Shown piece by piece: positions 1 to 64,000 of a DNA stretch of 64,000 nucleotides (positions are counted from its first letter, which is position 1; the number at the start of each line of letters is the position of its first letter). The position numbers and the translations under genes are program-made. The stretch comes from a virus: positions 1 to 64,000 of the IMG/VR virus record IMGVR_UViG_3300043015_000560. The stretch is one strand, 5' to 3'. The notes under the pieces were generated by a model. The model saw only the letters and a list, made by a program, of their open reading frames with translations. It was not told the origin of the DNA and made no database searches.

Positions 1-609
1 AACAAAATTACTTCTCTTGTTAGAAAAGAATCTACTTCAATTGAAGAAGCCGCGGTAAGAGAAGCAATTGTACAATACCACGTTTATGATTGCGTGTTTA
101 CAACTAGCTTAGATGCTGATTTCTCAGATAGAATTTCTTTTGTGTCCGATGTATTTAATATTATATATTTAGAAGACGGGCAAATGGCTCCCGTTCAATC
201 GGTACCAACTGTTTATTGTGGCGACCAGGATGCTTTAGATGAAAGATACTCTTTTTATCAAGCCGAGGGTTACGAAGGACAAATGGTTAGAAACAATGCG
301 CCATACGAAAACAAAAGAAGTAAGAACTTGCTAAAAAGAAAAGAGTTTATCACTGAAGAATATGATGTTGTTGCTGTTTTAGAAGGCTCAGGAAACTGGG
401 AAGGTTATGCTAAACACTTTACACTAGACTTAGGTGACGGAAGAACTTTCAATAGTGGAGTTCGAGGCAATCAACAAGTATTGAAAGAACTATTAGAGCA
501 AGAAGTAAAACCAACTTGGGTTACTTGCAGATATTTTGAAAAGACACCAGACGGAATCCCAAGGTTCCCGGTTGTTATTGATTGGGGAGTTAATGCACGA
601 GATGACTGA
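1..609 (+). CDS. ATP-dependent DNA ligase, C-terminal part (5' end outside window)
   Basis: The frame is open from the first base, so the catalytic lysine motif and N-terminal half lie upstream of the window; the first ATG in frame at 94 is internal. The visible part carries nucleotidyltransferase motif IV (EGQMVR at about nt 277-294), a lysine-rich motif V (KNLLKRKEF) and an OB-fold-like C-terminal region ending in PVVIDWG. Ligases of this superfamily seal nicks using ATP during phage DNA replication, in the role of T4 gp30. The next gene overlaps its 3' end. Family assignment is firm from the motifs; which ligase subtype cannot be settled without the missing half. Confidence 0.85.
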   Translation, partial: NKITSLVRKESTSIEEAAVREAIVQYHVYDCVFTTSLDADFSDRISFVSDVFNIIYLEDGQMAPVQSVPTVYCGDQDALDERYSFYQAEGYEGQMVRNNAPYENKRSKNLLKRKEFITEEYDVVAVLEGSGNWEGYAKHFTLDLGDGRTFNSGVRGNQQVLKELLEQEVKPTWVTCRYFEKTPDGIPRFPVVIDWGVNARDD

Positions 610-907
610 TAAGGAGTTTTCACCTGAGGAACTCGCAAATAGTAATAGAATTTTTAAAAGTGCTACACCCAAGTATGATTGGTCCTGGTGGATTAAATGG
701 TTTGGCAGTATAGCAGTTTTAATTGCAGTATCCATTAGATCAGCAGGACTTGCTGAATTTATTTTATATGATTTAGTTCTTTCCCTTGTCGGTGCATCTT
801 GTTGGCTTGTTGTTGGCTTGATGTGGAAAGATAGAGCTTTGATTATGCTCAATGGCGTTATTACCTTTATGTTATTGAGCGGTCTAATAAAAGTATTGGT
901 TGCATGA
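593..907 (+). CDS. Small membrane protein with three hydrophobic segments
   Basis: About 104 residues. After a short acidic N-terminus come three hydrophobic stretches, around WFGSIAVLIAVSI, FILYDLVLSLVGASCWLVV and LIMLNGVITFMLLSGLIKV, so an inner-membrane protein is likely. I chose the ATG at 593 because GGGGAG lies just upstream at 584-589; the ATG at 602 is the alternative. A longer reading from 536 would run deep into the ligase gene. The start overlaps the ligase stop and the stop overlaps the next start (ATGA), so the genes are probably translationally coupled. I do not recognise a function. Confidence 0.6.
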   Translation: MHEMTDKEFSPEELANSNRIFKSATPKYDWSWWIKWFGSIAVLIAVSIRSAGLAEFILYDLVLSLVGASCWLVVGLMWKDRALIMLNGVITFMLLSGLIKVLVA

Positions 908-1497
908 TTATAACCAAAGAACGTTTAGCCATATGGATGGATTATGTTAGATATCAAAATCACCTGAGCTCTAGATTCAGTGATTGTTTCTTTACAAGTC
1001 AACTTGATAGTAAGGCTTGGTTGATTGAATCAATTGAAGACATGAAAATATCCGATGTTGTTATATTCGGAGGGTGGTACGGTGTTTTAGCAGGGCTACT
1101 TTCTGATAACTTACTTTTCAAGTCTGTAAATATTACAACTGTAGATATAGATCCAGAGTGTAAAGACATTGTTAAAAGAATAACATTGCCTGACGATAAC
1201 ATATATCCTGTAACCTGTTCTATGGAAGACTTTGAATACAAGTTAACTCCGGACATGGTTATTAATACTTCTTGCGAACACATTACACAAGAGCAATACG
1301 AAAAATGGTGGAATAATATTCCTATAAATACTTGGTACGTTTTACAAAGCAATAACTTTGATATAGACGAACATATTAGAACAGCTAGTTCTTTGGAAGA
1401 CTTTGAAAGACAATGTACCGACATAACAGGCATTATGTTTAAGGATGAATTTGAGACAGGTGGGTTCACCCGGTATATGATTATAGGAAGAAAATAA
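904..1497 (+). CDS. Class I SAM-dependent methyltransferase-like protein
   Basis: 197 residues. A glycine-rich nucleotide-binding loop (FGGWYGVLAGLL) is followed by an acidic residue at the end of the next strand (TTVDIDPE), the arrangement of motifs I and II in Rossmann-fold methyltransferases. A later segment, MVINTSCEHI, resembles a segment in the second methyltransferase of this window at 51378-52055 (SLGCEQM), so the two look like distant paralogues. It starts in an ATGA overlap with the membrane-protein gene and ends in a TAATG overlap with the desaturase, placing it in one operon. The substrate is unknown; a small molecule, sugar or lipid is as likely as nucleic acid. Confidence 0.65.
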   Translation: MIITKERLAIWMDYVRYQNHLSSRFSDCFFTSQLDSKAWLIESIEDMKISDVVIFGGWYGVLAGLLSDNLLFKSVNITTVDIDPECKDIVKRITLPDDNIYPVTCSMEDFEYKLTPDMVINTSCEHITQEQYEKWWNNIPINTWYVLQSNNFDIDEHIRTASSLEDFERQCTDITGIMFKDEFETGGFTRYMIIGRK

Positions 1498-2249
1498 TGA
1501 ATCTCACAATGCCGTCCGCTTTTAAACAGGCGCAGTTTGTTATAAGAATGAATGCTATTATTGCATTCGTTCTGCTATTTAAATACGCATCAATCTTTTT
1601 AATACCTCTCATTTGGTTTGGCTTCTTGTTATATGGAACCTTATTTGAGATTTCACTTCATCGCTACTTTACGCATCGCTCATTTAAAACAAGCAAATAC
1701 AAAGAGTACCTATTAAGGTTCATTGCCTTTTTAATGGGACAAGGTTCTATATTAGGTTGGATCACTGTACATAGAACACACCACAGATATGCAGACACAG
1801 AAAAAGATCCTCATAGTCCAAAGTATATGCCGTTATGGCGAGTCCTTACTGCAAGTTATGGTGACATGACTTCCCCTAGAATGATAATGAAAGAACTTAA
1901 AGGCCCTGACGCTGAGTATTTAAAATGGGAAGCAAGATATTATGCGTTCCTTTGGGCCGCCCTATGGATTTTAACTTTATCTATTAGTCCGGTATTGTTG
2001 TTTGTTGTTTCAGGTGGTGCTACAATACAAATCATATCAGTCGGATTATTAAATATTATATGCCACCAGTATGGCGACAAACCATATGAAAATGCTTCCG
2101 CTTATAATAACAAATGGTTGAATCTTCTTATAGGTTACGCCAACCACAATTCACATCATCACAAGCCATCGTCGTCCTACCACAAGCACGATCATGTTGG
2201 TTTTATTATTAATAAATTTTTTGAGGACGTAAAAGAGAATGGCAAATAA
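1497..2249 (+). CDS. Membrane fatty acid desaturase (acyl-CoA Delta-9 type)
   Basis: 250 residues with the three histidine boxes of the di-iron membrane desaturases: HRYFTH (HxxxxH), HRTHH (HxxHH) and NHNSHHH near the C-terminus. Hydrophobic segments lie at residues about 16-45 and 150-190. Such enzymes insert a cis double bond into acyl chains in the inner membrane. Length is short for the family but all iron-ligand boxes are present, so it is probably active. It is embedded between a methyltransferase and a radical SAM gene with overlaps on both sides. Desaturases are known auxiliary genes of marine myoviruses and may alter host membrane fluidity or a lipid-linked product. Confidence 0.85.
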   Translation: MNLTMPSAFKQAQFVIRMNAIIAFVLLFKYASIFLIPLIWFGFLLYGTLFEISLHRYFTHRSFKTSKYKEYLLRFIAFLMGQGSILGWITVHRTHHRYADTEKDPHSPKYMPLWRVLTASYGDMTSPRMIMKELKGPDAEYLKWEARYYAFLWAALWILTLSISPVLLFVVSGGATIQIISVGLLNIICHQYGDKPYENASAYNNKWLNLLIGYANHNSHHHKPSSSYHKHDHVGFIINKFFEDVKENGK

Positions 2250-3726
2250 CGAATCAGATGTAGATGGTATTCGATCTAGAACTAAAGAACTAGAAGCACA
2301 AGTAAGTCCGACATTTTGTTTAGCGAAGTGGCATCACACTTCCATCTATATGTATAGCGGACAAACCCACTCTTGTTACCACCCTCGCCCACACGATATT
2401 CCTTTACAAGGGTTGGCAGAAAATCCAGCGCAGTTACACAATACTCCTCAGAAAAAACAAGAGCGTGCTGAAATGCTTGTTGGTGAAAAGCCCGATGGCT
2501 GTAAGTATTGTTGGAATGTTGAAGGACTTGATTCAGAGAATCCTGATATGCCTAATACCCATATCAGTGATAGAATGATTCGTAATCAGTCAATTCATAC
2601 ACCAGAACGTATGGAAGAAATTTTAGCTAAGCCATGGGACTTTGATGTTAACCCAGAATATATTGAAGTAGCATTTTCAAACGAATGTAATTTTAAATGT
2701 GGTTATTGTCACCCTGCTGTTAGTTCTAGTTTTTATAATGAGATGAAAAAACACGGACCATTTAATATGGTTGAGAATCACGCATTAGATATTGACTACA
2801 TTGAGGCAAGTGGACATCTAACGTCTTTAAAAGATGAAGACACCAATCCTTATGTTGCTGCTTGGTGGAAATGGTGGCCCGAGATGTCTAAGACATTAAA
2901 CATTCTTAGAATTACAGGTGGCGAGCCGTTACTACACAAATCGACTTGGCGTTTGTTAGAAGAATTAAAACAAAACCCTAAACCTCATTTGGAGTTAAAT
3001 TGTAACTCTAATTTAGGAATGGTAAATCGTCATGTTGTTAAGTTAACCAAATACATCAATGAACTTATGGAACTTGGAGCAATTAAGAAGTTTAAATTGT
3101 TTTCTAGTATGGACACCTGGGGCCCTAGAGCAGAGTATTTGCGAACAGGACTAGACTTAGAGAAATGGGAAAAGAATCACGACACTTATATTAGAGGTTG
3201 TAAGTCTCACATCACGCACATGGTAACATTTAATATTTTATCCGTGTCGTCATTTAAAGACTTCTTACAAAAAATATTAGACTGGCGTGCTGAGTATAAT
3301 GATGTAATTCCAATCATTGATCCTAGAAACCCAAACGACAGAAAGATTCGTTTTGACACTCCTTACTTAAAGGAGCCACTACAATATGATATGCACTTGT
3401 TGCCTAAAGAAGAATACCTTCCTTACTTCGACGAATGTTTAGATTTCATTCAAGAGAATATGAACGAAGAGGATTGTAGGACATTTAGCAAATTAGAGTA
3501 TGAAAGATTTAGACGTGTTCGAGATTATTTTGCAGAAGTTAATTATGATGAGAATAAAGTTAAAGAAGGACGAATAGATTTTTACAATTGGTTTACAGAA
3601 CTTGATAGAAGAAGAAACACAAACTTTGTTGAAACTTTCCCAGATATGATTCCTTTTTGGGAACTTTGTAAGGGTTTGGCAGAGGAGAAAAAGGCAAACA
3701 GAATAGGAGTCACCCAGATTATATGA
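2239..3726 (+). CDS. Radical SAM protein, paralogue 1
   Basis: 495 residues. The radical SAM cluster motif CxxxCxxC is at about residues 150-157 (CNFKCGYC) and the SAM-contacting GGEP at about 228. N-terminal cysteine-containing elements, THSCYHP and GCKYCW, are shared with the paralogue at 9997-11517 and could ligate an auxiliary iron-sulfur cluster. The C-terminal half is alpha-helical and ends in a segment conserved in both copies (RRNTNFVETFPD versus RRGTDLVETFPE). Proteins like this recur in T4-like marine phages with no known substrate. The start overlaps the desaturase by 11 nt. The enzyme class is well supported; the reaction is unknown. Confidence 0.85.
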   Translation: MANNESDVDGIRSRTKELEAQVSPTFCLAKWHHTSIYMYSGQTHSCYHPRPHDIPLQGLAENPAQLHNTPQKKQERAEMLVGEKPDGCKYCWNVEGLDSENPDMPNTHISDRMIRNQSIHTPERMEEILAKPWDFDVNPEYIEVAFSNECNFKCGYCHPAVSSSFYNEMKKHGPFNMVENHALDIDYIEASGHLTSLKDEDTNPYVAAWWKWWPEMSKTLNILRITGGEPLLHKSTWRLLEELKQNPKPHLELNCNSNLGMVNRHVVKLTKYINELMELGAIKKFKLFSSMDTWGPRAEYLRTGLDLEKWEKNHDTYIRGCKSHITHMVTFNILSVSSFKDFLQKILDWRAEYNDVIPIIDPRNPNDRKIRFDTPYLKEPLQYDMHLLPKEEYLPYFDECLDFIQENMNEEDCRTFSKLEYERFRRVRDYFAEVNYDENKVKEGRIDFYNWFTELDRRRNTNFVETFPDMIPFWELCKGLAEEKKANRIGVTQII

Positions 3727-3733
3727 GGCTCCA

Positions 3734-4477
3734 ATGGCAAATTTAATATTAGGTTTAGGCGATTCTCTTATCGGAGGCTGTGAGTGCGAGTCCCCTCCCA
3801 AACATTCTTTTATTGCTACTGTAGCTAAGGAGTTTGGCTGGGATCACCTTGTGATTGCAGAATCAGGCATATCAAATCTTGCAACTATAACAAATGCCTT
3901 TACTAGTGATTTTGATTGGAGTAAATACGACAAAAAAATTATTATTATTAATATTGCACATTATCAAAAACTAAGTTTACTAGCAGATAGAAGAGAAGAC
4001 AGGAATTGGGAAACATTTCTACCCAAAGGAAAGAAATGGGCTAGTTGGTCAGAAAATAAAATAATAGTTAATAATGGTTTAAAAGAATTCATCACACCCG
4101 AACTCGGACAAAGACAATTTTATTCTGATTATAAATTATTAGAAGCATTTAAAACATTACACGGGTTCAGCGATATTTTTATGATACCTTCTATAGAGAA
4201 TCTTACAAAGGAATTTTTTTCGCCAGACATCGAGGGTTACAATGAGTTTCCTTGGGAAAATATTTTAGAGATTGATGGCATACGATCATCCTGGCATTGG
4301 TGTTATTGGAAAGCCCATGGTGTAATAGATTACAACGCAAGAATAGATCAGGATTGGTGGTTGTTTTCAAAGGGCGAAAAAAGAACAAGATATTTTCATG
4401 AAAGAGGACACCCTAAAGAAGAGATGCAAGAATTATATGGCAAAGCAGTTGCCAACCACCTAAGAGAAAAGATATGA
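3734..4477 (+). CDS. SGNH/GDSL-hydrolase-like protein 1
   Basis: 247 residues. The N-terminal block LGLGDSLIGG matches the GDSL nucleophile block, and near the C-terminus ERGHPKEE resembles the block V histidine region, although the usual Asp three residues before the His is Glu here. SGNH enzymes act as esterases, deacetylases or acyltransferases, often on glycans. It lies between a radical SAM gene and an epimerase gene, with an ATGA overlap to the latter. Two further SGNH-like genes follow at 7775 and 8802. Fold assignment is moderately supported; activity is uncertain. Confidence 0.55.
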   Translation: MANLILGLGDSLIGGCECESPPKHSFIATVAKEFGWDHLVIAESGISNLATITNAFTSDFDWSKYDKKIIIINIAHYQKLSLLADRREDRNWETFLPKGKKWASWSENKIIVNNGLKEFITPELGQRQFYSDYKLLEAFKTLHGFSDIFMIPSIENLTKEFFSPDIEGYNEFPWENILEIDGIRSSWHWCYWKAHGVIDYNARIDQDWWLFSKGEKRTRYFHERGHPKEEMQELYGKAVANHLREKI

Positions 4478-5475
4478 AAATTTTTATAACAGGCATTGCA
4501 GGATTTTTAGGCAGTCATTTAGCTGAAGAACTTTCTGCGTTGGGACATGAGGTATCGGGCAACGACAATCTTGTAGGTGGTGAAGTTTATAACGTACCTA
4601 AAAATGTAGACTTCTCTTTTGCTGATTGTACTGACTTTTGTGCAATGGAAAAACTGTTAGAAGGTGTAGACATTGTAATACACGCAGCAGCCACAGCACA
4701 TGAGGGGTTGTCTGTATTTAGTCCATCCTTTATTACTAAGAATATTTTTGAAGCATCAGTTACAACTATCTCAGCAGCCATATCAAACAATGTTAAGAGG
4801 TTTGTATTCTGTTCTTCCATGGCAAGATACGGTAATCAAGTAGCACCCTTTACTGAAGACATGGATCCAAAGCCGGTTGATCCTTATGCGATTGCCAAGG
4901 TAGCCGCAGAACAAGTATTACAAAATCTTTCTGAAACACACGGCATGGAATGGAACGTCGCTGTGCCTCATAATATTATTGGGCCGAGACAAAGGTATGA
5001 CGACCCGTTTAGAAATGTCTTGAGTATAATGTTAAATAGAAACTTACAAGACAAACCTGTTTACATATACGGAGACGGTGAGCAAGTTAGATGTTTTTCT
5101 TATGTGTCTGAATGTACGGACTCATTAATTAAAATGGCACTAGATCCTAACATTACAAGTGAAGTTATTAACATTGGCCCTGATGAAGGTGAGATTACTA
5201 TTAATCGTTTAGCAGAATTGGTTGCGAGCGAGACTGGTTGTAACTTAGAACCTATTCATGTTGCAGATAGGCCGAGAGAAGTTAAAATATCCCACTGCTC
5301 AAGCGATAAGGCAAGAAGATTGTTAGACTATAAACCTACTATTACACTTCAAGAGGCAATAAGAAATACAGCAGATGAAATTCGTATACGTGGGACAAAA
5401 GAGTTTGATTATACTTTCCCTTTAGAAATTAATTCAGACATTACACCGGACACCTGGAAAAAGAGACTCATTTAA
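4474..5475 (+). CDS. NAD-dependent epimerase/dehydratase (extended SDR)
   Basis: 333 residues. The Rossmann motif GIAGFLGSH (GxxGxxG) is at residues 6-14; the catalytic serine region is FCSSMARYG and the catalytic YxxxK is YAIAK. The C-terminal half has the layout of UDP-sugar epimerases and dehydratases. It probably interconverts or dehydrates a nucleotide-activated sugar for the glycan genes around it. It overlaps both neighbours (ATGA with the SGNH gene, TAATG with the next gene), so it is part of the same transcript. A second, separate epimerase is at 16735. Confidence 0.85.
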   Translation: MKIFITGIAGFLGSHLAEELSALGHEVSGNDNLVGGEVYNVPKNVDFSFADCTDFCAMEKLLEGVDIVIHAAATAHEGLSVFSPSFITKNIFEASVTTISAAISNNVKRFVFCSSMARYGNQVAPFTEDMDPKPVDPYAIAKVAAEQVLQNLSETHGMEWNVAVPHNIIGPRQRYDDPFRNVLSIMLNRNLQDKPVYIYGDGEQVRCFSYVSECTDSLIKMALDPNITSEVINIGPDEGEITINRLAELVASETGCNLEPIHVADRPREVKISHCSSDKARRLLDYKPTITLQEAIRNTADEIRIRGTKEFDYTFPLEINSDITPDTWKKRLI

Positions 5476-6464
5476 TGAATGATTGGGTCAATCCTTATCA
5501 ACAAAGGATCAGGAATAGCCCGTGGATTCCAGAACAAGATAATATTTACAGTATAGGTGTAGCTGGTTCATTGTATGAGTGGACACAGGCGAATGGCAAA
5601 TCCCTATTCCATTTTCTAGATCTAGAAAAACTAAAAAACAAAAAAGCAATCCTTGTTATTGATTATACTATTGAAGGTTATGATGAGCCTTGGATTTATG
5701 ATTGGCTTTACAAGGAATCAAAACGCTACGGGATATCACCCGAACAAATTGTTTATTGTCCAGGTGACTTGAGCGCTAAATCTGATATAATAAAAACTAT
5801 ACCCTTTTGTTGGTTTGAGAAAAAAGCGTTTCTCAATACTTTAGAACAACCCGTCCCAACATTCGAAGATCATTTAAATTATAAAAAAGATAATCCGACT
5901 TTGTTGTTTAATTGTCCTCAAAAAAGAATACGTGGGCACCGAAAACTTTTTGATACTAAAATAGAATCAATTAAAGACAAAGGGATATACAGTTTTATCG
6001 GCACCGATCAATTTATAGAAGGCGATAAACACGAAGAAGAACTAAGTTATTACATAGATAGATTCCATCAGCAATACTGCCTCGATACGTTTGTTACCAT
6101 TGTTAGCGAGCCACAATATTTTGGTGATAGCAAATTTTTAAGTGAGAAAATATTTAAACCAATTGCCTGCTCACACCCATTTATAGTTCTTGGAACACAA
6201 GGGTATCTCAAGGAGTTAAAAAAGAAAGGTTATAAAACTTTTGATAATTGGTTTGACGAATCGTATGATGAGATGCCAGATAATCTTAGAATGGGAAGTA
6301 TAATAAATACGTTGAAAGAAATTGATTTGATACAGGACAAAACATCTTGGTTTGAATCTATGAGAGAAACATTGGAGCATAATTATAAGGTAATGCAGAC
6401 TAATTATATTAATCACAATGTAGCAACTACTATACGGAATTACGCTAATGAAATTTGCTTTTGA
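5475..6464 (+). CDS. Putative glycosyltransferase, paralogue A
   Basis: 329 residues. The C-terminal region contains LSEKIFKPIACSHPFIVLG followed by a lysine/glycine segment and FDESYDEMPD. The SEKxFKPI...PFI pattern resembles the acceptor/donor-binding end of fucosyltransferase-like (GT-B) enzymes, and it recurs in the next gene (LSEKTFKSIAEYSPFIVYG, then IDETYDTLPT), so the two are paralogues. Such proteins are common hypotheticals in marine T4-like phages. Position beside an epimerase and SGNH proteins supports a glycan role. The glycosyltransferase assignment is an inference from this motif and context. Confidence 0.5.
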   Translation: MNDWVNPYQQRIRNSPWIPEQDNIYSIGVAGSLYEWTQANGKSLFHFLDLEKLKNKKAILVIDYTIEGYDEPWIYDWLYKESKRYGISPEQIVYCPGDLSAKSDIIKTIPFCWFEKKAFLNTLEQPVPTFEDHLNYKKDNPTLLFNCPQKRIRGHRKLFDTKIESIKDKGIYSFIGTDQFIEGDKHEEELSYYIDRFHQQYCLDTFVTIVSEPQYFGDSKFLSEKIFKPIACSHPFIVLGTQGYLKELKKKGYKTFDNWFDESYDEMPDNLRMGSIINTLKEIDLIQDKTSWFESMRETLEHNYKVMQTNYINHNVATTIRNYANEICF

Positions 6465-7785
6465 GGATAAGACATATTTAAATAATTTTAAATTGTGTGG
6501 TGATAAGAATAACTCAGGCTTGTTACGATTCACCCCCTGTCCTATGACCTCTACACTTGTTAGGTATTGGCAAACTAAAGATAGGTATAACAATTTAAGT
6601 TTTGCTAATTATTCTATTTACCACCACGGTATCGATTCAGACACTACAATAAAATATCTAATATCGACAGGTGTTAATCACAGTCCAGGAGAATGGTGTG
6701 GCCCTGATAGAATGGGACAAGGATACAATCCCAGCCACCCAGATAGAAAAAGTGTTTTTGCTCTTTTGAACGACAAATATTTAAAGGACTTACAAGACAA
6801 CAATGCCATGTTAATGTTGGACCAAAGTCATGAGGGGTATCAAGTACCTTGGCTTTGGAGTTGGTTTCATAACGAATGTGATGACAATAACATTTCACCT
6901 AGAAATATAATCTATGTAACCGGCAATTGTTTAGCAGAAGAACAATATACTTCATGGGCAAATACACATGGCATTGTAACAAGAATTAAAGTTGTTCCGT
7001 ATACACACTTTGAAAATATGATTAATGTAACTGCTGAGAATAGAGTTAGAATTGACGGTGGAGATCCGTTGCCAACATTTGAAAGCCACATTGAACATAA
7101 AACTAATAACCCTGAGGAACTAAAAACTTTTAACGCATTACAAAAAAGAATTAGACCTCACAGAGTTTGGTTATACAAGATGTTGCACGACCATAACCTA
7201 TTGCAAGATGGACTCTGTTCTATGAACGAGTTTACACAATACAACACCTATTTAGAAGGCAAGTCTTTACCTGAAGATGTTATAGATAAATATAATGAGG
7301 GTTTGCCGTTAAAGGTTTATAACAAAGCAAACAATGAAAAAGATGACGGGTATTATATAACAAGATTTAATGATGAAACAATACTCAACACCTTTGTAAG
7401 CGTTGTAAGCGAGGCATCGTTTGCTGATATGGATCAGACTTGTTTTTTAAGTGAAAAAACTTTTAAGTCGATTGCTGAATATAGTCCTTTTATTGTTTAT
7501 GGCAATAGGCGTTCTTTAGAGTTTTTGAAAGACTTTGGTTACAAGACATTTCATCCTCATATAGATGAGACTTATGATACGCTACCAACATTTGAAAGAT
7601 TGGAAGCAATTATTAAAGAAATAACTAGAATTAAAAATATTGAAGATAAGGTTGAATGGTTTAAAGGTATGGAAGATATATTACAACACAATAGAGAAGT
7701 GTTGAGAAAAAACTCTAATGATTATGTTCCTAAAGCAATGATAGACGTCCACAGATATTATGAGGAAACTTTAAATGTACGCTAA
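6448..7785 (+). CDS. Putative glycosyltransferase, paralogue B
   Basis: 445 residues, overlapping paralogue A by 17 nt. It shares with it an N-terminal element (a short YxVPW/DEPWIY-like helix region: QVPWLWSWFHNE here), a central KRIRPHR segment (KRIRGHR in A) and the C-terminal LSEKTFKSIA motif with FHPHIDETYD. It is about 115 residues longer, mainly through insertions in the N-terminal half. Tandem duplication followed by divergence is the simplest explanation. The function is inferred to be sugar transfer; the sugar is unknown. Confidence 0.5.
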   Translation: MKFAFEDKTYLNNFKLCGDKNNSGLLRFTPCPMTSTLVRYWQTKDRYNNLSFANYSIYHHGIDSDTTIKYLISTGVNHSPGEWCGPDRMGQGYNPSHPDRKSVFALLNDKYLKDLQDNNAMLMLDQSHEGYQVPWLWSWFHNECDDNNISPRNIIYVTGNCLAEEQYTSWANTHGIVTRIKVVPYTHFENMINVTAENRVRIDGGDPLPTFESHIEHKTNNPEELKTFNALQKRIRPHRVWLYKMLHDHNLLQDGLCSMNEFTQYNTYLEGKSLPEDVIDKYNEGLPLKVYNKANNEKDDGYYITRFNDETILNTFVSVVSEASFADMDQTCFLSEKTFKSIAEYSPFIVYGNRRSLEFLKDFGYKTFHPHIDETYDTLPTFERLEAIIKEITRIKNIEDKVEWFKGMEDILQHNREVLRKNSNDYVPKAMIDVHRYYEETLNVR

Positions 7786-8812
7786 CGAATATGACGCAAT
7801 TAATAAAGACTTAGAGCGTACTAGAAAAGCGGTTATTGTATTCGGTGATTCTTTTGTGGAAGGTCAAGGCTCTATTGATGAAAAGATTTTAAACAAATAC
7901 CCACATCACATAGACGACGGTAATGTAATAAAATTCGATATAGACGTAGAAGAAAAAAAACAAATTGTTAAGGATTTTCCAGATATACAATTAGAGTTAC
8001 TTGGCGCAGAAGGTGATATGCGTTGGGAGTTAAATGTTGTACACCATGAAAGAAACAGAAACTTTGGTGCTCATCTTTGCAATGAGCATTTAAATAAAGA
8101 ATGGACTCATATCAATTTTGGCATGAGGGGTAATGGTAACAGAGCTAGTATAATGAATCTTTTTCTGCACCCGTTTTTGAATTTAGACGTAGCTAAAGAG
8201 TTTATTATAATATATGTACCAAGCGGCCCAGAAAGATTTGATTTCTCTCATAGAGAAAATCCAACGGGAGGTTCACCGGGTCATTTCTATTTTGAAACTA
8301 TGTGGCCTACTGCTAATACTGCGCGGGCCGGTTTACAAGATCAATTTGAAAGACAAACTAAAGGTAAACCGACTGATATAGAGGACAGGGCATACTACCG
8401 GGCTTCTTTGTGGGAGGCTTATGGGCATTACGTTTACTCAGAGAGAATGATAGCACAAGAACAAGTCTTACATTGGCAAGTATTAAACCAATGGATGCGT
8501 AGTAGAAAAATAAGAAAGTTTTTATGGACTCCTGCATTTGATAACCGTTGGTCAAGAAAACATTTTTTACGATCGGGGTTGGCTCCATCCTTAGTAGATA
8601 GTTTTCCGTGGGATAAAAAATTCAGCCCAGGAGGATACAACTCATTTGTAAATCTTGTAGAAGCTCAAGAAGGGCTAAAGTACAATAGCTTTTATAACTA
8701 CATGGGCACAGGATCTCCTGAGGGCTGGATTACAGCGTGCGCACACCCATCATACAAAGGGCACAAAAGATTCGCAAAAACAATTTATGAGGAATTAAAA
8801 GATGTCCTATGA
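7775..8812 (+). CDS. SGNH-hydrolase-like protein 2
   Basis: 345 residues. VFGDSFVEGQG near residues 22-32 matches the GDSL nucleophile block and GMRGNGN corresponds to the block III GxxN region. The C-terminal ACAHPSYKGH matches the block V His-Pro, but the Asp normally three residues before the His is Ala. That gap suggests reduced or altered catalysis, or a different acidic residue. It overlaps the preceding gene by 11 nt and the following SGNH gene by 11 nt. Its role is probably acyl transfer to, or removal from, a glycan, if it is active at all. Confidence 0.55.
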   Translation: MYANEYDAINKDLERTRKAVIVFGDSFVEGQGSIDEKILNKYPHHIDDGNVIKFDIDVEEKKQIVKDFPDIQLELLGAEGDMRWELNVVHHERNRNFGAHLCNEHLNKEWTHINFGMRGNGNRASIMNLFLHPFLNLDVAKEFIIIYVPSGPERFDFSHRENPTGGSPGHFYFETMWPTANTARAGLQDQFERQTKGKPTDIEDRAYYRASLWEAYGHYVYSERMIAQEQVLHWQVLNQWMRSRKIRKFLWTPAFDNRWSRKHFLRSGLAPSLVDSFPWDKKFSPGGYNSFVNLVEAQEGLKYNSFYNYMGTGSPEGWITACAHPSYKGHKRFAKTIYEELKDVL

Positions 8813-9758
8813 TCCAATGGCGTTTGACCAACTTATAGACGATACGCCAATTAAAAAATTTAAGAACCTAGGAGATGGTTTCAGATCCGAGCACGACGAA
8901 GATGGAGTTTTGTTTCCTGCTCCTATTGCTCTTTGGGAGAAATATCCTTTCCTCCCTTTAATGTCTAGTTCCAGCCCTGGCAACGTCCAAGACTTTGTTA
9001 TAGGTGACACCGAGAATGACTATGAACAACACAAAATAGAAATGGGCCCTGATTGGAAATACTACAACACACCTATAAAATATATTATTAATGATAATGG
9101 TTACCGAGCGCCTGAATGGAACACCATTGACTGGGAGAATAGTTATGTCCTATTAGGTTGCTCTTGTTCATTTGGTGTTGGATTAGATGAGGAAGAAACT
9201 TTGTCTAGGCATTTATCAATTGGACTTAAGGCTCCTGTTATAAATCTGGGCTACCCGGGTGGTTCCAATGAAACCATCATTTTCAACTTGTTGAGACTTC
9301 TTAAACACTACCCTAAACCTAAAGGGGTTATTATACAGTGGACAACTTTAGATAGGGCTATAATGTGGCACAAGCTTCAGCATTATAACTTAGGTCCTTG
9401 GGATATTGCTAATTATCCGCCCACAAGAACAAAGACATTTGATGGAACAGATTGTACCGAGCAATACCTAACTATGTTTTTAGATCAATACAATGAAGTA
9501 GGCAAGAACTATATGTGGGGACAGATGGCTAAGGAATTATTAAAGTCTGCAAACATACCTTCTTCTTACTTTTCTTTTTTCGGTAACACATCAACTGTTA
9601 TGAGATGTAATTGGAACGCTATGGATCCTGATCAAAAGAACGTACCCGTTTCAGAGTTGACTCGCCTTGAATGGGCAAGAGACTTGGTACACCCAGGAAA
9701 TTTATGTATGAAAAGAACAGCAGAGAGAATTATTAAAGACAAATTGTTGGTAAGATAG
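8802..9758 (+). CDS. SGNH-hydrolase-like protein 3
   Basis: 318 residues. LLGCSCSFGVGLDEEET at about residue 115 fits the variant GCSxxFG nucleophile block, GYPGGSNE the GxxN block, and DLVHPG the DxxH block near the C-terminus, so of the three SGNH-like proteins here this one has the most complete triad. Its N-terminal 110 residues are extra. It closes the overlapping gene run; after it come a 60-nt gap and a strong promoter. Substrate unknown. Confidence 0.6.
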   Translation: MSYDPMAFDQLIDDTPIKKFKNLGDGFRSEHDEDGVLFPAPIALWEKYPFLPLMSSSSPGNVQDFVIGDTENDYEQHKIEMGPDWKYYNTPIKYIINDNGYRAPEWNTIDWENSYVLLGCSCSFGVGLDEEETLSRHLSIGLKAPVINLGYPGGSNETIIFNLLRLLKHYPKPKGVIIQWTTLDRAIMWHKLQHYNLGPWDIANYPPTRTKTFDGTDCTEQYLTMFLDQYNEVGKNYMWGQMAKELLKSANIPSSYFSFFGNTSTVMRCNWNAMDPDQKNVPVSELTRLEWARDLVHPGNLCMKRTAERIIKDKLLVR

Positions 9759-9771
9759 GTATAATAAATAC

Positions 9772-9800
9772 TTGACAGTAGACTTATTATAATATATAAT
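9772..9800 (+). promoter_or_regulatory. Sigma70-type promoter
   Basis: TTGACA at 9772-9777 and TATAAT at 9795-9800 with a 17-bp spacer, a full consensus match. It faces the small gene at 9823 and then the second radical SAM and carbamoyltransferase genes. Confidence 0.85.
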
Positions 9801-9822
9801 ACACTTATAACTAGGATTATTT

Positions 9823-9981
9823 ATGAAAGATTTTAAAGCAAAACAGAAAGAACTCACAGAACTTAATGCAGACGGTAATGAAGATCGTAACAGAGAAGGT
9901 GAGTCTTCATCTAAAGAACAAGAAGAGTTGAAGAAACGACTTGAAGAATTGAGGAAGAACGACCCCTTTATTTACGAATAA
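9823..9981 (+). CDS. Small charged helical protein, 52 aa
   Basis: ATG at 9823, TAA at 9979-9981, with AGGA at about 9812-9816 upstream and a perfect promoter before that. The product is very rich in Lys and Glu with a run of heptad-like leucines (EELKKRLEELRK), so it should form a short coiled coil. No function recognised. The strong promoter and ribosome-binding site make it a likely real gene despite its size. Confidence 0.65.
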   Translation: MKDFKAKQKELTELNADGNEDRNREGESSSKEQEELKKRLEELRKNDPFIYE

Positions 9982-9996
9982 AAGAAAGGTTATATT

Positions 9997-11517
9997 ATGT
10001 CTGATTATGATACCGCTGCTGATGTAGCAGAGAAGCAACTTAGAAATATTTCTAATACTATGTGCTACGCCAAGTGGAGTCAAGTGTCTTTACATTTGCC
10101 CAATGGTAGAACGCACTCTTGTTATCACCCTCCCACGCACGCAATAGATGTTGAAGAGATTAAAGAAAACCCTTCAGCACTACATAACACCAAACAGAAA
10201 AAAGAAGAAAGACAAATGATGCTTGACGGCAAGCGTCCTTCTGGTTGTGAGTATTGTTGGAAGATTGAAGACACCGGGAATAGAAGTGATCGTGTCTACA
10301 GGAGCGGAGAATATTGGGCACAAAATTCTAGAAAAGATATTATAGCGAGTACAGGAAATAATCTAGAAATTAATCCGAGATACGTTGAGGTTAATTTTAA
10401 TCAGGCTTGTAACTTTAAATGCTCTTACTGTTCGCCACACTTATCTAATACATGGGAAAGAGAAATATCTAGACACGGTGCCTATGAGATTATTGGTACT
10501 GACGGCAAACGTTCAAGACATAATGACGTAGGGCACTTAGATAAAATTGGCATGATGCCGAAAAAATTATCACAAAAAGAAAACCCGTATGTTGAGGCGT
10601 TTTGGAAATGGTGGCCCGACCTTTATCAGACACTAGAAGTTTTTAGAATGACTGGTGGCGAACCATTAATGGACTCTAATACATTTAAAGTTTTAGAATA
10701 CATTTACGAGAATCCTAATGCTTGGTTGGAAGTAAGTGTTACAAGCAATATGTGTCCTCCCAAGCCAGCGCTTATGGATAAGTTTATTTCTTTATTACAA
10801 AAATTAGAAGAGATACAAATTTGGCATAGCGAAAGATGGAATCCAGGCTCAGGAAATAATTGGTATGTTAATATGGCAGTTAAAAACTTTGCTGTCTTTG
10901 TTAGCTTGGACGGAATGGGAAAACAAGGAGAATATATACGGGACGGACTTAAAATGAAAACATTGAAAAAGAATGTTGACAGAGTCCTAAGCGAGACTTG
11001 TAATACAACTGTTAGCTTTATTAATACTTTTAACTCTTTAAGTTTACCTACTTTTAAGGAGTATTTGCAGTATATTTTAGAACTTAGAGGAGAGTATTCG
11101 AGGGAAAAACAGGGCGTAAAGAAGATTCCTATATATGACGAATATAACACACACCCAGACTTTGAAGTACACCCTAGACAGCGTATTTGGTTTGATGTTC
11201 CTTTGTTACGAAATCCTCAGTGGCAATGTATCAATACACTTCCACCACAGTTTGAAAAATACTTGATTGACGCTATTCAGTTTATGGAAGAGAATACAGA
11301 CACAGATAACTTTGTTGGTTTTTATGATTTTGAAATTGACAAAGTAAAAAGAAATTTAGAATGGATGCGAGCTAGAAACAATTCCAAGGAAGTTACAACA
11401 ATAGCAAGAAAGAATTTTGTTAAGTTCTTTAAGCAACATGATGAAAGACGTGGTACAGATTTAGTAGAGACGTTCCCAGAATTTAAGGACTTATGGAGAA
11501 AATATGGCGAAGAGTGA
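9997..11517 (+). CDS. Radical SAM protein, paralogue 2
   Basis: 506 residues. CxxxCxxC at about residues 138-145 (CNFKCSYC), GGEP at about 222, plus the extra cysteine elements THSCYHP and GCEYCW that paralogue 1 also has. The two proteins align over their full length, including the tryptophan-rich WKWWPD segment before the GGEP strand. The ribosome-binding site is AAGAAAGG upstream of the ATG. The carbamoyltransferase overlaps its 3' end by 14 nt. Two diverged copies around a glycan cassette suggest sequential or alternative modification steps, but the substrate is not deducible. Confidence 0.85.
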   Translation: MSDYDTAADVAEKQLRNISNTMCYAKWSQVSLHLPNGRTHSCYHPPTHAIDVEEIKENPSALHNTKQKKEERQMMLDGKRPSGCEYCWKIEDTGNRSDRVYRSGEYWAQNSRKDIIASTGNNLEINPRYVEVNFNQACNFKCSYCSPHLSNTWEREISRHGAYEIIGTDGKRSRHNDVGHLDKIGMMPKKLSQKENPYVEAFWKWWPDLYQTLEVFRMTGGEPLMDSNTFKVLEYIYENPNAWLEVSVTSNMCPPKPALMDKFISLLQKLEEIQIWHSERWNPGSGNNWYVNMAVKNFAVFVSLDGMGKQGEYIRDGLKMKTLKKNVDRVLSETCNTTVSFINTFNSLSLPTFKEYLQYILELRGEYSREKQGVKKIPIYDEYNTHPDFEVHPRQRIWFDVPLLRNPQWQCINTLPPQFEKYLIDAIQFMEENTDTDNFVGFYDFEIDKVKRNLEWMRARNNSKEVTTIARKNFVKFFKQHDERRGTDLVETFPEFKDLWRKYGEE

Positions 11518-12955
11518 TAAGATAGTTTGGGGTGTTGCCGCGGGTACACACGATGCCTCTCTAACTGTTATGCAAGGTGATGAAATATTATTCGCATCTC
11601 ATTCAGAAAGATTTAGTAGAATTAAAAATGACAAGGACCTACATCCAAAACTTGTAGAGTATGCTTTAACATTTGGCAAACCCACAAAAGTATATTGGTA
11701 TGAGAATCCTCTACTCAAGGCATATAGAAAATGGGGTGCCGGTCAGAAGAACCTCTGGTTGAGCCCTAAAAAATATATGAAATCGTACGGCATTACTGCA
11801 CCAATTAAATGGGGACTACACCACAAGTCTCACGCGGCCGCAGGACTATATACGTCTCCCTTTGACGATGCCGCGGTAGTAGTTATTGATGCTATTGGTG
11901 AAATGCAAACCACATCAATATGGGAAACAACAAAAGATAGAAAACTTAAAAAACTTATTTCTTGGAACTACCCATTTTCAATAGGTCTCTTTTATTCTGC
12001 GTTTACTGCTAGAGTAGGGCTGAAGCCAAATGAAGATGAATACATTCTAATGGGAATGTCTGCATACGGAAACCCAGATAGATTCTATGATGAAATTTGT
12101 GGCTTGATTGATGCAGAATATAATTTTCACCAGGGTGTTAGGCACTGGAGACCAGAACTAAAGCCTGAAGATTATTTTGACGTTGCCGCCGCAGTGCAAA
12201 AACTATATGAAAAGAATTTAGAAATTATGTTAGTTAAAGCCAAAGTCAGATCACAAAAGAATAATCTTGTACTGATGGGCGGGTGTGCATTAAATTGTCT
12301 GGCAAATAGACTTATTCCTTACCACTTCGAAAACAGTTGGATAATGCCCAACCCAGGTGACGCTGGTTCTTCATTGGGAGCAATATTAGCAGCAAGAGAA
12401 ACTCAGGCTAGATGGAGAAGCCCTTACACGGGTTATGACATTAAAGGCGAATACCCCACGCAAGCTATACTAGATGAATTGTTTAAAACTGGCATGGCAG
12501 GAGTCGCAAACGGCAAAGCAGAGTTTGGACCTAGGGCATTAGGCAATCGAAGTTTGTTAGCAGATCCTAGGGGCAGTCGAATGAAGGATAAAGTTAATAA
12601 TATTAAACAGCGACAAGAATATAGGCCGTTTGCTCCTGTTATTAGACTGGAAGATGTAAAGGAATGTTTTAATGTGCCTGATGATTTCGCCTCTCCATAT
12701 ATGCAGTACGTTGTTACTTGTAAACAACCAAAGAAATATCCAGCAATTGTTCATGAGGATGGGACGTCAAGAGTACAAACTGTTACAAAAGAACAGCATC
12801 CTGGATTGTATGAATTGTTAACAATCTGGAAGGAGCGCACAGGCTGCCCAATGTTACTAAATACAAGTTTAAACATCAAAGGACAGCCTATTGTGAACAC
12901 CGAAAAAGAAGGTAGAAAGTTTGAAAAAGTTTACAATGTAAAGGTGTTTTCTTAG
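11504..12955 (+). CDS. Carbamoyltransferase, NodU/CmcH family
   Basis: 483 residues. The N-terminal Kae1-like domain has GTHDASLTV, SERFSR and the metal-binding histidine cluster HHKSHAAAG; MGGCALNCLANR follows. The C-terminal YrdC-like part has EFGPRALGNRS and LLNTSLNIKGQP, all hallmark segments. These enzymes move a carbamoyl group from carbamoyl phosphate, through carbamoyl-AMP, to a hydroxyl of a sugar, Nod factor or antibiotic. It is somewhat shorter than typical members (about 550-600 aa). In this context it probably carbamoylates a glycan made or altered by the upstream genes. Confidence 0.88.
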   Translation: MAKSDKIVWGVAAGTHDASLTVMQGDEILFASHSERFSRIKNDKDLHPKLVEYALTFGKPTKVYWYENPLLKAYRKWGAGQKNLWLSPKKYMKSYGITAPIKWGLHHKSHAAAGLYTSPFDDAAVVVIDAIGEMQTTSIWETTKDRKLKKLISWNYPFSIGLFYSAFTARVGLKPNEDEYILMGMSAYGNPDRFYDEICGLIDAEYNFHQGVRHWRPELKPEDYFDVAAAVQKLYEKNLEIMLVKAKVRSQKNNLVLMGGCALNCLANRLIPYHFENSWIMPNPGDAGSSLGAILAARETQARWRSPYTGYDIKGEYPTQAILDELFKTGMAGVANGKAEFGPRALGNRSLLADPRGSRMKDKVNNIKQRQEYRPFAPVIRLEDVKECFNVPDDFASPYMQYVVTCKQPKKYPAIVHEDGTSRVQTVTKEQHPGLYELLTIWKERTGCPMLLNTSLNIKGQPIVNTEKEGRKFEKVYNVKVFS

Positions 12956-12974
12956 GTTCAGAGCCGAAGAAAGA

Positions 12975-12982
12975 TATAAATA
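12975..12982 (+). promoter_or_regulatory. T4-type late promoter box
   Basis: TATAAATA, ending 5 nt before the ATG at 12988. There is no ribosome-binding site between box and ATG, so a transcript starting at the usual distance would be leaderless. Confidence 0.65.
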
Positions 12983-12987
12983 AAAAC

Positions 12988-13284
12988 ATGGGACAGGTAG
13001 TAAACTTTATAAGACGTAAAGAGCCCGAAGCGAAGGCTATCATCGGGTACAGGATGTCCTTCTATTCTGAAGAAGAGCTAGAGATAGCATTGGTTGCCCT
13101 CAATATGTTTGGGTGGGATCAAATCAGATACACAAAAAACAATCTAAAAGGAATTGATCCTTTGTTTATCAAAAGATGTTTGTTACGATTAAAACATTTA
13201 GACTGGATATCTAGAGATGGAAGAAGGTTAATTGATAATATCATATCTAATGTAGAAGAAATATACCAAGAGAAAGTAGGATAA
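12988..13284 (+). CDS. Conserved-looking hypothetical protein, 98 aa
   Basis: 98 residues, predicted mainly helical, with no cysteine cluster or membrane segment beyond a short hydrophobic stretch (EIALVALNMFGW). I do not recognise the family. It starts 5 nt after a TATAAATA box and is followed after 2 nt by the next gene, so the pair is probably one late transcript ending at the hairpin at 13647-13678. Confidence 0.6.
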   Translation: MGQVVNFIRRKEPEAKAIIGYRMSFYSEEELEIALVALNMFGWDQIRYTKNNLKGIDPLFIKRCLLRLKHLDWISRDGRRLIDNIISNVEEIYQEKVG

Positions 13285-13286
13285 CT

Positions 13287-13601
13287 ATGCCGATATATTC
13301 GTTTGAAAATAAGGAGACAGGTGAAGTCAACGATCACCTAATGAAATATTCCGAAGTTGAACAATTTCTAGAAGACAACAAAAATTTAAAACAAGTCATT
13401 ACTGGCTGTTTCTCTATTGTTGGAGGAACAGGAGATAGAACTAAAGCTCCAACAGGCTTTAAGGAAGTCTTATCCAAAATTAGCGACGCAAATCCAAATT
13501 CAAATCTCGCAAGTGATTATGGGAAAAAGGATGCCAAGTCTGTTAAAGTCAGAGAGGCAGTACAACAGGTGAAAAAGAGATTAGGAAAGATCCACGATTA
13601 A
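13287..13601 (+). CDS. Conserved T4-like marine phage protein, FmdB-like N-terminus
   Basis: 104 residues. The start MPIYSFENKETGEV resembles the first strands of FmdB-type regulatory proteins, but the zinc-binding cysteines are missing. The middle is glycine-rich (SIVGGTGDRT), and the C-terminal KKDAKSVKVREAV helix is of a type I associate with a small conserved protein in T4-like cyanophages. Function unknown. Transcribed with the preceding gene and followed by a terminator. Confidence 0.6.
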   Translation: MPIYSFENKETGEVNDHLMKYSEVEQFLEDNKNLKQVITGCFSIVGGTGDRTKAPTGFKEVLSKISDANPNSNLASDYGKKDAKSVKVREAVQQVKKRLGKIHD

Positions 13602-13646
13602 TACTAAGAATTCAATAAACTGTCATTATGTTTTATTGATTACCGA

Positions 13647-13678
13647 GGCGGCATAGAGTTTCTGTGCCGTCTTTTTTT
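13647..13678 (+). terminator. Rho-independent terminator
   Basis: A 7-bp stem (13647-13653 with 13665-13671, one G-T pair) with an 11-nt loop, followed by seven T at 13672-13678. It separates the genes at 12988-13601 from phoH. Confidence 0.8.
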
Positions 13679-13711
13679 CAACCTAAAAACCGTAAACACC
13701 GGAGAACTAAG

Positions 13712-14464
13712 ATGGCTAAACGACAAAAACTGCAAGTAGTACATAACACTTGCGATCGTAATCCTCCCAATAACAATAGTCTAAAATTGCGTATAGATGA
13801 TATGGCAACTTTCTCGGCTATGACTGAAACACAAGGACAATTCTTTTCGTTATACAAATCCAACAAAGCGTTTCTATTACACGGATGCGCAGGAACCGGG
13901 AAAACTTTTATTGCTTTATATCGAGCATTAGAAGAAGTTTTAATGAAAGGCAATTCTTATGATAAAGTAGTTATTGTTAGATCTGCGGTACCGTCTAGGG
14001 ACATTGGGCACTTACCGGGCGACGAAAAAGAAAAGACTGAGGTATATAGTTTACCCTATCAGTCTATGTGTCAAGACTTTTTTCCAAAAAAACCTACACC
14101 ATACAAGCGCTTGCTTGAACAAAAGCATTTAGATTTTATGTGTACATCTTTTGTACGGGGTATAACCTTAGATCATGCTATTGTAATTGTAGACGAATGT
14201 CAAAATATGAATGACATGGAAATCAACAGCATTATGACTCGACTAGGCAATACGTCTAAGATTATATTTTGCGGCGACTTTAGACAGACTGATCTTTACA
14301 AGAGAGGCGATATGTCTGGACTCAAGAAGTTTATGGTAATCGCTGAGAATATGCAATCATTCAGAACAGTCGAATTTGTACCTGAGGACATTGTTAGATC
14401 TAGCATTGTTAGAGAGTACATCGAAGCTCGAATGGACTTCGAGGACAAGTTCGAAAATAGTTAA
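13712..14464 (+). CDS. phoH: PhoH-like P-loop ATPase
   Basis: 250 residues from the ATG at 13712, chosen because GGAGAA lies at 13701-13706; a longer reading from 13664 would begin inside the terminator. Walker A is GCAGTGKT at about residues 58-65, Walker B is IVIVDECQNM, and a sensor-like FCGDFRQTD follows, typical of the PhoH family, a helicase-related ATPase fold. PhoH is among the most common auxiliary genes in marine phages; its role is debated (RNA metabolism or phosphate response). Identification is secure, function is not. Confidence 0.92.
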   Translation: MAKRQKLQVVHNTCDRNPPNNNSLKLRIDDMATFSAMTETQGQFFSLYKSNKAFLLHGCAGTGKTFIALYRALEEVLMKGNSYDKVVIVRSAVPSRDIGHLPGDEKEKTEVYSLPYQSMCQDFFPKKPTPYKRLLEQKHLDFMCTSFVRGITLDHAIVIVDECQNMNDMEINSIMTRLGNTSKIIFCGDFRQTDLYKRGDMSGLKKFMVIAENMQSFRTVEFVPEDIVRSSIVREYIEARMDFEDKFENS

Positions 14465-14472
14465 AATAATGC

Positions 14473-14501
14473 TTGACATTTAGAATATCCTGTAGTATAA
14501 T
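14473..14501 (+). promoter_or_regulatory. Sigma70-type promoter
   Basis: TTGACA at 14473-14478, a 17-bp spacer and TATAAT at 14496-14501, just after the phoH stop. It serves the small gene at 14531. Confidence 0.85.
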
Positions 14502-14530
14502 TGTTTATATAATTGAGAAAGAGGTGTGTT

Positions 14531-14731
14531 ATGCTACAGGATAGTGTTGTTGAGGTGTTACAAGAGGTCACCGATTGGGGAGATTCCCCTGTAACCAATG
14601 GTGAATATCACCTAAATGCGGCTGGGCAACTAGTCGGATATCGTCCAAATACGGATTCTCCCGTCAAATTCTTCTCTAAACCGATGAAGTTATTCTCTAA
14701 AACTCGAAGAAAATTCCAAAAGATTTCATAA
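14531..14731 (+). CDS. Small basic conserved phage protein, 66 aa
   Basis: ATG at 14531 with AGAGGTG upstream; an alternative in-frame start at 14513 would lie only 12 nt after the -10 box. The N-terminal half is acidic (VVEVLQEVTDWGDS) and the C-terminal half strongly basic (KFFSKPMKLFSKTRRKFQK). No function recognised. It has its own consensus promoter, which suggests early expression. Confidence 0.6.
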   Translation: MLQDSVVEVLQEVTDWGDSPVTNGEYHLNAAGQLVGYRPNTDSPVKFFSKPMKLFSKTRRKFQKIS

Positions 14732-14789
14732 ATGCTGTTGTTTCAGTATGTTACAAGGGAAAATAATTCAAAAAAAGTGCGTTTTTTGC

Positions 14790-14818
14790 TTGACTTTTGG
14801 CAAAAAAGGTTGTATAAT
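14790..14818 (+). promoter_or_regulatory. Sigma70-type promoter
   Basis: TTGACT at 14790-14795, a 17-bp spacer and TATAAT at 14813-14818; one mismatch in the -35. It serves the gene at 14863. The AT-only inverted repeat just upstream (A-run 14770-14776, T-run 14782-14787) could act as a weak terminator for the previous gene. Confidence 0.75.
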
Positions 14819-14862
14819 ACTTGTATAAAATGAAAAAACAACTTAAAAAACGTGAGGTTTAT

Positions 14863-15234
14863 ATGGAAAAGTTACTACAGAAAACACAAGAAGTCGCAGA
14901 TTTGATGCTCAAAGACTACGACAATTGGACTAAAAGATGTGCCGAGGCTAACGGCTGGGACTATAAAAGTTCCGAAGAAAAGGGTGTTACAATAACACTA
15001 GAAGAAGGCAGAAACTTTATTAAGTTCGTTAAGACTGATGGTCAGTCTTGTGTGAACGGGTTTGTTGTTAAGAATCCACCAAAAGGAATTGACAACAAAA
15101 CAGGCAAACCTTTCCAAGTTGGTGACTTGTTAATGGCAGCGTCCTGGTCGGCTCCTGCGAAAAACTTTGCAAGAGGAAATGTGTTTCAACCCGAGACACT
15201 TGGTAAATGTATTAGATGGACAGGAGTTCTTTAA
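14863..15234 (+). CDS. Hypothetical protein, 123 aa
   Basis: I start it at the ATG at 14863, which has GTGAGGT upstream; an ATG at 14830 is also in frame and lies 12 nt after the -10 box. The product has an N-terminal helix, then a beta-rich part with SWSAPAKNFARGNVFQ near the end. No family recognised. Its 3' end overlaps the exonuclease gene by 19 nt, which suggests coupled translation and a possible nucleic-acid role. Confidence 0.55.
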   Translation: MEKLLQKTQEVADLMLKDYDNWTKRCAEANGWDYKSSEEKGVTITLEEGRNFIKFVKTDGQSCVNGFVVKNPPKGIDNKTGKPFQVGDLLMAASWSAPAKNFARGNVFQPETLGKCIRWTGVL

Positions 15235-15893
15235 AATTGTTTGAACATAATATTGTTGAGATACCTCAACTAAAACAAATTAACACAGACGCCGGAAGGA
15301 GATATGAAACTCCTTCTGGTACGCTGTACCCGTCAATTACGACAATCTTATCTCATAAGTCTAAGCCCTTTATTGATGCTTGGCGTAAACGAGTAGGAGC
15401 AGATGTTGCTAACAAGATTAGCAATAAAGCCTCAACTCGAGGGACAAAGATTCACCAATTGTGCGAAGACATTCTTAATAATAAATTGACAGACGATTCA
15501 AGTCTCAATTATATTGATAAAGAAATGTTCCAAAAGTTTCGTCCTTTGTTAGACGACATAGGTGTGATTAATAGTATTGAATCCAAGCTATATTCAGATC
15601 ACCTACGTCTTGCAGGACAGGTTGACTGCATTGCCGAGTATAAAGGCAAAGTGTCAATTATTGATTTCAAAACTTCTATGAAACGTAAAACTAGAAGTAT
15701 GTGTGAAAACTATTTTATACAATGCTGTGCTTATGCTATTATGTTTGAGGAGCGTACAGGTATTCCTGTATCTCAGCTAGTAATACTTATGGCAGTCGAG
15801 GGTGAAGAGCCCATCGTATTTTGTGAGAAGAGAGACGACTATGTTGCCAAACTTCTAGAAGCAAGAGACGACTACGAAGCGGCGTATAAATAA
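15216..15893 (+). CDS. PD-(D/E)XK exonuclease (MGME1/RecB-like)
   Basis: 225 residues. RGTKIHQLCE corresponds to the helical motif of Cas4/RecB-type nucleases, GQVDCIAEY supplies the Asp and IIDFKTS the D-x-K catalytic pair, followed by CENYFIQCCAYAIMFEE matching the QxxxY helix. Such enzymes degrade DNA from ends and in T4-like marine phages belong to the replication and recombination set. The ATG at 15216 is inside the previous gene; TTG at 15237 with GGAG upstream is a possible alternative start. The stop codon overlaps a late-promoter box for the tmRNA. Confidence 0.8.
   Translation: MDRSSLKLFEHNIVEIPQLKQINTDAGRRYETPSGTLYPSITTILSHKSKPFIDAWRKRVGADVANKISNKASTRGTKIHQLCEDILNNKLTDDSSLNYIDKEMFQKFRPLLDDIGVINSIESKLYSDHLRLAGQVDCIAEYKGKVSIIDFKTSMKRKTRSMCENYFIQCCAYAIMFEERTGIPVSQLVILMAVEGEEPIVFCEKRDDYVAKLLEARDDYEAAYK
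15885..15892 (+). promoter_or_regulatory. T4-type late promoter box upstream of tmRNA
   Basis: TATAAATA overlapping the exonuclease stop codon. A start 6 nt downstream would fall at about 15898, where the tmRNA acceptor piece appears to begin. Confidence 0.5.
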
Positions 15894-15897
15894 AATG

Positions 15898-16181
15898 CCT
15901 GTTGAGGGTTGTAGTAAAACGAGGCTGGACTCGGGTTCGAATCCCGACAGCTCCACCAAAAGCATACTAGTGTCCAGTTAAGTTTGGAACACATCTGATA
16001 AAGTGGCTAGTGTGCTTTTGATGGGGCTGACAAGGTATCGACAGTCAAGAAAATAAGCAACAAGAGGGTCGTCAGAGTAGACGTAAAAACTATTTTAATC
16101 TAAATGCAAACGCAAACGATTACGCATTAGCAGCATAAGCTAATTGGGGTATGGGCTCCACCTTATAATCAAACGGGCCCA
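15898..16181 (+). ncRNA. ssrA: Circularly permuted two-piece tmRNA
   Basis: The acceptor piece comes first: T-arm TCGGG/TTCGAAT/CCCGA at 15931-15947, acceptor 3' strand 15948-15954, then A-CCA at 15955-15958. After an intervening segment comes the coding piece, starting GGGGCTG at 16023-16029. The two strands form a 7-bp acceptor stem with G3-U70, the alanine identity pair. The intervening segment folds back on itself through 13 pairs (15958-15970 with 16007-16019, one T-G), which would hold the two ends together until processing. The tag frame at 16106-16138 reads ANANDYALAA-stop. The hairpin 16153-16159/16175-16181 ends the coding piece. Outer ends are approximate. It rescues stalled ribosomes and tags their peptides for proteolysis. 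Confidence 0.9.
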
Positions 16182-16200
16182 ACATTAAAGGAGGACTTCC

Positions 16201-16695
16201 ATGAGAACAATTCTAGGAATAATCTTGGGACTTTCAACTTTTCCAAGTACAGGTACAGGATTAGATGAACCCACAGATGTTGATTTAAGACAAGTACATT
16301 GTTTAGCACACAACATTTATTTCGAAGCATCCAACCAAGGAACTGCTGGAATGGTTGGAGTAGGACAAGTAACACTCAATAGAGTAAAGTCTAAAAAATA
16401 TCCTAATACAATTTGCGAGGTTGTATACCAAGCAGAGTATAGGATAAACTGGAAAGGTAATAGAGTTCCTGTCCTAAATCGGTGCCAGTTCAGTTGGTAT
16501 TGTGATGGGAAAGCAGAAACAATACGTTACCCAAAGGATTATGATGAAGCTTATATTATGGCAGAACTTCTAATAGAAGACCGCCTAGTTGATATAACAG
16601 ATGGTGCCTTATTTTATCATGCGGATTATGTTAGCCCAAAGTGGGCAAAGAGCATGGCACAAAAAATAAAAATAGGCGACCATATCTTTTATTAA
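16201..16695 (+). CDS. Cell wall hydrolase, SleB family
   Basis: 164 residues behind an excellent ribosome-binding site (AAAGGAGG). CLAHNIYFEASNQG at residues about 36-49 carries the catalytic Glu of the SleB/Hydrolase_2 fold, followed by QVTLNRV and CQFSWYCDG typical of the family, a lytic transglycosylase-type peptidoglycan hydrolase. The first 18 residues are hydrophobic (ILGIILGLSTF) and could be a signal peptide, which would let it reach the periplasm without a holin. It is a candidate lysis enzyme for the phage; I see no holin nearby. Confidence 0.85.
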   Translation: MRTILGIILGLSTFPSTGTGLDEPTDVDLRQVHCLAHNIYFEASNQGTAGMVGVGQVTLNRVKSKKYPNTICEVVYQAEYRINWKGNRVPVLNRCQFSWYCDGKAETIRYPKDYDEAYIMAELLIEDRLVDITDGALFYHADYVSPKWAKSMAQKIKIGDHIFY

Positions 16696-16699
16696 AAGT

Positions 16700-16728
16700 T
16701 TGACAAATTACAAAAAAGATTATATAAT
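16700..16728 (+). promoter_or_regulatory. Sigma70-type promoter giving a probable leaderless mRNA
   Basis: TTGACA at 16700-16705, a 17-bp spacer, TATAAT at 16723-16728. The ATG of the next gene is at 16735, where transcription is expected to start. Confidence 0.85.
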
Positions 16729-16734
16729 ACACAC

Positions 16735-17610
16735 ATGAATAAAACAATTCCAAATATTATAGTAACCGGCGGGTGTGGATTTATTGGGTCACATCTTGTT
16801 GAAAGACTTCTAGCAGAGGGGTTCTTTGTTACTGTAGTAGATGACAGACGGGCGGGTAACAATGTAGTTACGCATCCTAATGTGTTATACATTTTCCAAG
16901 ACGTGGGAGTATTCAATCCTTTTGTTTCAGAGATAGACCCGCCCGTCGCAATATTTCACTTAGCAAACAGTCCGAGAGTTAGACGCTCTTTAGATTACCC
17001 TACAGAGACCATTGTCAATAATGTTGTTACTACTGCCACTGTCTGTGACTGGGCACGAGTAATGAACTGTAGGCTGTTCTTCGCTACATCTTCAAGTACC
17101 AAGTATATTAAGGAATCGAGAAACCCTTACACTTGGAGCAAGTATACCTGCGAAGATATGTTAACCCTTTATAAGGATCTATACGGACTAGAGTACACAA
17201 AGATGTTCTTTTATAATGTGTACGGTCCTCGAGAAGCAGACTATGGCGAGTATAGCACAGTTATTAGAAAATTTAAACAGGATTACTTACAAGGAAAAAG
17301 TTTGACGGTATTTGGCACAGGTGCTAAAGAAAGAGACTTCACCCATGTTTATGATGTTGTCCAAGGATTGTTAGATTTATTGATAGACGAACAATGGTAT
17401 GAGAATGTACACCTAGGCAAAGGTTCACCTCAGACTATTCAGTCTATTGCAGAAGAATTTAATACTTCAATTGTCTACTCTTTTGATAAAGAAGGAGAGG
17501 CACAAAGAACCATGTGTGAACGACCGTATACAGAGTGCCCAACGAATGTTCATACTTATATTAGAAACTGGGTACGGGAGAACAGCGGTGACCGCCAAAT
17601 TAGTCGTTGA
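16735..17610 (+). CDS. NAD-dependent epimerase/dehydratase 2
   Basis: 291 residues. VTGGCGFIGSHLVERL at residues 10-25 is the NAD-binding motif of extended SDR enzymes, FATSSSTKYI the serine region and YTWSKYTCED the catalytic YxxxK. It is clearly different from the epimerase at 4474 but of the same superfamily, resembling UDP-glucose 4-epimerases. There is no ribosome-binding site because the promoter ends only 6 nt before the ATG. It is the first gene of a unit running into gp33-gp59, an odd place for a sugar enzyme. Confidence 0.85.
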   Translation: MNKTIPNIIVTGGCGFIGSHLVERLLAEGFFVTVVDDRRAGNNVVTHPNVLYIFQDVGVFNPFVSEIDPPVAIFHLANSPRVRRSLDYPTETIVNNVVTTATVCDWARVMNCRLFFATSSSTKYIKESRNPYTWSKYTCEDMLTLYKDLYGLEYTKMFFYNVYGPREADYGEYSTVIRKFKQDYLQGKSLTVFGTGAKERDFTHVYDVVQGLLDLLIDEQWYENVHLGKGSPQTIQSIAEEFNTSIVYSFDKEGEAQRTMCERPYTECPTNVHTYIRNWVRENSGDRQISR

Positions 17611-17617
17611 CAATACT

Positions 17618-17878
17618 ATGACAGAAGAAAAAATAAGTGATGTGCTTTTAATCACTAAAAAATTTAAAACATCTATAGAATTTTCACAATTTATTGAGAG
17701 ACGTTCCTTTGACGAGAGATCGTCAATCATGGACGTTATAATTGATTATTGTGAGAAGGAACAAATAGAACTTGAGTCCGTTAACAAATTACTTAGCCCT
17801 AGTCTTAAAGAAAAAATTAAGGTAGAGGCGATGTCATTAAATATGCTCAAGGAGAAAGAAAATCAATTACCAATATAG
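17618..17878 (+). CDS. 33: Late promoter transcription accessory protein, gp33-like
   Basis: 86 residues from the ATG at 17618, 7 nt after the epimerase stop. Its place directly before gp59 and gp32 matches T4 gene order (33-59-32), and its small size, acidic character and helical content fit gp33, which bridges RNA polymerase and the sliding clamp at late promoters. Sequence similarity within gp33 is low across phages, so order is the main evidence. The TATAAATA boxes in this window show that a T4-like late system is in use. Confidence 0.65.
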   Translation: MTEEKISDVLLITKKFKTSIEFSQFIERRSFDERSSIMDVIIDYCEKEQIELESVNKLLSPSLKEKIKVEAMSLNMLKEKENQLPI

Positions 17879-17885
17879 GTACAAT

Positions 17886-18494
17886 GTGGATCCCTTTGAT
17901 GTTTACAAATTATATCTAGCTTTAAAGTTACACTTTACAACAGAAAGCTATGATATAACTAAAACTAAGGGTGCCGTGAGAGGTAAGAAAGAAACTTTTT
18001 TAAAGAGAAAAGATCTTACTTCAATTCGTAAACTAGCTAGAGATTATAGCAAGAAGGAAGTAATAGAATTGCTTGTTGCTAACTTTGTTAGTGGAGATAA
18101 ATGGGGAGGAGTGTTTGACACTGATTCCGCAGAACGGTACAAGAAGTGGTTGACAACTAGGGATCGTTTGTTGTATACTTTTGGAGTAGATTTAGATAAA
18201 GTTATTTTCCGTATGGAGATAGAAGAGTCTAAGTCTGCAATTGAAGAAGAAGGGCATCCACTTATTTTTAAGATGTTGATGAGTGGTGAAATAAATTTAG
18301 AAACAGTTGTTATAATGGAAAAATTGATTCCATTTGTTGACAAGTATAAAGACGATTTTGTATTAGATGAATTGTGTTTATTGGTTTCTAAATATAAACC
18401 TTTTGTGAGGATTGATAAACAATCCGTTATGGAAAAACATCTGAACGCAATACAGAAGGTGTACGGCAATGTCCAAGTCGAGACGAAATCTTGA
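17886..18494 (+). CDS. 59: DNA helicase loader, gp59-like
   Basis: 202 residues with a GTG start (an ATG at 17884 is out of frame). The beginning, MDPFDVYKLYLALKLHF, and the following YDITKTKG...KRKDL region are characteristic of gp59, which loads the replicative helicase onto gp32-coated single strands. The all-helical composition and length (T4 gp59 is 217 aa) agree. It is followed by an overlapping small gene and then gp32, its known partner. Confidence 0.9.
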   Translation: MDPFDVYKLYLALKLHFTTESYDITKTKGAVRGKKETFLKRKDLTSIRKLARDYSKKEVIELLVANFVSGDKWGGVFDTDSAERYKKWLTTRDRLLYTFGVDLDKVIFRMEIEESKSAIEEEGHPLIFKMLMSGEINLETVVIMEKLIPFVDKYKDDFVLDELCLLVSKYKPFVRIDKQSVMEKHLNAIQKVYGNVQVETKS

Positions 18495-18675
18495 TGAAGA
18501 TAAAAAAATAAAAAGAGTCGGCAAAACGGTAAAGCAGAAGCTTGACAAATACCCAGCTCTTATATATAATATGTACTCATCTGATAACACGGATGAGATA
18601 CAAGGTGTTATGGACGAACTTTACAATGAAGAACGAAATAACAAATATATAACGCAATACAACGCATACAAATAA
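18469..18675 (+). CDS. Small basic protein between gp59 and gp32, 68 aa
   Basis: ATG at 18469 lies inside gp59 (26-nt overlap). The N-terminal half is very basic (RRNLDEDKKIKRVGKT), the C-terminal half acidic and tyrosine-rich. A perfect sigma70 promoter lies inside the frame at 18542-18570. No function recognised; a DNA- or RNA-binding helper of the replication complex is one possibility. Confidence 0.5.
   Translation: MSKSRRNLDEDKKIKRVGKTVKQKLDKYPALIYNMYSSDNTDEIQGVMDELYNEERNNKYITQYNAYK
18542..18570 (+). promoter_or_regulatory. Internal sigma70-type promoter for gp32
   Basis: TTGACA at 18542-18547, a 17-bp spacer, TATAAT at 18565-18570, within the small gene before gp32. It would give gp32 its own transcript with a leader of roughly 110 nt. 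Confidence 0.75.
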
Positions 18676-18689
18676 TACAGGAGAAATAT

Positions 18690-19601
18690 ATGTCGTTTAA
18701 TTCACTATCGGATCTACGCAAAGCGCGTGGTGGCTTCGACAACTTAATGAAAGAAGTCGAAAAAATTGGTAACCCTAGTCAAGGAAATAATTCCGCTGAC
18801 GAACGGGAATGGAAACCCACAGTAGATAAAGCAGGCAACGGTTATGCCGTTATTCGCTTTCTTGCACCAACAAAAGGAGAGGAATTTCCTTGGGTGCGTT
18901 TATGGAATCATGGATTCCAAGGACCTACTGGCAAATGGTATATCGAAAACTCTCTCACTACCCTAAATCAGAATGACCCTGTTTCAGAATTGAACAGTGA
19001 ACTCTGGAATAGTGGCGTAGAGGCAAATAAGGAAATCGCTCGTAAACAAAAGCGAAGACTTGCATACTATGCTAATATTCTTGTAGTACAAGATTCTGGC
19101 AACCCTTCGAATGAAGGTAAAGTGATGCTTTACAAATTTGGTAAAAAGATCTTTGACAAAATTAAAGATGTTATGCAGCCACAATTTGAAGATGAAGCTC
19201 CACTTAACCCATTCGACTTCTGGGACGGTGCTAACTTTAAACTAAAAATTCGTCAAGTGGAAGGATACAGAAACTATGACAAATCTGAGTTTGATTCAGC
19301 ATCACCAGTAGCAGCAACCGATGAAGAAATCGAAGCAATCTGGAGTAAACAGCATTCTCTACAAGAGATCGTTGCTCCAAGCAACTTTAAAGATTACGCA
19401 ACTCTGAAAACGAAACTGACACAAGTTTTAGGATCAGGTGCTTCAGTCGGAACTGCAGAACAGGTTTCAATGCAAACTAACGATGCCGAAGATGATAACT
19501 TTGCACAAAAAGTTGTTGCTCAGCAAGCTACAGTAAGTAGCGCATCCGAAGATGAAGATGAAACTTTATCCTACTTCGCAAGTCTAGCACAAGACGACTA
19601 A
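18690..19601 (+). CDS. 32: Single-stranded DNA-binding protein gp32
   Basis: 303 residues with GGAG before the ATG. The N-terminal self-association region FNSLSDLRKARGGF, the OB-core segments YAVIRFLAP and WYIENSLTT...DPVSE, and an acidic tail (SEDEDETLSYFASLAQDD) are diagnostic. The tail recruits gp59 and polymerase. The region aligned with the T4 zinc finger keeps a His (LWNHGF) but has no cysteines, so it is probably zinc-free. The gene ends at a strong terminator. Confidence 0.95.
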   Translation: MSFNSLSDLRKARGGFDNLMKEVEKIGNPSQGNNSADEREWKPTVDKAGNGYAVIRFLAPTKGEEFPWVRLWNHGFQGPTGKWYIENSLTTLNQNDPVSELNSELWNSGVEANKEIARKQKRRLAYYANILVVQDSGNPSNEGKVMLYKFGKKIFDKIKDVMQPQFEDEAPLNPFDFWDGANFKLKIRQVEGYRNYDKSEFDSASPVAATDEEIEAIWSKQHSLQEIVAPSNFKDYATLKTKLTQVLGSGASVGTAEQVSMQTNDAEDDNFAQKVVAQQATVSSASEDEDETLSYFASLAQDD

Positions 19602-19610
19602 GGAGTTTGT

Positions 19611-19639
19611 AAGGGGTCGGCAACGGCCCCTTCTTTTTT
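19611..19639 (+). terminator. Rho-independent terminator after gp32
   Basis: A 9-bp stem (19611-19619 with 19624-19632, one T-G) closed by a GCAA tetraloop and followed by six T at 19634-19639. A very strong hairpin. Confidence 0.92.
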
Positions 19640-19642
19640 ATT

Positions 19643-20221
19643 ATGATAGTAATCTCAATGCCACGATGTGGTGGAACTAAATACTGCCAAGACTTGTCCA
19701 ATACAACAGGACTTCCTTATAAGGGAGACATGGACATTTACAACCTTCCCGAATTAGGATCGGTTTGGCACCATATTAAAACTACACACCACGAAACTAA
19801 TACTGGCGGATTGATTACAATCGACGATACTGTAGACACGGTATCTAACTATAAGGACAACATCGTTCTAATTAACAAAAACTTTACACCCATGTTACCA
19901 TTCGGCGATGTGTATTTAATTAGAAAGAACCTTAGAAACATCTTTACAAGTTTAACCGAGTATTGGCTACGAATAGGTGGGGGAGAGTTTCCTACCATAT
20001 TTAATGAAAAGAACTTGAAAGAGATGGCAGTTCAGTGTAAAATATACATTGAATATTTAAACAACAATAATATTGAACCGGTTTATTACGAAGATTATTT
20101 TAACGATCATCCTCACAATACACCAATACTAGATAACCACAAAGCTAAGGAAGCATACTTACACTTTATAGATGAGACTATGTCTCAATTAGGATTAAGC
20201 GCTCTTAGCTCAACTGGATAG
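19643..20221 (+). CDS. Sulfotransferase-like P-loop protein
   Basis: 192 residues. ISMPRCGGTKYCQDL at the N-terminus resembles the 5'-phosphosulfate-binding loop of sulfotransferases (PRSGT type), and VYLIRKNLRNIFTSL resembles the Arg/Ser motif contacting the 3'-phosphate. It would transfer sulfate from PAPS to a carbohydrate or small molecule. The ATG is 3 nt after the gp32 terminator T-run, with no ribosome-binding site; the 3' end runs 23 nt into the tRNA gene. A start at the second ATG (19658) is possible. It looks like an inserted accessory gene. Confidence 0.55.
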   Translation: MIVISMPRCGGTKYCQDLSNTTGLPYKGDMDIYNLPELGSVWHHIKTTHHETNTGGLITIDDTVDTVSNYKDNIVLINKNFTPMLPFGDVYLIRKNLRNIFTSLTEYWLRIGGGEFPTIFNEKNLKEMAVQCKIYIEYLNNNNIEPVYYEDYFNDHPHNTPILDNHKAKEAYLHFIDETMSQLGLSALSSTG

Positions 20222-20275
20222 AGCAACGGCCTTCTAAGCCGTAGGTTGCAGGTTCGAGTCCTGCAGGGCGCGCCA
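20199..20275 (+). tRNA. tRNA-Arg (anticodon UCU), CCA encoded
   Basis: Acceptor stem GCGCTCT/AGGGCGC, anticodon stem ACGGC/GCCGT with loop CTTCTAA (anticodon TCT), T-arm TGCAG/GTTCGAGTC/CTGCA, discriminator G and encoded CCA. It reads AGA, the dominant arginine codon of the phage genes here. Confidence 0.95.
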
Positions 20276-20316
20276 ATTAACAGAGGTCATTATGACAAGT
20301 AAAAGAGTATATCGCA

Positions 20317-20526
20317 ATGACAATGCCGAATGAAAGACGTTGGGCAGTTAACAACACTAGACAGTTCCTTCTAGACTTAATGGATCCTAAGAAAACTCCT
20401 AGGGTACCAAGTGCTGTACGCAAAGAAGCATATCGTTGCTTAAAGCATTATCCAGGCGACTACCATATGGAAAAAGCGTCTGAACAGGCACCTAACATAT
20501 TTGGAGAGTGGGACAGTGGATTATAA
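20317..20526 (+). CDS. BPSL0761-like small protein, 69 aa
   Basis: The sequence MTMPNERRWAVNNTRQFLLD and the later PSAVRKEAYRCLKHYP segment match a small helical family (BPSL0761-like) found in proteobacterial genomes and some phages. Function unknown. No strong ribosome-binding site precedes it. It overlaps the next gene by 11 nt, suggesting coupling. Confidence 0.6.
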   Translation: MTMPNERRWAVNNTRQFLLDLMDPKKTPRVPSAVRKEAYRCLKHYPGDYHMEKASEQAPNIFGEWDSGL

Positions 20527-20854
20527 TCCAGACAGTTGGGTAGTATTAAAGATTAAAGAAGGCAAAGGTACATTCCCTTTTTACAAAGTTCTAGCAGGTT
20601 GGAGTGGTGGTTACTTGGATGGTGACTCTTGGCGTATGAACAGCGGTATCACTGGTGTAGAGAAACAGGCATATCTGTATGGATTCTACGGTAGTTCTGG
20701 TTCTGTGTATTGGTGTCATAAAGGAGGTTATCGCTTGTCAATGTCGCTCGCTGGAGTGTATAATCAACTCAAAGAGAAAGAGAAATTCAAAGGTCAGATT
20801 CAACTGATGCCCGAAGATACTGATTGGCTTAGTATTGATTGGGTGATAGAATGA
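20516..20854 (+). CDS. Conserved marine phage protein, 112 aa
   Basis: I start it at GTG 20516, 9 nt after GGAG, overlapping the previous gene's stop. The core VLAGWSGGYLDGDSWRMNSG is of a type I recognise from T4-like marine phages without an assigned function. The protein is beta-rich with many Trp, Gly and Tyr residues and one cysteine. A cytoplasmic early protein is the best guess. Confidence 0.6.
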   Translation: MDYNPDSWVVLKIKEGKGTFPFYKVLAGWSGGYLDGDSWRMNSGITGVEKQAYLYGFYGSSGSVYWCHKGGYRLSMSLAGVYNQLKEKEKFKGQIQLMPEDTDWLSIDWVIE

Positions 20855-20870
20855 CATTATATATAAGAAC

Positions 20871-21164
20871 ATGAAAAAAGTACAACCAAAACAAATGGAC
20901 TCTGTAAGGGAAACAATCGACAAACTCGACAGACTTCTTGTAGAATTAATTGGCCAACGTATAACTCAAATAGAACAAGCAGCCTTTATTAAAGGGGATA
21001 GGAATCTTATTATTGATGAATGGCGTATCGAAGACGTTATTACAAAGGTAAGAGCCGCTGCTGAAACCCACTATGTTAATCCAAATTTAGTAGAAAAAGT
21101 TTGGAGAGTATTAATTGACGAATCTATCAAACATGAATTTGATGTTTACGATTCTAGCAATTAA
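20871..21164 (+). CDS. Chorismate-mutase-like protein (AroQ fold)
   Basis: 97 residues, about the size of a free-standing AroQ domain. The pattern follows the three-helix chorismate mutase: an Arg in helix 1 (SVRETIDKLD), an Arg in GQRITQIEQA, a Lys in FIKGDRNL, Asp and Arg in IIDEWRIEDV, and IDESIKHEF in helix 3. It closely resembles the small proteins annotated as chorismate mutase in Alphaproteobacteria. The Glu that follows the Arg in the E. coli enzyme is Ile here, so activity (mutase, or isochorismate lyase-like) is not certain. It converges on the tape-measure gene, the two stops overlapping in TTAA. Confidence 0.7.
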   Translation: MKKVQPKQMDSVRETIDKLDRLLVELIGQRITQIEQAAFIKGDRNLIIDEWRIEDVITKVRAAAETHYVNPNLVEKVWRVLIDESIKHEFDVYDSSN

Positions 21165-24010
21165 CCTCGATATCTACGATCCTGATAACGTTCAATTGTA
21201 TTAGTATTTGGCCTAGGAGTAGGTGCATTGGCTACGACAACTTTAGGTTCTTTACTAGCGCCACCACCACTATTATTTGTAACATTGTTAATCACAGGAG
21301 CCGGTGCGTTTTGTGACGCTGGCATATTCTCTAGAGCAGTGCCTGTAGGTACAGGTTGTCCCGGAGCAGCAGTAGCTATCATTGTTCCTTGTTCTAATTG
21401 ATCGGCTGACTCAAACTTGTCTTCGGGCTTGCCGAATATCCGATCGTTTTCTGATCGGAGAGTCTTCTCTAGTCCTGTTTCAGCGCTATCATCTGACAGG
21501 AAAGGGTGATCGGTGTGAGCACCTGAGTCCGGATACAGCATCTGCATAGATTTTTCCTGTAACTCTTCAGGTACATCCTGTCCGTTGATTTTAGTTACCT
21601 TGCCCATCTTTACTGTAGCTTCCACTTTACCTTTACTTGTATCAATACCCATCTCTTGAGCGATCTGTTCAACTACAGCGGTCTTATGATCACCTTCTTT
21701 TTTTCTTCGCTCAATTTGATTTTGTCTTCTGTTAGAGGCACCACCGGCAAGTCCTTCTGCTTGTTCAGGGTTAGAGGTATCAGTGGTTTCTAGTTTGGAT
21801 AAGTCTACATTAGCACCTTCTGCTTGTAGTTTTTGTATTGCCGCATCTTTGTTTTGTATGGCCTTTACAAGTCCCGCATTCTTCATTGCTGCCTTATCAT
21901 TATCAGAGTATTCATCTTCTGATTTGTCACCTAACAGTGCTTGATAATTATCTTCAGCTTGTTTCTCAATCTCTGCTCTTAACTCTGGGTTTACTTCTTC
22001 AATTTTATCTAAAGCTACTTGGGCTGCCTCATTTGATTCTGCAATCTCGCCCGGATCGACGGGTATTGCATCTGCTAAAGCCTCGCCTGCTTTACCACCT
22101 AACCAACTACCACCAAAGTATCCTAAAGCACCACCTATAATACCACCAATAGCTGTACCAACAATAGGAACAACAGAGCCAATAGCTGCACCTGCGGCCG
22201 CCCCTGCTATAGCTCCACCAGCACCACCGGCACCTGAACCAATGGCCTCACCTTTTTGTGATTGTGCTTCTTCCGCGGAGATTTCTAAATTCTCCATTTT
22301 ATTTTCGGCGGACATGACACCTGTTACTGCTTCATAGGCACCCATGCCCACACCCGCAATGGCACCGCCGAAGCGGCCAATACTGCCCATGGCGCCCTTC
22401 ATTACACCACCGCCGAGTAATCCTTTACTTGTTCCTTTTAAGGCCTTGCCGATTTTACCCATTCTGCTTTTAGGTTTCCGGCCGCTTTTGTTTTTACCTT
22501 TGTTTTTACCACCGAAGCCGCCAAAGAATCCACCGCCGCCATCGCTGCCACCCATACCACCGTTGGCAGCAACATCTTCTAAAATGTCTTTGATGTCTTC
22601 TAGAAGTTCTACTTGTTTTTGACCTGTAGTCTCTTTATCTATTCCACTTTTAAATGTTCCATCACCTGGCTTAGTGCTTGTTGCTCTAGCTTGGGCTACC
22701 TTACTAGTGTTGTTATTAGTAGTATTCTCAGTAGTCTTTGTATTTGTAATCTTATTATTGTTTTCTTCTGTAGCAGAATCTAGTGCTTGACTAGTGTTAT
22801 TAGATGTTTTTATAGAGTCTGTTTTTATTTTTACAGTCTCAGCTTTAATTTCTTTTGTTCCACCTTCTATAGTGTTGGTTTGAATCTCTTTACTAGACTC
22901 TTTTTCTATAGTAGACTCTTTTTCTATAGTAGACTCTTTTTCCTTAGAAGCGCCTTTAGTTTTCTTAGACTCAGCGGGAGATTTAACATCAACTTCATCT
23001 CCGCCAATTAACTGTAGACCCTCTGCACCAACGGCAGCTGCCATACCTTTGGCTTGGTCTTCTTTGGCAATTTCCATACGAGCATTTTTAGCTTGCTGTG
23101 CGTCGGCGGCTTTATCGCCTGTTCCCAATACCTTAGATGCTAGGCCGCTCATTATACCACCACCGCCAGATAAGCCGCCGGTATTGGCATCACCGAATAA
23201 ACGTGTTGGACTGAATGCTTGTTTTACTGCTGTTAATCCTGTAGCACCTTGATCTATATTAAGAGCTTCTTTTATTCTACTACCGGATCTTAAATCTTTT
23301 TTAACATTGTCTAAACCCAATGCCTGGTTTATCTTGTCTTTATTGTCGCCTGCTTTTGTTTCTAGTCTAGCAACTTGTTTAGATATTTCATTTTTGGCTT
23401 TCTCTGCATCCTTACCTTTGAGGTCTTGTGCATTAGCCATAAGTTCGACAAGTTTCTTTAGCTCTGCTTGTGTTTCATCGCCTTCTTTTTCAAATATTTC
23501 TTGTAGGGTACCTGCATTGTCGCCAATATTTTTAGATAAACCTGCAGATGCTTTAGCTGCTCCAAACCCTAAGGTACTTGTATTCTCTTCCATTGCGCCA
23601 ATAGTTTTACCTTTTCTAATACTATTAGCTAGTGACGCTATTCTAGATTCACTATCATCGAACCTTTCTTCAGTAGCATATTGTCCAGATGTTTCGTCTC
23701 TGAATTTTTCTCTGCCTTGCTTGTCGGTTTCCTTTCTTACTAATGTTTCACCGCCAATTTTAAGTCTACGCATTTGGTTGTTGGCATCGCCGCGAACGGA
23801 TCTAGCTCGGACATCTTTTAAGTCTTCGTTCGTCGTATCTGATAACACTTCAGTAGAGAGATTTCTTGTTTTATCATAAGACTGTATACCCTCTGATCTA
23901 GAATCTTCTAGCGCAGATGCCGAGCCACTTTGTTTGAGCTCGTTATCCTTCATGGACTCTTCTCGCAAGTCCTTTTTACGGGTGTCTTTTAAATCGTCTC
24001 TTTCAGCCAT
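21161..24010 (-). CDS. Probable tape-measure / tail length protein (gp29 position)
   Basis: 949 residues. The N-terminal third is charged and helical; residues about 350-440 are low complexity rich in Lys, Glu, Thr and Asn with three copies of an 18-nt repeat; residues about 520-640 hold glycine/alanine-rich hydrophobic stretches (GGAIAGVGMGAYEAV; GTAIGGIIGGALGYFGGSW) like those of tape-measure proteins. It directly follows gp26/gp51, the usual place of the tape measure after its chaperones. T4 gp29 is 590 aa, so this tail could be longer. The assignment rests on position and composition, as there is no clear gp29 similarity. Confidence 0.6.
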   Translation of the reverse strand: MAERDDLKDTRKKDLREESMKDNELKQSGSASALEDSRSEGIQSYDKTRNLSTEVLSDTTNEDLKDVRARSVRGDANNQMRRLKIGGETLVRKETDKQGREKFRDETSGQYATEERFDDSESRIASLANSIRKGKTIGAMEENTSTLGFGAAKASAGLSKNIGDNAGTLQEIFEKEGDETQAELKKLVELMANAQDLKGKDAEKAKNEISKQVARLETKAGDNKDKINQALGLDNVKKDLRSGSRIKEALNIDQGATGLTAVKQAFSPTRLFGDANTGGLSGGGGIMSGLASKVLGTGDKAADAQQAKNARMEIAKEDQAKGMAAAVGAEGLQLIGGDEVDVKSPAESKKTKGASKEKESTIEKESTIEKESSKEIQTNTIEGGTKEIKAETVKIKTDSIKTSNNTSQALDSATEENNNKITNTKTTENTTNNNTSKVAQARATSTKPGDGTFKSGIDKETTGQKQVELLEDIKDILEDVAANGGMGGSDGGGGFFGGFGGKNKGKNKSGRKPKSRMGKIGKALKGTSKGLLGGGVMKGAMGSIGRFGGAIAGVGMGAYEAVTGVMSAENKMENLEISAEEAQSQKGEAIGSGAGGAGGAIAGAAAGAAIGSVVPIVGTAIGGIIGGALGYFGGSWLGGKAGEALADAIPVDPGEIAESNEAAQVALDKIEEVNPELRAEIEKQAEDNYQALLGDKSEDEYSDNDKAAMKNAGLVKAIQNKDAAIQKLQAEGANVDLSKLETTDTSNPEQAEGLAGGASNRRQNQIERRKKEGDHKTAVVEQIAQEMGIDTSKGKVEATVKMGKVTKINGQDVPEELQEKSMQMLYPDSGAHTDHPFLSDDSAETGLEKTLRSENDRIFGKPEDKFESADQLEQGTMIATAAPGQPVPTGTALENMPASQNAPAPVINNVTNNSGGGASKEPKVVVANAPTPRPNTNTIERYQDRRYRG
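22894..22947 (-). repeat. Three tandem 18-nt repeats in the tape-measure gene
   Basis: Units at 22894-22911, 22912-22929 and 22930-22947 (the last with changes) encode KEST-I/E repeats on the minus strand. Confidence 0.85.
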
Positions 24011-24015
24011 CGCTT

Positions 24016-24201
24016 TTAACCTTGTTGTTTAGACCTCTCAGCCTTTTTCTTTAAATGTGTTATTAACATAGCAACGTAAACTTCTCTTTCCCATGGCATC
24101 ATATTTTCTAGTTCCGTCAAACTGTAATGATGTTCTTGCATTAACAAAAAATTAGTCTTGTAATAATTCTCAAGACTATCCTGAGAAAGAGTTAGGCGAA
24201 A
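24016..24201 (-). CDS. 51: gp51-like baseplate hub assembly protein, -1 frame extension of gp26
   Basis: This frame continues from the end of gp26 in the -1 frame and encodes about 61 residues including ENYYKTNFLLMQEHHYSLTE and MMPWEREVYVAML, typical of gp51-type hub assembly proteins. There is no ATG or GTG between the preceding in-frame stop and the conserved region; the first ATG (24139-24141) would remove ENYYKTNFLL, which looks like part of the domain. The simplest reading is expression as a gp26-gp51 fusion by frameshifting at 24198-24204, spanning 24016-24884. A TTG or other rare start is the alternative. Confidence 0.65.
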   Translation of the reverse strand, partial: FRLTLSQDSLENYYKTNFLLMQEHHYSLTELENMMPWEREVYVAMLITHLKKKAERSKQQG

Positions 24202-24204
24202 AAA
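24169..24204 (-). promoter_or_regulatory. Candidate -1 ribosomal frameshift signal
   Basis: The heptamer T TTT TTC (complement of 24198-24204) is in the correct frame (CAT TTT TTC) three codons from the gp26 stop. Twelve nt later a 7-bp hairpin with a 3-nt loop (24179-24185 paired with 24169-24175, one G-T) could stimulate slippage. Confidence 0.6.
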
Positions 24205-24884
24205 TGTTCGTATCCATTGATATTAACACTGTTCTGCCCTTCACATTTAGGACACTTGAAATCAATCGTGTGCCCGAGTAAAGGAACATTCTCAAAAAAT
24301 TCTTTAACTTTTGAAAGTGTATTTACTGGCATATTGTCTATATATTCAATTAACTCTTTATAATCTATATCCTTTGCTTCCCAAACTTCATCTTCACTAT
24401 AGATGCATTCAACGCATTCTAAGATGAGTTCGTCGTCTTGTAGATTTTCCGCTTTGCCCATTGTTTTGGCGGACGGGTATTTTAAAACAATACCGTTCTT
24501 ATCGTCAATTTCAATCTTTCTATTAGCCTTTTCTTCTAGTCCAACAAGTTTGAAATCGTTCAAGTTTACCTGCCATGGCAAATTAGCAGAACAATGTCCA
24601 CAAATAAGAGTGAACTCTTGTAACTCACTTACTGACTTAGATCTAAGTTGTAAGAAGATCCACTGTAAATCAAACATAGGAATCTCTTCCACATCCAATT
24701 CGCCAAAGGAACAGTTACTTACAACCTGTTGACAAGCTGCCACCATTTCAGAGGCATCTTCAGCCTCGCTAGCAAGTGTTAATATTTTTTCTTCTTTTAC
24801 AAGAAAAGGCCTAAATTTCATCTCTTTTTTAGATGAAGGTATTTCCAACTTAAATGTTGGCGTTTCAATTGTGGGTAATCCCAT
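24192..24884 (-). CDS. 26: Baseplate hub subunit/chaperone gp26
   Basis: 230 residues. The beginning (EIPSSKKEMKFRPFLVKEEK) and the segment FGELDVEEIPMFDLQWIFLQ are characteristic of the T4-like gp26 family. Two CxxC pairs (CGHC at mid-protein and CPKC near the end) probably bind zinc. The protein ends HFFA, where FF is the slippery sequence. In T4, gp26, gp28 and gp51 act in hub assembly and are absent from the final particle, as expected for chaperones. Ribosome-binding site AGGAGA precedes the ATG. Confidence 0.85.
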   Translation of the reverse strand: MGLPTIETPTFKLEIPSSKKEMKFRPFLVKEEKILTLASEAEDASEMVAACQQVVSNCSFGELDVEEIPMFDLQWIFLQLRSKSVSELQEFTLICGHCSANLPWQVNLNDFKLVGLEEKANRKIEIDDKNGIVLKYPSAKTMGKAENLQDDELILECVECIYSEDEVWEAKDIDYKELIEYIDNMPVNTLSKVKEFFENVPLLGHTIDFKCPKCEGQNSVNINGYEHFFA

Positions 24885-24906
24885 TATATTCTCCTAATAA
24901 ATAAAA

Positions 24907-25437
24907 TCAAATTCGCTCCCAATACGTGGAAGCCATTGTTATTGAACACCTAATTGCTGATGTGTTTGCCGATGATACGGGAATCAAACTCAAAAGTTTA
25001 GGCATTGTTTCATAAAATTTCCATCCAGCTAATACTGAATCGTCCACAGCCAAAGAGTATATAGATATTGATCCGTATATATCTTCTGGATATGAAGTTT
25101 CTTTAGACACAGGATCAGAGCAAAGAAAAGCCCAGTTTTCAAACGCTGTTCTAATGCCCCAGTTTTGGTCTGCTAAGAAAGTGAACACCGCTTCTGCACC
25201 TAAGAACTCTAAGTTTTGTGTTCTATACTCTGTCCAAGCACCAATTCTAAAAGGCAGGTTTGTTGCAACCAATCCAGGTATTTGTGCTTCTTCACATAAT
25301 ATTGAAGTTGTTCTAGCGACGTCAGGTGGTAAGGCAAGACTGCCAGGAAAGTTGACAACCACCTCAAACCTATCGGAACGAGGAGTATGTGAACTTCTAA
25401 CTGTAGCTAGAAAATTACCAAAATTATTTTGTGCCAT
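24907..25437 (-). CDS. Tail-tube-fold protein (gp19/gp54-like)
   Basis: 176 residues, beta-rich. The N-terminal part (FLATVRSSHTPRSDRFEVVV) and the CEEAQIPG segment resemble the tail tube fold used by gp19 and by the tube initiator gp54. It lies in the hub gene run and starts in a TAATG overlap with the upstream gene. Since gp48 (tube cap) is at 28039, a tube-initiator role (gp54) is plausible. Which of the tube-fold proteins it is cannot be decided by eye. Confidence 0.55.
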   Translation of the reverse strand: MAQNNFGNFLATVRSSHTPRSDRFEVVVNFPGSLALPPDVARTTSILCEEAQIPGLVATNLPFRIGAWTEYRTQNLEFLGAEAVFTFLADQNWGIRTAFENWAFLCSDPVSKETSYPEDIYGSISIYSLAVDDSVLAGWKFYETMPKLLSLIPVSSANTSAIRCSITMASTYWERI

Positions 25438-25988
25438 TATAGTAGCTCCCTACTGTCTCTCCAAACCTCGGCATTGTCTGCACCTTGGAAGTCTGCCAGC
25501 GGAAGGAAGATTGCCGGTTTCCAATGATCTGGATTGATTTTTAAAAATTGTGACTTGACCCCATCTATACGATATCGCTTAATACACGCTTTAATTCCTG
25601 GAAATTTTTGTATTATGCCCCAACTAGTTGATGTGAACTTTCCGTCTTTAGAAATGTTTAATAGCTTTGCGAATAAATCGGCTCTAAGCATAGGGGGTAG
25701 GTAATGTAAGTTGATGCCGTAGAAACCACCTTTAGTATTTTCTACGGGTATACACAAAGGGAATCTATCCCAATACGGGAGTCGGTCTTTGTGTTTAGCA
25801 TCATATAAGAACATATAGAGGCCACTATTAACTTCAAGAGAGTTTTTTAGTTCTCCCAAGTCAGAGCGTCTAGCATCTACAGGTGAATTAATGCCGCTAG
25901 CTAGCTTACGAACAGCTGTCATATACCATTGATATGATCTGTCTTTGTTTCCTGCTTGTCCAGATAACTGGTGAAATACGTCTTTCAT
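25437..25988 (-). CDS. Conserved T4-like marine phage protein, 183 aa
   Basis: The middle, GLYMFLYDAKHKDRLPYW and FYGINLHYLPPMLRADLF, is a pattern I associate with a conserved virion-region gene of T4-like marine phages with no secure T4 name; the DNA end protector gp2, next to gp4 in T4, is one candidate. The ATG at 25988 follows a TATAAATA box by 5 nt without a ribosome-binding site, so it may be made from a leaderless late transcript. Downstream genes overlap it. Confidence 0.5.
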   Translation of the reverse strand: MKDVFHQLSGQAGNKDRSYQWYMTAVRKLASGINSPVDARRSDLGELKNSLEVNSGLYMFLYDAKHKDRLPYWDRFPLCIPVENTKGGFYGINLHYLPPMLRADLFAKLLNISKDGKFTSTSWGIIQKFPGIKACIKRYRIDGVKSQFLKINPDHWKPAIFLPLADFQGADNAEVWRDSRELL

Positions 25989-25993
25989 AAACG

Positions 25994-26001
25994 TATTTAT
26001 A
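25994..26001 (-). promoter_or_regulatory. T4-type late promoter box (minus strand)
   Basis: TATAAATA on the minus strand overlapping the gp4 stop codon and ending 5 nt before the ATG at 25988. Confidence 0.6.
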
Positions 26002-26434
26002 AGGGTAAGCCTAGTTCCTTTTCAGTTATTATCATAAATTCCCACCCTCTGTCTAAACAAAACTCTGTAGCAGTTTCCCATTTAGCTAGATTAACACCGT
26101 ATGTCATAACCTCATTAATAAATCTTTTGGTTTTACGTTTAGGTATTACGGGTTCCTTTGTGAATCTATAAGGCTTAACTTCGATTAAATATTTTTTAGA
26201 TTCAGTCTTTACAAAGAAGTCTGGAAAATATCTGTGTATCTTTTTATCCAGAGGCGATCTATAAGGTATTACAATTTCTTCAGATCCCCAAGCAAGCACA
26301 TCTGTATTAGTATCACACCAATTCATAAACTTTAACTCATAACTAGATCTGTATATAATCTCCATAGAGTTGCCAACGTATTTCTCAGGATTGTTACAAA
26401 CAAACCTGCCCTTATAAACATTCTTAGAATACAT
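25997..26434 (-). CDS. 4: Head completion protein gp4 (nuclease-like)
   Basis: About 145 residues. YKGRFVCNNPEKYVGN, IIYRSSYELKFMNWCD and WGSEEIVIPYRSPLDKK closely follow T4 gp4/gp50, and RYFPDFFVKT plus YLIEVKP form a PD-(D/E)XK-type nuclease core (Asp, then E-x-K). gp4 finishes the packaged head before tail joining. I prefer the ATG at 26434, which overlaps the upstream stop and has AGAGGA 7 nt before it, over the ATG two codons earlier. Confidence 0.88.
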   Translation of the reverse strand: MYSKNVYKGRFVCNNPEKYVGNSMEIIYRSSYELKFMNWCDTNTDVLAWGSEEIVIPYRSPLDKKIHRYFPDFFVKTESKKYLIEVKPYRFTKEPVIPKRKTKRFINEVMTYGVNLAKWETATEFCLDRGWEFMIITEKELGLPL

Positions 26435-26697
26435 TACCATTCCTCTATCATAGGTTTTAGTTTTTTGGTGTGTAAATCTTCTAACATTTTAACAATGGGT
26501 TGCCCGTCGGTTAGTAGAAATAAATCCATATCTTCTTTTGTCTGTGTTACAAATGTCATTCTGATTCTCACAGGATCTGTTTGATCCGGGAAAAATTCTA
26601 TATCATCAGTAAACTGTGCCGTCTTTAAGACATCTTCTATGACATTAAAATCAAGAGCAAGGTTGTCTCTGATAAAGCTTAATCGCCAAGTGTACAC
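26434..26697 (-). CDS. Hypothetical protein, 87 aa
   Basis: GTG start at 26697, supported by AGAGGATA just upstream inside the end of the preceding gene. The product is mixed alpha/beta and acidic (DDIEFFPDQTDPVRIRM, then a helical C-terminus). No family recognised. It overlaps the ANL gene upstream by 19 nt and gp4 downstream, so it is part of the same transcript. Confidence 0.55.
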   Translation of the reverse strand: MYTWRLSFIRDNLALDFNVIEDVLKTAQFTDDIEFFPDQTDPVRIRMTFVTQTKEDMDLFLLTDGQPIVKMLEDLHTKKLKPMIEEW

Positions 26698-27989
26698 AAA
26701 TATCCTCTCAATTGATCCATATTAACTTTGGTTTCTGTAGTAAAATCTTTCTTGTTTAATGTCGTAATAGTTTTAAATATATTTGTATTTATCCTATCTG
26801 TATTGTAGCTAACAGTAGGCTCCCATAGAACTAAGTGTAAGTCTTCTCCTACAATGTCAAACTCTCCAGCATAATGTTTACTTACAAAATTATCTAAAAC
26901 GTGTTTTTTATCTCTACCCATATGTATCCAGGTGTTTCCTTTTTTATTTAATTGATCGCCTAACAATCTTTTATTAGGCCATAGTTCGCAGTTAACAACT
27001 ACTCTGTCATCTACAAGTTCCATGGTATAAAAGTCATCTGGTTGACAACCTAAACTGCTCTTTGTCCAATCACTATCTTTTGTAACATGATTGACTAGAA
27101 GTGGAATACCGGTGTCGATAGAACCGAAGTGAGACATAAATTCAATATTATTTTCCTCACACAATCCTACAAAATAATCTGGCACTGTAAATCCACTCAT
27201 GTTAATTAATAAGGTTGTATCTAATTTGGGTATTGCTTTTAAGAATATATCCATACACCGCATATTGATCATCATCATTTTAGTTGGTTGCCATTTAACT
27301 ATTTCATCTGCAAACCAACCTGAAATATGTTCAACTGTCATTGGATTCATTACAATGTTTCTGTGATTGTCAGATGCCATTAGGCTAGGAAACAAATGAG
27401 TTAATATGCTACTAGCGTGGTGCATATTTTTACTGTGAACAACTTTATCATCTTTTACAAACTTGAACACATCTATATTTCTTTTGGATATTGTATAAAC
27501 CTCATTCTGCGTAAACAGCACTGGCTTAGAATCACTTGTTGTGCCTGAGGTCGAGCCTAATAGATAAGGAGTATGTAATTCGTTAAATTTATCTTCACAT
27601 TCTTCATAATAATTTAAAATATCGTCTTCGTGTAAAACATTCTCACTATAACGCTCTACCATAATGTGGTGAATAGGATGAGATTTTAACCAATCACATT
27701 CTACTGTAAACTTAACGGGTCCAAACAAACCTAACTTTGTTTTGTGTATTGTTTGTGGGTTTACAGGGAAATCTAATATGAAAAGGATCAATCCTAATTC
27801 AGCGGCTGCAAAAGACAACGCAACTTGATTAACGTTAACTTCCATAATTGATATAGCAAGTTTATCGCCTTTCTCAGCGTTATACTTATGTTTTAAGAGG
27901 TGTTTCCAGCGATTTGTTAGACTAATAATATCAGATTTAGTGTATCCATCATAATCAAGCGAATCATTAATAATATTTGTTGTGAGCAT
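26679..27989 (-). CDS. AMP-binding (ANL superfamily) enzyme, short form
   Basis: 436 residues from the ATG at 27989 (the TTG before it is not needed). LLGSTSGTTSDSKPVLF at about residues 144-160 is the ANL phosphate-binding motif, HFGSIDTG resembles the A5-type motif, and a short C-terminal part with MGRDKKHVL replaces the usual full C-terminal domain. ANL enzymes adenylate a carboxylic acid and pass it to CoA, a carrier protein or another acceptor. No carrier protein is visible nearby. It is an unusual gene to find at the head of a structural operon. Confidence 0.7.
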   Translation of the reverse strand: MLTTNIINDSLDYDGYTKSDIISLTNRWKHLLKHKYNAEKGDKLAISIMEVNVNQVALSFAAAELGLILFILDFPVNPQTIHKTKLGLFGPVKFTVECDWLKSHPIHHIMVERYSENVLHEDDILNYYEECEDKFNELHTPYLLGSTSGTTSDSKPVLFTQNEVYTISKRNIDVFKFVKDDKVVHSKNMHHASSILTHLFPSLMASDNHRNIVMNPMTVEHISGWFADEIVKWQPTKMMMINMRCMDIFLKAIPKLDTTLLINMSGFTVPDYFVGLCEENNIEFMSHFGSIDTGIPLLVNHVTKDSDWTKSSLGCQPDDFYTMELVDDRVVVNCELWPNKRLLGDQLNKKGNTWIHMGRDKKHVLDNFVSKHYAGEFDIVGEDLHLVLWEPTVSYNTDRINTNIFKTITTLNKKDFTTETKVNMDQLRGYLCTLGD

Positions 27990-27999
27990 CAATAGGCCT

Positions 28000-28007
28000 T
28001 ATAAATA
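28000..28007 (+). promoter_or_regulatory. T4-type late promoter box for the baseplate operon
   Basis: TATAAATA on plus, 31 nt before the gp48 ATG, which has AAAGGA as ribosome-binding site. Confidence 0.7.
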
Positions 28008-28031
28008 AAGTAAAGTTTAACATACAAAGGA

Positions 28032-28039
28032 TATTTATA
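28032..28039 (-). promoter_or_regulatory. T4-type late promoter box (minus strand) for the ANL operon
   Basis: TATAAATA on minus, about 42 nt before the ATG at 27989. It sits within the gp48 leader, so the divergent late promoters overlap. Confidence 0.5.
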
Positions 28040-29187
28040 TGAGTTTTTTCTCATTCTTTGAAAGCGACGACGATGGGGTCGTTACCGAAGATAGCCGTCA
28101 GGATGCTAGGACCGCAGCTCGTAACGAACAAAGAGCTAGAACCTCTGCGGTTGTTAGCTCACCGACAACAGCGTCATATCCTTCTGATGCTAGTGCAGGT
28201 AGACAACCACATAGTGTTGTATTCCATATTAATGCCAGATCTAATTCAGCTGCAGGAGCAGCAGCCCAATCTGCTAATGCAGGCACGGCGGCTTGGAATA
28301 ATGCACAAGGGGCTTTACAAAGTCAACAGGCAAGTGAAAACAGAGCATCCGCAGATGCTAGCGATACAGTAATGGCAGGAGCCTCGGCTGTAGCGGCCGG
28401 CGCTTTAACGGCAGCCATAGGGCCAAAGATGACAGGGGACAACGCATCTAAACTAGCAGTGCCACTTCTTGCTACAGGAGCGGCAGTTGTTGCTGGAGCA
28501 CTTGGTGGATCTTTAACAGGTTCGAATAATACAGTTAGACTATTAGGATCAATTCAACTACATATCTCACAAGCACCGGTTACAGCATATAGTGCTAACT
28601 GGGACGAAGAAACATTAGGCACAGCAGCAGGCTTGTTAGCAAGTGGTAGAGCTGGGTTGTCAGATATTCTTGGCGGGGCTGAGTATCTTTCTCGTGGTGT
28701 TATTGGCGCGGCAGCTAATATTCCAAAAGAGCTAGGTATCGGCGATCAAAACATTGCAGGAGCAATTGAGGCAACATCTAAGAAAGTAGCAAACCCATAC
28801 AAAGAACAATTGTTTAAATCAATGGGATTCAGAAAGTTCTCTTTTGAATATAAGTTTATGCCAAAGAATGCAAGCGAATACAATACAGTTCAAGGCATAC
28901 TTAAACAGTTTAGATTACATATGCACCCAGACAAAGGACAAGACGGCTTTTTCCTAATTTATCCTTCAGAGTTTAATATTGAATATCGCTATAAGGGCGG
29001 AGTAAACGGACACATTGCTAAAATTGCATCCTGTGTTTTAACCGATATGAAAATTACATACGGTTCTTCTGATGGAACATTTAATACTATTAAAGGCACG
29101 GGTGGCGCGCCAAACGAAATTAATATGTTGTTGTCCTTCACAGAACTAGAAACATTAACAACAGATAGAATCGAGGACGGGCTATAA
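28039..29187 (+). CDS. 48: Baseplate tail tube cap gp48
   Basis: 382 residues. The N-terminal 170 residues are alanine/glycine/serine rich with a hydrophobic middle; the C-terminal part, with FRKFSFEYKFMPKNASEYNT and FFLIYPSEFNIEY, matches gp48, which caps the hub and starts tube growth (T4 gp48 is 364 aa). First gene of a plus-strand operon; the stop overlaps the next ATG (TAATG). Confidence 0.85.
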   Translation: MSFFSFFESDDDGVVTEDSRQDARTAARNEQRARTSAVVSSPTTASYPSDASAGRQPHSVVFHINARSNSAAGAAAQSANAGTAAWNNAQGALQSQQASENRASADASDTVMAGASAVAAGALTAAIGPKMTGDNASKLAVPLLATGAAVVAGALGGSLTGSNNTVRLLGSIQLHISQAPVTAYSANWDEETLGTAAGLLASGRAGLSDILGGAEYLSRGVIGAAANIPKELGIGDQNIAGAIEATSKKVANPYKEQLFKSMGFRKFSFEYKFMPKNASEYNTVQGILKQFRLHMHPDKGQDGFFLIYPSEFNIEYRYKGGVNGHIAKIASCVLTDMKITYGSSDGTFNTIKGTGGAPNEINMLLSFTELETLTTDRIEDGL

Positions 29188-29693
29188 TGTATTTTAAAAA
29201 TATGCCAAATATTGTTTATAAGTTTAATGACAAACAAATCCTTGTTAAAGATATATTCAGAAGAATTCAACTATCTACAGAAGCAAAAGATAGACGCCAA
29301 CTAATCAATTACATTATTGAAGACGGCGAAACCCCAGATGCAGTTGCTTATAATTTTTATGGGTCTTCTGAAATGCACTGGCTTATACTTTTAGTTAATG
29401 AAATATTCAGTGTAAAAGAAGAATGGCCTATTCACCAACAAGACATTTTTAGATATACAGAAAGCAAGTACGGTGTGGGTAACGCTTCAGATATCCATCA
29501 CTATGCACTCTCAGAAGATACAAATATTATCGTAGACTACAATGCCGCTGATTTGGCTAATGGTGTAATTGAGGAAGTTACTAACTATGCCTACGAAGAA
29601 TCTTTGAACGACGACAAGCGTCAGATTTTTCTATTGAGGAACGAATATGTTCAACAATTTACTATGCAGTATAAAAAACTAATACAGGCTTAA
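29187..29693 (+). CDS. 53: Baseplate wedge subunit gp53
   Basis: 168 residues. The LysM-like wedge protein signature is visible: INYIIEDGETPDAVAYNFYG followed by MHWLILLVNEI and a C-terminal helix ending the way gp53 does. gp53 clamps neighbouring wedges around the hub. It lies in the gp48-gp53-hub-gp5 order, and T4 gp53 is 196 aa. Confidence 0.88.
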   Translation: MYFKNMPNIVYKFNDKQILVKDIFRRIQLSTEAKDRRQLINYIIEDGETPDAVAYNFYGSSEMHWLILLVNEIFSVKEEWPIHQQDIFRYTESKYGVGNASDIHHYALSEDTNIIVDYNAADLANGVIEEVTNYAYEESLNDDKRQIFLLRNEYVQQFTMQYKKLIQA

Positions 29694-29694
29694 C

Positions 29695-30999
29695 ATGGCA
29701 GAACTTATATACAAGCCCGGTGAGGTGAGAATTGAGAATCTTGCTATTACAAATGCCAAAACCGGCGACACATTAGATTTAACAAACTTCGCAGCTGAGA
29801 TTAATATTTACGAAGATATCTTTTCTCCTGTTATATTTGGTAACATTATTATATCTGATGCTGTTAATGCTATTAATACTTTTCCTATCCTAGGAACAGA
29901 AGTTATTAACATAAAACTTAGAACCCCTCAATTAGGAACAGCGATTGAAGGTAATTTTCAGCTATACGCTATTGAAGACAGGCAGCTGTTAACAGACAGA
30001 GAACAGTCCTATAGACTAGCTTTTATTTCTAGAGAAGGATATAGGGACCAAGTTACAAACATCTCTAAAACTTTTAGAGGTAAAACCCATGAGATTGCGG
30101 CAGATATCTTTGGTGAATATGTACAATTAGACAAAGATTTAATTATAGGCGACACCCCACATCAAAGTAAAATAACTTATACTTCTAACTTTTGGACAGC
30201 CTTTAGAAATTTTAATTTTTTATCTAAGAGATCAAAGGGTTCAGACTTAGGGGCAAATGATTTTTTATTCTTTGAAACTAATTCTTCTTTTTGGTGGGCA
30301 TCAACTGAATGGTTAATTGACGAACAATTAAAGAATGGTTTATTCGAAGAGTACATATACGAACCACCTGGAGTAAAGCTACCTAGAAGGGTTAGTGGTT
30401 ATAATTTTGTTGGGGCAGTTTTGCCGCCCGAATTTACACAGGTAGAAGATATAAAAATACCTAAAACTATGGACTTGTTAGAACAACAAGACTCAGGGTT
30501 TTATTCTAATGGTGTTAGAGCTTTTAATTTTACAACAGGCGAACATTTTGAAAAGAACTTCAACGCTATAGAGGAATGGGAAAAGTATGTTAGGACAGAC
30601 AAAGGTTCTATTATTCCCGCACTTGTTGAGAAGATGCCCTATAGTAATGTGCAATTTATTCCTCTAAATAGTTGGGTACATAATGATTACGAATTTGATG
30701 ATGAATATTTAGATAATCCATCACAGAGACAGACATATTCTAACTCATTTAAACAATTTAAGTTTCAAATGGAAGTGCCGGGAAGAACAGACATAGAAGT
30801 GGGTAAACTTATTGTTGTCATGTTTCCTAATGTAAAAAGTAAAACAATAGACGACCCACAAACTATGGATATGGCTTTTGACGAATTGTTAACGGGCCCT
30901 TATCTAGTAACAGCAATTAACCACAAAATAGATAATGCTAAACATTATATGATTTTAGAAATAGTAAAAAATGGACTAACCAAGTCTATAGGAGATTGA
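29695..30999 (+). CDS. Baseplate hub protein, gp27-like
   Basis: 434 residues, directly before gp5 as expected for its partner. The N-terminal part (DLTNFAAEINIYEDIFSPVI, FGNIIISDAVNAINTFP) resembles tube-like domains of gp27-type hub proteins and the rest is beta-rich. gp27 trimers form the base on which the gp5 spike sits. I place it by position and fold-like features; direct similarity to T4 gp27 (391 aa) is not obvious to the eye. Confidence 0.7.
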   Translation: MAELIYKPGEVRIENLAITNAKTGDTLDLTNFAAEINIYEDIFSPVIFGNIIISDAVNAINTFPILGTEVINIKLRTPQLGTAIEGNFQLYAIEDRQLLTDREQSYRLAFISREGYRDQVTNISKTFRGKTHEIAADIFGEYVQLDKDLIIGDTPHQSKITYTSNFWTAFRNFNFLSKRSKGSDLGANDFLFFETNSSFWWASTEWLIDEQLKNGLFEEYIYEPPGVKLPRRVSGYNFVGAVLPPEFTQVEDIKIPKTMDLLEQQDSGFYSNGVRAFNFTTGEHFEKNFNAIEEWEKYVRTDKGSIIPALVEKMPYSNVQFIPLNSWVHNDYEFDDEYLDNPSQRQTYSNSFKQFKFQMEVPGRTDIEVGKLIVVMFPNVKSKTIDDPQTMDMAFDELLTGPYLVTAINHKIDNAKHYMILEIVKNGLTKSIGD

Positions 31000-31000
31000 G

Positions 31001-32842
31001 ATGAGTGATATTAGAATGCCTAAGTTCTTTTGGTGGATTGGAGTCGTAGAAGATAGACTCGATCCAGAATTCTTAGGTAGATATAGAGTTAGAATTTTAG
31101 GTTATCATACGGGTAACAAAGAAACTCTACCAACTGAAGATTTGCCTTGGGCGGTACCAGTACTCCCAGCAAATTCGGGCAGTATGTCTGGCGTAGGCGT
31201 GAGCGGTGGCGGGCTTGTTGAGGGCTCTACTGTTATTGGATTTTTTGCTGACGGCGAAGATGGACAATCTCCTCTTATATTTGGAACATTCCAAACAAAT
31301 CCTCAAGTCGATTATAATGGCAACGATCCTGAATCTGCAGCTGTGGATTCAGCAAAAACCTCAGAGATGATTGCTGAACTTACTAAACAGGTACAAGGAT
31401 TAGAAGAGATAATCCGACAACAGGCAAGAGAAAACAAACCTACAGAAAGTTACGAAGCAGAAAGAGATTTACTCAAACAACAAATCGACGCCTTAAATGG
31501 TGTTGGTGATACTTTGGGATTTACTGATCCTAGAAAAATATTTCCTAGAACTCCAACAGGCACGGGTTATAACACATTAAAAGAACCAAACTCTAGTAGA
31601 CTTTCTAGGGGCCCAGATGCAGAACTTCACGCTTCACTTGTTAATAAAAGAACTACAAGACTGGGAGAAGAAGGCACAGAGATTCCTATGGCAACCGCTG
31701 CTAGTGTTGTATCGGTATTAGACGATAAAGACGGTGTACCATACGAAAGACCTTTCTGGGAAGAACCACATCCTAGATTTGGGTGGGACAAGAAAAGTTA
31801 TTGCCCACATGGCACTAAGCCAACTTCAGAACACATGAAGTTTAGCGAGTCTTCACTTTACCCTTATAACAGAGTTCTTGAAACAGAAACAGGACACATA
31901 TTTGAAGTTGATGATACACCAGACAATGGAAGAATACACGAGTATCACAACTCCGGCACATTTTACGAAATACAAGCAGACGGTAAAAAGATAACCAAAG
32001 TAGTTGGTGACGATTACGACATTACAATTAGAGATAAAAAAGTTTTTATTGGTGGTAGCTGTACTGTTACTATTGAAGGCGACGCTAGTGTTTATGTTAA
32101 AGGTAATAGCTACGAGGAAGTAGATGGAGACAAATTTGTAAGCGTAAAAGGAGATCATGTTACAAAGGTTGGCGGTAACCAAGTATTAGAAGTGTTAACT
32201 GATTCCAATTCACAGATCAATGGATCAAAGGGTTACAGAGTATCAGGCGACGATAGTGAAACTATTGTTGGTAATCAAACACACTCAGTTGCCGGAACAA
32301 AGATGACCACAGTCAATGGCAATGTAACAGAAAAATATTTGAGTGAGGTTAAGGTTACTGTAGGAAAGAGTTATGCTCAACTAGTTGCTGAGAAATGGAA
32401 TGTAGGTTCAGGCAAAAACATGGGACTTGGTTCGGCCGAGAAAGTAAATATTAAATCTAAATTAGAAATGGAAATTGAATCTGAGTCAACACAGCTAGTC
32501 AAGTCTAAAGAAGAACAAACCTTTACGGCGCTTGCCACACAAGTATTTAATGTTGGCACAGTACAGACAATGACAATGGGAGCTGATGAAGTACCAGCAG
32601 ATGGAGACACACCTGCAGAACCAGCAGTACCTGGAGAGCAGATCATCGGAGTGAAAGGTGGCACCCAAACGTTTACAGCAGATCAAACTATTATTGAGAA
32701 TGATGTAAGGATTGAAGGAGCTACACATTCAGTCGAAGATGTTTCAACAGATGCGGGCAATGGACCTACATTGGCTACACATAAACATAAAGAGATACCG
32801 GGTAGCGGCGATCCAACAGATACAACGGTAGCAGACGCGTAA
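31001..32842 (+). CDS. 5: Baseplate spike gp5, without lysozyme domain
   Basis: 613 residues. The OB-fold domain (FWWIGVVEDRLDPEFLGRYR; VIGFFADGEDGQSPLIFGTF) is at residues 8-107. Residues about 110-250 are a helical linker where T4 has lysozyme; I find no lysozyme motif. A triple-stranded beta-helix with repeated VxGD/VxGN elements runs from about 320 to 510. Near the end HKHKEIPGSG is an HxH motif like the iron-binding tips of other phage spikes. It pierces the outer membrane without digesting the wall. Confidence 0.85.
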   Translation: MSDIRMPKFFWWIGVVEDRLDPEFLGRYRVRILGYHTGNKETLPTEDLPWAVPVLPANSGSMSGVGVSGGGLVEGSTVIGFFADGEDGQSPLIFGTFQTNPQVDYNGNDPESAAVDSAKTSEMIAELTKQVQGLEEIIRQQARENKPTESYEAERDLLKQQIDALNGVGDTLGFTDPRKIFPRTPTGTGYNTLKEPNSSRLSRGPDAELHASLVNKRTTRLGEEGTEIPMATAASVVSVLDDKDGVPYERPFWEEPHPRFGWDKKSYCPHGTKPTSEHMKFSESSLYPYNRVLETETGHIFEVDDTPDNGRIHEYHNSGTFYEIQADGKKITKVVGDDYDITIRDKKVFIGGSCTVTIEGDASVYVKGNSYEEVDGDKFVSVKGDHVTKVGGNQVLEVLTDSNSQINGSKGYRVSGDDSETIVGNQTHSVAGTKMTTVNGNVTEKYLSEVKVTVGKSYAQLVAEKWNVGSGKNMGLGSAEKVNIKSKLEMEIESESTQLVKSKEEQTFTALATQVFNVGTVQTMTMGADEVPADGDTPAEPAVPGEQIIGVKGGTQTFTADQTIIENDVRIEGATHSVEDVSTDAGNGPTLATHKHKEIPGSGDPTDTTVADA

Positions 32843-32852
32843 GGAGGAGAAA

Positions 32853-33494
32853 ATGAGTTGTGGACCAGCGGCAGGATTAAAAGGACTAGCAGATAAGATA
32901 GAGGCTGCTAATGATGAATTAGATAGTTTATTGGAGAGTGCCACAGGTGGTATTACCGATTTACTTGACAGCTTAGAAAGCATAGTCCAAGAGGAAGTTA
33001 ATGGCATTGAGGATAAACTTACTAGTATGATCCCTTCATTGTTAGATCCTCCGCCCGATAGTATTTTAGGACAAGTACAGGATATTGGTAAACTCTTAGC
33101 TTTGGGTGTTGTTGCAGGACCTCAGGTACTTGCAGCAGCAAAAAACTTTGAAACAAAATGGGGCGGCATTCTTAAATCTAATCCAGTCTTTGATGGGGAC
33201 TTAGAAATAAGTGACATCGGTGGAATGGTGGATTTGTTAAGACAGGGAGCAGCAGATATAGACGGTCTATGTAAACTTCTCCCCAACGTAAAAGATGACG
33301 GAATTGTTATTAGCATTTTAGCGTCTCCTGTAAGTTTCCCTGAAGTAGATGCAGTCGCTATGATAAAAGGACACAAATTACCAGAATTGCCAAAACCCAA
33401 ATTTGAACTTGAAGTTGGTAGACAGAAGAAGGAAGCAGAAGCATCCTTTGTAAACTATGAAGTTCCTAAGATTTATTTTGGCCCAAGAGGTTAA
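32853..33494 (+). CDS. Unassigned structural-region protein, 213 aa
   Basis: Strong ribosome-binding site (AAGGAGGA). The N-terminal 60 residues are amphipathic and helical (IEAANDELDSLLESA; IVQEEVNGIEDKLT), the middle alanine/leucine-rich, and the C-terminus proline-rich (KLPELPKPKFELEV). No PAAR-like motif is apparent. Position between gp5 and gp25 suggests a baseplate or spike-associated role, but I do not recognise it. Confidence 0.6.
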   Translation: MSCGPAAGLKGLADKIEAANDELDSLLESATGGITDLLDSLESIVQEEVNGIEDKLTSMIPSLLDPPPDSILGQVQDIGKLLALGVVAGPQVLAAAKNFETKWGGILKSNPVFDGDLEISDIGGMVDLLRQGAADIDGLCKLLPNVKDDGIVISILASPVSFPEVDAVAMIKGHKLPELPKPKFELEVGRQKKEAEASFVNYEVPKIYFGPRG

Positions 33495-33500
33495 AGGAAG

Positions 33501-33508
33501 TATAAATA
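33501..33508 (+). promoter_or_regulatory. T4-type late promoter box for gp25
   Basis: TATAAATA ending 5 nt before the ATG at 33514. AAAGGA lies upstream of the box and would not be in the transcript. Confidence 0.6.
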
Positions 33509-33513
33509 CAGTT

Positions 33514-33918
33514 ATGGCCATAACAAATCTATCATTAAGTAAGATATATAAAGACATAGACTTCGGGTTTAAGGCAAACCCGGCATCTGGCGACCTTTCT
33601 AAGAAAATAGATGTTAAAGCTGTGTTGCAGTCTGTTAAAACACTGATCATGCTTAACTATTACGAAAAGCCGTTTCGCCCAGAGATTGGGACAGGAATTC
33701 GGGGGCTATTGTTTGAACCGCTGTCTCCTGTAGTCGGTGCTACATTAGAAAAAATAATTGAGCAAGTAATAGAATCATATGAGCCTAGAGCAAAAAAGAT
33801 TAGAGTTATTTCAGAGCCAGATTATGATAGTAATACATACCGCATGACCTTAGAGTTTTACGTGGTTGGTATTGAAAGTCAACAAAAACTACAGGTAGAA
33901 TTAAAGAGGTTAAGATAA
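33514..33918 (+). CDS. 25: Baseplate wedge subunit gp25
   Basis: 134 residues from the ATG at 33514; a longer frame from 33457 would overlap the preceding gene and the late box. KIDVKAVLQSVKTLIMLNYY, RPEIGTGIRGLLFEPLSP and the C-terminal helix are typical of the gp25 family (T4 gp25 is 132 aa), the sheath-initiating wedge protein. It is followed after 3 nt by gp6, its partner in the wedge. Confidence 0.93.
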   Translation: MAITNLSLSKIYKDIDFGFKANPASGDLSKKIDVKAVLQSVKTLIMLNYYEKPFRPEIGTGIRGLLFEPLSPVVGATLEKIIEQVIESYEPRAKKIRVISEPDYDSNTYRMTLEFYVVGIESQQKLQVELKRLR

Positions 33919-33921
33919 GCA

Positions 33922-35832
33922 ATGGCACAATTAAACGTAACAGAACTAGACTTTAACAATATAAAACAGAATTTAAAGGCTTATCTATCTTCCCAAGAAG
34001 AATTCTCAGACTTTAATTTTGAAGGTTCTGCTTTGAACGTCCTGATGGATACCTTAGCATATAACACGCATTACAACGGTATGTTGGCTCATATGCTTGC
34101 AAATGAAAACTTTTTAGACAGTGCCATTAAAAGATCCTCGGTTGTTTCTTTAGCCAAAGCGCTAGGCTATACTCCTGTTTCTAAAAGAGCGGCAAGTGCT
34201 AGAGTCAATATTTTACTCTACCCAGATCCTTCGTATACACCAACAGTTTACACACTAAGCAGAGACACACAATTTAGAGCAACACTTGATGGAAAATCTT
34301 ATGTATTTTATCCACAAGAAGATCGCTTAATTCCTCTAGTCAACTCAAACGGAGTAGACTTATTTTACTTTGCGGATGTTGAGATTAAAGAGGGTAGACG
34401 ACTTAGCAATAGTTTTTTAATTGATTCTAATAGTAGATCAGGACCTTTAGTGGTACCGAATGCCGACATTGATACAACAACATTGAGAGTAAGAGTACAA
34501 AACTCAGCAACAGATGTTGGCGTTAGAACGTTTGTTAAAAAGTCTGGCTTTATAGATGTTAAAGGAACTGACAATGTTTATTTCTTGGAAGAAGGCCCTA
34601 CAGGGCTTTATCAATTAAGGTTCGGAGACGGTGTTATAGGACAAAAGTTATCCGAAGGCAACATTGTAATTATAGATTATCTAAACACTTCAGGTATTAA
34701 TTCTAATACCGCAAAACAATTTACTATTACAGACGTTTTGACAGGTTCTGGAGAAACACTATCAGTTCAAACAGTATCACCTGCATCGGGCGGCGCTACA
34801 AGGGAAAGTGTTGATAGCATTAAAATTAATGCTCCACGATACAATGCTACAAAAGAAAGAGCAGTTACATCTAACGATTATGAATCACTAATTAAGATTG
34901 AAAATCCATCAGTACAATCTGTATCTGTTTGGGGAGGAGAAGAAAACGATCCTCCTATGTACGGAAAAGTATTTGTCTCGTTGAATCCGTTTCCTGGCAG
35001 TGTTATTACAGAAAATACCAAACAAAAAATTCTAACAGAAATTATAACTCCTAGAGCACCTATTGCTATTGAGCCAGAATTTATAGATCCAGAGTATACT
35101 TATGTTGGAGTTAAAACAGTCGCTACATATTCTGTCAAAGAAACAGCACTAACATCTGGACAGATTTCAGCTGCCGTTAATGCCGCAATACAGGGCTACT
35201 TCACAACTGAATTAAATATTCTAAATAAGAGTTTATATTATTCTAGATTGCATGAAGTAATCAAAACAGTTTCGCCATCTATTATTTCAGTGGCTCTCAA
35301 CCTAACTATACAAAAAAGAATCTCTTTAGTAGATTTAAATGCAGTTGGAACATTGTTCTCAAACTTCAATGAAAAAATTCAACCCAGAACTTTACACACT
35401 ACTTGGTTTAATGCTGTTGTTAATACACAAACATACAAGTGCAAAATTATTGACTTGCCAGAAGCAACCGTAGTATCACCTAACCACAATGGCTTTGGTA
35501 AACTTTGGTTACAATCTGATACAGGTAAAAATATTGCAGAGATTGGAACTATTAATTACGACACTGGTAAACTTACTATTTTAAAACTTCAAGTGTCCTC
35601 TTTATATGGCACTGAGACACATTTACGTCTCACAGTAGACCCACATAATACGACTAAGGATATTACAACAGATATCTTAACTAGAACATCAGAAATAAAA
35701 GAGTCTGCTGTTGTAGCGAAGCCATCGAAAAATACAATTATAACTCTCAATCAAACAGTGGGAGATATCATAACTGGAGCAAGATCTTCATTCATAATTG
35801 AAGCAAAACCAAGAGTAAAAGAGACACTGTAA
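33922..35832 (+). CDS. 6: Baseplate wedge subunit gp6 (Baseplate J-like)
   Basis: 636 residues (T4 gp6 is 660). Near residue 30 FEGSALNVLMDTLAYNTHYN, then RFGDGVIGQKL and later the core RAVTSNDYESLIKIENPSVQ identify the baseplate J/gp6 family. Residues up to about 460 form the conserved part; the C-terminal 180 are more variable. gp6 dimers build the inner ring of the baseplate with gp25 and gp53. Confidence 0.92.
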   Translation: MAQLNVTELDFNNIKQNLKAYLSSQEEFSDFNFEGSALNVLMDTLAYNTHYNGMLAHMLANENFLDSAIKRSSVVSLAKALGYTPVSKRAASARVNILLYPDPSYTPTVYTLSRDTQFRATLDGKSYVFYPQEDRLIPLVNSNGVDLFYFADVEIKEGRRLSNSFLIDSNSRSGPLVVPNADIDTTTLRVRVQNSATDVGVRTFVKKSGFIDVKGTDNVYFLEEGPTGLYQLRFGDGVIGQKLSEGNIVIIDYLNTSGINSNTAKQFTITDVLTGSGETLSVQTVSPASGGATRESVDSIKINAPRYNATKERAVTSNDYESLIKIENPSVQSVSVWGGEENDPPMYGKVFVSLNPFPGSVITENTKQKILTEIITPRAPIAIEPEFIDPEYTYVGVKTVATYSVKETALTSGQISAAVNAAIQGYFTTELNILNKSLYYSRLHEVIKTVSPSIISVALNLTIQKRISLVDLNAVGTLFSNFNEKIQPRTLHTTWFNAVVNTQTYKCKIIDLPEATVVSPNHNGFGKLWLQSDTGKNIAEIGTINYDTGKLTILKLQVSSLYGTETHLRLTVDPHNTTKDITTDILTRTSEIKESAVVAKPSKNTIITLNQTVGDIITGARSSFIIEAKPRVKETL

Positions 35833-38382
35833 ATGTCAAATATAATACCAAGTTATTATAGATATATTTCAGGATTAGTAATTACTAATGCGGGATCTGG
35901 GTTTACCTCGGTTCCTGATATCGTAATTTCTGGTGGCGGTGGTACTGGCGGTGCCGCGGTTGCCGAAATCTTTAATGGTAGAATTATAGGCGTAACACTT
36001 ACCAATATTGGTACTGGTTATACTACATCTCCTAATGTTGCCGTAGTGGGCGGCGGTGGAAGTGGTGCAGTTATTACTGCTAACGTATCCTTTGCCTCAG
36101 GTGTGGGTGAGATAGCTAATGTAAAAGCTAGTTCTCTTATAGACAAAGATCTTCCAGAGTTTGTTAGACAAGACCACCCAGAATTCACAAATTTTATTAA
36201 GAAATATGTTGCTTGGATGGACCAAGAAGGCAATCCAAATAATATACTTCTAAACAAAAAGTATAATGATATAGATTCTGCTACAGAAGCAGAGCTGCTA
36301 AAGTGGCAAAATCAATTAGGCAGGGACTTGCCTAACAGTTTAGCAGTAGATAAAAAGACCCTACTAAAAAGATTAAAAGATCTTTATGAGACAAAAGGAT
36401 CTAGAAGATCCATAGAACTATTCTTCAGATTATTGTTTGACGAAGAAGTTACTGTTTACTACCCACAGGAAGAACTATTAAGAGCATCTGACGGCAGATG
36501 GGTTGAAGATAAGGCGATTCGTGTATCTGGTATTGCAGGACAGGCTGACTTACTAACATACCAAGGCAAGTTAATTGACATTCATGTCTTTAAGACTGTT
36601 GGTACACTTACAACATCAAAGATCATTGAAGCCACTGTAACACAGGTTGAAAAAATTGCCTACTCTAAACCCACAACTTATGAGTTCATAGTTCAATTAC
36701 CAGCCGGCACAACGAATATAGACGGACCGGGTGCAGACGCCTCATTAAATATAAATGTAACTGCTGGAGTAATTACATCTGTAGACGTATTGATAGCAGG
36801 ATCTGGATATAATGCAGCGCCAGTACTGGAAATATATGACAGCGCAGGCACAGGAGCAGATTTAAGAGTAATTGTTGAAGACGGAAAAATTGCTAGCGTA
36901 ACTGTTGCCGACGGTGGTTCTGGTTATGTTGCCCCCGAATATATTTTAAATTATGATAGCATTCAAACTTATGTCACTTTAAGAGGCGAAACAGTACCTG
37001 AAGGATATTTAATTAGAACACTGAACAGTGTTACTACTGTCACTCCTTACACTGGAGACAATCTTAATTTACGAGTTGGTAATATTTTTGAGATTAATGA
37101 ATCAGGAGACGACGGCAGAGGATATGCCCTAGATTATTTTGCAGAAGAATACACATATATCGGCGGCGACAACGGCGCTTATATTAGAGTAGAACGAGTA
37201 GACACAACCGGAATGCCAACATTGTGGTCAATCGTACAATCTGGTTCTGGCTTCTTAGGAGCAGATACAACTTTGCCCATTACAACACCAAGTGGGTTAA
37301 ATTTTAATATCAAATTAATTACAGGGTACTTATATTCTTATCCTGGTAAATACTTAAATGATAGAGGCAAACTATCGGACGTAAACAGACTACAAGATAA
37401 TAGAAAATATCAAAAGTATTCTTACGTTGTTAAAACCGGAATTCCACAAAGCCGATGGAACAAGTCTATAAGAGAATTGGTACACCCCGCGGGTATGGAA
37501 GTTTTCGGCGATCTAATTATTAAACACAATATAGATTTTGGCGCAAACTTATCTATAGTAACAGACGGTGTTATCTTCAGTAAGTTCTTTGCAACTGATG
37601 ATGTTAATGCTTCTGTTATTGTAGTTAGGCTACATATTTACAAAAACTTCTCAGAGGCATTAAATGTTTCTGAAAGTGTAAGTAAGACTTTCGGAATTAA
37701 TAAACAAGACACCACCACACAAGGTGAGTCGGTACTTCAACTATTTGAAACAAGTAAATCTGATACAGCAAATGTGTCTCAGATATTTGATAGAGTGGTG
37801 GATTATAATAGAGAATTTCAGGAGGCACAAAATGCCACTGATATATTCGAATCATTAATTTCGTACAATAGGACGTTTACTGAAAATCAGTCAACTTCCG
37901 AATTAATTGCTAAGGTACTAGGCAAAGCAGAATCAGAAACAGTAGCACTTTCAGAAGATACTGTTTATGATATGCAGAAAGGTATACAAGAGAGTCTCAC
38001 AGCAGTGGGCTCATTTGGTTTAGAATTTAATCAAGGCACTATTACAGACTCTGTAACGGCTACATCATTGCCCGCAATTACGGCAGGTATTGTACCACAC
38101 GAAGAGGAGGCTCAGACGTTTGAAGAATTGCATATTCTAACAAACAGTTATGCTGCCCAAGATTATTTCCTGGAAGATTACGTAGGGAGTATTATTTCCT
38201 ATATAAATAAACACAAGAAACTAGTGTTAACGGCGTCTGCTATAGATAGCGTTGCACTTAATACAACAACAACTTTAACCCCAGATTCCACTAGTAGCTC
38301 AGACTCTGGAATATTAAACTTACAGGATTACGCAGGAGATGTATTCGGCGGAGATTATGTAGGTAGTGGATATGGAATTTAA
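35833..38382 (+). CDS. Baseplate wedge protein in the gp7 position
   Basis: 849 residues. Residues about 12-93 and 300-375 hold copies of a beta repeat with ITNAGSGFTSVPD and GGGGTGGA-like turns; between them a helical region (LPEFVRQDHPEFTNFIKKYV; TLLKRLKDLYETKGSRRSIE) is typical of the large wedge protein in marine T4-like phages. Residues 600-780 form a repetitive helical tail region. Between gp6 and gp8 this is the place of T4 gp7 (1032 aa), but I assign it by position only. Confidence 0.65.
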   Translation: MSNIIPSYYRYISGLVITNAGSGFTSVPDIVISGGGGTGGAAVAEIFNGRIIGVTLTNIGTGYTTSPNVAVVGGGGSGAVITANVSFASGVGEIANVKASSLIDKDLPEFVRQDHPEFTNFIKKYVAWMDQEGNPNNILLNKKYNDIDSATEAELLKWQNQLGRDLPNSLAVDKKTLLKRLKDLYETKGSRRSIELFFRLLFDEEVTVYYPQEELLRASDGRWVEDKAIRVSGIAGQADLLTYQGKLIDIHVFKTVGTLTTSKIIEATVTQVEKIAYSKPTTYEFIVQLPAGTTNIDGPGADASLNINVTAGVITSVDVLIAGSGYNAAPVLEIYDSAGTGADLRVIVEDGKIASVTVADGGSGYVAPEYILNYDSIQTYVTLRGETVPEGYLIRTLNSVTTVTPYTGDNLNLRVGNIFEINESGDDGRGYALDYFAEEYTYIGGDNGAYIRVERVDTTGMPTLWSIVQSGSGFLGADTTLPITTPSGLNFNIKLITGYLYSYPGKYLNDRGKLSDVNRLQDNRKYQKYSYVVKTGIPQSRWNKSIRELVHPAGMEVFGDLIIKHNIDFGANLSIVTDGVIFSKFFATDDVNASVIVVRLHIYKNFSEALNVSESVSKTFGINKQDTTTQGESVLQLFETSKSDTANVSQIFDRVVDYNREFQEAQNATDIFESLISYNRTFTENQSTSELIAKVLGKAESETVALSEDTVYDMQKGIQESLTAVGSFGLEFNQGTITDSVTATSLPAITAGIVPHEEEAQTFEELHILTNSYAAQDYFLEDYVGSIISYINKHKKLVLTASAIDSVALNTTTTLTPDSTSSSDSGILNLQDYAGDVFGGDYVGSGYGI
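35869..36110 (+). repeat. GSGYT-type beta repeats, N-terminal pair in gp7-like gene
   Basis: Two units of an about 38-residue pattern (GSGFTSVPD...GGGGTGGA, GTGYTTSPN...GGGGSGA). A further copy is at about 36745-36950 in the same gene. Confidence 0.8.
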
Positions 38383-38399
38383 ACAAATGGAGAATAACA

Positions 38400-38840
38400 A
38401 TGTTTAATAAAGATAGCCTTAAGGCTAAAGGTAAAGTCCATGTAGTCGTTAAAGACGCTCAAGGTTTAGTAAAAGAAGAATTTACTACTAACAACCTAGT
38501 CGTTGACGCAGGTTTAGATTTTATTGCATCAAGAATGAATTCTACACCTGGAGCGATGTCACACATGGCAATTGGTTCAGACGATACAGCAGCAACTTCA
38601 GTCGATACCCAGCTGGGTAACGAACTGGCAAGAGTAGCTCTAACTTCTGATACTGTTACAAATAACTCTATTGAGTTTGTAGCATCATTTGCTGCAGGTA
38701 CAGGTACAGGAGCAATTACAGAAGCAGGCGTTCTTAACGGCGCATCTGGCGGCACTATGCTTTGCCGTACAGTGTTTTCTGTAGTTAACAAAGGCGCTCA
38801 AGATACTATGACAGTAACTTGGACCGTAACTATTTCTTAA
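38400..38840 (+). CDS. Small virion protein, 146 aa
   Basis: Beta-rich, Thr/Ser/Ala-rich protein with FTTNNLVVDAGLDFIASRMN at residues 29-48 and MAIGSDDTAATS after it, a pattern seen in small tail or fibre-associated proteins of marine myo- and podoviruses. No catalytic motif. It sits between gp7-like and gp8 genes, so it is probably a baseplate decoration or fibre-attachment protein. Confidence 0.6.
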   Translation: MFNKDSLKAKGKVHVVVKDAQGLVKEEFTTNNLVVDAGLDFIASRMNSTPGAMSHMAIGSDDTAATSVDTQLGNELARVALTSDTVTNNSIEFVASFAAGTGTGAITEAGVLNGASGGTMLCRTVFSVVNKGAQDTMTVTWTVTIS

Positions 38841-38857
38841 TAGAATAGGAAAATATA

Positions 38858-40468
38858 GTGGCAGTATTACTACGACAAATTGGAAGAGCAGAGTTAGCAA
38901 GATCCTATTATAGAGATATAATTAATGGATATGATATCTTTAACTTTGCGGTAGGTAAAACTACACCTTGGGCTGATGAAGAATCGCCTGAGCTTCCAAT
39001 TGACTCAGATTTATATGTGAACAATTTCAAAAATGAAACATTGTTTCTACAAAAAATAAATCCAGCAGATATCTGTCTACTAGCAAGAAGAATTGACTGG
39101 ACTAGTGGGACTGTTTATGACACTTACGACATAAACTACTCCCCTAGTTCATTGTCATATTCAGGTGCGTCTACGTTACATGAAGCGAACTTTTATGTAA
39201 TGACAGACGAATATAAAGTGTACAAGTGTCTTGGCAACAATTATAATGCTCCAAGCACAATAAAGCCTAATAGTATTAGTTCTTCAGTACACGAAACTTC
39301 CGACGGGTATGTATGGAAATTTTTATTCCAAATTGCATCCTCGGACAGGACAAGATTTTTAGACTCCGAACATATACCAGTTAGAAAACTAACAGGAGCC
39401 CCAGAGTTCGACGTCAACGGTGAATTAGATTTAATCACCGTAACAGCGCCAGGTAGCGGGTATACCTCAGCACCGGCAGCTGTTATAACAGGAGATGGTA
39501 TTGGGGCAACCGCAGAAGTTACCGTAGTAGCAGGAGAAGTTACGGCTATTAATATTACAAATGCCGGCTCAGGTTACACCTTTGCATTCATCTCATTAGT
39601 GGGCGGCGGTGGAACTGGCGCAACAGCATCGGTATCACTCGGTGACGTTGATGCTCTCCCTTCACTCCAAACAAACGTAGAAGGTTCTGCAGTTTCTGGA
39701 ACGTTGGACAGAATTGATATTGTTACAACAGGACAGGATTATATTGCCGGCGATGCTAAATGTGTGGTTGAAGGCGACGGATCTGGAGCAGAATGTACAA
39801 TATTTGTAGCCCCAGGAACAGGAGCTATATTAGGAGTAGAGATTACAAATCCAGGATCTGGATATACATGGGTTAACGTTACAATTGTTAATACCGACCC
39901 TGCAGCCACTGGCTCGGGAGCAACGGCTCGTGGTGTTATATCTCCTCAGGGCGGACACGGATCACACCCACCCAAAGAATTGTTTGCTACTACTCTCGGT
40001 ATTACTATATCCCTTGCTGATAATAGTAACGAAGATTTGATAAAAGGAAACGATTTTAGACAAGTTGGACTAATTAAGAATGTCCAAAATTATTCAGACA
40101 GTAACATATATAATAACCTCACAGGAACAGCAAGTTTTATAGTTAATGTAGATCTAGCTGATGCTTCAAAATATGTTGAAGACGATATCATTCAAAGTAA
40201 TGATAAAGGTAGATTTAGAGTAATTACCTCAGTCGCAAATAGCGATGGATTAACTCAAGACGTATACTTACAAGGAATTGTTCCGTATATTACGGTAGCT
40301 AGTATATTAGAAAATACCACTCAAGGGGAGACTGGAATGACTATAAATAGTATTACAGCTCCCGAGGTTAATATGAAAACCGGAACTCTAGTGTATATAG
40401 AAAACAGGCCTGCTATTACAAGATCTACAGATCAGGTTGAAACTATTAAAGCTATAATTAATTTTTAG
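38858..40468 (+). CDS. 8: Baseplate wedge subunit gp8 with inserted GSGYT repeats
   Basis: 536 residues with a GTG start and AGGAAAA upstream. The N-terminal 185 residues (YDIFNFAVGKTTPWADEESP; SDGYVWKFLFQIA) match gp8, of which T4 has only 334. Residues about 187-361 are an insertion of at least three GSGYT-type beta repeats. The rest resumes the gp8-like part. gp8 connects gp7 and gp10 in the wedge. The insertion may create extra surface domains. Confidence 0.8.
   Translation: MAVLLRQIGRAELARSYYRDIINGYDIFNFAVGKTTPWADEESPELPIDSDLYVNNFKNETLFLQKINPADICLLARRIDWTSGTVYDTYDINYSPSSLSYSGASTLHEANFYVMTDEYKVYKCLGNNYNAPSTIKPNSISSSVHETSDGYVWKFLFQIASSDRTRFLDSEHIPVRKLTGAPEFDVNGELDLITVTAPGSGYTSAPAAVITGDGIGATAEVTVVAGEVTAINITNAGSGYTFAFISLVGGGGTGATASVSLGDVDALPSLQTNVEGSAVSGTLDRIDIVTTGQDYIAGDAKCVVEGDGSGAECTIFVAPGTGAILGVEITNPGSGYTWVNVTIVNTDPAATGSGATARGVISPQGGHGSHPPKELFATTLGITISLADNSNEDLIKGNDFRQVGLIKNVQNYSDSNIYNNLTGTASFIVNVDLADASKYVEDDIIQSNDKGRFRVITSVANSDGLTQDVYLQGIVPYITVASILENTTQGETGMTINSITAPEVNMKTGTLVYIENRPAITRSTDQVETIKAIINF
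39418..39940 (+). repeat. GSGYT-type beta repeats inserted in gp8
   Basis: Elements GSGYTSAPAAVITGDG, AGSGYTFAFISLVGGG and PGSGYTWVNVTIVN occur in turn with intervening strands. Confidence 0.8.
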
Positions 40469-40477
40469 GAAAAATAA

Positions 40478-46681
<6,204 letters not shown>

Positions 46682-46685
46682 AATT

Positions 46686-46928
46686 ATGAAGACTATAAAT
46701 ACTACATTAATAAGCCTAGACGATTCCGCAGAGTTAAAGAGAGACCCTCACTCTAAGGCATTGTTAAGCACTAGTATTAACAAGCTCGAAGCGTATCGAG
46801 AGAAAAAGAGAGTTAATTTACAACAGAAAATGCGTATAGATCAATGCGTAGATGATATAAATACTCTTAAACAAGAGATGACAGATATTAAAGTAATGTT
46901 AACTCAAATTATTAATAAAATTAATTAG
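46686..46928 (+). CDS. Small coiled-coil protein, 80 aa
   Basis: I start it at the ATG at 46686, 5 nt after the preceding stop. Residues 40-80 form a heptad pattern (CVDDINTLKQEMTDIKVMLT), so a coiled coil is likely. Two TATAAATA matches fall inside it (46694, 46856); the second could drive the fibre genes downstream. Function unknown; perhaps a fibre-assembly helper or trimerising connector. Confidence 0.55.
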   Translation: MKTINTTLISLDDSAELKRDPHSKALLSTSINKLEAYREKKRVNLQQKMRIDQCVDDINTLKQEMTDIKVMLTQIINKIN

Positions 46929-46939
46929 AAGGTAAAGAC

Positions 46940-47440
46940 ATGGCAACAATTACATTAAGATCAGTTAAGGGTAGTCCTTTAACTAATAATGAAGTCGATA
47001 CAAACTTTACCAACCTAAATACTGACAAATACCAATCCGGGGACTCAATCGTAGCCGCTGATTTAACAGCATCCGGAGATTTTTCAGTAACCGGTGAGAC
47101 TAAGCTTGGTACTACTTCGGGTGTTACAGCAGCAGGAACAACACAAGGTGACGCAACAGCGTTAACAAAAACCTTCCACGTTGTAACTAATGCGACGGCA
47201 GCACAAGGTGTCAAACTACCAGCAGCAGAAACCGGTAAGGTTGTTACAGTATTAAACGACACTTTGGTAAGTATTAAACTATGGCCTGAATCGGGCGATC
47301 AAATAGACGGTGGTAGCGTAGACGCAGCTAGAGATCTAGGTCCTGGCATGACTCTGAGGCTTGTAGCGATCTCAGGCGTTAAATGGAATTCGCTTTCAGA
47401 TACACTAATTTTTAACAGCTCAGGCACGAGGATTAATTAA
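46940..47440 (+). CDS. Tail fibre-like protein, 166 aa
   Basis: The start MATITLRSVKGSPLTNNEVD is typical of tail-fibre N-termini in marine T4-like phages, followed by NLNTDKY and beta-rich sequence. AAGGT lies 8 nt before the ATG. The C-terminal NSSGTRIN closely resembles the end of the fibre at 59630-61594 (NTSGTLLN). Probably a fibre segment or adaptor. Confidence 0.65.
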   Translation: MATITLRSVKGSPLTNNEVDTNFTNLNTDKYQSGDSIVAADLTASGDFSVTGETKLGTTSGVTAAGTTQGDATALTKTFHVVTNATAAQGVKLPAAETGKVVTVLNDTLVSIKLWPESGDQIDGGSVDAARDLGPGMTLRLVAISGVKWNSLSDTLIFNSSGTRIN

Positions 47441-47442
47441 GA

Positions 47443-48834
47443 ATGAGACCTTTACGAATCAAAGCATCAGGCACTCCTATAACAGGTGCAAATTACCAGG
47501 GCTTACAAGAGATGAGCGATGGTGAAATTAATCAATATCTCTCAAATGTTATTACACAAAAGTTTGCCGATGACTCTGATGGTACAGGCACAGCTGAGTT
47601 AAACATTAACGGATCGGGTACTGGCATTGGTACATTCGTTGATACACAAAGAAACGATGCAATTGGCGCTCACCCTTCAGGTGGAGCTACCACAACTACT
47701 AATTACGCATTTAACCAAGTAACAACAGCAGCAACCGAAAGTATTACTGATAGAGTAGTTGGTTGGGATAACGCAATCAAACAAATGACTGACGGCGACT
47801 TAGATACTGACGTTTTAGATAAAGCGATTGATAGTATGGTTACCGAATCAGATTACACCGTTGGACAGTATTCACTTAGACCTACTGCTCCTACAGGCGG
47901 CACGTGGACATCTAGATATACAATTACAGACACCGCACAAGGCGGCAACTCCACAACTTACTTGTGGCAAAAGACTGCACCTACATCTAGCCCCAACTCA
48001 GATTTAGCAGCACTTAAAACTGACGGATCTTCTGTTAGAATGATGAGCGATGCAGAAATGGAACAGATGGTTCCTAGTTTTAGAAATAGAATCATAGATA
48101 CAAATATCGGAACATACAAGGTACAACAATCTGCTCCTTCATCTGGTGGTACTTGGGTACAGATGGGAGATTCCTTTAGTAACACTCAACAGGAAATAGA
48201 ATCTGAAAACTATGTAGGGAACTACACAGGATCTTACACCGGGGCTTATAACCAGGCGTTCTCAGGAACATATGCAGGTAACTACACGGGCGCCAAAACA
48301 TACACCGGTAACTATTCTGGAACATATGCAGGTAACTACGTGGGTGGTTATGTGGGCGCCAAAACATACAGTGGAAGCTACTCAGGTAACTACGCAGGAT
48401 CGTATCAAGGTAACTATGCAGGAACTTCAGCATATGCTGGAAACTATTCTGGATCGTATCAAGGTAACTATGTTCTATATTACGCAGGTTATGCACACGC
48501 TACATATACAGGATACTATTCTGGAACGTATACGGGTTACTACACAGGACCTAAGACATACACCGGGTACTACACTGGAACGTATACTGGTTACTACACA
48601 GGTAACTATGTAGGAACTTCAGCATATTCCGGAACCTATACAGGTTACTATGATGGAACCTATACAGGTAACTATGTAGGAACTTCAGCATATACAGGTT
48701 ACTACACCGGCTCATATACTGGGTATTTCTCAGGATCGTATTCAGGCACATATGCCGGAACATACGCAGGCGACACTATTCAAGCGAGTAAAGAAACACT
48801 TTCAACCATTGCACTTTGGTTGAGAACTGCTTAA
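47443..48834 (+). CDS. Tail fibre-like protein with a GxYx repeat shaft
   Basis: 463 residues. The first 250 form a mixed domain (NGSGTGIGTFVDTQRND; MSDAEMEQMVPSFRNRIID). Residues about 257-443 are almost entirely a four-residue repeat of Gly-x-Tyr-x with small residues between, over 40 turns. The last 20 residues are helical (KETLSTIALWLRTA). Such a regular Tyr/Gly array should form an extended beta structure and may be sticky. I know of no named family for it. Confidence 0.7.
   Translation: MRPLRIKASGTPITGANYQGLQEMSDGEINQYLSNVITQKFADDSDGTGTAELNINGSGTGIGTFVDTQRNDAIGAHPSGGATTTTNYAFNQVTTAATESITDRVVGWDNAIKQMTDGDLDTDVLDKAIDSMVTESDYTVGQYSLRPTAPTGGTWTSRYTITDTAQGGNSTTYLWQKTAPTSSPNSDLAALKTDGSSVRMMSDAEMEQMVPSFRNRIIDTNIGTYKVQQSAPSSGGTWVQMGDSFSNTQQEIESENYVGNYTGSYTGAYNQAFSGTYAGNYTGAKTYTGNYSGTYAGNYVGGYVGAKTYSGSYSGNYAGSYQGNYAGTSAYAGNYSGSYQGNYVLYYAGYAHATYTGYYSGTYTGYYTGPKTYTGYYTGTYTGYYTGNYVGTSAYSGTYTGYYDGTYTGNYVGTSAYTGYYTGSYTGYFSGSYSGTYAGTYAGDTIQASKETLSTIALWLRTA
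48211..48770 (+). repeat. 12-nt-period coding repeat (GxYx)
   Basis: About 560 nt in which nearly every 12 nt encodes Gly-x-Tyr-x, with longer near-identical blocks such as GAKTY and AGTSAY recurring. Confidence 0.9.
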
Positions 48835-48841
48835 ATAGGAC

Positions 48842-48870
48842 TTGACAAGGCATTATATATAAGTTATAAT
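48842..48870 (+). promoter_or_regulatory. Sigma70-type promoter
   Basis: TTGACA at 48842-48847, a 17-bp spacer, TATAAT at 48865-48870, 31 nt before the ATG at 48902, which has TGGAG. It drives the accessory island. Confidence 0.85.
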
Positions 48871-48901
48871 GCCGTTATACATTTTAATTATGGAGTAAAT
48901 T

Positions 48902-49396
48902 ATGGCGAGAAGTAAAAAGAAGTTTGATGTCAAAGATGTCAAAGTTGAACTAATCGATCCTAAAAAAGCAAAAAAAGAACCTACCAAATTTGAATTTCCG
49001 TATTGGTCCAATAAGGAAGCAAAGCATCTTATTGCTACTATTGTTATGCCAGATGGCAGACGTAGCCTCGCTTCTATTATGGATAAGGATGGAACGAATC
49101 CCGACTATCTAGCAATACTAGAACAATTCACCGAAGAACAAATTGACGAAAATACCGCAGAGGGTCTAAAGCGCAGAAACGAAAATGTGCGTAGACAAAT
49201 GGAAAGGCGAGAAGCCGAAGCAGCAAGAGCACAACAAGAATCACTGTTTGCATCAAAGTTGGAAGCATTTGAAATACCTCTTATTAAAAACTCTACCAAC
49301 GTCGAGTTTAAAAAACTAATTCGAAAGTCCAAATCTCCTATGGAGGTAGCAGCATACGCTACGATATTGTTACAAAAAGAATTAGAATCCGAATAG
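48902..49396 (+). CDS. Hypothetical charged helical protein, 164 aa
   Basis: Very rich in Lys, Glu and Arg. A basic N-terminus (ARSKKKFDVKDVKVEL) leads to a compact part with ATIVMPDGRRSLASIMDK and then a long helix (RRNENVRRQMERREAEAARA). Resembles a conserved gene found near tail-fibre genes in T4-like marine phages, perhaps a fibre-assembly helper. It follows a consensus promoter, so it may be expressed early, unlike the fibres before it. Confidence 0.55.
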   Translation: MARSKKKFDVKDVKVELIDPKKAKKEPTKFEFPYWSNKEAKHLIATIVMPDGRRSLASIMDKDGTNPDYLAILEQFTEEQIDENTAEGLKRRNENVRRQMERREAEAARAQQESLFASKLEAFEIPLIKNSTNVEFKKLIRKSKSPMEVAAYATILLQKELESE

Positions 49397-49405
49397 GAAT
49401 ATATT

Positions 49406-50134
49406 ATGTCTAAGCGAGAAGGCGACGGTTTTGTAATTGTCGCAACTAAAATGCCAGGCTACTTTAGAGCCGCAATCAAACTAGCAGAGTCTATTATAGA
49501 CTTTTGGCCCGAAGCTAAAATTACTTTCTACACAGAAGAAAAATGGGTAGACACCGCACACCCAGAGTGCGAACTAAAACCTGGACAATATCAATTATTT
49601 GATAATGTAATTACATGGGAAGTCCCTAGTCATATTAGAGCTAAACTCTGGGCACTAGAACATACTCCATACGAAAGAACTTGTTATTTAGATTGTGATA
49701 TGGAATGTTGGCATGAAGATATCCAAGATGTTTTTGATCTACTCGGCGATAAAGATTTAGTCTTTACAAAGATAAGACCTTACAATGCCAAACTAACAAA
49801 ACTTTCAAACACAGAAGAAATGACTATGCACTGTGGTTGGTTTGTTTACAACGACAAACCTGATACACTGGCTCTAATGAGTGCGTGGTATGGTGAATAC
49901 TTACACCAACAAACAAAAGAATATGATATCGCACATTATCCTATAGACGCAATTAAATGGGATACTTTTACAATGTGGCGACTATTAACTTACAGCGATC
50001 ATAAAGTAAATTGGGGATTTATTAATGAGCCTGACGCAAGGTGGAACTTTGTAAACGGATACAAGGATGAAGAACTTCAAGGGACTGACATCGTTTTATA
50101 CCACTACACAATTCCTAATTGGCAGCTTAAGTAA
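49406..50134 (+). CDS. GT-A glycosyltransferase-like protein
   Basis: 242 residues. FVIVATKMPGYFRAAIKLAE at the N-terminus and the acidic motif RTCYLDCDMECWH (D-x-D type) match the GT-A/GT8-like fold, in which the DxD binds the metal-nucleotide sugar. Later WDTFTMWRLL corresponds to the second substrate helix. It overlaps the next gene's start (TAATG). The target could be host LPS or a phage structural protein. Confidence 0.65.
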   Translation: MSKREGDGFVIVATKMPGYFRAAIKLAESIIDFWPEAKITFYTEEKWVDTAHPECELKPGQYQLFDNVITWEVPSHIRAKLWALEHTPYERTCYLDCDMECWHEDIQDVFDLLGDKDLVFTKIRPYNAKLTKLSNTEEMTMHCGWFVYNDKPDTLALMSAWYGEYLHQQTKEYDIAHYPIDAIKWDTFTMWRLLTYSDHKVNWGFINEPDARWNFVNGYKDEELQGTDIVLYHYTIPNWQLK

Positions 50135-50757
50135 TGAGTGAAGTCGAGCAGTGGAAACTTTACAATGAGTGGACATACGACAACTTCTTTTCAGAAATTA
50201 AAGAGACAGATTCAGTTTTAGAATTGGGACCTTTAATCGGATTCCACACAGAACTTATCCAAAGAAGAAAACCAAAAATTCTTAAGGTTGTAGAACCTAA
50301 CACAGGTGACGCACTAGAGGCTTTAAAGGTTAAGACATCATTAAGTGATAATCAAATATACAATGGCACTGCAAATGATTATTACAAAGAACATAATGAG
50401 ACATTTGATACGGTAGTTTGTTGCGGACTACTTTATCACTTGCTAGCACCAGAACACTTGTTAGAGCAGATAGTAAACCGATCTAAACCTAAAAGAATTA
50501 TTATATCTAATTTAGAAGCAAAAGATTCTATTGTCAAGTATAATACTAGGGAAGATGGTAGAGAGGCGTTTGCTAGATCTGATGATAAAGGAATAACTAA
50601 ACCTATTAGATATGGAGTTTCTTTATCTGCAGATACAACACGAGGTATGTTAGAAAGTGTTGGTTATAAATGTTTGAGAAACTTAAATACAGTAGGTATC
50701 TGGGATAAGTATATATATTATTGGCAACTATATGAGGTAGACAATGAAATGGGTTAA
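50134..50757 (+). CDS. SAM-dependent methyltransferase-like protein
   Basis: 207 residues. SVLELGPLIGFHTELI is motif I and VVEPNTGDALEA motif II of class I methyltransferases; DTVVCCGLLYHLLAPEH follows, as in small-molecule or sugar methyltransferases. It overlaps both neighbours, so it works in a unit with the glycosyltransferase and the oxygenase-like gene. Confidence 0.7.
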   Translation: MSEVEQWKLYNEWTYDNFFSEIKETDSVLELGPLIGFHTELIQRRKPKILKVVEPNTGDALEALKVKTSLSDNQIYNGTANDYYKEHNETFDTVVCCGLLYHLLAPEHLLEQIVNRSKPKRIIISNLEAKDSIVKYNTREDGREAFARSDDKGITKPIRYGVSLSADTTRGMLESVGYKCLRNLNTVGIWDKYIYYWQLYEVDNEMG

Positions 50758-51394
50758 CATAAGCGACGAGCTATTAGATATTCTTCAACCGTACACCGAC
50801 TGGTTTTTTAGTCAAGACTTAACTGAACTTGAAAAACATATTGACGGGAAAAGAGCAGGCGACGAAACTATAGATACTGCCTGTGAAAAAGAATACTTAG
50901 ATATGATTGTTGCAAAGGATGGCGCCCATGTTGGATACCCAGAACATACAAAATCTATAGATATATTAATGGACGAAAGAACTCCTCGTGAACACAGAGA
51001 AAAGTGTCAAGAGTTAAATAGAGAATTGTGTGCTTACTTAGGTGCTAGAAATCAAGCAGTTCAAGTTTACTATCCTAAAGACGGATTTATGGCCTGGCAC
51101 AATAACTGGAATGCATCTGGCTATAATATTCTTTTATCTTATAGTCCAACGGGTAATGGATTCTTTAAGTATTTAGATCCTAAAACTAAAGAACTTGTTA
51201 CAATGAAAGATAAAGCAGGTTGGGCTTGTAAAGTAGGATACTACGGAAGGGGTAGAGAACCTGACAAAGTTTATTACCATTGTGCAGGTTCATATGAAGA
51301 TCGCCTTACTTTAGGGTTTGTTATTCCACATTTAGAATTGTGGCGTAACATGATTGAAGATATCTCAGGAGAAGATGCTACTTCTTACCAATAG
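50744..51394 (+). CDS. 2OG-Fe(II)-oxygenase-like protein
   Basis: 216 residues. The region VQVYYPKDGFMAWHNNWNAS, then NGFFKYLDP, KAGWACKVGYYG and RLTLGFVIP matches a double-stranded beta-helix family common in marine T4-like phages. The iron-binding HxD position reads H-N-N here, so the metal site may be altered. It is in an ATGA-like overlap with the methyltransferase and overlaps the convergent gene by 17 nt. Confidence 0.6.
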   Translation: MKWVNISDELLDILQPYTDWFFSQDLTELEKHIDGKRAGDETIDTACEKEYLDMIVAKDGAHVGYPEHTKSIDILMDERTPREHREKCQELNRELCAYLGARNQAVQVYYPKDGFMAWHNNWNASGYNILLSYSPTGNGFFKYLDPKTKELVTMKDKAGWACKVGYYGRGREPDKVYYHCAGSYEDRLTLGFVIPHLELWRNMIEDISGEDATSYQ

Positions 51395-52055
51395 CCATAA
51401 ATCTATCGTAAAACTTTTTACCGTCCCACGAATAATAATATTGAATTGTCTTGCCACTATAATAAGTGTCCTTTAATCCTATATTTTCTATTAGCGCAAG
51501 TTCGCTATCAACACAATTAATGCCGTACATTTCTTCCATTACGTTAGAAGACTGACAAGCAAATATTGCATGCTTGTTAGCAGTATAAAGATCTTGTAAC
51601 GGATACATCTGTTCGCACCCTAAAGATATAACAACATCTACATTCATCTGATTAAGTTCGTCAAACGCAAAAGGAACATCTAAGTTCCAGTGATTAATCT
51701 TAATGAACTCTTCTTTAATATAATGCCCATTAAAAACTTTAGATAACTCTAAAGCCTCAGGATCAATATCGACCAAGTGTAGTTGCCCTACAGATAAGTT
51801 TTCACAAAGCAGAGGCACTAAAGGAATACCTAACCAAGAATTTAGAACAAGAATATTCAATCCTTCTTCTTTCATATAGTGTTCTTCTAGAACTTTCTTT
51901 AGTTCTTCCACCATCCAAATACCTGCTTCCATAGTATTCGGATTGAGAGCCTGTCTAAAGTCCTCATGTTTATGCTTCATTTCATGTTCGACTTTAGCTA
52001 GTCCATCGCCCCAGTGTTGGAGACTGTTTAAAAAATTATAGTTCAAATTTGACAT
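51378..52055 (-). CDS. SAM-dependent methyltransferase-like protein
   Basis: 225 residues from the ATG at 52055, which has GGAAGGAAAG upstream; a longer frame from 52196 would run into the preceding gene. NILVLNSWLGIPLVPLL and HLVDIDPEALE are motifs I and II, and DVVISLGCEQMYPL recalls the paralogue at 904-1497. It overlaps the upstream glycosyltransferase by 20 nt and the convergent oxygenase-like gene by 17 nt. Confidence 0.65.
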   Translation of the reverse strand: MSNLNYNFLNSLQHWGDGLAKVEHEMKHKHEDFRQALNPNTMEAGIWMVEELKKVLEEHYMKEEGLNILVLNSWLGIPLVPLLCENLSVGQLHLVDIDPEALELSKVFNGHYIKEEFIKINHWNLDVPFAFDELNQMNVDVVISLGCEQMYPLQDLYTANKHAIFACQSSNVMEEMYGINCVDSELALIENIGLKDTYYSGKTIQYYYSWDGKKFYDRFMAIGKK

Positions 52056-52719
52056 CTTCTTTCCTTCCCATTGAATCAAATAAACAAACGTAAGGCATTT
52101 GTCTATAGACTTGTTTTTCTGTATCATGGGGCCAAATATAACCTTGGTTATAACTGTACGCCCACCCAATTGGAAAATATTTAATCCTAGCAACACCGCG
52201 GTGTCCGAAGAAATTATCTATTCCCCTGTAATACCAAAGTATCTGTTTTAGATGCTTGTTAAGATATAAAGTAATATCTTCGGTATTTAAATTATCATTC
52301 CATCTTAAAACTGACGAGTTCAAGTCAGTATACTTATGTGGAATGTGTCTTGTATCTTTATATTGAGTTTCCATATCATGCCAGTGTGTCTTAATGAAAC
52401 ACAAACAATCCTCAGGATCAAACTCAACCCATTCGTCTAAGTTTCTTTGAATGATAACATCTAAGTCGAAAAACATTTTCTCGCCCTTTTGACGAACTAC
52501 ATTATCATCAAACAAGTACATTTTATTCCACCACTTTTCTAAGTTATTATTTTTAGGTAGTGGAATAACATTTATATCTTCAGACAATCCTCTAGGGTCT
52601 TCTGTTAAACAAAAGAACTTAAACTCTGAGCTAATGTTCTTAACACAGGATTCGTAAATTGCTTGAACGTGCTTGTGGGAATACTTGTTTCCCCACTTCA
52701 CGGTATAAATGTTTATCAT
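52036..52719 (-). CDS. Glycosyltransferase-like, minus-strand array member 1
   Basis: About 227 residues from the ATG at 52719, in an ATGA overlap with the upstream gene (an ATG two codons earlier is possible). It shares with the other array members an N-terminal YTVKWGNKYSHKHV, a D-x-D motif MFFDLDVIIQRNL and AYSYNQG near the end. This is a GT-A-like family. The array appears to have arisen by duplication. Confidence 0.65.
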   Translation of the reverse strand: MINIYTVKWGNKYSHKHVQAIYESCVKNISSEFKFFCLTEDPRGLSEDINVIPLPKNNNLEKWWNKMYLFDDNVVRQKGEKMFFDLDVIIQRNLDEWVEFDPEDCLCFIKTHWHDMETQYKDTRHIPHKYTDLNSSVLRWNDNLNTEDITLYLNKHLKQILWYYRGIDNFFGHRGVARIKYFPIGWAYSYNQGYIWPHDTEKQVYRQMPYVCLFDSMGRKEDVKFEL

Positions 52720-53528
52720 TGCCAATGCTTTAATAGTTTAGGATCTACCAACTCATCTTGTTTGGTGTGTCCTCTACTCTTATCCTCAAATGGTAGTAAG
52801 TCTACATTAAACACGCAAACAATACAACCTTCTCTATAAACTCCGACATCCATATCACCACTGTCCCAATCTCTACCTCTGTTATACGAATAGGCGTATT
52901 CAGATGGGAAGTAGTCCCACAGGTTTTCACCATAGATGCCCCATTTCCAACTGTGATAGTTATCTGTTCCGTCGGTATAAGTGAACCATATCTTTTCTTG
53001 ATTCTCTAATACATCGTTCCAAATAATCTCACATTGATCATCGCTCCAAACTTGACAGGACCCGTTTGTGTATGCGCCGTGTGAAAGTTTGAATCTTCGT
53101 GTTTTCATTGGGCGGGGATCTTGCCACCATGAACGCATCTTTGTAGGACGCTCCATGTTGTAAGTAATGATAGGTTCTAAATCACGTTGAATGATGACAT
53201 CCAAGTCAAAGAAAATAAAGCGGCCAGTAGGTTTATCGTCTGCAAAATTATGAGTATTGAATACAAACGTCTTGGGTCTATCCCAACATCTTGCCATGCC
53301 GTACTTGAAGTTGTCGCCACCAAACCAATACTTAGGATGGATATTGGGAATATCAGGAAAATCAATAACTTTAATATCATCTAAAAGTCCTTCTGCATCG
53401 TCGGTATAACAATAAAAATGAAAGTCGTGTTTTTTGTCGACATGCCGTTTCGTCATGTTATACAAACGATTAACAAAATGAGGCCCATACTTTGAGCCCC
53501 ATTTAGAGCAGACTATATTTACCCTCAT
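52716..53528 (-). CDS. Glycosyltransferase-like, array member 2
   Basis: 270 residues. VCSKWGSKYGPHFVNRLY at the N-terminus, FYCYTDDAEGL, FIFFDLDVIIQRDL and YAYSYNRGRDW are the array signature. It most resembles member 3 (55225-56007), sharing the TDDAEGL and HPxYWFGxxNF segments. The ATG overlaps the upstream gene's stop. Confidence 0.7.
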   Translation of the reverse strand: MRVNIVCSKWGSKYGPHFVNRLYNMTKRHVDKKHDFHFYCYTDDAEGLLDDIKVIDFPDIPNIHPKYWFGGDNFKYGMARCWDRPKTFVFNTHNFADDKPTGRFIFFDLDVIIQRDLEPIITYNMERPTKMRSWWQDPRPMKTRRFKLSHGAYTNGSCQVWSDDQCEIIWNDVLENQEKIWFTYTDGTDNYHSWKWGIYGENLWDYFPSEYAYSYNRGRDWDSGDMDVGVYREGCIVCVFNVDLLPFEDKSRGHTKQDELVDPKLLKHWQ

Positions 53529-53761
53529 AGTTCTTCCACGACGTGTTGAATGACAAAATCTCTACCATACATCAAGCTATAGTTAACTAGCTCAGAAACA
53601 ATATCCTTTGTCTTTTCCTCAAATTGATTTTTATTACAATGAACGACAATAGAAACAAACTTGCCGTTTCTAACAGAGTCGATTACATCGTCCGTATCTT
53701 TTTTATCCCAAGTATCAAAGGATCCAAAATACGCATCCGCTTTCCTTGTTGATTTATACAT
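53525..53761 (-). CDS. Hypothetical protein, 78 aa
   Basis: ATG at 53761, with GGAGCG upstream, overlapping the end of the 501-aa gene and ending in an overlap with glycosyltransferase member 2. The sequence (KFVSIVVHCNKNQFEEKTKD) looks like a compact alpha/beta protein. No family recognised. It could be a small partner of the preceding radical-SAM-like protein. Confidence 0.5.
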   Translation of the reverse strand: MYKSTRKADAYFGSFDTWDKKDTDDVIDSVRNGKFVSIVVHCNKNQFEEKTKDIVSELVNYSLMYGRDFVIQHVVEEL

Positions 53762-55259
53762 TTTTGCACGCTCCACATTTTAGTTTACAAATGTTGCTAG
53801 GGTCTAGTTTTAATTTATTATTGAAGTATGCTGTGTAAAAAGCATTCGTCAAAATAGACTCTAGCGGTTCTAACTTACAATTGTTGGCCTTCCAATTATA
53901 TATGATGTCTGTATCTTCATAAGGATTAATGTCTGCTTCTAGTATTTCTCTAGCAGTGTAAACACACGGGAAAACATTTCCTCGCTTGTCTATGTAACAT
54001 TTATTCTCAATTTTAGATTTACATCTAACCTTCTTCTCAAATTTAACTTTTACATCTACATAGTCTGCCTCTTTAGGTTTTGTTTGTAGAGTATCAAGTT
54101 CTATTAACTTATAGTCTGGAAGTTCTTTAACAATTATTCTTTCTTCTTTAACTGGTAGTTCAGGTGGCTTGTTTTCAATAAAAGTAAAGCCACTGAATTT
54201 ATGTTTTTTGGATAACGCTCTTGCCTCTTCAATGTCATTATCAGATTGTGTGGTTCTAGTGTATTGCCAAAAAACACGAGCTCCACTCTTTAACAAGGCC
54301 TTTGCATTTGTAATTTGTTTATCAAAGTCTTTGTTATTAATGTCATCAATTGTAGCAGTGATGTTACCCATTTTTCTATATAGTATCCCGGTGCTACCCC
54401 ACCAAAATTCATCATGTGATGTTAAGTCTGTTAATACATCTACACTCACACCTTCAAACTCTAGAAAGTATTCAGAGATGTCGTAAAAGTCCTCACATAA
54501 ACTTGGCTCTTCTACGTCATTGGATAAAATTAACTTGGTCATTCTAGACTTTCCTAGAAAGTCCTTATTAAAGATCCTAACAACCTCATCATAGCTAAAT
54601 CCATTTACTTCCATTTCTATTTCAGAAGGCAAGTAAGGATACAAATCTATAGACCTATTATAACAGTTTTCTACGTAGCTGTCAAGAGTATGAGTGTACC
54701 AATAAGGAAAGGTAACGATATCATCTGTAAGACTAATTGGATAGTCTTTGTTTTGTGTATTTAAAAACGGAAGTGATGGTAGTTCGTTAACTTGAAACTC
54801 TTGTTTGAATTCGTAGTTATAAAATGTTATGTCTTGTTCGTCTCTATCCCATTTTTGTATCAGATTCTGTACATATTTGTTCTTATGTATATAATATGTA
54901 ACATTTTCGTCTTGCATTAAAACTTTATCAATACCACTGCCTTTGTACGATAAAAGGGCCATAGGATCATTTAATAAGACGTTTGGAGTAGTAAAAAGAC
55001 TAACTCCATTATCCTTGGTATGTTGTATTAAGTCTATTTCTAACCACTGCTTTCCATACTTTGGAACATGGAATTGAATGCCGTCTACAAAGCCGTCTCG
55101 CTTTTTAGTGCTATTGATATTGTCGAGTTCTTCCTGTGTAGTGAAAACAAAGAAGTCAAAAGGCTGCTCAATCAGGTTCTTTGCCTGAGTATAGAAATTG
55201 TTTATATGGATTTGACTGTACTTACTATCCAGTAAGTTTGCTATTAAAGTTAGCTCCAT
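53754..55259 (-). CDS. Glycosyltransferase-like / radical-SAM-SPASM-like fusion lacking the SAM cluster motif
   Basis: 501 residues. Residues 1-170 recall the glycosyltransferase array's N-terminal part (LLDSKYSQIHINNFY; FFVFTTQEEL) without its D-x-D. Residues about 216-380 follow the barrel of radical SAM/SPASM proteins (SYDEVVRIFNKDFL; ITNAKALLKSGARVFWQY; EEARALSKKHKFSGF), but the CxxxCxxC that should precede it is absent. The C-terminal part keeps SPASM-like cysteines (CYIDKRGNVFPCVY; ICKLKCGACKN). A perfect promoter lies inside at 54657-54685, just before Met216. It overlaps glycosyltransferase member 3 by 35 nt. Confidence 0.6.
   Translation of the reverse strand: MELTLIANLLDSKYSQIHINNFYTQAKNLIEQPFDFFVFTTQEELDNINSTKKRDGFVDGIQFHVPKYGKQWLEIDLIQHTKDNGVSLFTTPNVLLNDPMALLSYKGSGIDKVLMQDENVTYYIHKNKYVQNLIQKWDRDEQDITFYNYEFKQEFQVNELPSLPFLNTQNKDYPISLTDDIVTFPYWYTHTLDSYVENCYNRSIDLYPYLPSEIEMEVNGFSYDEVVRIFNKDFLGKSRMTKLILSNDVEEPSLCEDFYDISEYFLEFEGVSVDVLTDLTSHDEFWWGSTGILYRKMGNITATIDDINNKDFDKQITNAKALLKSGARVFWQYTRTTQSDNDIEEARALSKKHKFSGFTFIENKPPELPVKEERIIVKELPDYKLIELDTLQTKPKEADYVDVKVKFEKKVRCKSKIENKCYIDKRGNVFPCVYTAREILEADINPYEDTDIIYNWKANNCKLEPLESILTNAFYTAYFNNKLKLDPSNICKLKCGACKNV
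54657..54685 (-). promoter_or_regulatory. Internal sigma70-type promoter, minus strand
   Basis: On minus, TTGACA (54685-54680), a 17-bp spacer and TATAAT (54662-54657). The next in-frame ATG is at 54614, about 36 nt after the expected start. Confidence 0.6.
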
Positions 55260-56007
55260 GCCAATGCCTCAAAAGTTTCTCATCTTGTAATTCACTCATT
55301 TTAATCTGCGCCTTAGCTGCAGGGTCTGGAGTTAAGTCTGTATTAAACAAACAAACTTTATACTCCTCTCTATATTTATACTTCTCTTTATCCTCTTTAT
55401 GATGAGCTCCTCTATTATAAGAGTAAACCCAATCCCAAGGAATGTTGCCCCAGAACTTTTTTTGTCTCCAGTAATGGTAGTTATCTGATCCTTTAAAGAA
55501 TGTTTTAAATACTACATCTTGGTGTTCTAGAACATCGTAGTAAATTTTCTCACATTGACTCCCATTCCAACACATCATACTAGAATTAAAATAAGTTCCT
55601 CTAATATCAATAAAGAATCTCTCATGTTGTTGTCCGGGTGGTTGCCATTTAGATTCGATTATTCTAGGTTTGTTTGCTAGATTGTATAGATCGTTTATAT
55701 TGTTTTGAACAATAACATCTAAATCAAAGTAACACCATTTACCCTCATAGCCTAGCCACTTATGAGAGTTGAATACAAGGAACTTAGCACGATCCCAACA
55801 AAAGTTTTCCTTTCCAAACCAATAGTCTGGATGCAGTGGCTCAATATTGGGGATAGGCGCGGTGGCGCAATCGAGTCCTTCTGCGTCATCTGTAAAACAG
55901 GTAAAGGTGCAGGGTCGAGTATAGTGTCTCTCAACCATTGCCTTTAAATTGTTTACATATTCAGGAGAATATTTACTTCCCCATTTGATACATACGAAGT
56001 TCATCAT
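55225..56007 (-). CDS. Glycosyltransferase-like, array member 3
   Basis: 260 residues. FVCIKWGSKYSPEYVNNL, CFTDDAEGLD, WCYFDLDVIVQNNI and WVYSYNRGAH give the array signature, closest to member 2. The 35-nt overlap with the downstream 501-aa gene and the overlap with member 4 show tight coupling. Either of two adjacent ATG codons may be the start. Confidence 0.7.
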   Translation of the reverse strand: MMNFVCIKWGSKYSPEYVNNLKAMVERHYTRPCTFTCFTDDAEGLDCATAPIPNIEPLHPDYWFGKENFCWDRAKFLVFNSHKWLGYEGKWCYFDLDVIVQNNINDLYNLANKPRIIESKWQPPGQQHERFFIDIRGTYFNSSMMCWNGSQCEKIYYDVLEHQDVVFKTFFKGSDNYHYWRQKKFWGNIPWDWVYSYNRGAHHKEDKEKYKYREEYKVCLFNTDLTPDPAAKAQIKMSELQDEKLLRHWHGANFNSKLTG

Positions 56008-56623
56008 ATCTTTTTGCTATGTCCTCTTGAACTGATTCTTGTCCATTCAATAATGCTATTGTTGCGTCTTTTATTTTACCACCATCAAACCAAAATGAAT
56101 AAACCTCATTTTCGGGAAAGTGTTCAAATGTAAAACTCTCATGGTATAAAAACCTATCATCACCTGCATACTTTACCATATAGTAATCTTTATTCTTTTC
56201 CCAGTAATCATATATATGTCTGTTATCTTCCCACATCATCACACTAGAATTAAAATTGCTTAAATAATTATATGACCACCTACTGTCTTTGTGATAAGGG
56301 AATTCTTGAGGTTTCCAGTAAGTGTAACATATGATGGGGTTCTTGTCAAGCATTTTCCACAAATGTTCTATACCTTTTTGTATTCTAATATCTAAGTCTA
56401 AATAAAGAACTTTGCCTAAGTTTTCAAGTTTGAACAGTTTAACCTTTTCCCAATGCCCTTCAATTTCATGATCTATAGGTATTGTTGTTATATTTTTATT
56501 GAGTCCAATAGGATTATCAGTTACACAGACGCGGTTGTAGTCACCTGGAATAGAATTATAAATACGATTAACGTCCTCAGACGTATATTTGTCCCCGTAT
56601 TTTAATGTCAAAATTGTTTTCAT
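55973..56623 (-). CDS. Glycosyltransferase-like, array member 4
   Basis: 216 residues, the shortest and most diverged of the four. LTLKYGDKYTSEDVNRIY, VLYLDLDIRIQKGI and a SYNYLSNFNSSVMMW segment keep the family pattern. It is the first gene of the minus-strand run. No late box and no full consensus promoter is evident directly upstream of it, between 56624 and 56675. Confidence 0.65.
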   Translation of the reverse strand: MKTILTLKYGDKYTSEDVNRIYNSIPGDYNRVCVTDNPIGLNKNITTIPIDHEIEGHWEKVKLFKLENLGKVLYLDLDIRIQKGIEHLWKMLDKNPIICYTYWKPQEFPYHKDSRWSYNYLSNFNSSVMMWEDNRHIYDYWEKNKDYYMVKYAGDDRFLYHESFTFEHFPENEVYSFWFDGGKIKDATIALLNGQESVQEDIAKRYDELRMYQMGK

Positions 56624-56640
56624 ATCAAGTTATATTTTCT

Positions 56641-56648
56641 TATAAATA
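56641..56648 (+). promoter_or_regulatory. T4-type late promoter box for fibre genes
   Basis: TATAAATA, 26 nt before the ATG at 56675, with AAAAGGA as ribosome-binding site between them. Confidence 0.7.
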
Positions 56649-56674
56649 AACGAGTATAAAAGGATAACCCGTAA

Positions 56675-57001
56675 ATGGCAACTGTTTCAAATTTAGTAAT
56701 AGATCAAGGTACAACTTTTTCTCTTACTATGCAATTAGATAACGAAGACGGTTCAGATAAGGACCTGACTAGTTATACTGTGAATTCGCAAATACGAAAA
56801 TCGTATTACAGTAATACTTATACAAGTTTTACAACCGCGAAAACAAATTTGACGGGCGAATTAACCATATCTTTAACAGCAGAACAGACTTCAAGTCTTA
56901 AAGCAGGAAGATATGTATATGATATTGAGATTTCCTCAAGTGCAGAAACATTAAGAGTGCTTGAAGGAATCGTAACAGTAACTCCAGAGGTAACCCGATA
57001 A
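56675..57001 (+). CDS. Small fibre-associated beta protein, 108 aa
   Basis: FSLTMQLDNEDGSDKDLTSY and YVYDIEISSSAETLRVLEG form an immunoglobulin-like or BppU-N-terminal-like beta fold common in fibre operons of marine T4-like phages. It opens the late fibre operon and its stop overlaps the next ATG. Confidence 0.65.
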   Translation: MATVSNLVIDQGTTFSLTMQLDNEDGSDKDLTSYTVNSQIRKSYYSNTYTSFTTAKTNLTGELTISLTAEQTSSLKAGRYVYDIEISSSAETLRVLEGIVTVTPEVTR

Positions 57002-57234
57002 TGGCTATCAAGATAACTATACCAAGTAGTGGATCTTCAAACCGAGTAATTACTAACACCACCAAAAACTCTAAACAGGTGACCAGTGCTAAAGTAGAAC
57101 AGCTCGCGAATATCGACATATCGAATGGTTTACAGGATGGTTATACACTGGTATATGATGAGCCTACGGGCAAGTGGGTAGCACAAAATATCGAAGCAGG
57201 ACAATTGGAAAGCTTAGATGGTGGTACTTATTAA
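57001..57234 (+). CDS. Small fibre-associated protein, 77 aa, ends LDGGTY
   Basis: A beta-rich small protein (ITIPSSGSSNRVITNT; DGYTLVYDEPTGKWVAQN). The C-terminal SLDGGTY recurs at the ends of the proteins at 57287-58819 and 59356-59610, so it may be a shared docking tail. TAATG-type overlap with the previous gene. Confidence 0.65.
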   Translation: MAIKITIPSSGSSNRVITNTTKNSKQVTSAKVEQLANIDISNGLQDGYTLVYDEPTGKWVAQNIEAGQLESLDGGTY

Positions 57235-57286
57235 GAGTTTTAATTTATATTATAAAATTACAAACAAACATTCTAGGAGATAATAA

Positions 57287-58819
57287 ATGGCAACAGTAAT
57301 TCAAATTAAAAGAAGTACCGCAGCTACAGCCCCTACAACATCGGATCTAAACGAAGGCGAACTGGCGTATAGCCAGGATAAAGCCAACTCAGGTGATTCC
57401 GCGATTCTTTATATTGAATCGGTTGATTCCTCAAATCAACAGGTTGTACATAAAATCGGTGGTAAATTTTACACCGATATCGTAGACGGTGCCTCTTCTT
57501 CTAACACAGCTTCACAGCTTGTTAAGAGAGACGCAAGTGGAGATTTCTCTGCAGGAACAATTACAGCTGATCTTACAGGTAACGTAACAGGAGATTTAAC
57601 CGGAGATGTCACAGGTGACGTAACAGGCGACCTTACTGGTAACGTAACGGGTAATGTCACAGGTGACGTAACAGGCGATGTAACCGGCGATATCACTGGT
57701 GCAGTAACAGGTAACGTAACAGGTGATGTAACTGGTGACCTTACAGGTAATGTAACAGGTAACGTAACAGGTGATGTAACTGGTGACCTTACAGGTAACG
57801 CAGATACAGCAACAACAGCAGCGGCACTAACAACAGCTAGAGCAATTGCTCTTACAGGTGACGTAACAGGTACAGTAAATTTTGACGGTTCAGGCGATGT
57901 AAGTATTGCAACTACAATGGCAGCAGACGCTATTGCACTTGGTACAGACACTACAGGTAACTATGTTGCCACAGTAGCAGACGCAGGAAGCGGCAACCTT
58001 ACAGTAACTGGCTCAGGTTCTGAAACAGCAGGTGTAACACTTGATCTTTCTAACTCAGGCGTATCCGCAGGTTCATACGGTTCTACAACAGCAGTTCCTG
58101 TTTTAACAGTAGACGCTAAAGGTAGGGTCACTGCTGCAACTACAGCAGCAATTGCAACATCATTTGATATTGCAGCGGACAGTGGAACAAATGATACAGT
58201 AGCTGGTGGCGAAACACTTACTTTTGCTGGTACAGCTAACGAAGTAACAACAACCGTATCAGACAATCAAATTCAAGTTGGACTAGCAACAAACCCAACA
58301 ATTGGCGGTAACCTAACTGTATCTGGTAACTTAACAGTTTCTGGAACTACAACACAGGTTAACTCTCAGACATTGACAGTTAATGATCCATTATTTAAAG
58401 TAGCAACTGGCAACTCTAGTGACGCTTTAGACATTGGTTTTTATGGTATCTTTAACGACGGCGCTGACAAATACTCTGGTTTATTCAGAGATGCTAATGA
58501 CGGTAAATACAAAATGTTTACTGGCTCTAGCGTTGAGCCTACAACAACTGTTGACACTACAGCAAGTGGCTATTCCGTAGCAACATTGGTTGCCAACATT
58601 GAAGGCAACGTAACAGGCGGAACTATTTCTGGACTATCAGCAGCGATTGGTGTTGCAGACGGTGGTACTGGCGCAAGCACTTTTACTTCAAACGGTATCG
58701 TTTATGGTAACGGAACTAGCGCTCTACAAGTAACAGCAGCAGGCACAGAAGGGCAACTGTTAATGGCAGATGCTAGCGGCACGCCTGTTTGGGCAACACT
58801 AGACGGCGGTACGTTCTAG
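57287..58819 (+). CDS. Tail fibre protein with TG[DN][VL] repeat
   Basis: 510 residues; AGGAG before the ATG. The N-terminal IQIKRSTAATAPTTSDLNEG is a typical fibre start. Residues about 94-171 are a four-residue repeat of V/L-T-G-D/N; residues about 340-400 hold NLTVSGTTTQVNSQTL, also found in the 654-aa fibre. It ends TLDGGTF. A trimeric beta shaft is likely. Confidence 0.78.
   Translation: MATVIQIKRSTAATAPTTSDLNEGELAYSQDKANSGDSAILYIESVDSSNQQVVHKIGGKFYTDIVDGASSSNTASQLVKRDASGDFSAGTITADLTGNVTGDLTGDVTGDVTGDLTGNVTGNVTGDVTGDVTGDITGAVTGNVTGDVTGDLTGNVTGNVTGDVTGDLTGNADTATTAAALTTARAIALTGDVTGTVNFDGSGDVSIATTMAADAIALGTDTTGNYVATVADAGSGNLTVTGSGSETAGVTLDLSNSGVSAGSYGSTTAVPVLTVDAKGRVTAATTAAIATSFDIAADSGTNDTVAGGETLTFAGTANEVTTTVSDNQIQVGLATNPTIGGNLTVSGNLTVSGTTTQVNSQTLTVNDPLFKVATGNSSDALDIGFYGIFNDGADKYSGLFRDANDGKYKMFTGSSVEPTTTVDTTASGYSVATLVANIEGNVTGGTISGLSAAIGVADGGTGASTFTSNGIVYGNGTSALQVTAAGTEGQLLMADASGTPVWATLDGGTF
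57565..57800 (+). repeat. 12-nt-period coding repeat (VTGD/N)
   Basis: About 19 repeats of a four-codon unit with synonymous and D/N, V/L changes. Confidence 0.9.
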
Positions 58820-58842
58820 AATAATTAATTAAAGGAAATATT

Positions 58843-59085
58843 ATGAGTGAACAAAATCCAAATAATGTAGTTGACGAATATATTGCATTACTAAGTGCAA
58901 AACTTAACGAAACAACGCAAGAAAATCTCGTTCTAAAAGCTAGAATGAATATCTTACAAAAAGAACGAGATGCTCTTACGGCTCAGTTAGAAGAGTTAAA
59001 CATACAGGAGAAAGAGGAAGATGGTAGACACAGTAATCAAACTGAAGAGGTCGGAAACAGCTTCGGCGGTGCCCACGCAGGCTAA
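58843..59085 (+). CDS. Small coiled-coil protein, 80 aa
   Basis: AAGGAAA precedes the ATG. Residues 10-58 form a helical heptad pattern (LSAKLNETTQENLVLKARMN; QKERDALTAQLEEL). The last 20 residues overlap the next gene by 65 nt in another frame. It may be an assembly chaperone or a trimerising piece for the fibres. Confidence 0.6.
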   Translation: MSEQNPNNVVDEYIALLSAKLNETTQENLVLKARMNILQKERDALTAQLEELNIQEKEEDGRHSNQTEEVGNSFGGAHAG

Positions 59086-59332
59086 CTTAGAAGTTGGTGA
59101 GGTTGCTCTAAATTTAGCAGACAAGATACTTTATACAAAGAATACCGACGGTGCGGTTGTAGCAGTATCTAACTATGTTGTAGGAGATGCCAACTTGGTG
59201 TTCCCAACAGGTGATTACGGCGACATGACTGCATCAAGTGTAGATGCTTTTGGTGTTGCAACTGAAAGATCTTATGATTGCCGAACTGCTCCTCCTGGAA
59301 TACTTATAACTGAAGATTTCGGAACACTTTAA
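59021..59332 (+). CDS. Small fibre-like protein, 103 aa
   Basis: IKLKRSETASAVPTQANLEV is the same type of N-terminal fibre module as in the 510-aa fibre. GGAGAAAGAGG lies before the ATG. It overlaps the coiled-coil gene by 65 nt, unusually long for this genome. The C-terminus (ITEDFGTL) faintly resembles the LDGGTY-type end. Confidence 0.65.
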   Translation: MVDTVIKLKRSETASAVPTQANLEVGEVALNLADKILYTKNTDGAVVAVSNYVVGDANLVFPTGDYGDMTASSVDAFGVATERSYDCRTAPPGILITEDFGTL

Positions 59333-59355
59333 TTCAAAATCTAGGAGTATAACCA

Positions 59356-59610
59356 ATGACAACTCAAGTACAATTTAGAAGAGGTACTACAGCAGAAAAC
59401 AATAATTTCACTGGCTTAGCCGGAGAGGTTACAGTTAATACTGGTAACTATGCTATGAGAGTTCACGATGGTGCTACTCAAGGCGGTCACGAATTGATGC
59501 TAGCTTCGGCTTCTAATATTTCAGGTAACATACCCTTTACAAATATTAGTGGTACGGTAGAAGCAGATACCCTCGCTGACGGCTCTACATTAGACGGCGG
59601 AACATATTAA
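59356..59610 (+). CDS. Small fibre-like protein, 84 aa, ends LDGGTY
   Basis: TQVQFRRGTTAENNNFTGLA and MRVHDGATQGGHEL are shared almost word for word with the N-terminus of the following 654-aa fibre, so it is a truncated or stand-alone copy of that head module with a different tail. AGGAG before the ATG. Confidence 0.7.
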   Translation: MTTQVQFRRGTTAENNNFTGLAGEVTVNTGNYAMRVHDGATQGGHELMLASASNISGNIPFTNISGTVEADTLADGSTLDGGTY

Positions 59611-59629
59611 ATAATTTAGGAGATTAGAA

Positions 59630-61594
59630 ATGCCAACACAGGTACAATTTAGACGTGGAACTGAAGCACAAAACAATGCTTTTACTGGTGCCGCCGGTGA
59701 ACTTTCCTTCGATACAGAGAACTCAGAACTCCGTGTCCATGATGGAAGCACACAAGGTGGATATGTAATAGCAAAAGACTCAGCAGTTCCCACAACATCA
59801 GATGACCTTACAGAAGGGTCAACAAATCTATTTTCAACGAACGAACGTATTGACGATAGAGTAGCTGCTCTTTTAGCAGCAGGCACCGGCATCACATTGT
59901 CTTATGACGATGATGCTGGAACATTAACAATTAACGGACAATCTGGAGACATTACAGGCGTTACAGCAGGTAATGGTTTGACAGGTGGCGGTGAGTCTGG
60001 ACTAGTAGAAGTTAATGTTGTCGGAGGAACAGGTATCAGTGTAAATGCAGATAGCATTACTGTTGATATGACGGACTTCAGCACTGACGACTTAGCAGAA
60101 GGTTCAACCAAGCTTTACTATACAGATGCTAGAGCACAAGCAGCCATTAGTGGCGGCACAGGTGTTACAGTAACATCTGGTTCAGTAGCAATTGGACAAG
60201 CAGTAGATACTACATCTAACCCAACTTTTGCAGGTGCTACATTTACAACAGACGTTGAAATGCAAGGCGATATTATCCCAGATACAGATAATACACATAG
60301 TCTTGGTAGCACAACAAAACAATGGAGGGACGTATACGTAGGTCCTGGTTCATTATATGTAAACGGACAACAGGTTGTTTCTGATAACTCAGGTACAATC
60401 ACTGTTTCTGCAGATGCAAACCAAAACCTATCACTTCAAACAAGTGGTTCAGGCGATGTAGAGTTAGATGCAACTGGATCAGGTGTTATTGCAATTAAAG
60501 GACCTCTTCAACTAGAAGACGGTATTAATATTACAAACAGCGCCGGCAACGCAATTGCATTCACAAACCCAATCAACGTTGATTCGCTTGAATCTAAAAC
60601 AGCAGATACAGACTTAACACTTACTGGTAAAGGTACAGGTAAAGTTTATGTCAATGATAATTTAGAAGCAACAGGCAACGTGGTGATTGGTGGAGACTTA
60701 ACAGTTTCTGGAACTACAACAACTGTCAACTCTGAAACAATTAGTTTGGCTGATAACATTATCGACTTAAACAGCAACTTTACTTCTGGAACTCCTAGTG
60801 AGAATGCAGGAATTAGAGTTCTTCGAGGAGATTCGACAGCAGTACAACTTAAATGGGTTGAAGCAGTTGATCAGTGGCAGTTTACAAACAACGGCTCTGA
60901 CTATTCAGAAATGGTTGGCGCAGACACAACACAAACATTAACAAACAAAACAATTAGCGGTTCGGATAACACATTATCTAATATTGCCAACGGCTCTTTG
61001 TCTAACTCAGAAATTACAATTAACGGTGTAGCTACAGCGTTAGGCGGAACTAGAACTTTAGACACAGATGACTTAGCTGAAGGCTCCAACTTGTTCTACA
61101 CAGATGCAAGAGCAAATGCTCGAGTAGCTGCGGCAACAGGTGCCAACTTAGATCTAAGTAGCAAAGACACTGCAGACTTGGCTGAAGGTACAAGTTTATA
61201 CTTTACTGACGCAAGAGCAAGAGCAGCAATTAGCGCTACAGGCGATGTAAGTTATAATAGTGGAACAGGTGTTATTAGCTTTAATGAGTCGTATTCTACT
61301 CCTTCAGAACTACTGACAGCTATTAAAACAGTTGACGGTGCAGGTTCAGGATTAGATTCCGCTTTACTAGAAGGAAATGCAGCATCGTTCTTTACTAATG
61401 CTTCTAACATGGTTAGCGGTACTCTTCCAAGTGCTAGACTTCCAGAATTAACAGTAGCTGACTTTGCTGGAGCGGCGATTCTAAATAGCTCAGAAACATT
61501 TGCTAGTAACGATACTTCATTGTTAACAGCATCTGCTATTGAGAACAGATATAGAATCGACATATATAATACTAGTGGAACACTGCTTAACTAA
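59630..61594 (+). CDS. Tail fibre protein, 654 aa
   Basis: The N-terminal module (TQVQFRRGTEAQNNAFTGAA; LRVHDGSTQGGYVI) is followed by repeated DDLAEGSTKLYYTDARAQAA-type blocks (at least four: about residues 62, 147, 478, 509), and a middle part with NINSEx/NTTVNSETISLADN-like strands. This is the standard architecture of long T4-like marine phage fibres. It ends NTSGTLLN. It probably recognises the host surface. Confidence 0.8.
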   Translation: MPTQVQFRRGTEAQNNAFTGAAGELSFDTENSELRVHDGSTQGGYVIAKDSAVPTTSDDLTEGSTNLFSTNERIDDRVAALLAAGTGITLSYDDDAGTLTINGQSGDITGVTAGNGLTGGGESGLVEVNVVGGTGISVNADSITVDMTDFSTDDLAEGSTKLYYTDARAQAAISGGTGVTVTSGSVAIGQAVDTTSNPTFAGATFTTDVEMQGDIIPDTDNTHSLGSTTKQWRDVYVGPGSLYVNGQQVVSDNSGTITVSADANQNLSLQTSGSGDVELDATGSGVIAIKGPLQLEDGINITNSAGNAIAFTNPINVDSLESKTADTDLTLTGKGTGKVYVNDNLEATGNVVIGGDLTVSGTTTTVNSETISLADNIIDLNSNFTSGTPSENAGIRVLRGDSTAVQLKWVEAVDQWQFTNNGSDYSEMVGADTTQTLTNKTISGSDNTLSNIANGSLSNSEITINGVATALGGTRTLDTDDLAEGSNLFYTDARANARVAAATGANLDLSSKDTADLAEGTSLYFTDARARAAISATGDVSYNSGTGVISFNESYSTPSELLTAIKTVDGAGSGLDSALLEGNAASFFTNASNMVSGTLPSARLPELTVADFAGAAILNSSETFASNDTSLLTASAIENRYRIDIYNTSGTLLN

Positions 61595-61608
61595 ATTAGG
61601 GTAAATGT

Positions 61609-62577
61609 ATGGCTTTATCAACACGACAGGAACTTATAGATTATTGTCTTAGACGATTAGGGTTTCCAGTCATAGAGATTAACGTTGACGAAGACCAAGT
61701 CAACGATCGCATCGACGATGCCATACAACTCTGGCAGGAATATCATTTCGATGGTGTTGAAAGAACTTATGTTCAACACCAAGTCACAGGTAGCAGTTTA
61801 AGGATTGCTACATCTATTGCAGGTAGTTTTCAAAAGGGCGAGAAATTAACTGGCGGAACTTCTGGGGCTACAACTGTAGTCTCTTCCGGAGCGCTTAATA
61901 CTATTACAGTAGAAAAGATTTCTGGAACTTTTGTGGGCGGAGAACAAATTACCGGCTCACAATCAGGACTAGTTGCAACTCTTCAGAGCACAGACTTCTA
62001 CTCCGCAGGTGATATAGAAAACGGTTGGGTTCCTATCAGTAACGGAATTACTGGTATTATTAGAATGTTCAACTTTGGTGGTGCAGCACAGTCTAACACT
62101 AAAGATGGAACATTGTTTGATTTAATGTATCAATTTAGGCAAAATGATCTTTATAACCTAATGGGTGCAGACATGACATACTATTCAATGGTACAGTCTC
62201 ACCTAACGACTCTAGAACAACTACTTGTAACTCAAAGACAAATACGTTGGAATAGAAAAACAAATAGATTATATATTGATACGGATTGGGATAGAACCTT
62301 CAATCCAGGTGATTACATTGTGGCAGAGGCATATGCTATTGTTGACCCCGCAACGTATTCAGAGGTTTATGATGATATGTTTTTGAAAAAATATGCTACT
62401 GCTCTTATCAAAAGACAGTGGGGAGAAAACATGAAGAAGTTTGGAGGCATAGCACTACCTGGAGGAGTTACTTTAAACGGTGACCAAATCTTTCAAGAAG
62501 CAATCACTGATATCAATAATATTGAAGATGAGATGCAGAGAAGATATGAGTTACCCCCTAGCTTCTACGTGGGGTAA
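61609..62577 (+). CDS. 13: Neck protein gp13
   Basis: 322 residues. RQELIDYCLRRLGFPVIEIN, then DDAIQLWQEYHFDG and the C-terminal half (YDDMFLKKYATALIKRQWGE; EEMQRRYELPPS-like end) identify gp13, a head completion protein. Residues about 70-125 contain an inserted beta repeat (FQKGEKLTGGTSGATTVVSS; GTFVGGEQITGSQSGLVA). T4 gp13 is 309 aa. Confidence 0.93.
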   Translation: MALSTRQELIDYCLRRLGFPVIEINVDEDQVNDRIDDAIQLWQEYHFDGVERTYVQHQVTGSSLRIATSIAGSFQKGEKLTGGTSGATTVVSSGALNTITVEKISGTFVGGEQITGSQSGLVATLQSTDFYSAGDIENGWVPISNGITGIIRMFNFGGAAQSNTKDGTLFDLMYQFRQNDLYNLMGADMTYYSMVQSHLTTLEQLLVTQRQIRWNRKTNRLYIDTDWDRTFNPGDYIVAEAYAIVDPATYSEVYDDMFLKKYATALIKRQWGENMKKFGGIALPGGVTLNGDQIFQEAITDINNIEDEMQRRYELPPSFYVG

Positions 62578-62579
62578 GC

Positions 62580-63329
62580 ATGGCAACGAATTTTTACTTT
62601 CAGAATGGTGATACAAGCGGAACCACTAATGAACAAAGATTAGTAGAAGACCTTGTAATTGAATCATTAAAAATCTATGGGCACGATATTTACTATATGC
62701 CCAGAACACTTGTAAACAGAGACACTATCTTTGATGAGGATACCTTATCTCAGTTTACTCAATCATATCCATTAGAAATGTATTTGGAAAATGTAAACGG
62801 CTTTGACGGCGAAGGCGATCTGTTTACAAAGTTTGGTATTGAAATAAGAGACCAAGCTACATTTATAGTTTCTCAGAGACGCTGGGAAGAAACCACTTTA
62901 ACTAGTGGAGGAACATTTACTCTTAATGAGCGTCCTGCAGAAGGAGATCTTTTATATTTTCCAAAGACAGGTTCTATATTTGAAATTAAACTTGTAGAAT
63001 TTACTAACCCATTCTATCAAGTCGGTAAACTTTTTGTATATAGATTACAATGCGAATTGTTCCAGTACAGCTCAGAGGTATTGGATACAGGCACAGATGC
63101 CGATGAAATAGAAGACACTAATAGCTTGGATATGTTACAATATCAAATGTTGTTAGAAGACGGTGGACTTCTTAAGCAAGAAGTGGGTGGAGGATTAGTT
63201 CTAGAAGAATATCAAGCACAAAAAACAAATGTTAATACTGACAATACAGACTTTATTACTCAGAATGAAATTGAGTCTATCCTAGACTTCTCAGAAATTA
63301 ATCCATTCGGTGAGCTAGGAGGAAGTTAA
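62580..63329 (+). CDS. 14: Neck protein gp14
   Basis: 249 residues (T4 gp14 is 256). EQRLVEDLVIESLKIYGHDI, YYMPRTLVNRDTIFDED and SYPLEMYLENVNGFDGEGD are gp14 hallmarks. With gp13 it closes the filled head and receives the tail. It starts 2 nt after gp13 and leads into gp15. Confidence 0.95.
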   Translation: MATNFYFQNGDTSGTTNEQRLVEDLVIESLKIYGHDIYYMPRTLVNRDTIFDEDTLSQFTQSYPLEMYLENVNGFDGEGDLFTKFGIEIRDQATFIVSQRRWEETTLTSGGTFTLNERPAEGDLLYFPKTGSIFEIKLVEFTNPFYQVGKLFVYRLQCELFQYSSEVLDTGTDADEIEDTNSLDMLQYQMLLEDGGLLKQEVGGGLVLEEYQAQKTNVNTDNTDFITQNEIESILDFSEINPFGELGGS

Positions 63330-63332
63330 ATT

Positions 63333-64000
63333 ATGTTTAAAAATAAAACCTTTTATCACTCTCATATAAAGAAGGCTATTGTAGCTTTTGGTATGATATT
63401 TAATAATATTAATATTGAGAGGAAAGACAAAGACGGAACTGTATCGCAAGTTATTAGGGTTCCTTTGTCATATTCAACAAAACAAAAGTTCTTAGCTAGG
63501 ATCGCCGCTGTACCCGACATTACCGAATATCGAGATGTACAAATAACATTGCCTAGGATCGGGTTTGAAATTACTGGTTTACAGTATGACTCAGCTAGAA
63601 AAATTTCTCCTATACAAAGAAACCGAGCAGTGGGCGCAGGAGATGATACTAATACAGTAAGAACTACATTTATATCTACGCCATATAATATGGGCATTGC
63701 ATTATATGTCTTTGCTAAAAACCAAGAAGATGCTTTACAGGTTGTGGAACAGGTATTCCCGTTCTTCAATCCAGACTTTAATGTTACAATCAACGAGCTA
63801 CCAGAACTAGGAATCAAAAGAGATATTAAGATCACTTTAGACGGGGTAGATTATGATGACCAATATGAGGGAGACTTTACATCTAGACAAAGTATCATAT
63901 GGACATTAAACTTTACGATGCGTCTAAACTTCTATGGTTACGTTGCTAACGTGGGAGTTATTAAAGAATCAATTGCTAAACTATACACTGATATAGATTT
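63333..64000 (+). CDS. 15: Tail sheath completion/stabilisation protein gp15 (3' end outside window)
   Basis: ATG at 63333 after AGGAGG; the frame stays open to the window end (about 222 residues visible). NKTFYHSHIKKAIVAFGMIF, RAVGAGDDTN and YNMGIALYVFAKNQEDALQV, followed by EQVFPFFNPDF, are characteristic of gp15, which caps the finished tail and binds the neck. The order 13-14-15 is as in T4. Confidence 0.95.
   Translation, partial: MFKNKTFYHSHIKKAIVAFGMIFNNINIERKDKDGTVSQVIRVPLSYSTKQKFLARIAAVPDITEYRDVQITLPRIGFEITGLQYDSARKISPIQRNRAVGAGDDTNTVRTTFISTPYNMGIALYVFAKNQEDALQVVEQVFPFFNPDFNVTINELPELGIKRDIKITLDGVDYDDQYEGDFTSRQSIIWTLNFTMRLNFYGYVANVGVIKESIAKLYTDID

Follow-up and report, generated by a model that had tools for sequence, protein, structure and literature searches.

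Does this phage locus encode a working two-piece tmRNA, when would the RNA be made, and how has the spacer between its two pieces been inherited? The stretch of DNA that was analysed, here called the window, comprises 64,000 nucleotides, the first 64 kb of an 80,085-base virus record that is probably incomplete. A sequence-only reading had placed in it a circularly permuted phage tmRNA with its own tag behind a late promoter box. With a probability of roughly 0.78, we conclude that the locus is a working two-piece tmRNA gene of a T4-like phage, transcribed late, whose intervening sequence (IVS) has a separately inherited history.

The tmRNA gene and its surroundings

The window's phage is a T4-like myovirus. 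PHROG matches include a single-strand binding protein, a helicase loader, PhoH and a transcriptional regulator, together with structural proteins of the baseplate hub, wedge and tube cap. The tmRNA neighbourhood is of the Melnitz/pelagimyophage kind, that of a T4-like phage near PhoH, an exonuclease and a helicase loader. The exonuclease matched 961 records of named phages, all 961 below 60 percent identity, and the 40 matches listed are to cyanophages, Phage C48C1, Melnitz and HTVC008M. Elsewhere in the window, genes at 2239-12955 point to sugar chemistry, with a nucleotide-sugar epimerase, a Nol-like carbamoyltransferase and a pair of radical-SAM-like proteins; another epimerase lies at 16735-17610. 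A tRNA-Arg gene (anticodon TCT, 20199-20275) overlaps the end of an open frame at 19643-20221.

ARAGORN called a permuted tmRNA at 15866-16229 with the tag ANANDYALAA. Rfam matched the same region to RF04321 tmRNA_permuted (15897-16138; 103.3 bits, E 4.8e-19, cut-off 47) and to RF01850 beta_tmRNA, the betaproteobacterial subtype (15849-16187; 88.5 bits, cut-off 84), and at the gathering score only tmRNA models were found at this gene. ARAGORN and both models place the acceptor piece first, followed by the spacer and the coding piece. The gene thus has the covariance score, piece order, acceptor stem and tag frame of a two-piece tmRNA, and the two-piece covariance model that the sequence-only reading had proposed as a check matches it well above the cut-off. 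The acceptor stem, which that reading had described as 7 bp with the acceptor piece in front, consists of seven pairs with G-U as pair 3, and the tag frame reads ANANDYALAA-stop, as it had stated (Table 1). The 3' border of the coding piece at about 16181 is an estimate, taken from the point where the near-identical locus L004 ceases to match.

Table 1. Coordinates of the tmRNA gene and adjoining features in the window
Feature	Position	Strand	Basis
Upstream exonuclease gene (phrog_298), syntenic anchor common to Melnitz and HTVC008M	15216..15893	+	
Probable late promoter (T4 type) of the tmRNA, TATAAATA box	15885..15892	+	Sequence; position kept upstream of phage tmRNAs
Complete permuted tmRNA	15897-16181	+	ARAGORN, Rfam
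Acceptor piece (tRNA-like 3' part)	15897..15958	+	RF04321 alignment, coordinates checked
T-arm	15931-15947	+	Read from sequence; within acceptor piece
Variable block: T-stem, acceptor, IVS, acceptor, D-loop start	15931..16033	+	Near-identical phages; all T-stem and acceptor pairs kept
Acceptor 3' strand CAGCUCC	15948-15954	+	Read from sequence
Encoded ACCA	15955-15958	+	Read from sequence
IVS, 64-nt hairpin that processing is expected to excise	15959..16022	+	Fold; copies in L279 and L278
Coding piece, including D-loop region, tag frame and 3' region	16023..16181	+	ARAGORN, Rfam
Acceptor 5' strand GGGGCUG	16023-16029	+	Read from sequence
Tag frame ANANDYALAA-stop	16106-16138	+	ARAGORN, sequence
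Downstream gene matching endolysin families (phrog_938)	16201..16695	+	PHROG match

The acceptor strands and spacer were folded together and gave -39.3 kcal/mol compared with a shuffle mean of -19.1 (z -6.9), a value equalled by none of 200 shuffles. The spacer hairpin of the sequence-only reading therefore stands, but its length of 13 pairs does not, since the fold contains a run of 15. The whole gene of 285 nt folds with z -3.9. In this model, computed from the window sequence only, a pairing is predicted that joins the start of the acceptor piece (5' end) to the coding piece at its 3' end.

Bacterial two-piece tmRNAs (RF01850, RF01849 and the merged RF04321) resemble the window gene in gene order, G-U pair 3, T-arm and tag. 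Most of the bacterial T-arms listed read CCGGGGGCGGTACCCGG; that of the window reads TCGGGTTCGAATCCCGA. The proposed link to SAR11 did not hold up, as the best subtype model is betaproteobacterial and the subtype differs between sister phages. RF01850 scores are higher still in two relatives (L004, 113.2 bits; L007, 106.3 bits), but the meaning of the beta subtype for lineage is doubtful because the sister loci L008 and L012 split into alpha and beta. Host assignment through the Rfam subtype was dropped for this disagreement.

The window tmRNA is not new in kind, given Melnitz, HTVC008M and many further loci. The two-piece tmRNA of phage Melnitz has been described, and the same article reports a database survey in which 133 unique tmRNA structures came from 402 phages, 53 of them two-piece by ARAGORN and 50 of these marine or aquatic (PMC9004378). 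Melnitz (MZ577096) resembles the window in being a T4-like marine myophage with a permuted tmRNA downstream of the same exonuclease. There the tmRNA follows the exonuclease after two small genes and precedes the late-transcription coactivator and the helicase loader; TATAAATA is present at -66. It differs in its tag, ANDNYVPVDYALAA, in its best subtype model, alpha, in a 142-nt IVS with an open frame, and in a glutamine riboswitch (RF01739) just after the tmRNA (L089 5618-5666), also noted in PMC9004378; in the window no glutamine riboswitch was found at the gathering level. The Pelagibacter phage HTVC008M (NC_020484) likewise has a permuted tmRNA shortly downstream of the same exonuclease (90.6 bits), but with the tag ANFNEYALAA, alpha as best subtype and no TATAAATA within 150 nt. 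This tmRNA (L091 5072-5281) is missing from the feature table of its record and overlaps the end of a hypothetical gene.

ARAGORN made 148 permuted calls among the loci collected, with duplicates and one bacterial contig counted. Xanthomonas phage Rb1 (PQ569993; L003 1440-1868) has a permuted tmRNA by ARAGORN with the tag ANDDNFRPALRLAA, unannotated in its record. In three viral contigs (L098, L114 and L151) the predicted tags are unusually long, 29 residues of the form AK..TGEVTVS..QSLAV.

Compensated changes and the upstream box

Close relatives were obtained through similarity of the exonuclease protein. Two loci, L006 and L087, show 100 percent identity to the window, and the long flanks of L004/L005 and L007 match it at 98.6-99.1 and 98.5-98.8 percent, respectively. 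Each of the window, L004 and L007 has its own IVS, 29 or 31 nt long in the relatives, and the three show zero differences in the 51 columns before the variable block and in the 98 columns of 16034-16131. Four pairs differ within the block, two in the T-stem (TA/GC/GC and CG/AT/TA in the window, L004 and L007) and two in the acceptor (CG/CG/GC and TA/TA/CG), and each remains paired in all three. Because every one of these changes is compensated, sequence comparison indicates that the tmRNA fold is under selection. In ten loci to which the exonuclease led, pairing is complete in the T-stem and acceptor (120 of 120 cells), a count that holds partly by construction since the loci were picked by ARAGORN and the parser; the trio, anchored by its flanks, is less easily explained in this way. 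In L004/L005 the coding piece is followed by some 300 additional bases.

The sequence-only reading had also pointed to a late-type box at the place where a transcript beginning at the acceptor piece needs one. The box, TATAAATA, which we take to be the T4 late promoter consensus, overlaps the end of the exonuclease gene across its last codons. The window contains 14 copies versus 7.8 +/- 3.0 expected, and 2 of 100 shuffles reach 14, a modest enrichment. Upstream regions of 300 nt were examined in 97 deduplicated loci, one of them a bacterial contig, drawn from 148 parsed. These regions contain 35 copies of the box in all, and 29 of them fall at -70 to -60; 29 of the 97 loci thus have it at a distance of 60-70 nt from the acceptor 3' strand, on its upstream side. 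The position is conserved. It is this fixed position before related phage tmRNAs, rather than the enrichment in the window, that suggests that the box is probably a late promoter of the window tmRNA.

A second tally found the box in 30 of 98 loci, a sigma-70-like element (TTGAC..TA...T) in 18 and both in 8; the background for the sigma-70-like element is 37 of 1,476 60-nt windows. The gene in the window itself lacks the sigma-70-like pattern and has the late box alone. The promoter of the Melnitz tmRNA was inferred to be early (PMC9004378), and the early and late views can be compatible if some phages use both. An incidental box, with read-through or an early promoter supplying the tmRNA, is improbable here. 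The position over the last exonuclease codons, the modest enrichment and the frequency of sigma-70-like elements at related loci are all consistent with it, but the concentration of the upstream copies at one distance, in loci with differing surroundings, speaks against it.

SmpB was not found in the 80,085-base record, nor in any of 10 other phage records with a permuted-tmRNA call, of which Melnitz is described as complete and the rest may be partial. With no SmpB in the 80-kb record, tmRNA function would depend on the host. Occurrence is sporadic: the exonuclease led to 80 relatives, many with short flanks, of which 20 received a permuted call from ARAGORN, and Rfam found no tmRNA in 18 of the remaining 60, the 18 that were submitted to it.

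Intact anatomy, compensated changes, the kept box position and the synteny with Melnitz together argue for a working tmRNA, and we consider the phage two-piece tmRNA most likely functional and probably expressed late. A captured host gene decaying without function is hardly credible. Fragments of tmRNA genes can be carried off, these genes being frequent integration sites of genomic islands (PMC11915505), but a full-length covariance match, the conserved promoter box, synteny and compensated pair changes between phages only 0.9-1.5 percent apart in their flanks do not describe a decaying gene. A tmRNA-derived decoy that inhibits trans-translation of the host is also very unlikely, if slightly less so, as the tag frame is intact with a stop and an -ALAA end and the tRNA-like features are present.

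Spacers of phage and bacterial tmRNA genes

An exact 29-base piece of the window IVS is present in three viral contigs, L087, L278 and L279. The 64-nt IVS is identical at 64 of 64 positions in L279 and at 63 of 64 in L278. The sequence-only reading had noted the spacer stem, but a single sequence could not reveal this sharing. Both are permuted tmRNA genes (Rfam 88.9 and 93.5 bits, respectively) with the tags ANDNSYAHEDFALAA in L279 and ANENFAPSGLALAA in L278; ARAGORN calls the tmRNA of L278 and misses that of L279. In the 12.1 kb fetched for L278, blastn found no match to the window besides the tmRNA spacer region, and the 10.8 kb fetched for L279 contain one other match, 72 percent over about 490 bases. 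The coding part of L278 is 0.63 identical to that of the window and its best subtype is alpha, versus beta for the window. In L279 the identical run extends 8 bases to the left and 4 to the right of the IVS, ending inside the acceptor stem, and in L278 it extends 17 to the left, through the acceptor strand, and 8 to the right. A similarity search of named phages with the spacer gave one weak match, in Roseobacter phage CRP-143 (OR420748 42071-42111; 41 bases, 83 percent, E 0.02).

Spacers were then compared among 110 unique phage genes, from viral contigs and named phage records, and 70 unique bacterial genes. For the bacterial set, 90 loci were fetched from 398 Pseudomonadota genomes, and 87 of the loci could be parsed; it holds one gene per species, mostly alphaproteobacterial judging by tags and T-arms. 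Low-score parses, IVS under 20 nt and duplicates were dropped on both sides. L278 and L279 were excluded, having been found through the IVS, and the window gene was included as L006. The majority of the phage loci came from a pattern search in which the ends of the IVS were fixed and the middle left free; one such scan hit at least 120 stretches.

Core identity is below 0.80 in 5,893 phage pairs, of which 49 have an IVS identity of at least 0.90 (31 at 0.95), whereas none of 1,686 such bacterial pairs does. In this comparison, sampling of any one habitat may be denser for the viral contigs than for the bacterial genes. The 49 pairs belong to eight IVS families and are not independent. These eight, among about 72 IVS families in the 110 phage genes, each span two to four core clusters. 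Removal of the pattern-fixed end bases leaves 46 of the 49 pairs at 0.90 or above.

Identities along the gene were compared with a background of 1,500 sampled pairs. Mean IVS identity in the 49 pairs is 0.96. Outside the IVS the values are 0.73 versus 0.71 in the T-arm, 0.73 versus 0.69 at variable acceptor positions, 0.61 versus 0.51 at the D-loop start, 0.70 versus 0.63 in the 5' part and 0.52 versus 0.54 in the coding part. Identity thus drops to near background at the ends of the mature RNA, with a slight excess in most flanks. A mobile element is expected to recur almost unchanged, and sharply bounded, in backgrounds that are otherwise unrelated, as the IVS does. Either a dedicated mobile unit or ordinary recombination within brief tracts of common sequence may account for the exchange. 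Ordinary recombination between tmRNA genes fits the trio, because there the changed tract takes in the T-stem and acceptor; the borders in the 49 pairs are tighter.

Close relatives behave differently. Of the phage pairs with core identity of at least 0.90, 3 of 34 have an IVS below 0.70 (two from the trio, plus L098/L114), compared with 44 of 111 bacterial pairs. Spacers of closely related phages are therefore mostly stable while those of bacteria drift fast, which speaks against frequent exchange. Among bacterial pairs with core identity of at least 0.80, 23 of 729 have an IVS of at least 0.90, as descent predicts.

The best IVS identity between a phage and a bacterium is 0.73, and no bacterial donor was found among the 70 unique genes. 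Phage-type spacer ends occur in 2 of the 398 Pseudomonadota genomes. A first pattern search of bacterial genome contigs found nothing, perhaps because most of the bacterial IVS listed are shorter than the pattern gap. A second found 8 loci, of which only the one in Massilia eurypsychrophila (G001) received a permuted call from ARAGORN. In this genome the permuted tmRNA lies on a contig of 57 kb, and a different contig has weaker matches of its own (contigs C28 and C35; loci L117, L246 and L247), perhaps a prophage copy beside a standard gene.

The IVS families differ in what they contain. The 30-base core of one 59-nt family was found in 18 viral stretches, in 17 of them within tmRNA spacers (one cut by the contig start). 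The exception, L422, has the core at 8578-8607, outside a tmRNA, where it is part of a hairpin-like repeat that immediately precedes a tRNA-Gly gene; this phage stretch holds 25 tRNA genes, and elsewhere the record has a weak permuted-tmRNA match (54.2 bits). Another family, with the core GGCACGGRCG...GACTTCC, lies in tmRNA spacers in 12 of 12 contigs. Some relatives appear to hold tiny genes in the IVS. The 93-nt IVS of L008-L018 has a frame beginning MYLCICNN...GTNCGKC (CxC...CxxC) with no clear ribosome site. Its four variants differ by 11 synonymous and 5 non-synonymous changes, against 16 and 71 sites, with a p of 1.4e-5 that is approximate since the variants are related. The IVS of L039/L040 has a putative frame of 34 hydrophobic residues after AGGAG (Shine-Dalgarno), and that of Melnitz (L089) a putative 54-residue frame that follows GGAG and runs into the tmRNA. 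Pfam names none of these mini-ORFs; the CxC...CxxC frame has a zinc-ribbon match below threshold, and for that reason a Bfd-like protein was dropped as its identity. On 15 further loci Rfam found tmRNA and tRNA models only.

Occasional cargo in the IVS is already known, since PMC11915505 reports a tRNA gene in the intervening sequence of one permuted tmRNA and a repetitive element in that of another. The IVS of Coxiella 23S rRNA, termed a selfish element with an ORF (PMC4990558), is likewise a spacer within a stable RNA gene that can hold an ORF. It differs in belonging to another RNA, whereas the tmRNA IVS sits at the permutation joint. The phage two-piece tmRNA as such is also known, while the sharing of spacers between unrelated phages looks new; in the open-licence literature, at the level of titles and the starts of abstracts, no prior report of IVS exchange was found.

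Two explanations of the shared spacers were weighed. In the first, which we advance tentatively, the permutation joint would be a cassette slot in which hairpin units, some with mini-genes, move between unrelated phages and their payload is freed as RNA. The tRNA-processing machinery would free each unit, so that the payload would be released as a separate RNA whenever the tmRNA is made. In the second, somewhat less probable, the shared IVS would be kept by strong selection without exchange, as a functional small RNA released in processing, while the core diverges faster. Some IVS families are more constant in the interior than at the stem ends, among them the GGCACGGRCG...GACTTCC family, and the retention of the IVS by close phage pairs may reflect constraint on phage spacers. 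The IVS is nevertheless a different one in each of the near-identical window, L004 and L007, the 110 genes hold many IVS families, and the 11-nt IVS of L023 implies that the gene can exist without any specific IVS sequence. The trio and L023 speak against a universal need for one IVS, not against roles of particular families.

A proposed course from transcription to tagging

The cassette explanation concerns the spacer; for the tmRNA itself the preferred reading is that it works and is made late. Expression, processing, charging and tagging are put forward here on the strength of established knowledge of tmRNAs. Late transcription would proceed from TATAAATA with a start near 15897. Host tRNA-processing enzymes would excise the hairpin IVS, with RNase P cutting at 16023 and 3' maturation taking place after 15958, and pairing in helix P2 and the acceptor stem would hold the two pieces together. 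The G3-U70 acceptor would be charged by the alanyl-tRNA synthetase of the host, and host SmpB would bring the tmRNA to ribosomes stalled on broken mRNA, where the stuck protein would be tagged with ANANDYALAA for host proteases. Phages that are otherwise hardly related carry one and the same IVS in their tmRNA genes, as a unit whose borders lie close to the ends of the mature RNA.

A well-supported tmRNA with a likely late promoter in a T4-like phage argues for ribosome rescue during virion production. A redirection of host proteolysis, offered by the sequence-only reading as another role, would be a further possibility. If the exchange of spacers is true, a throw-away RNA spacer would be traded between phages with borders near its processing sites. 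Such spacers would then offer a natural system for studying the spread of very small RNA elements and a possible function of the spacer RNA.
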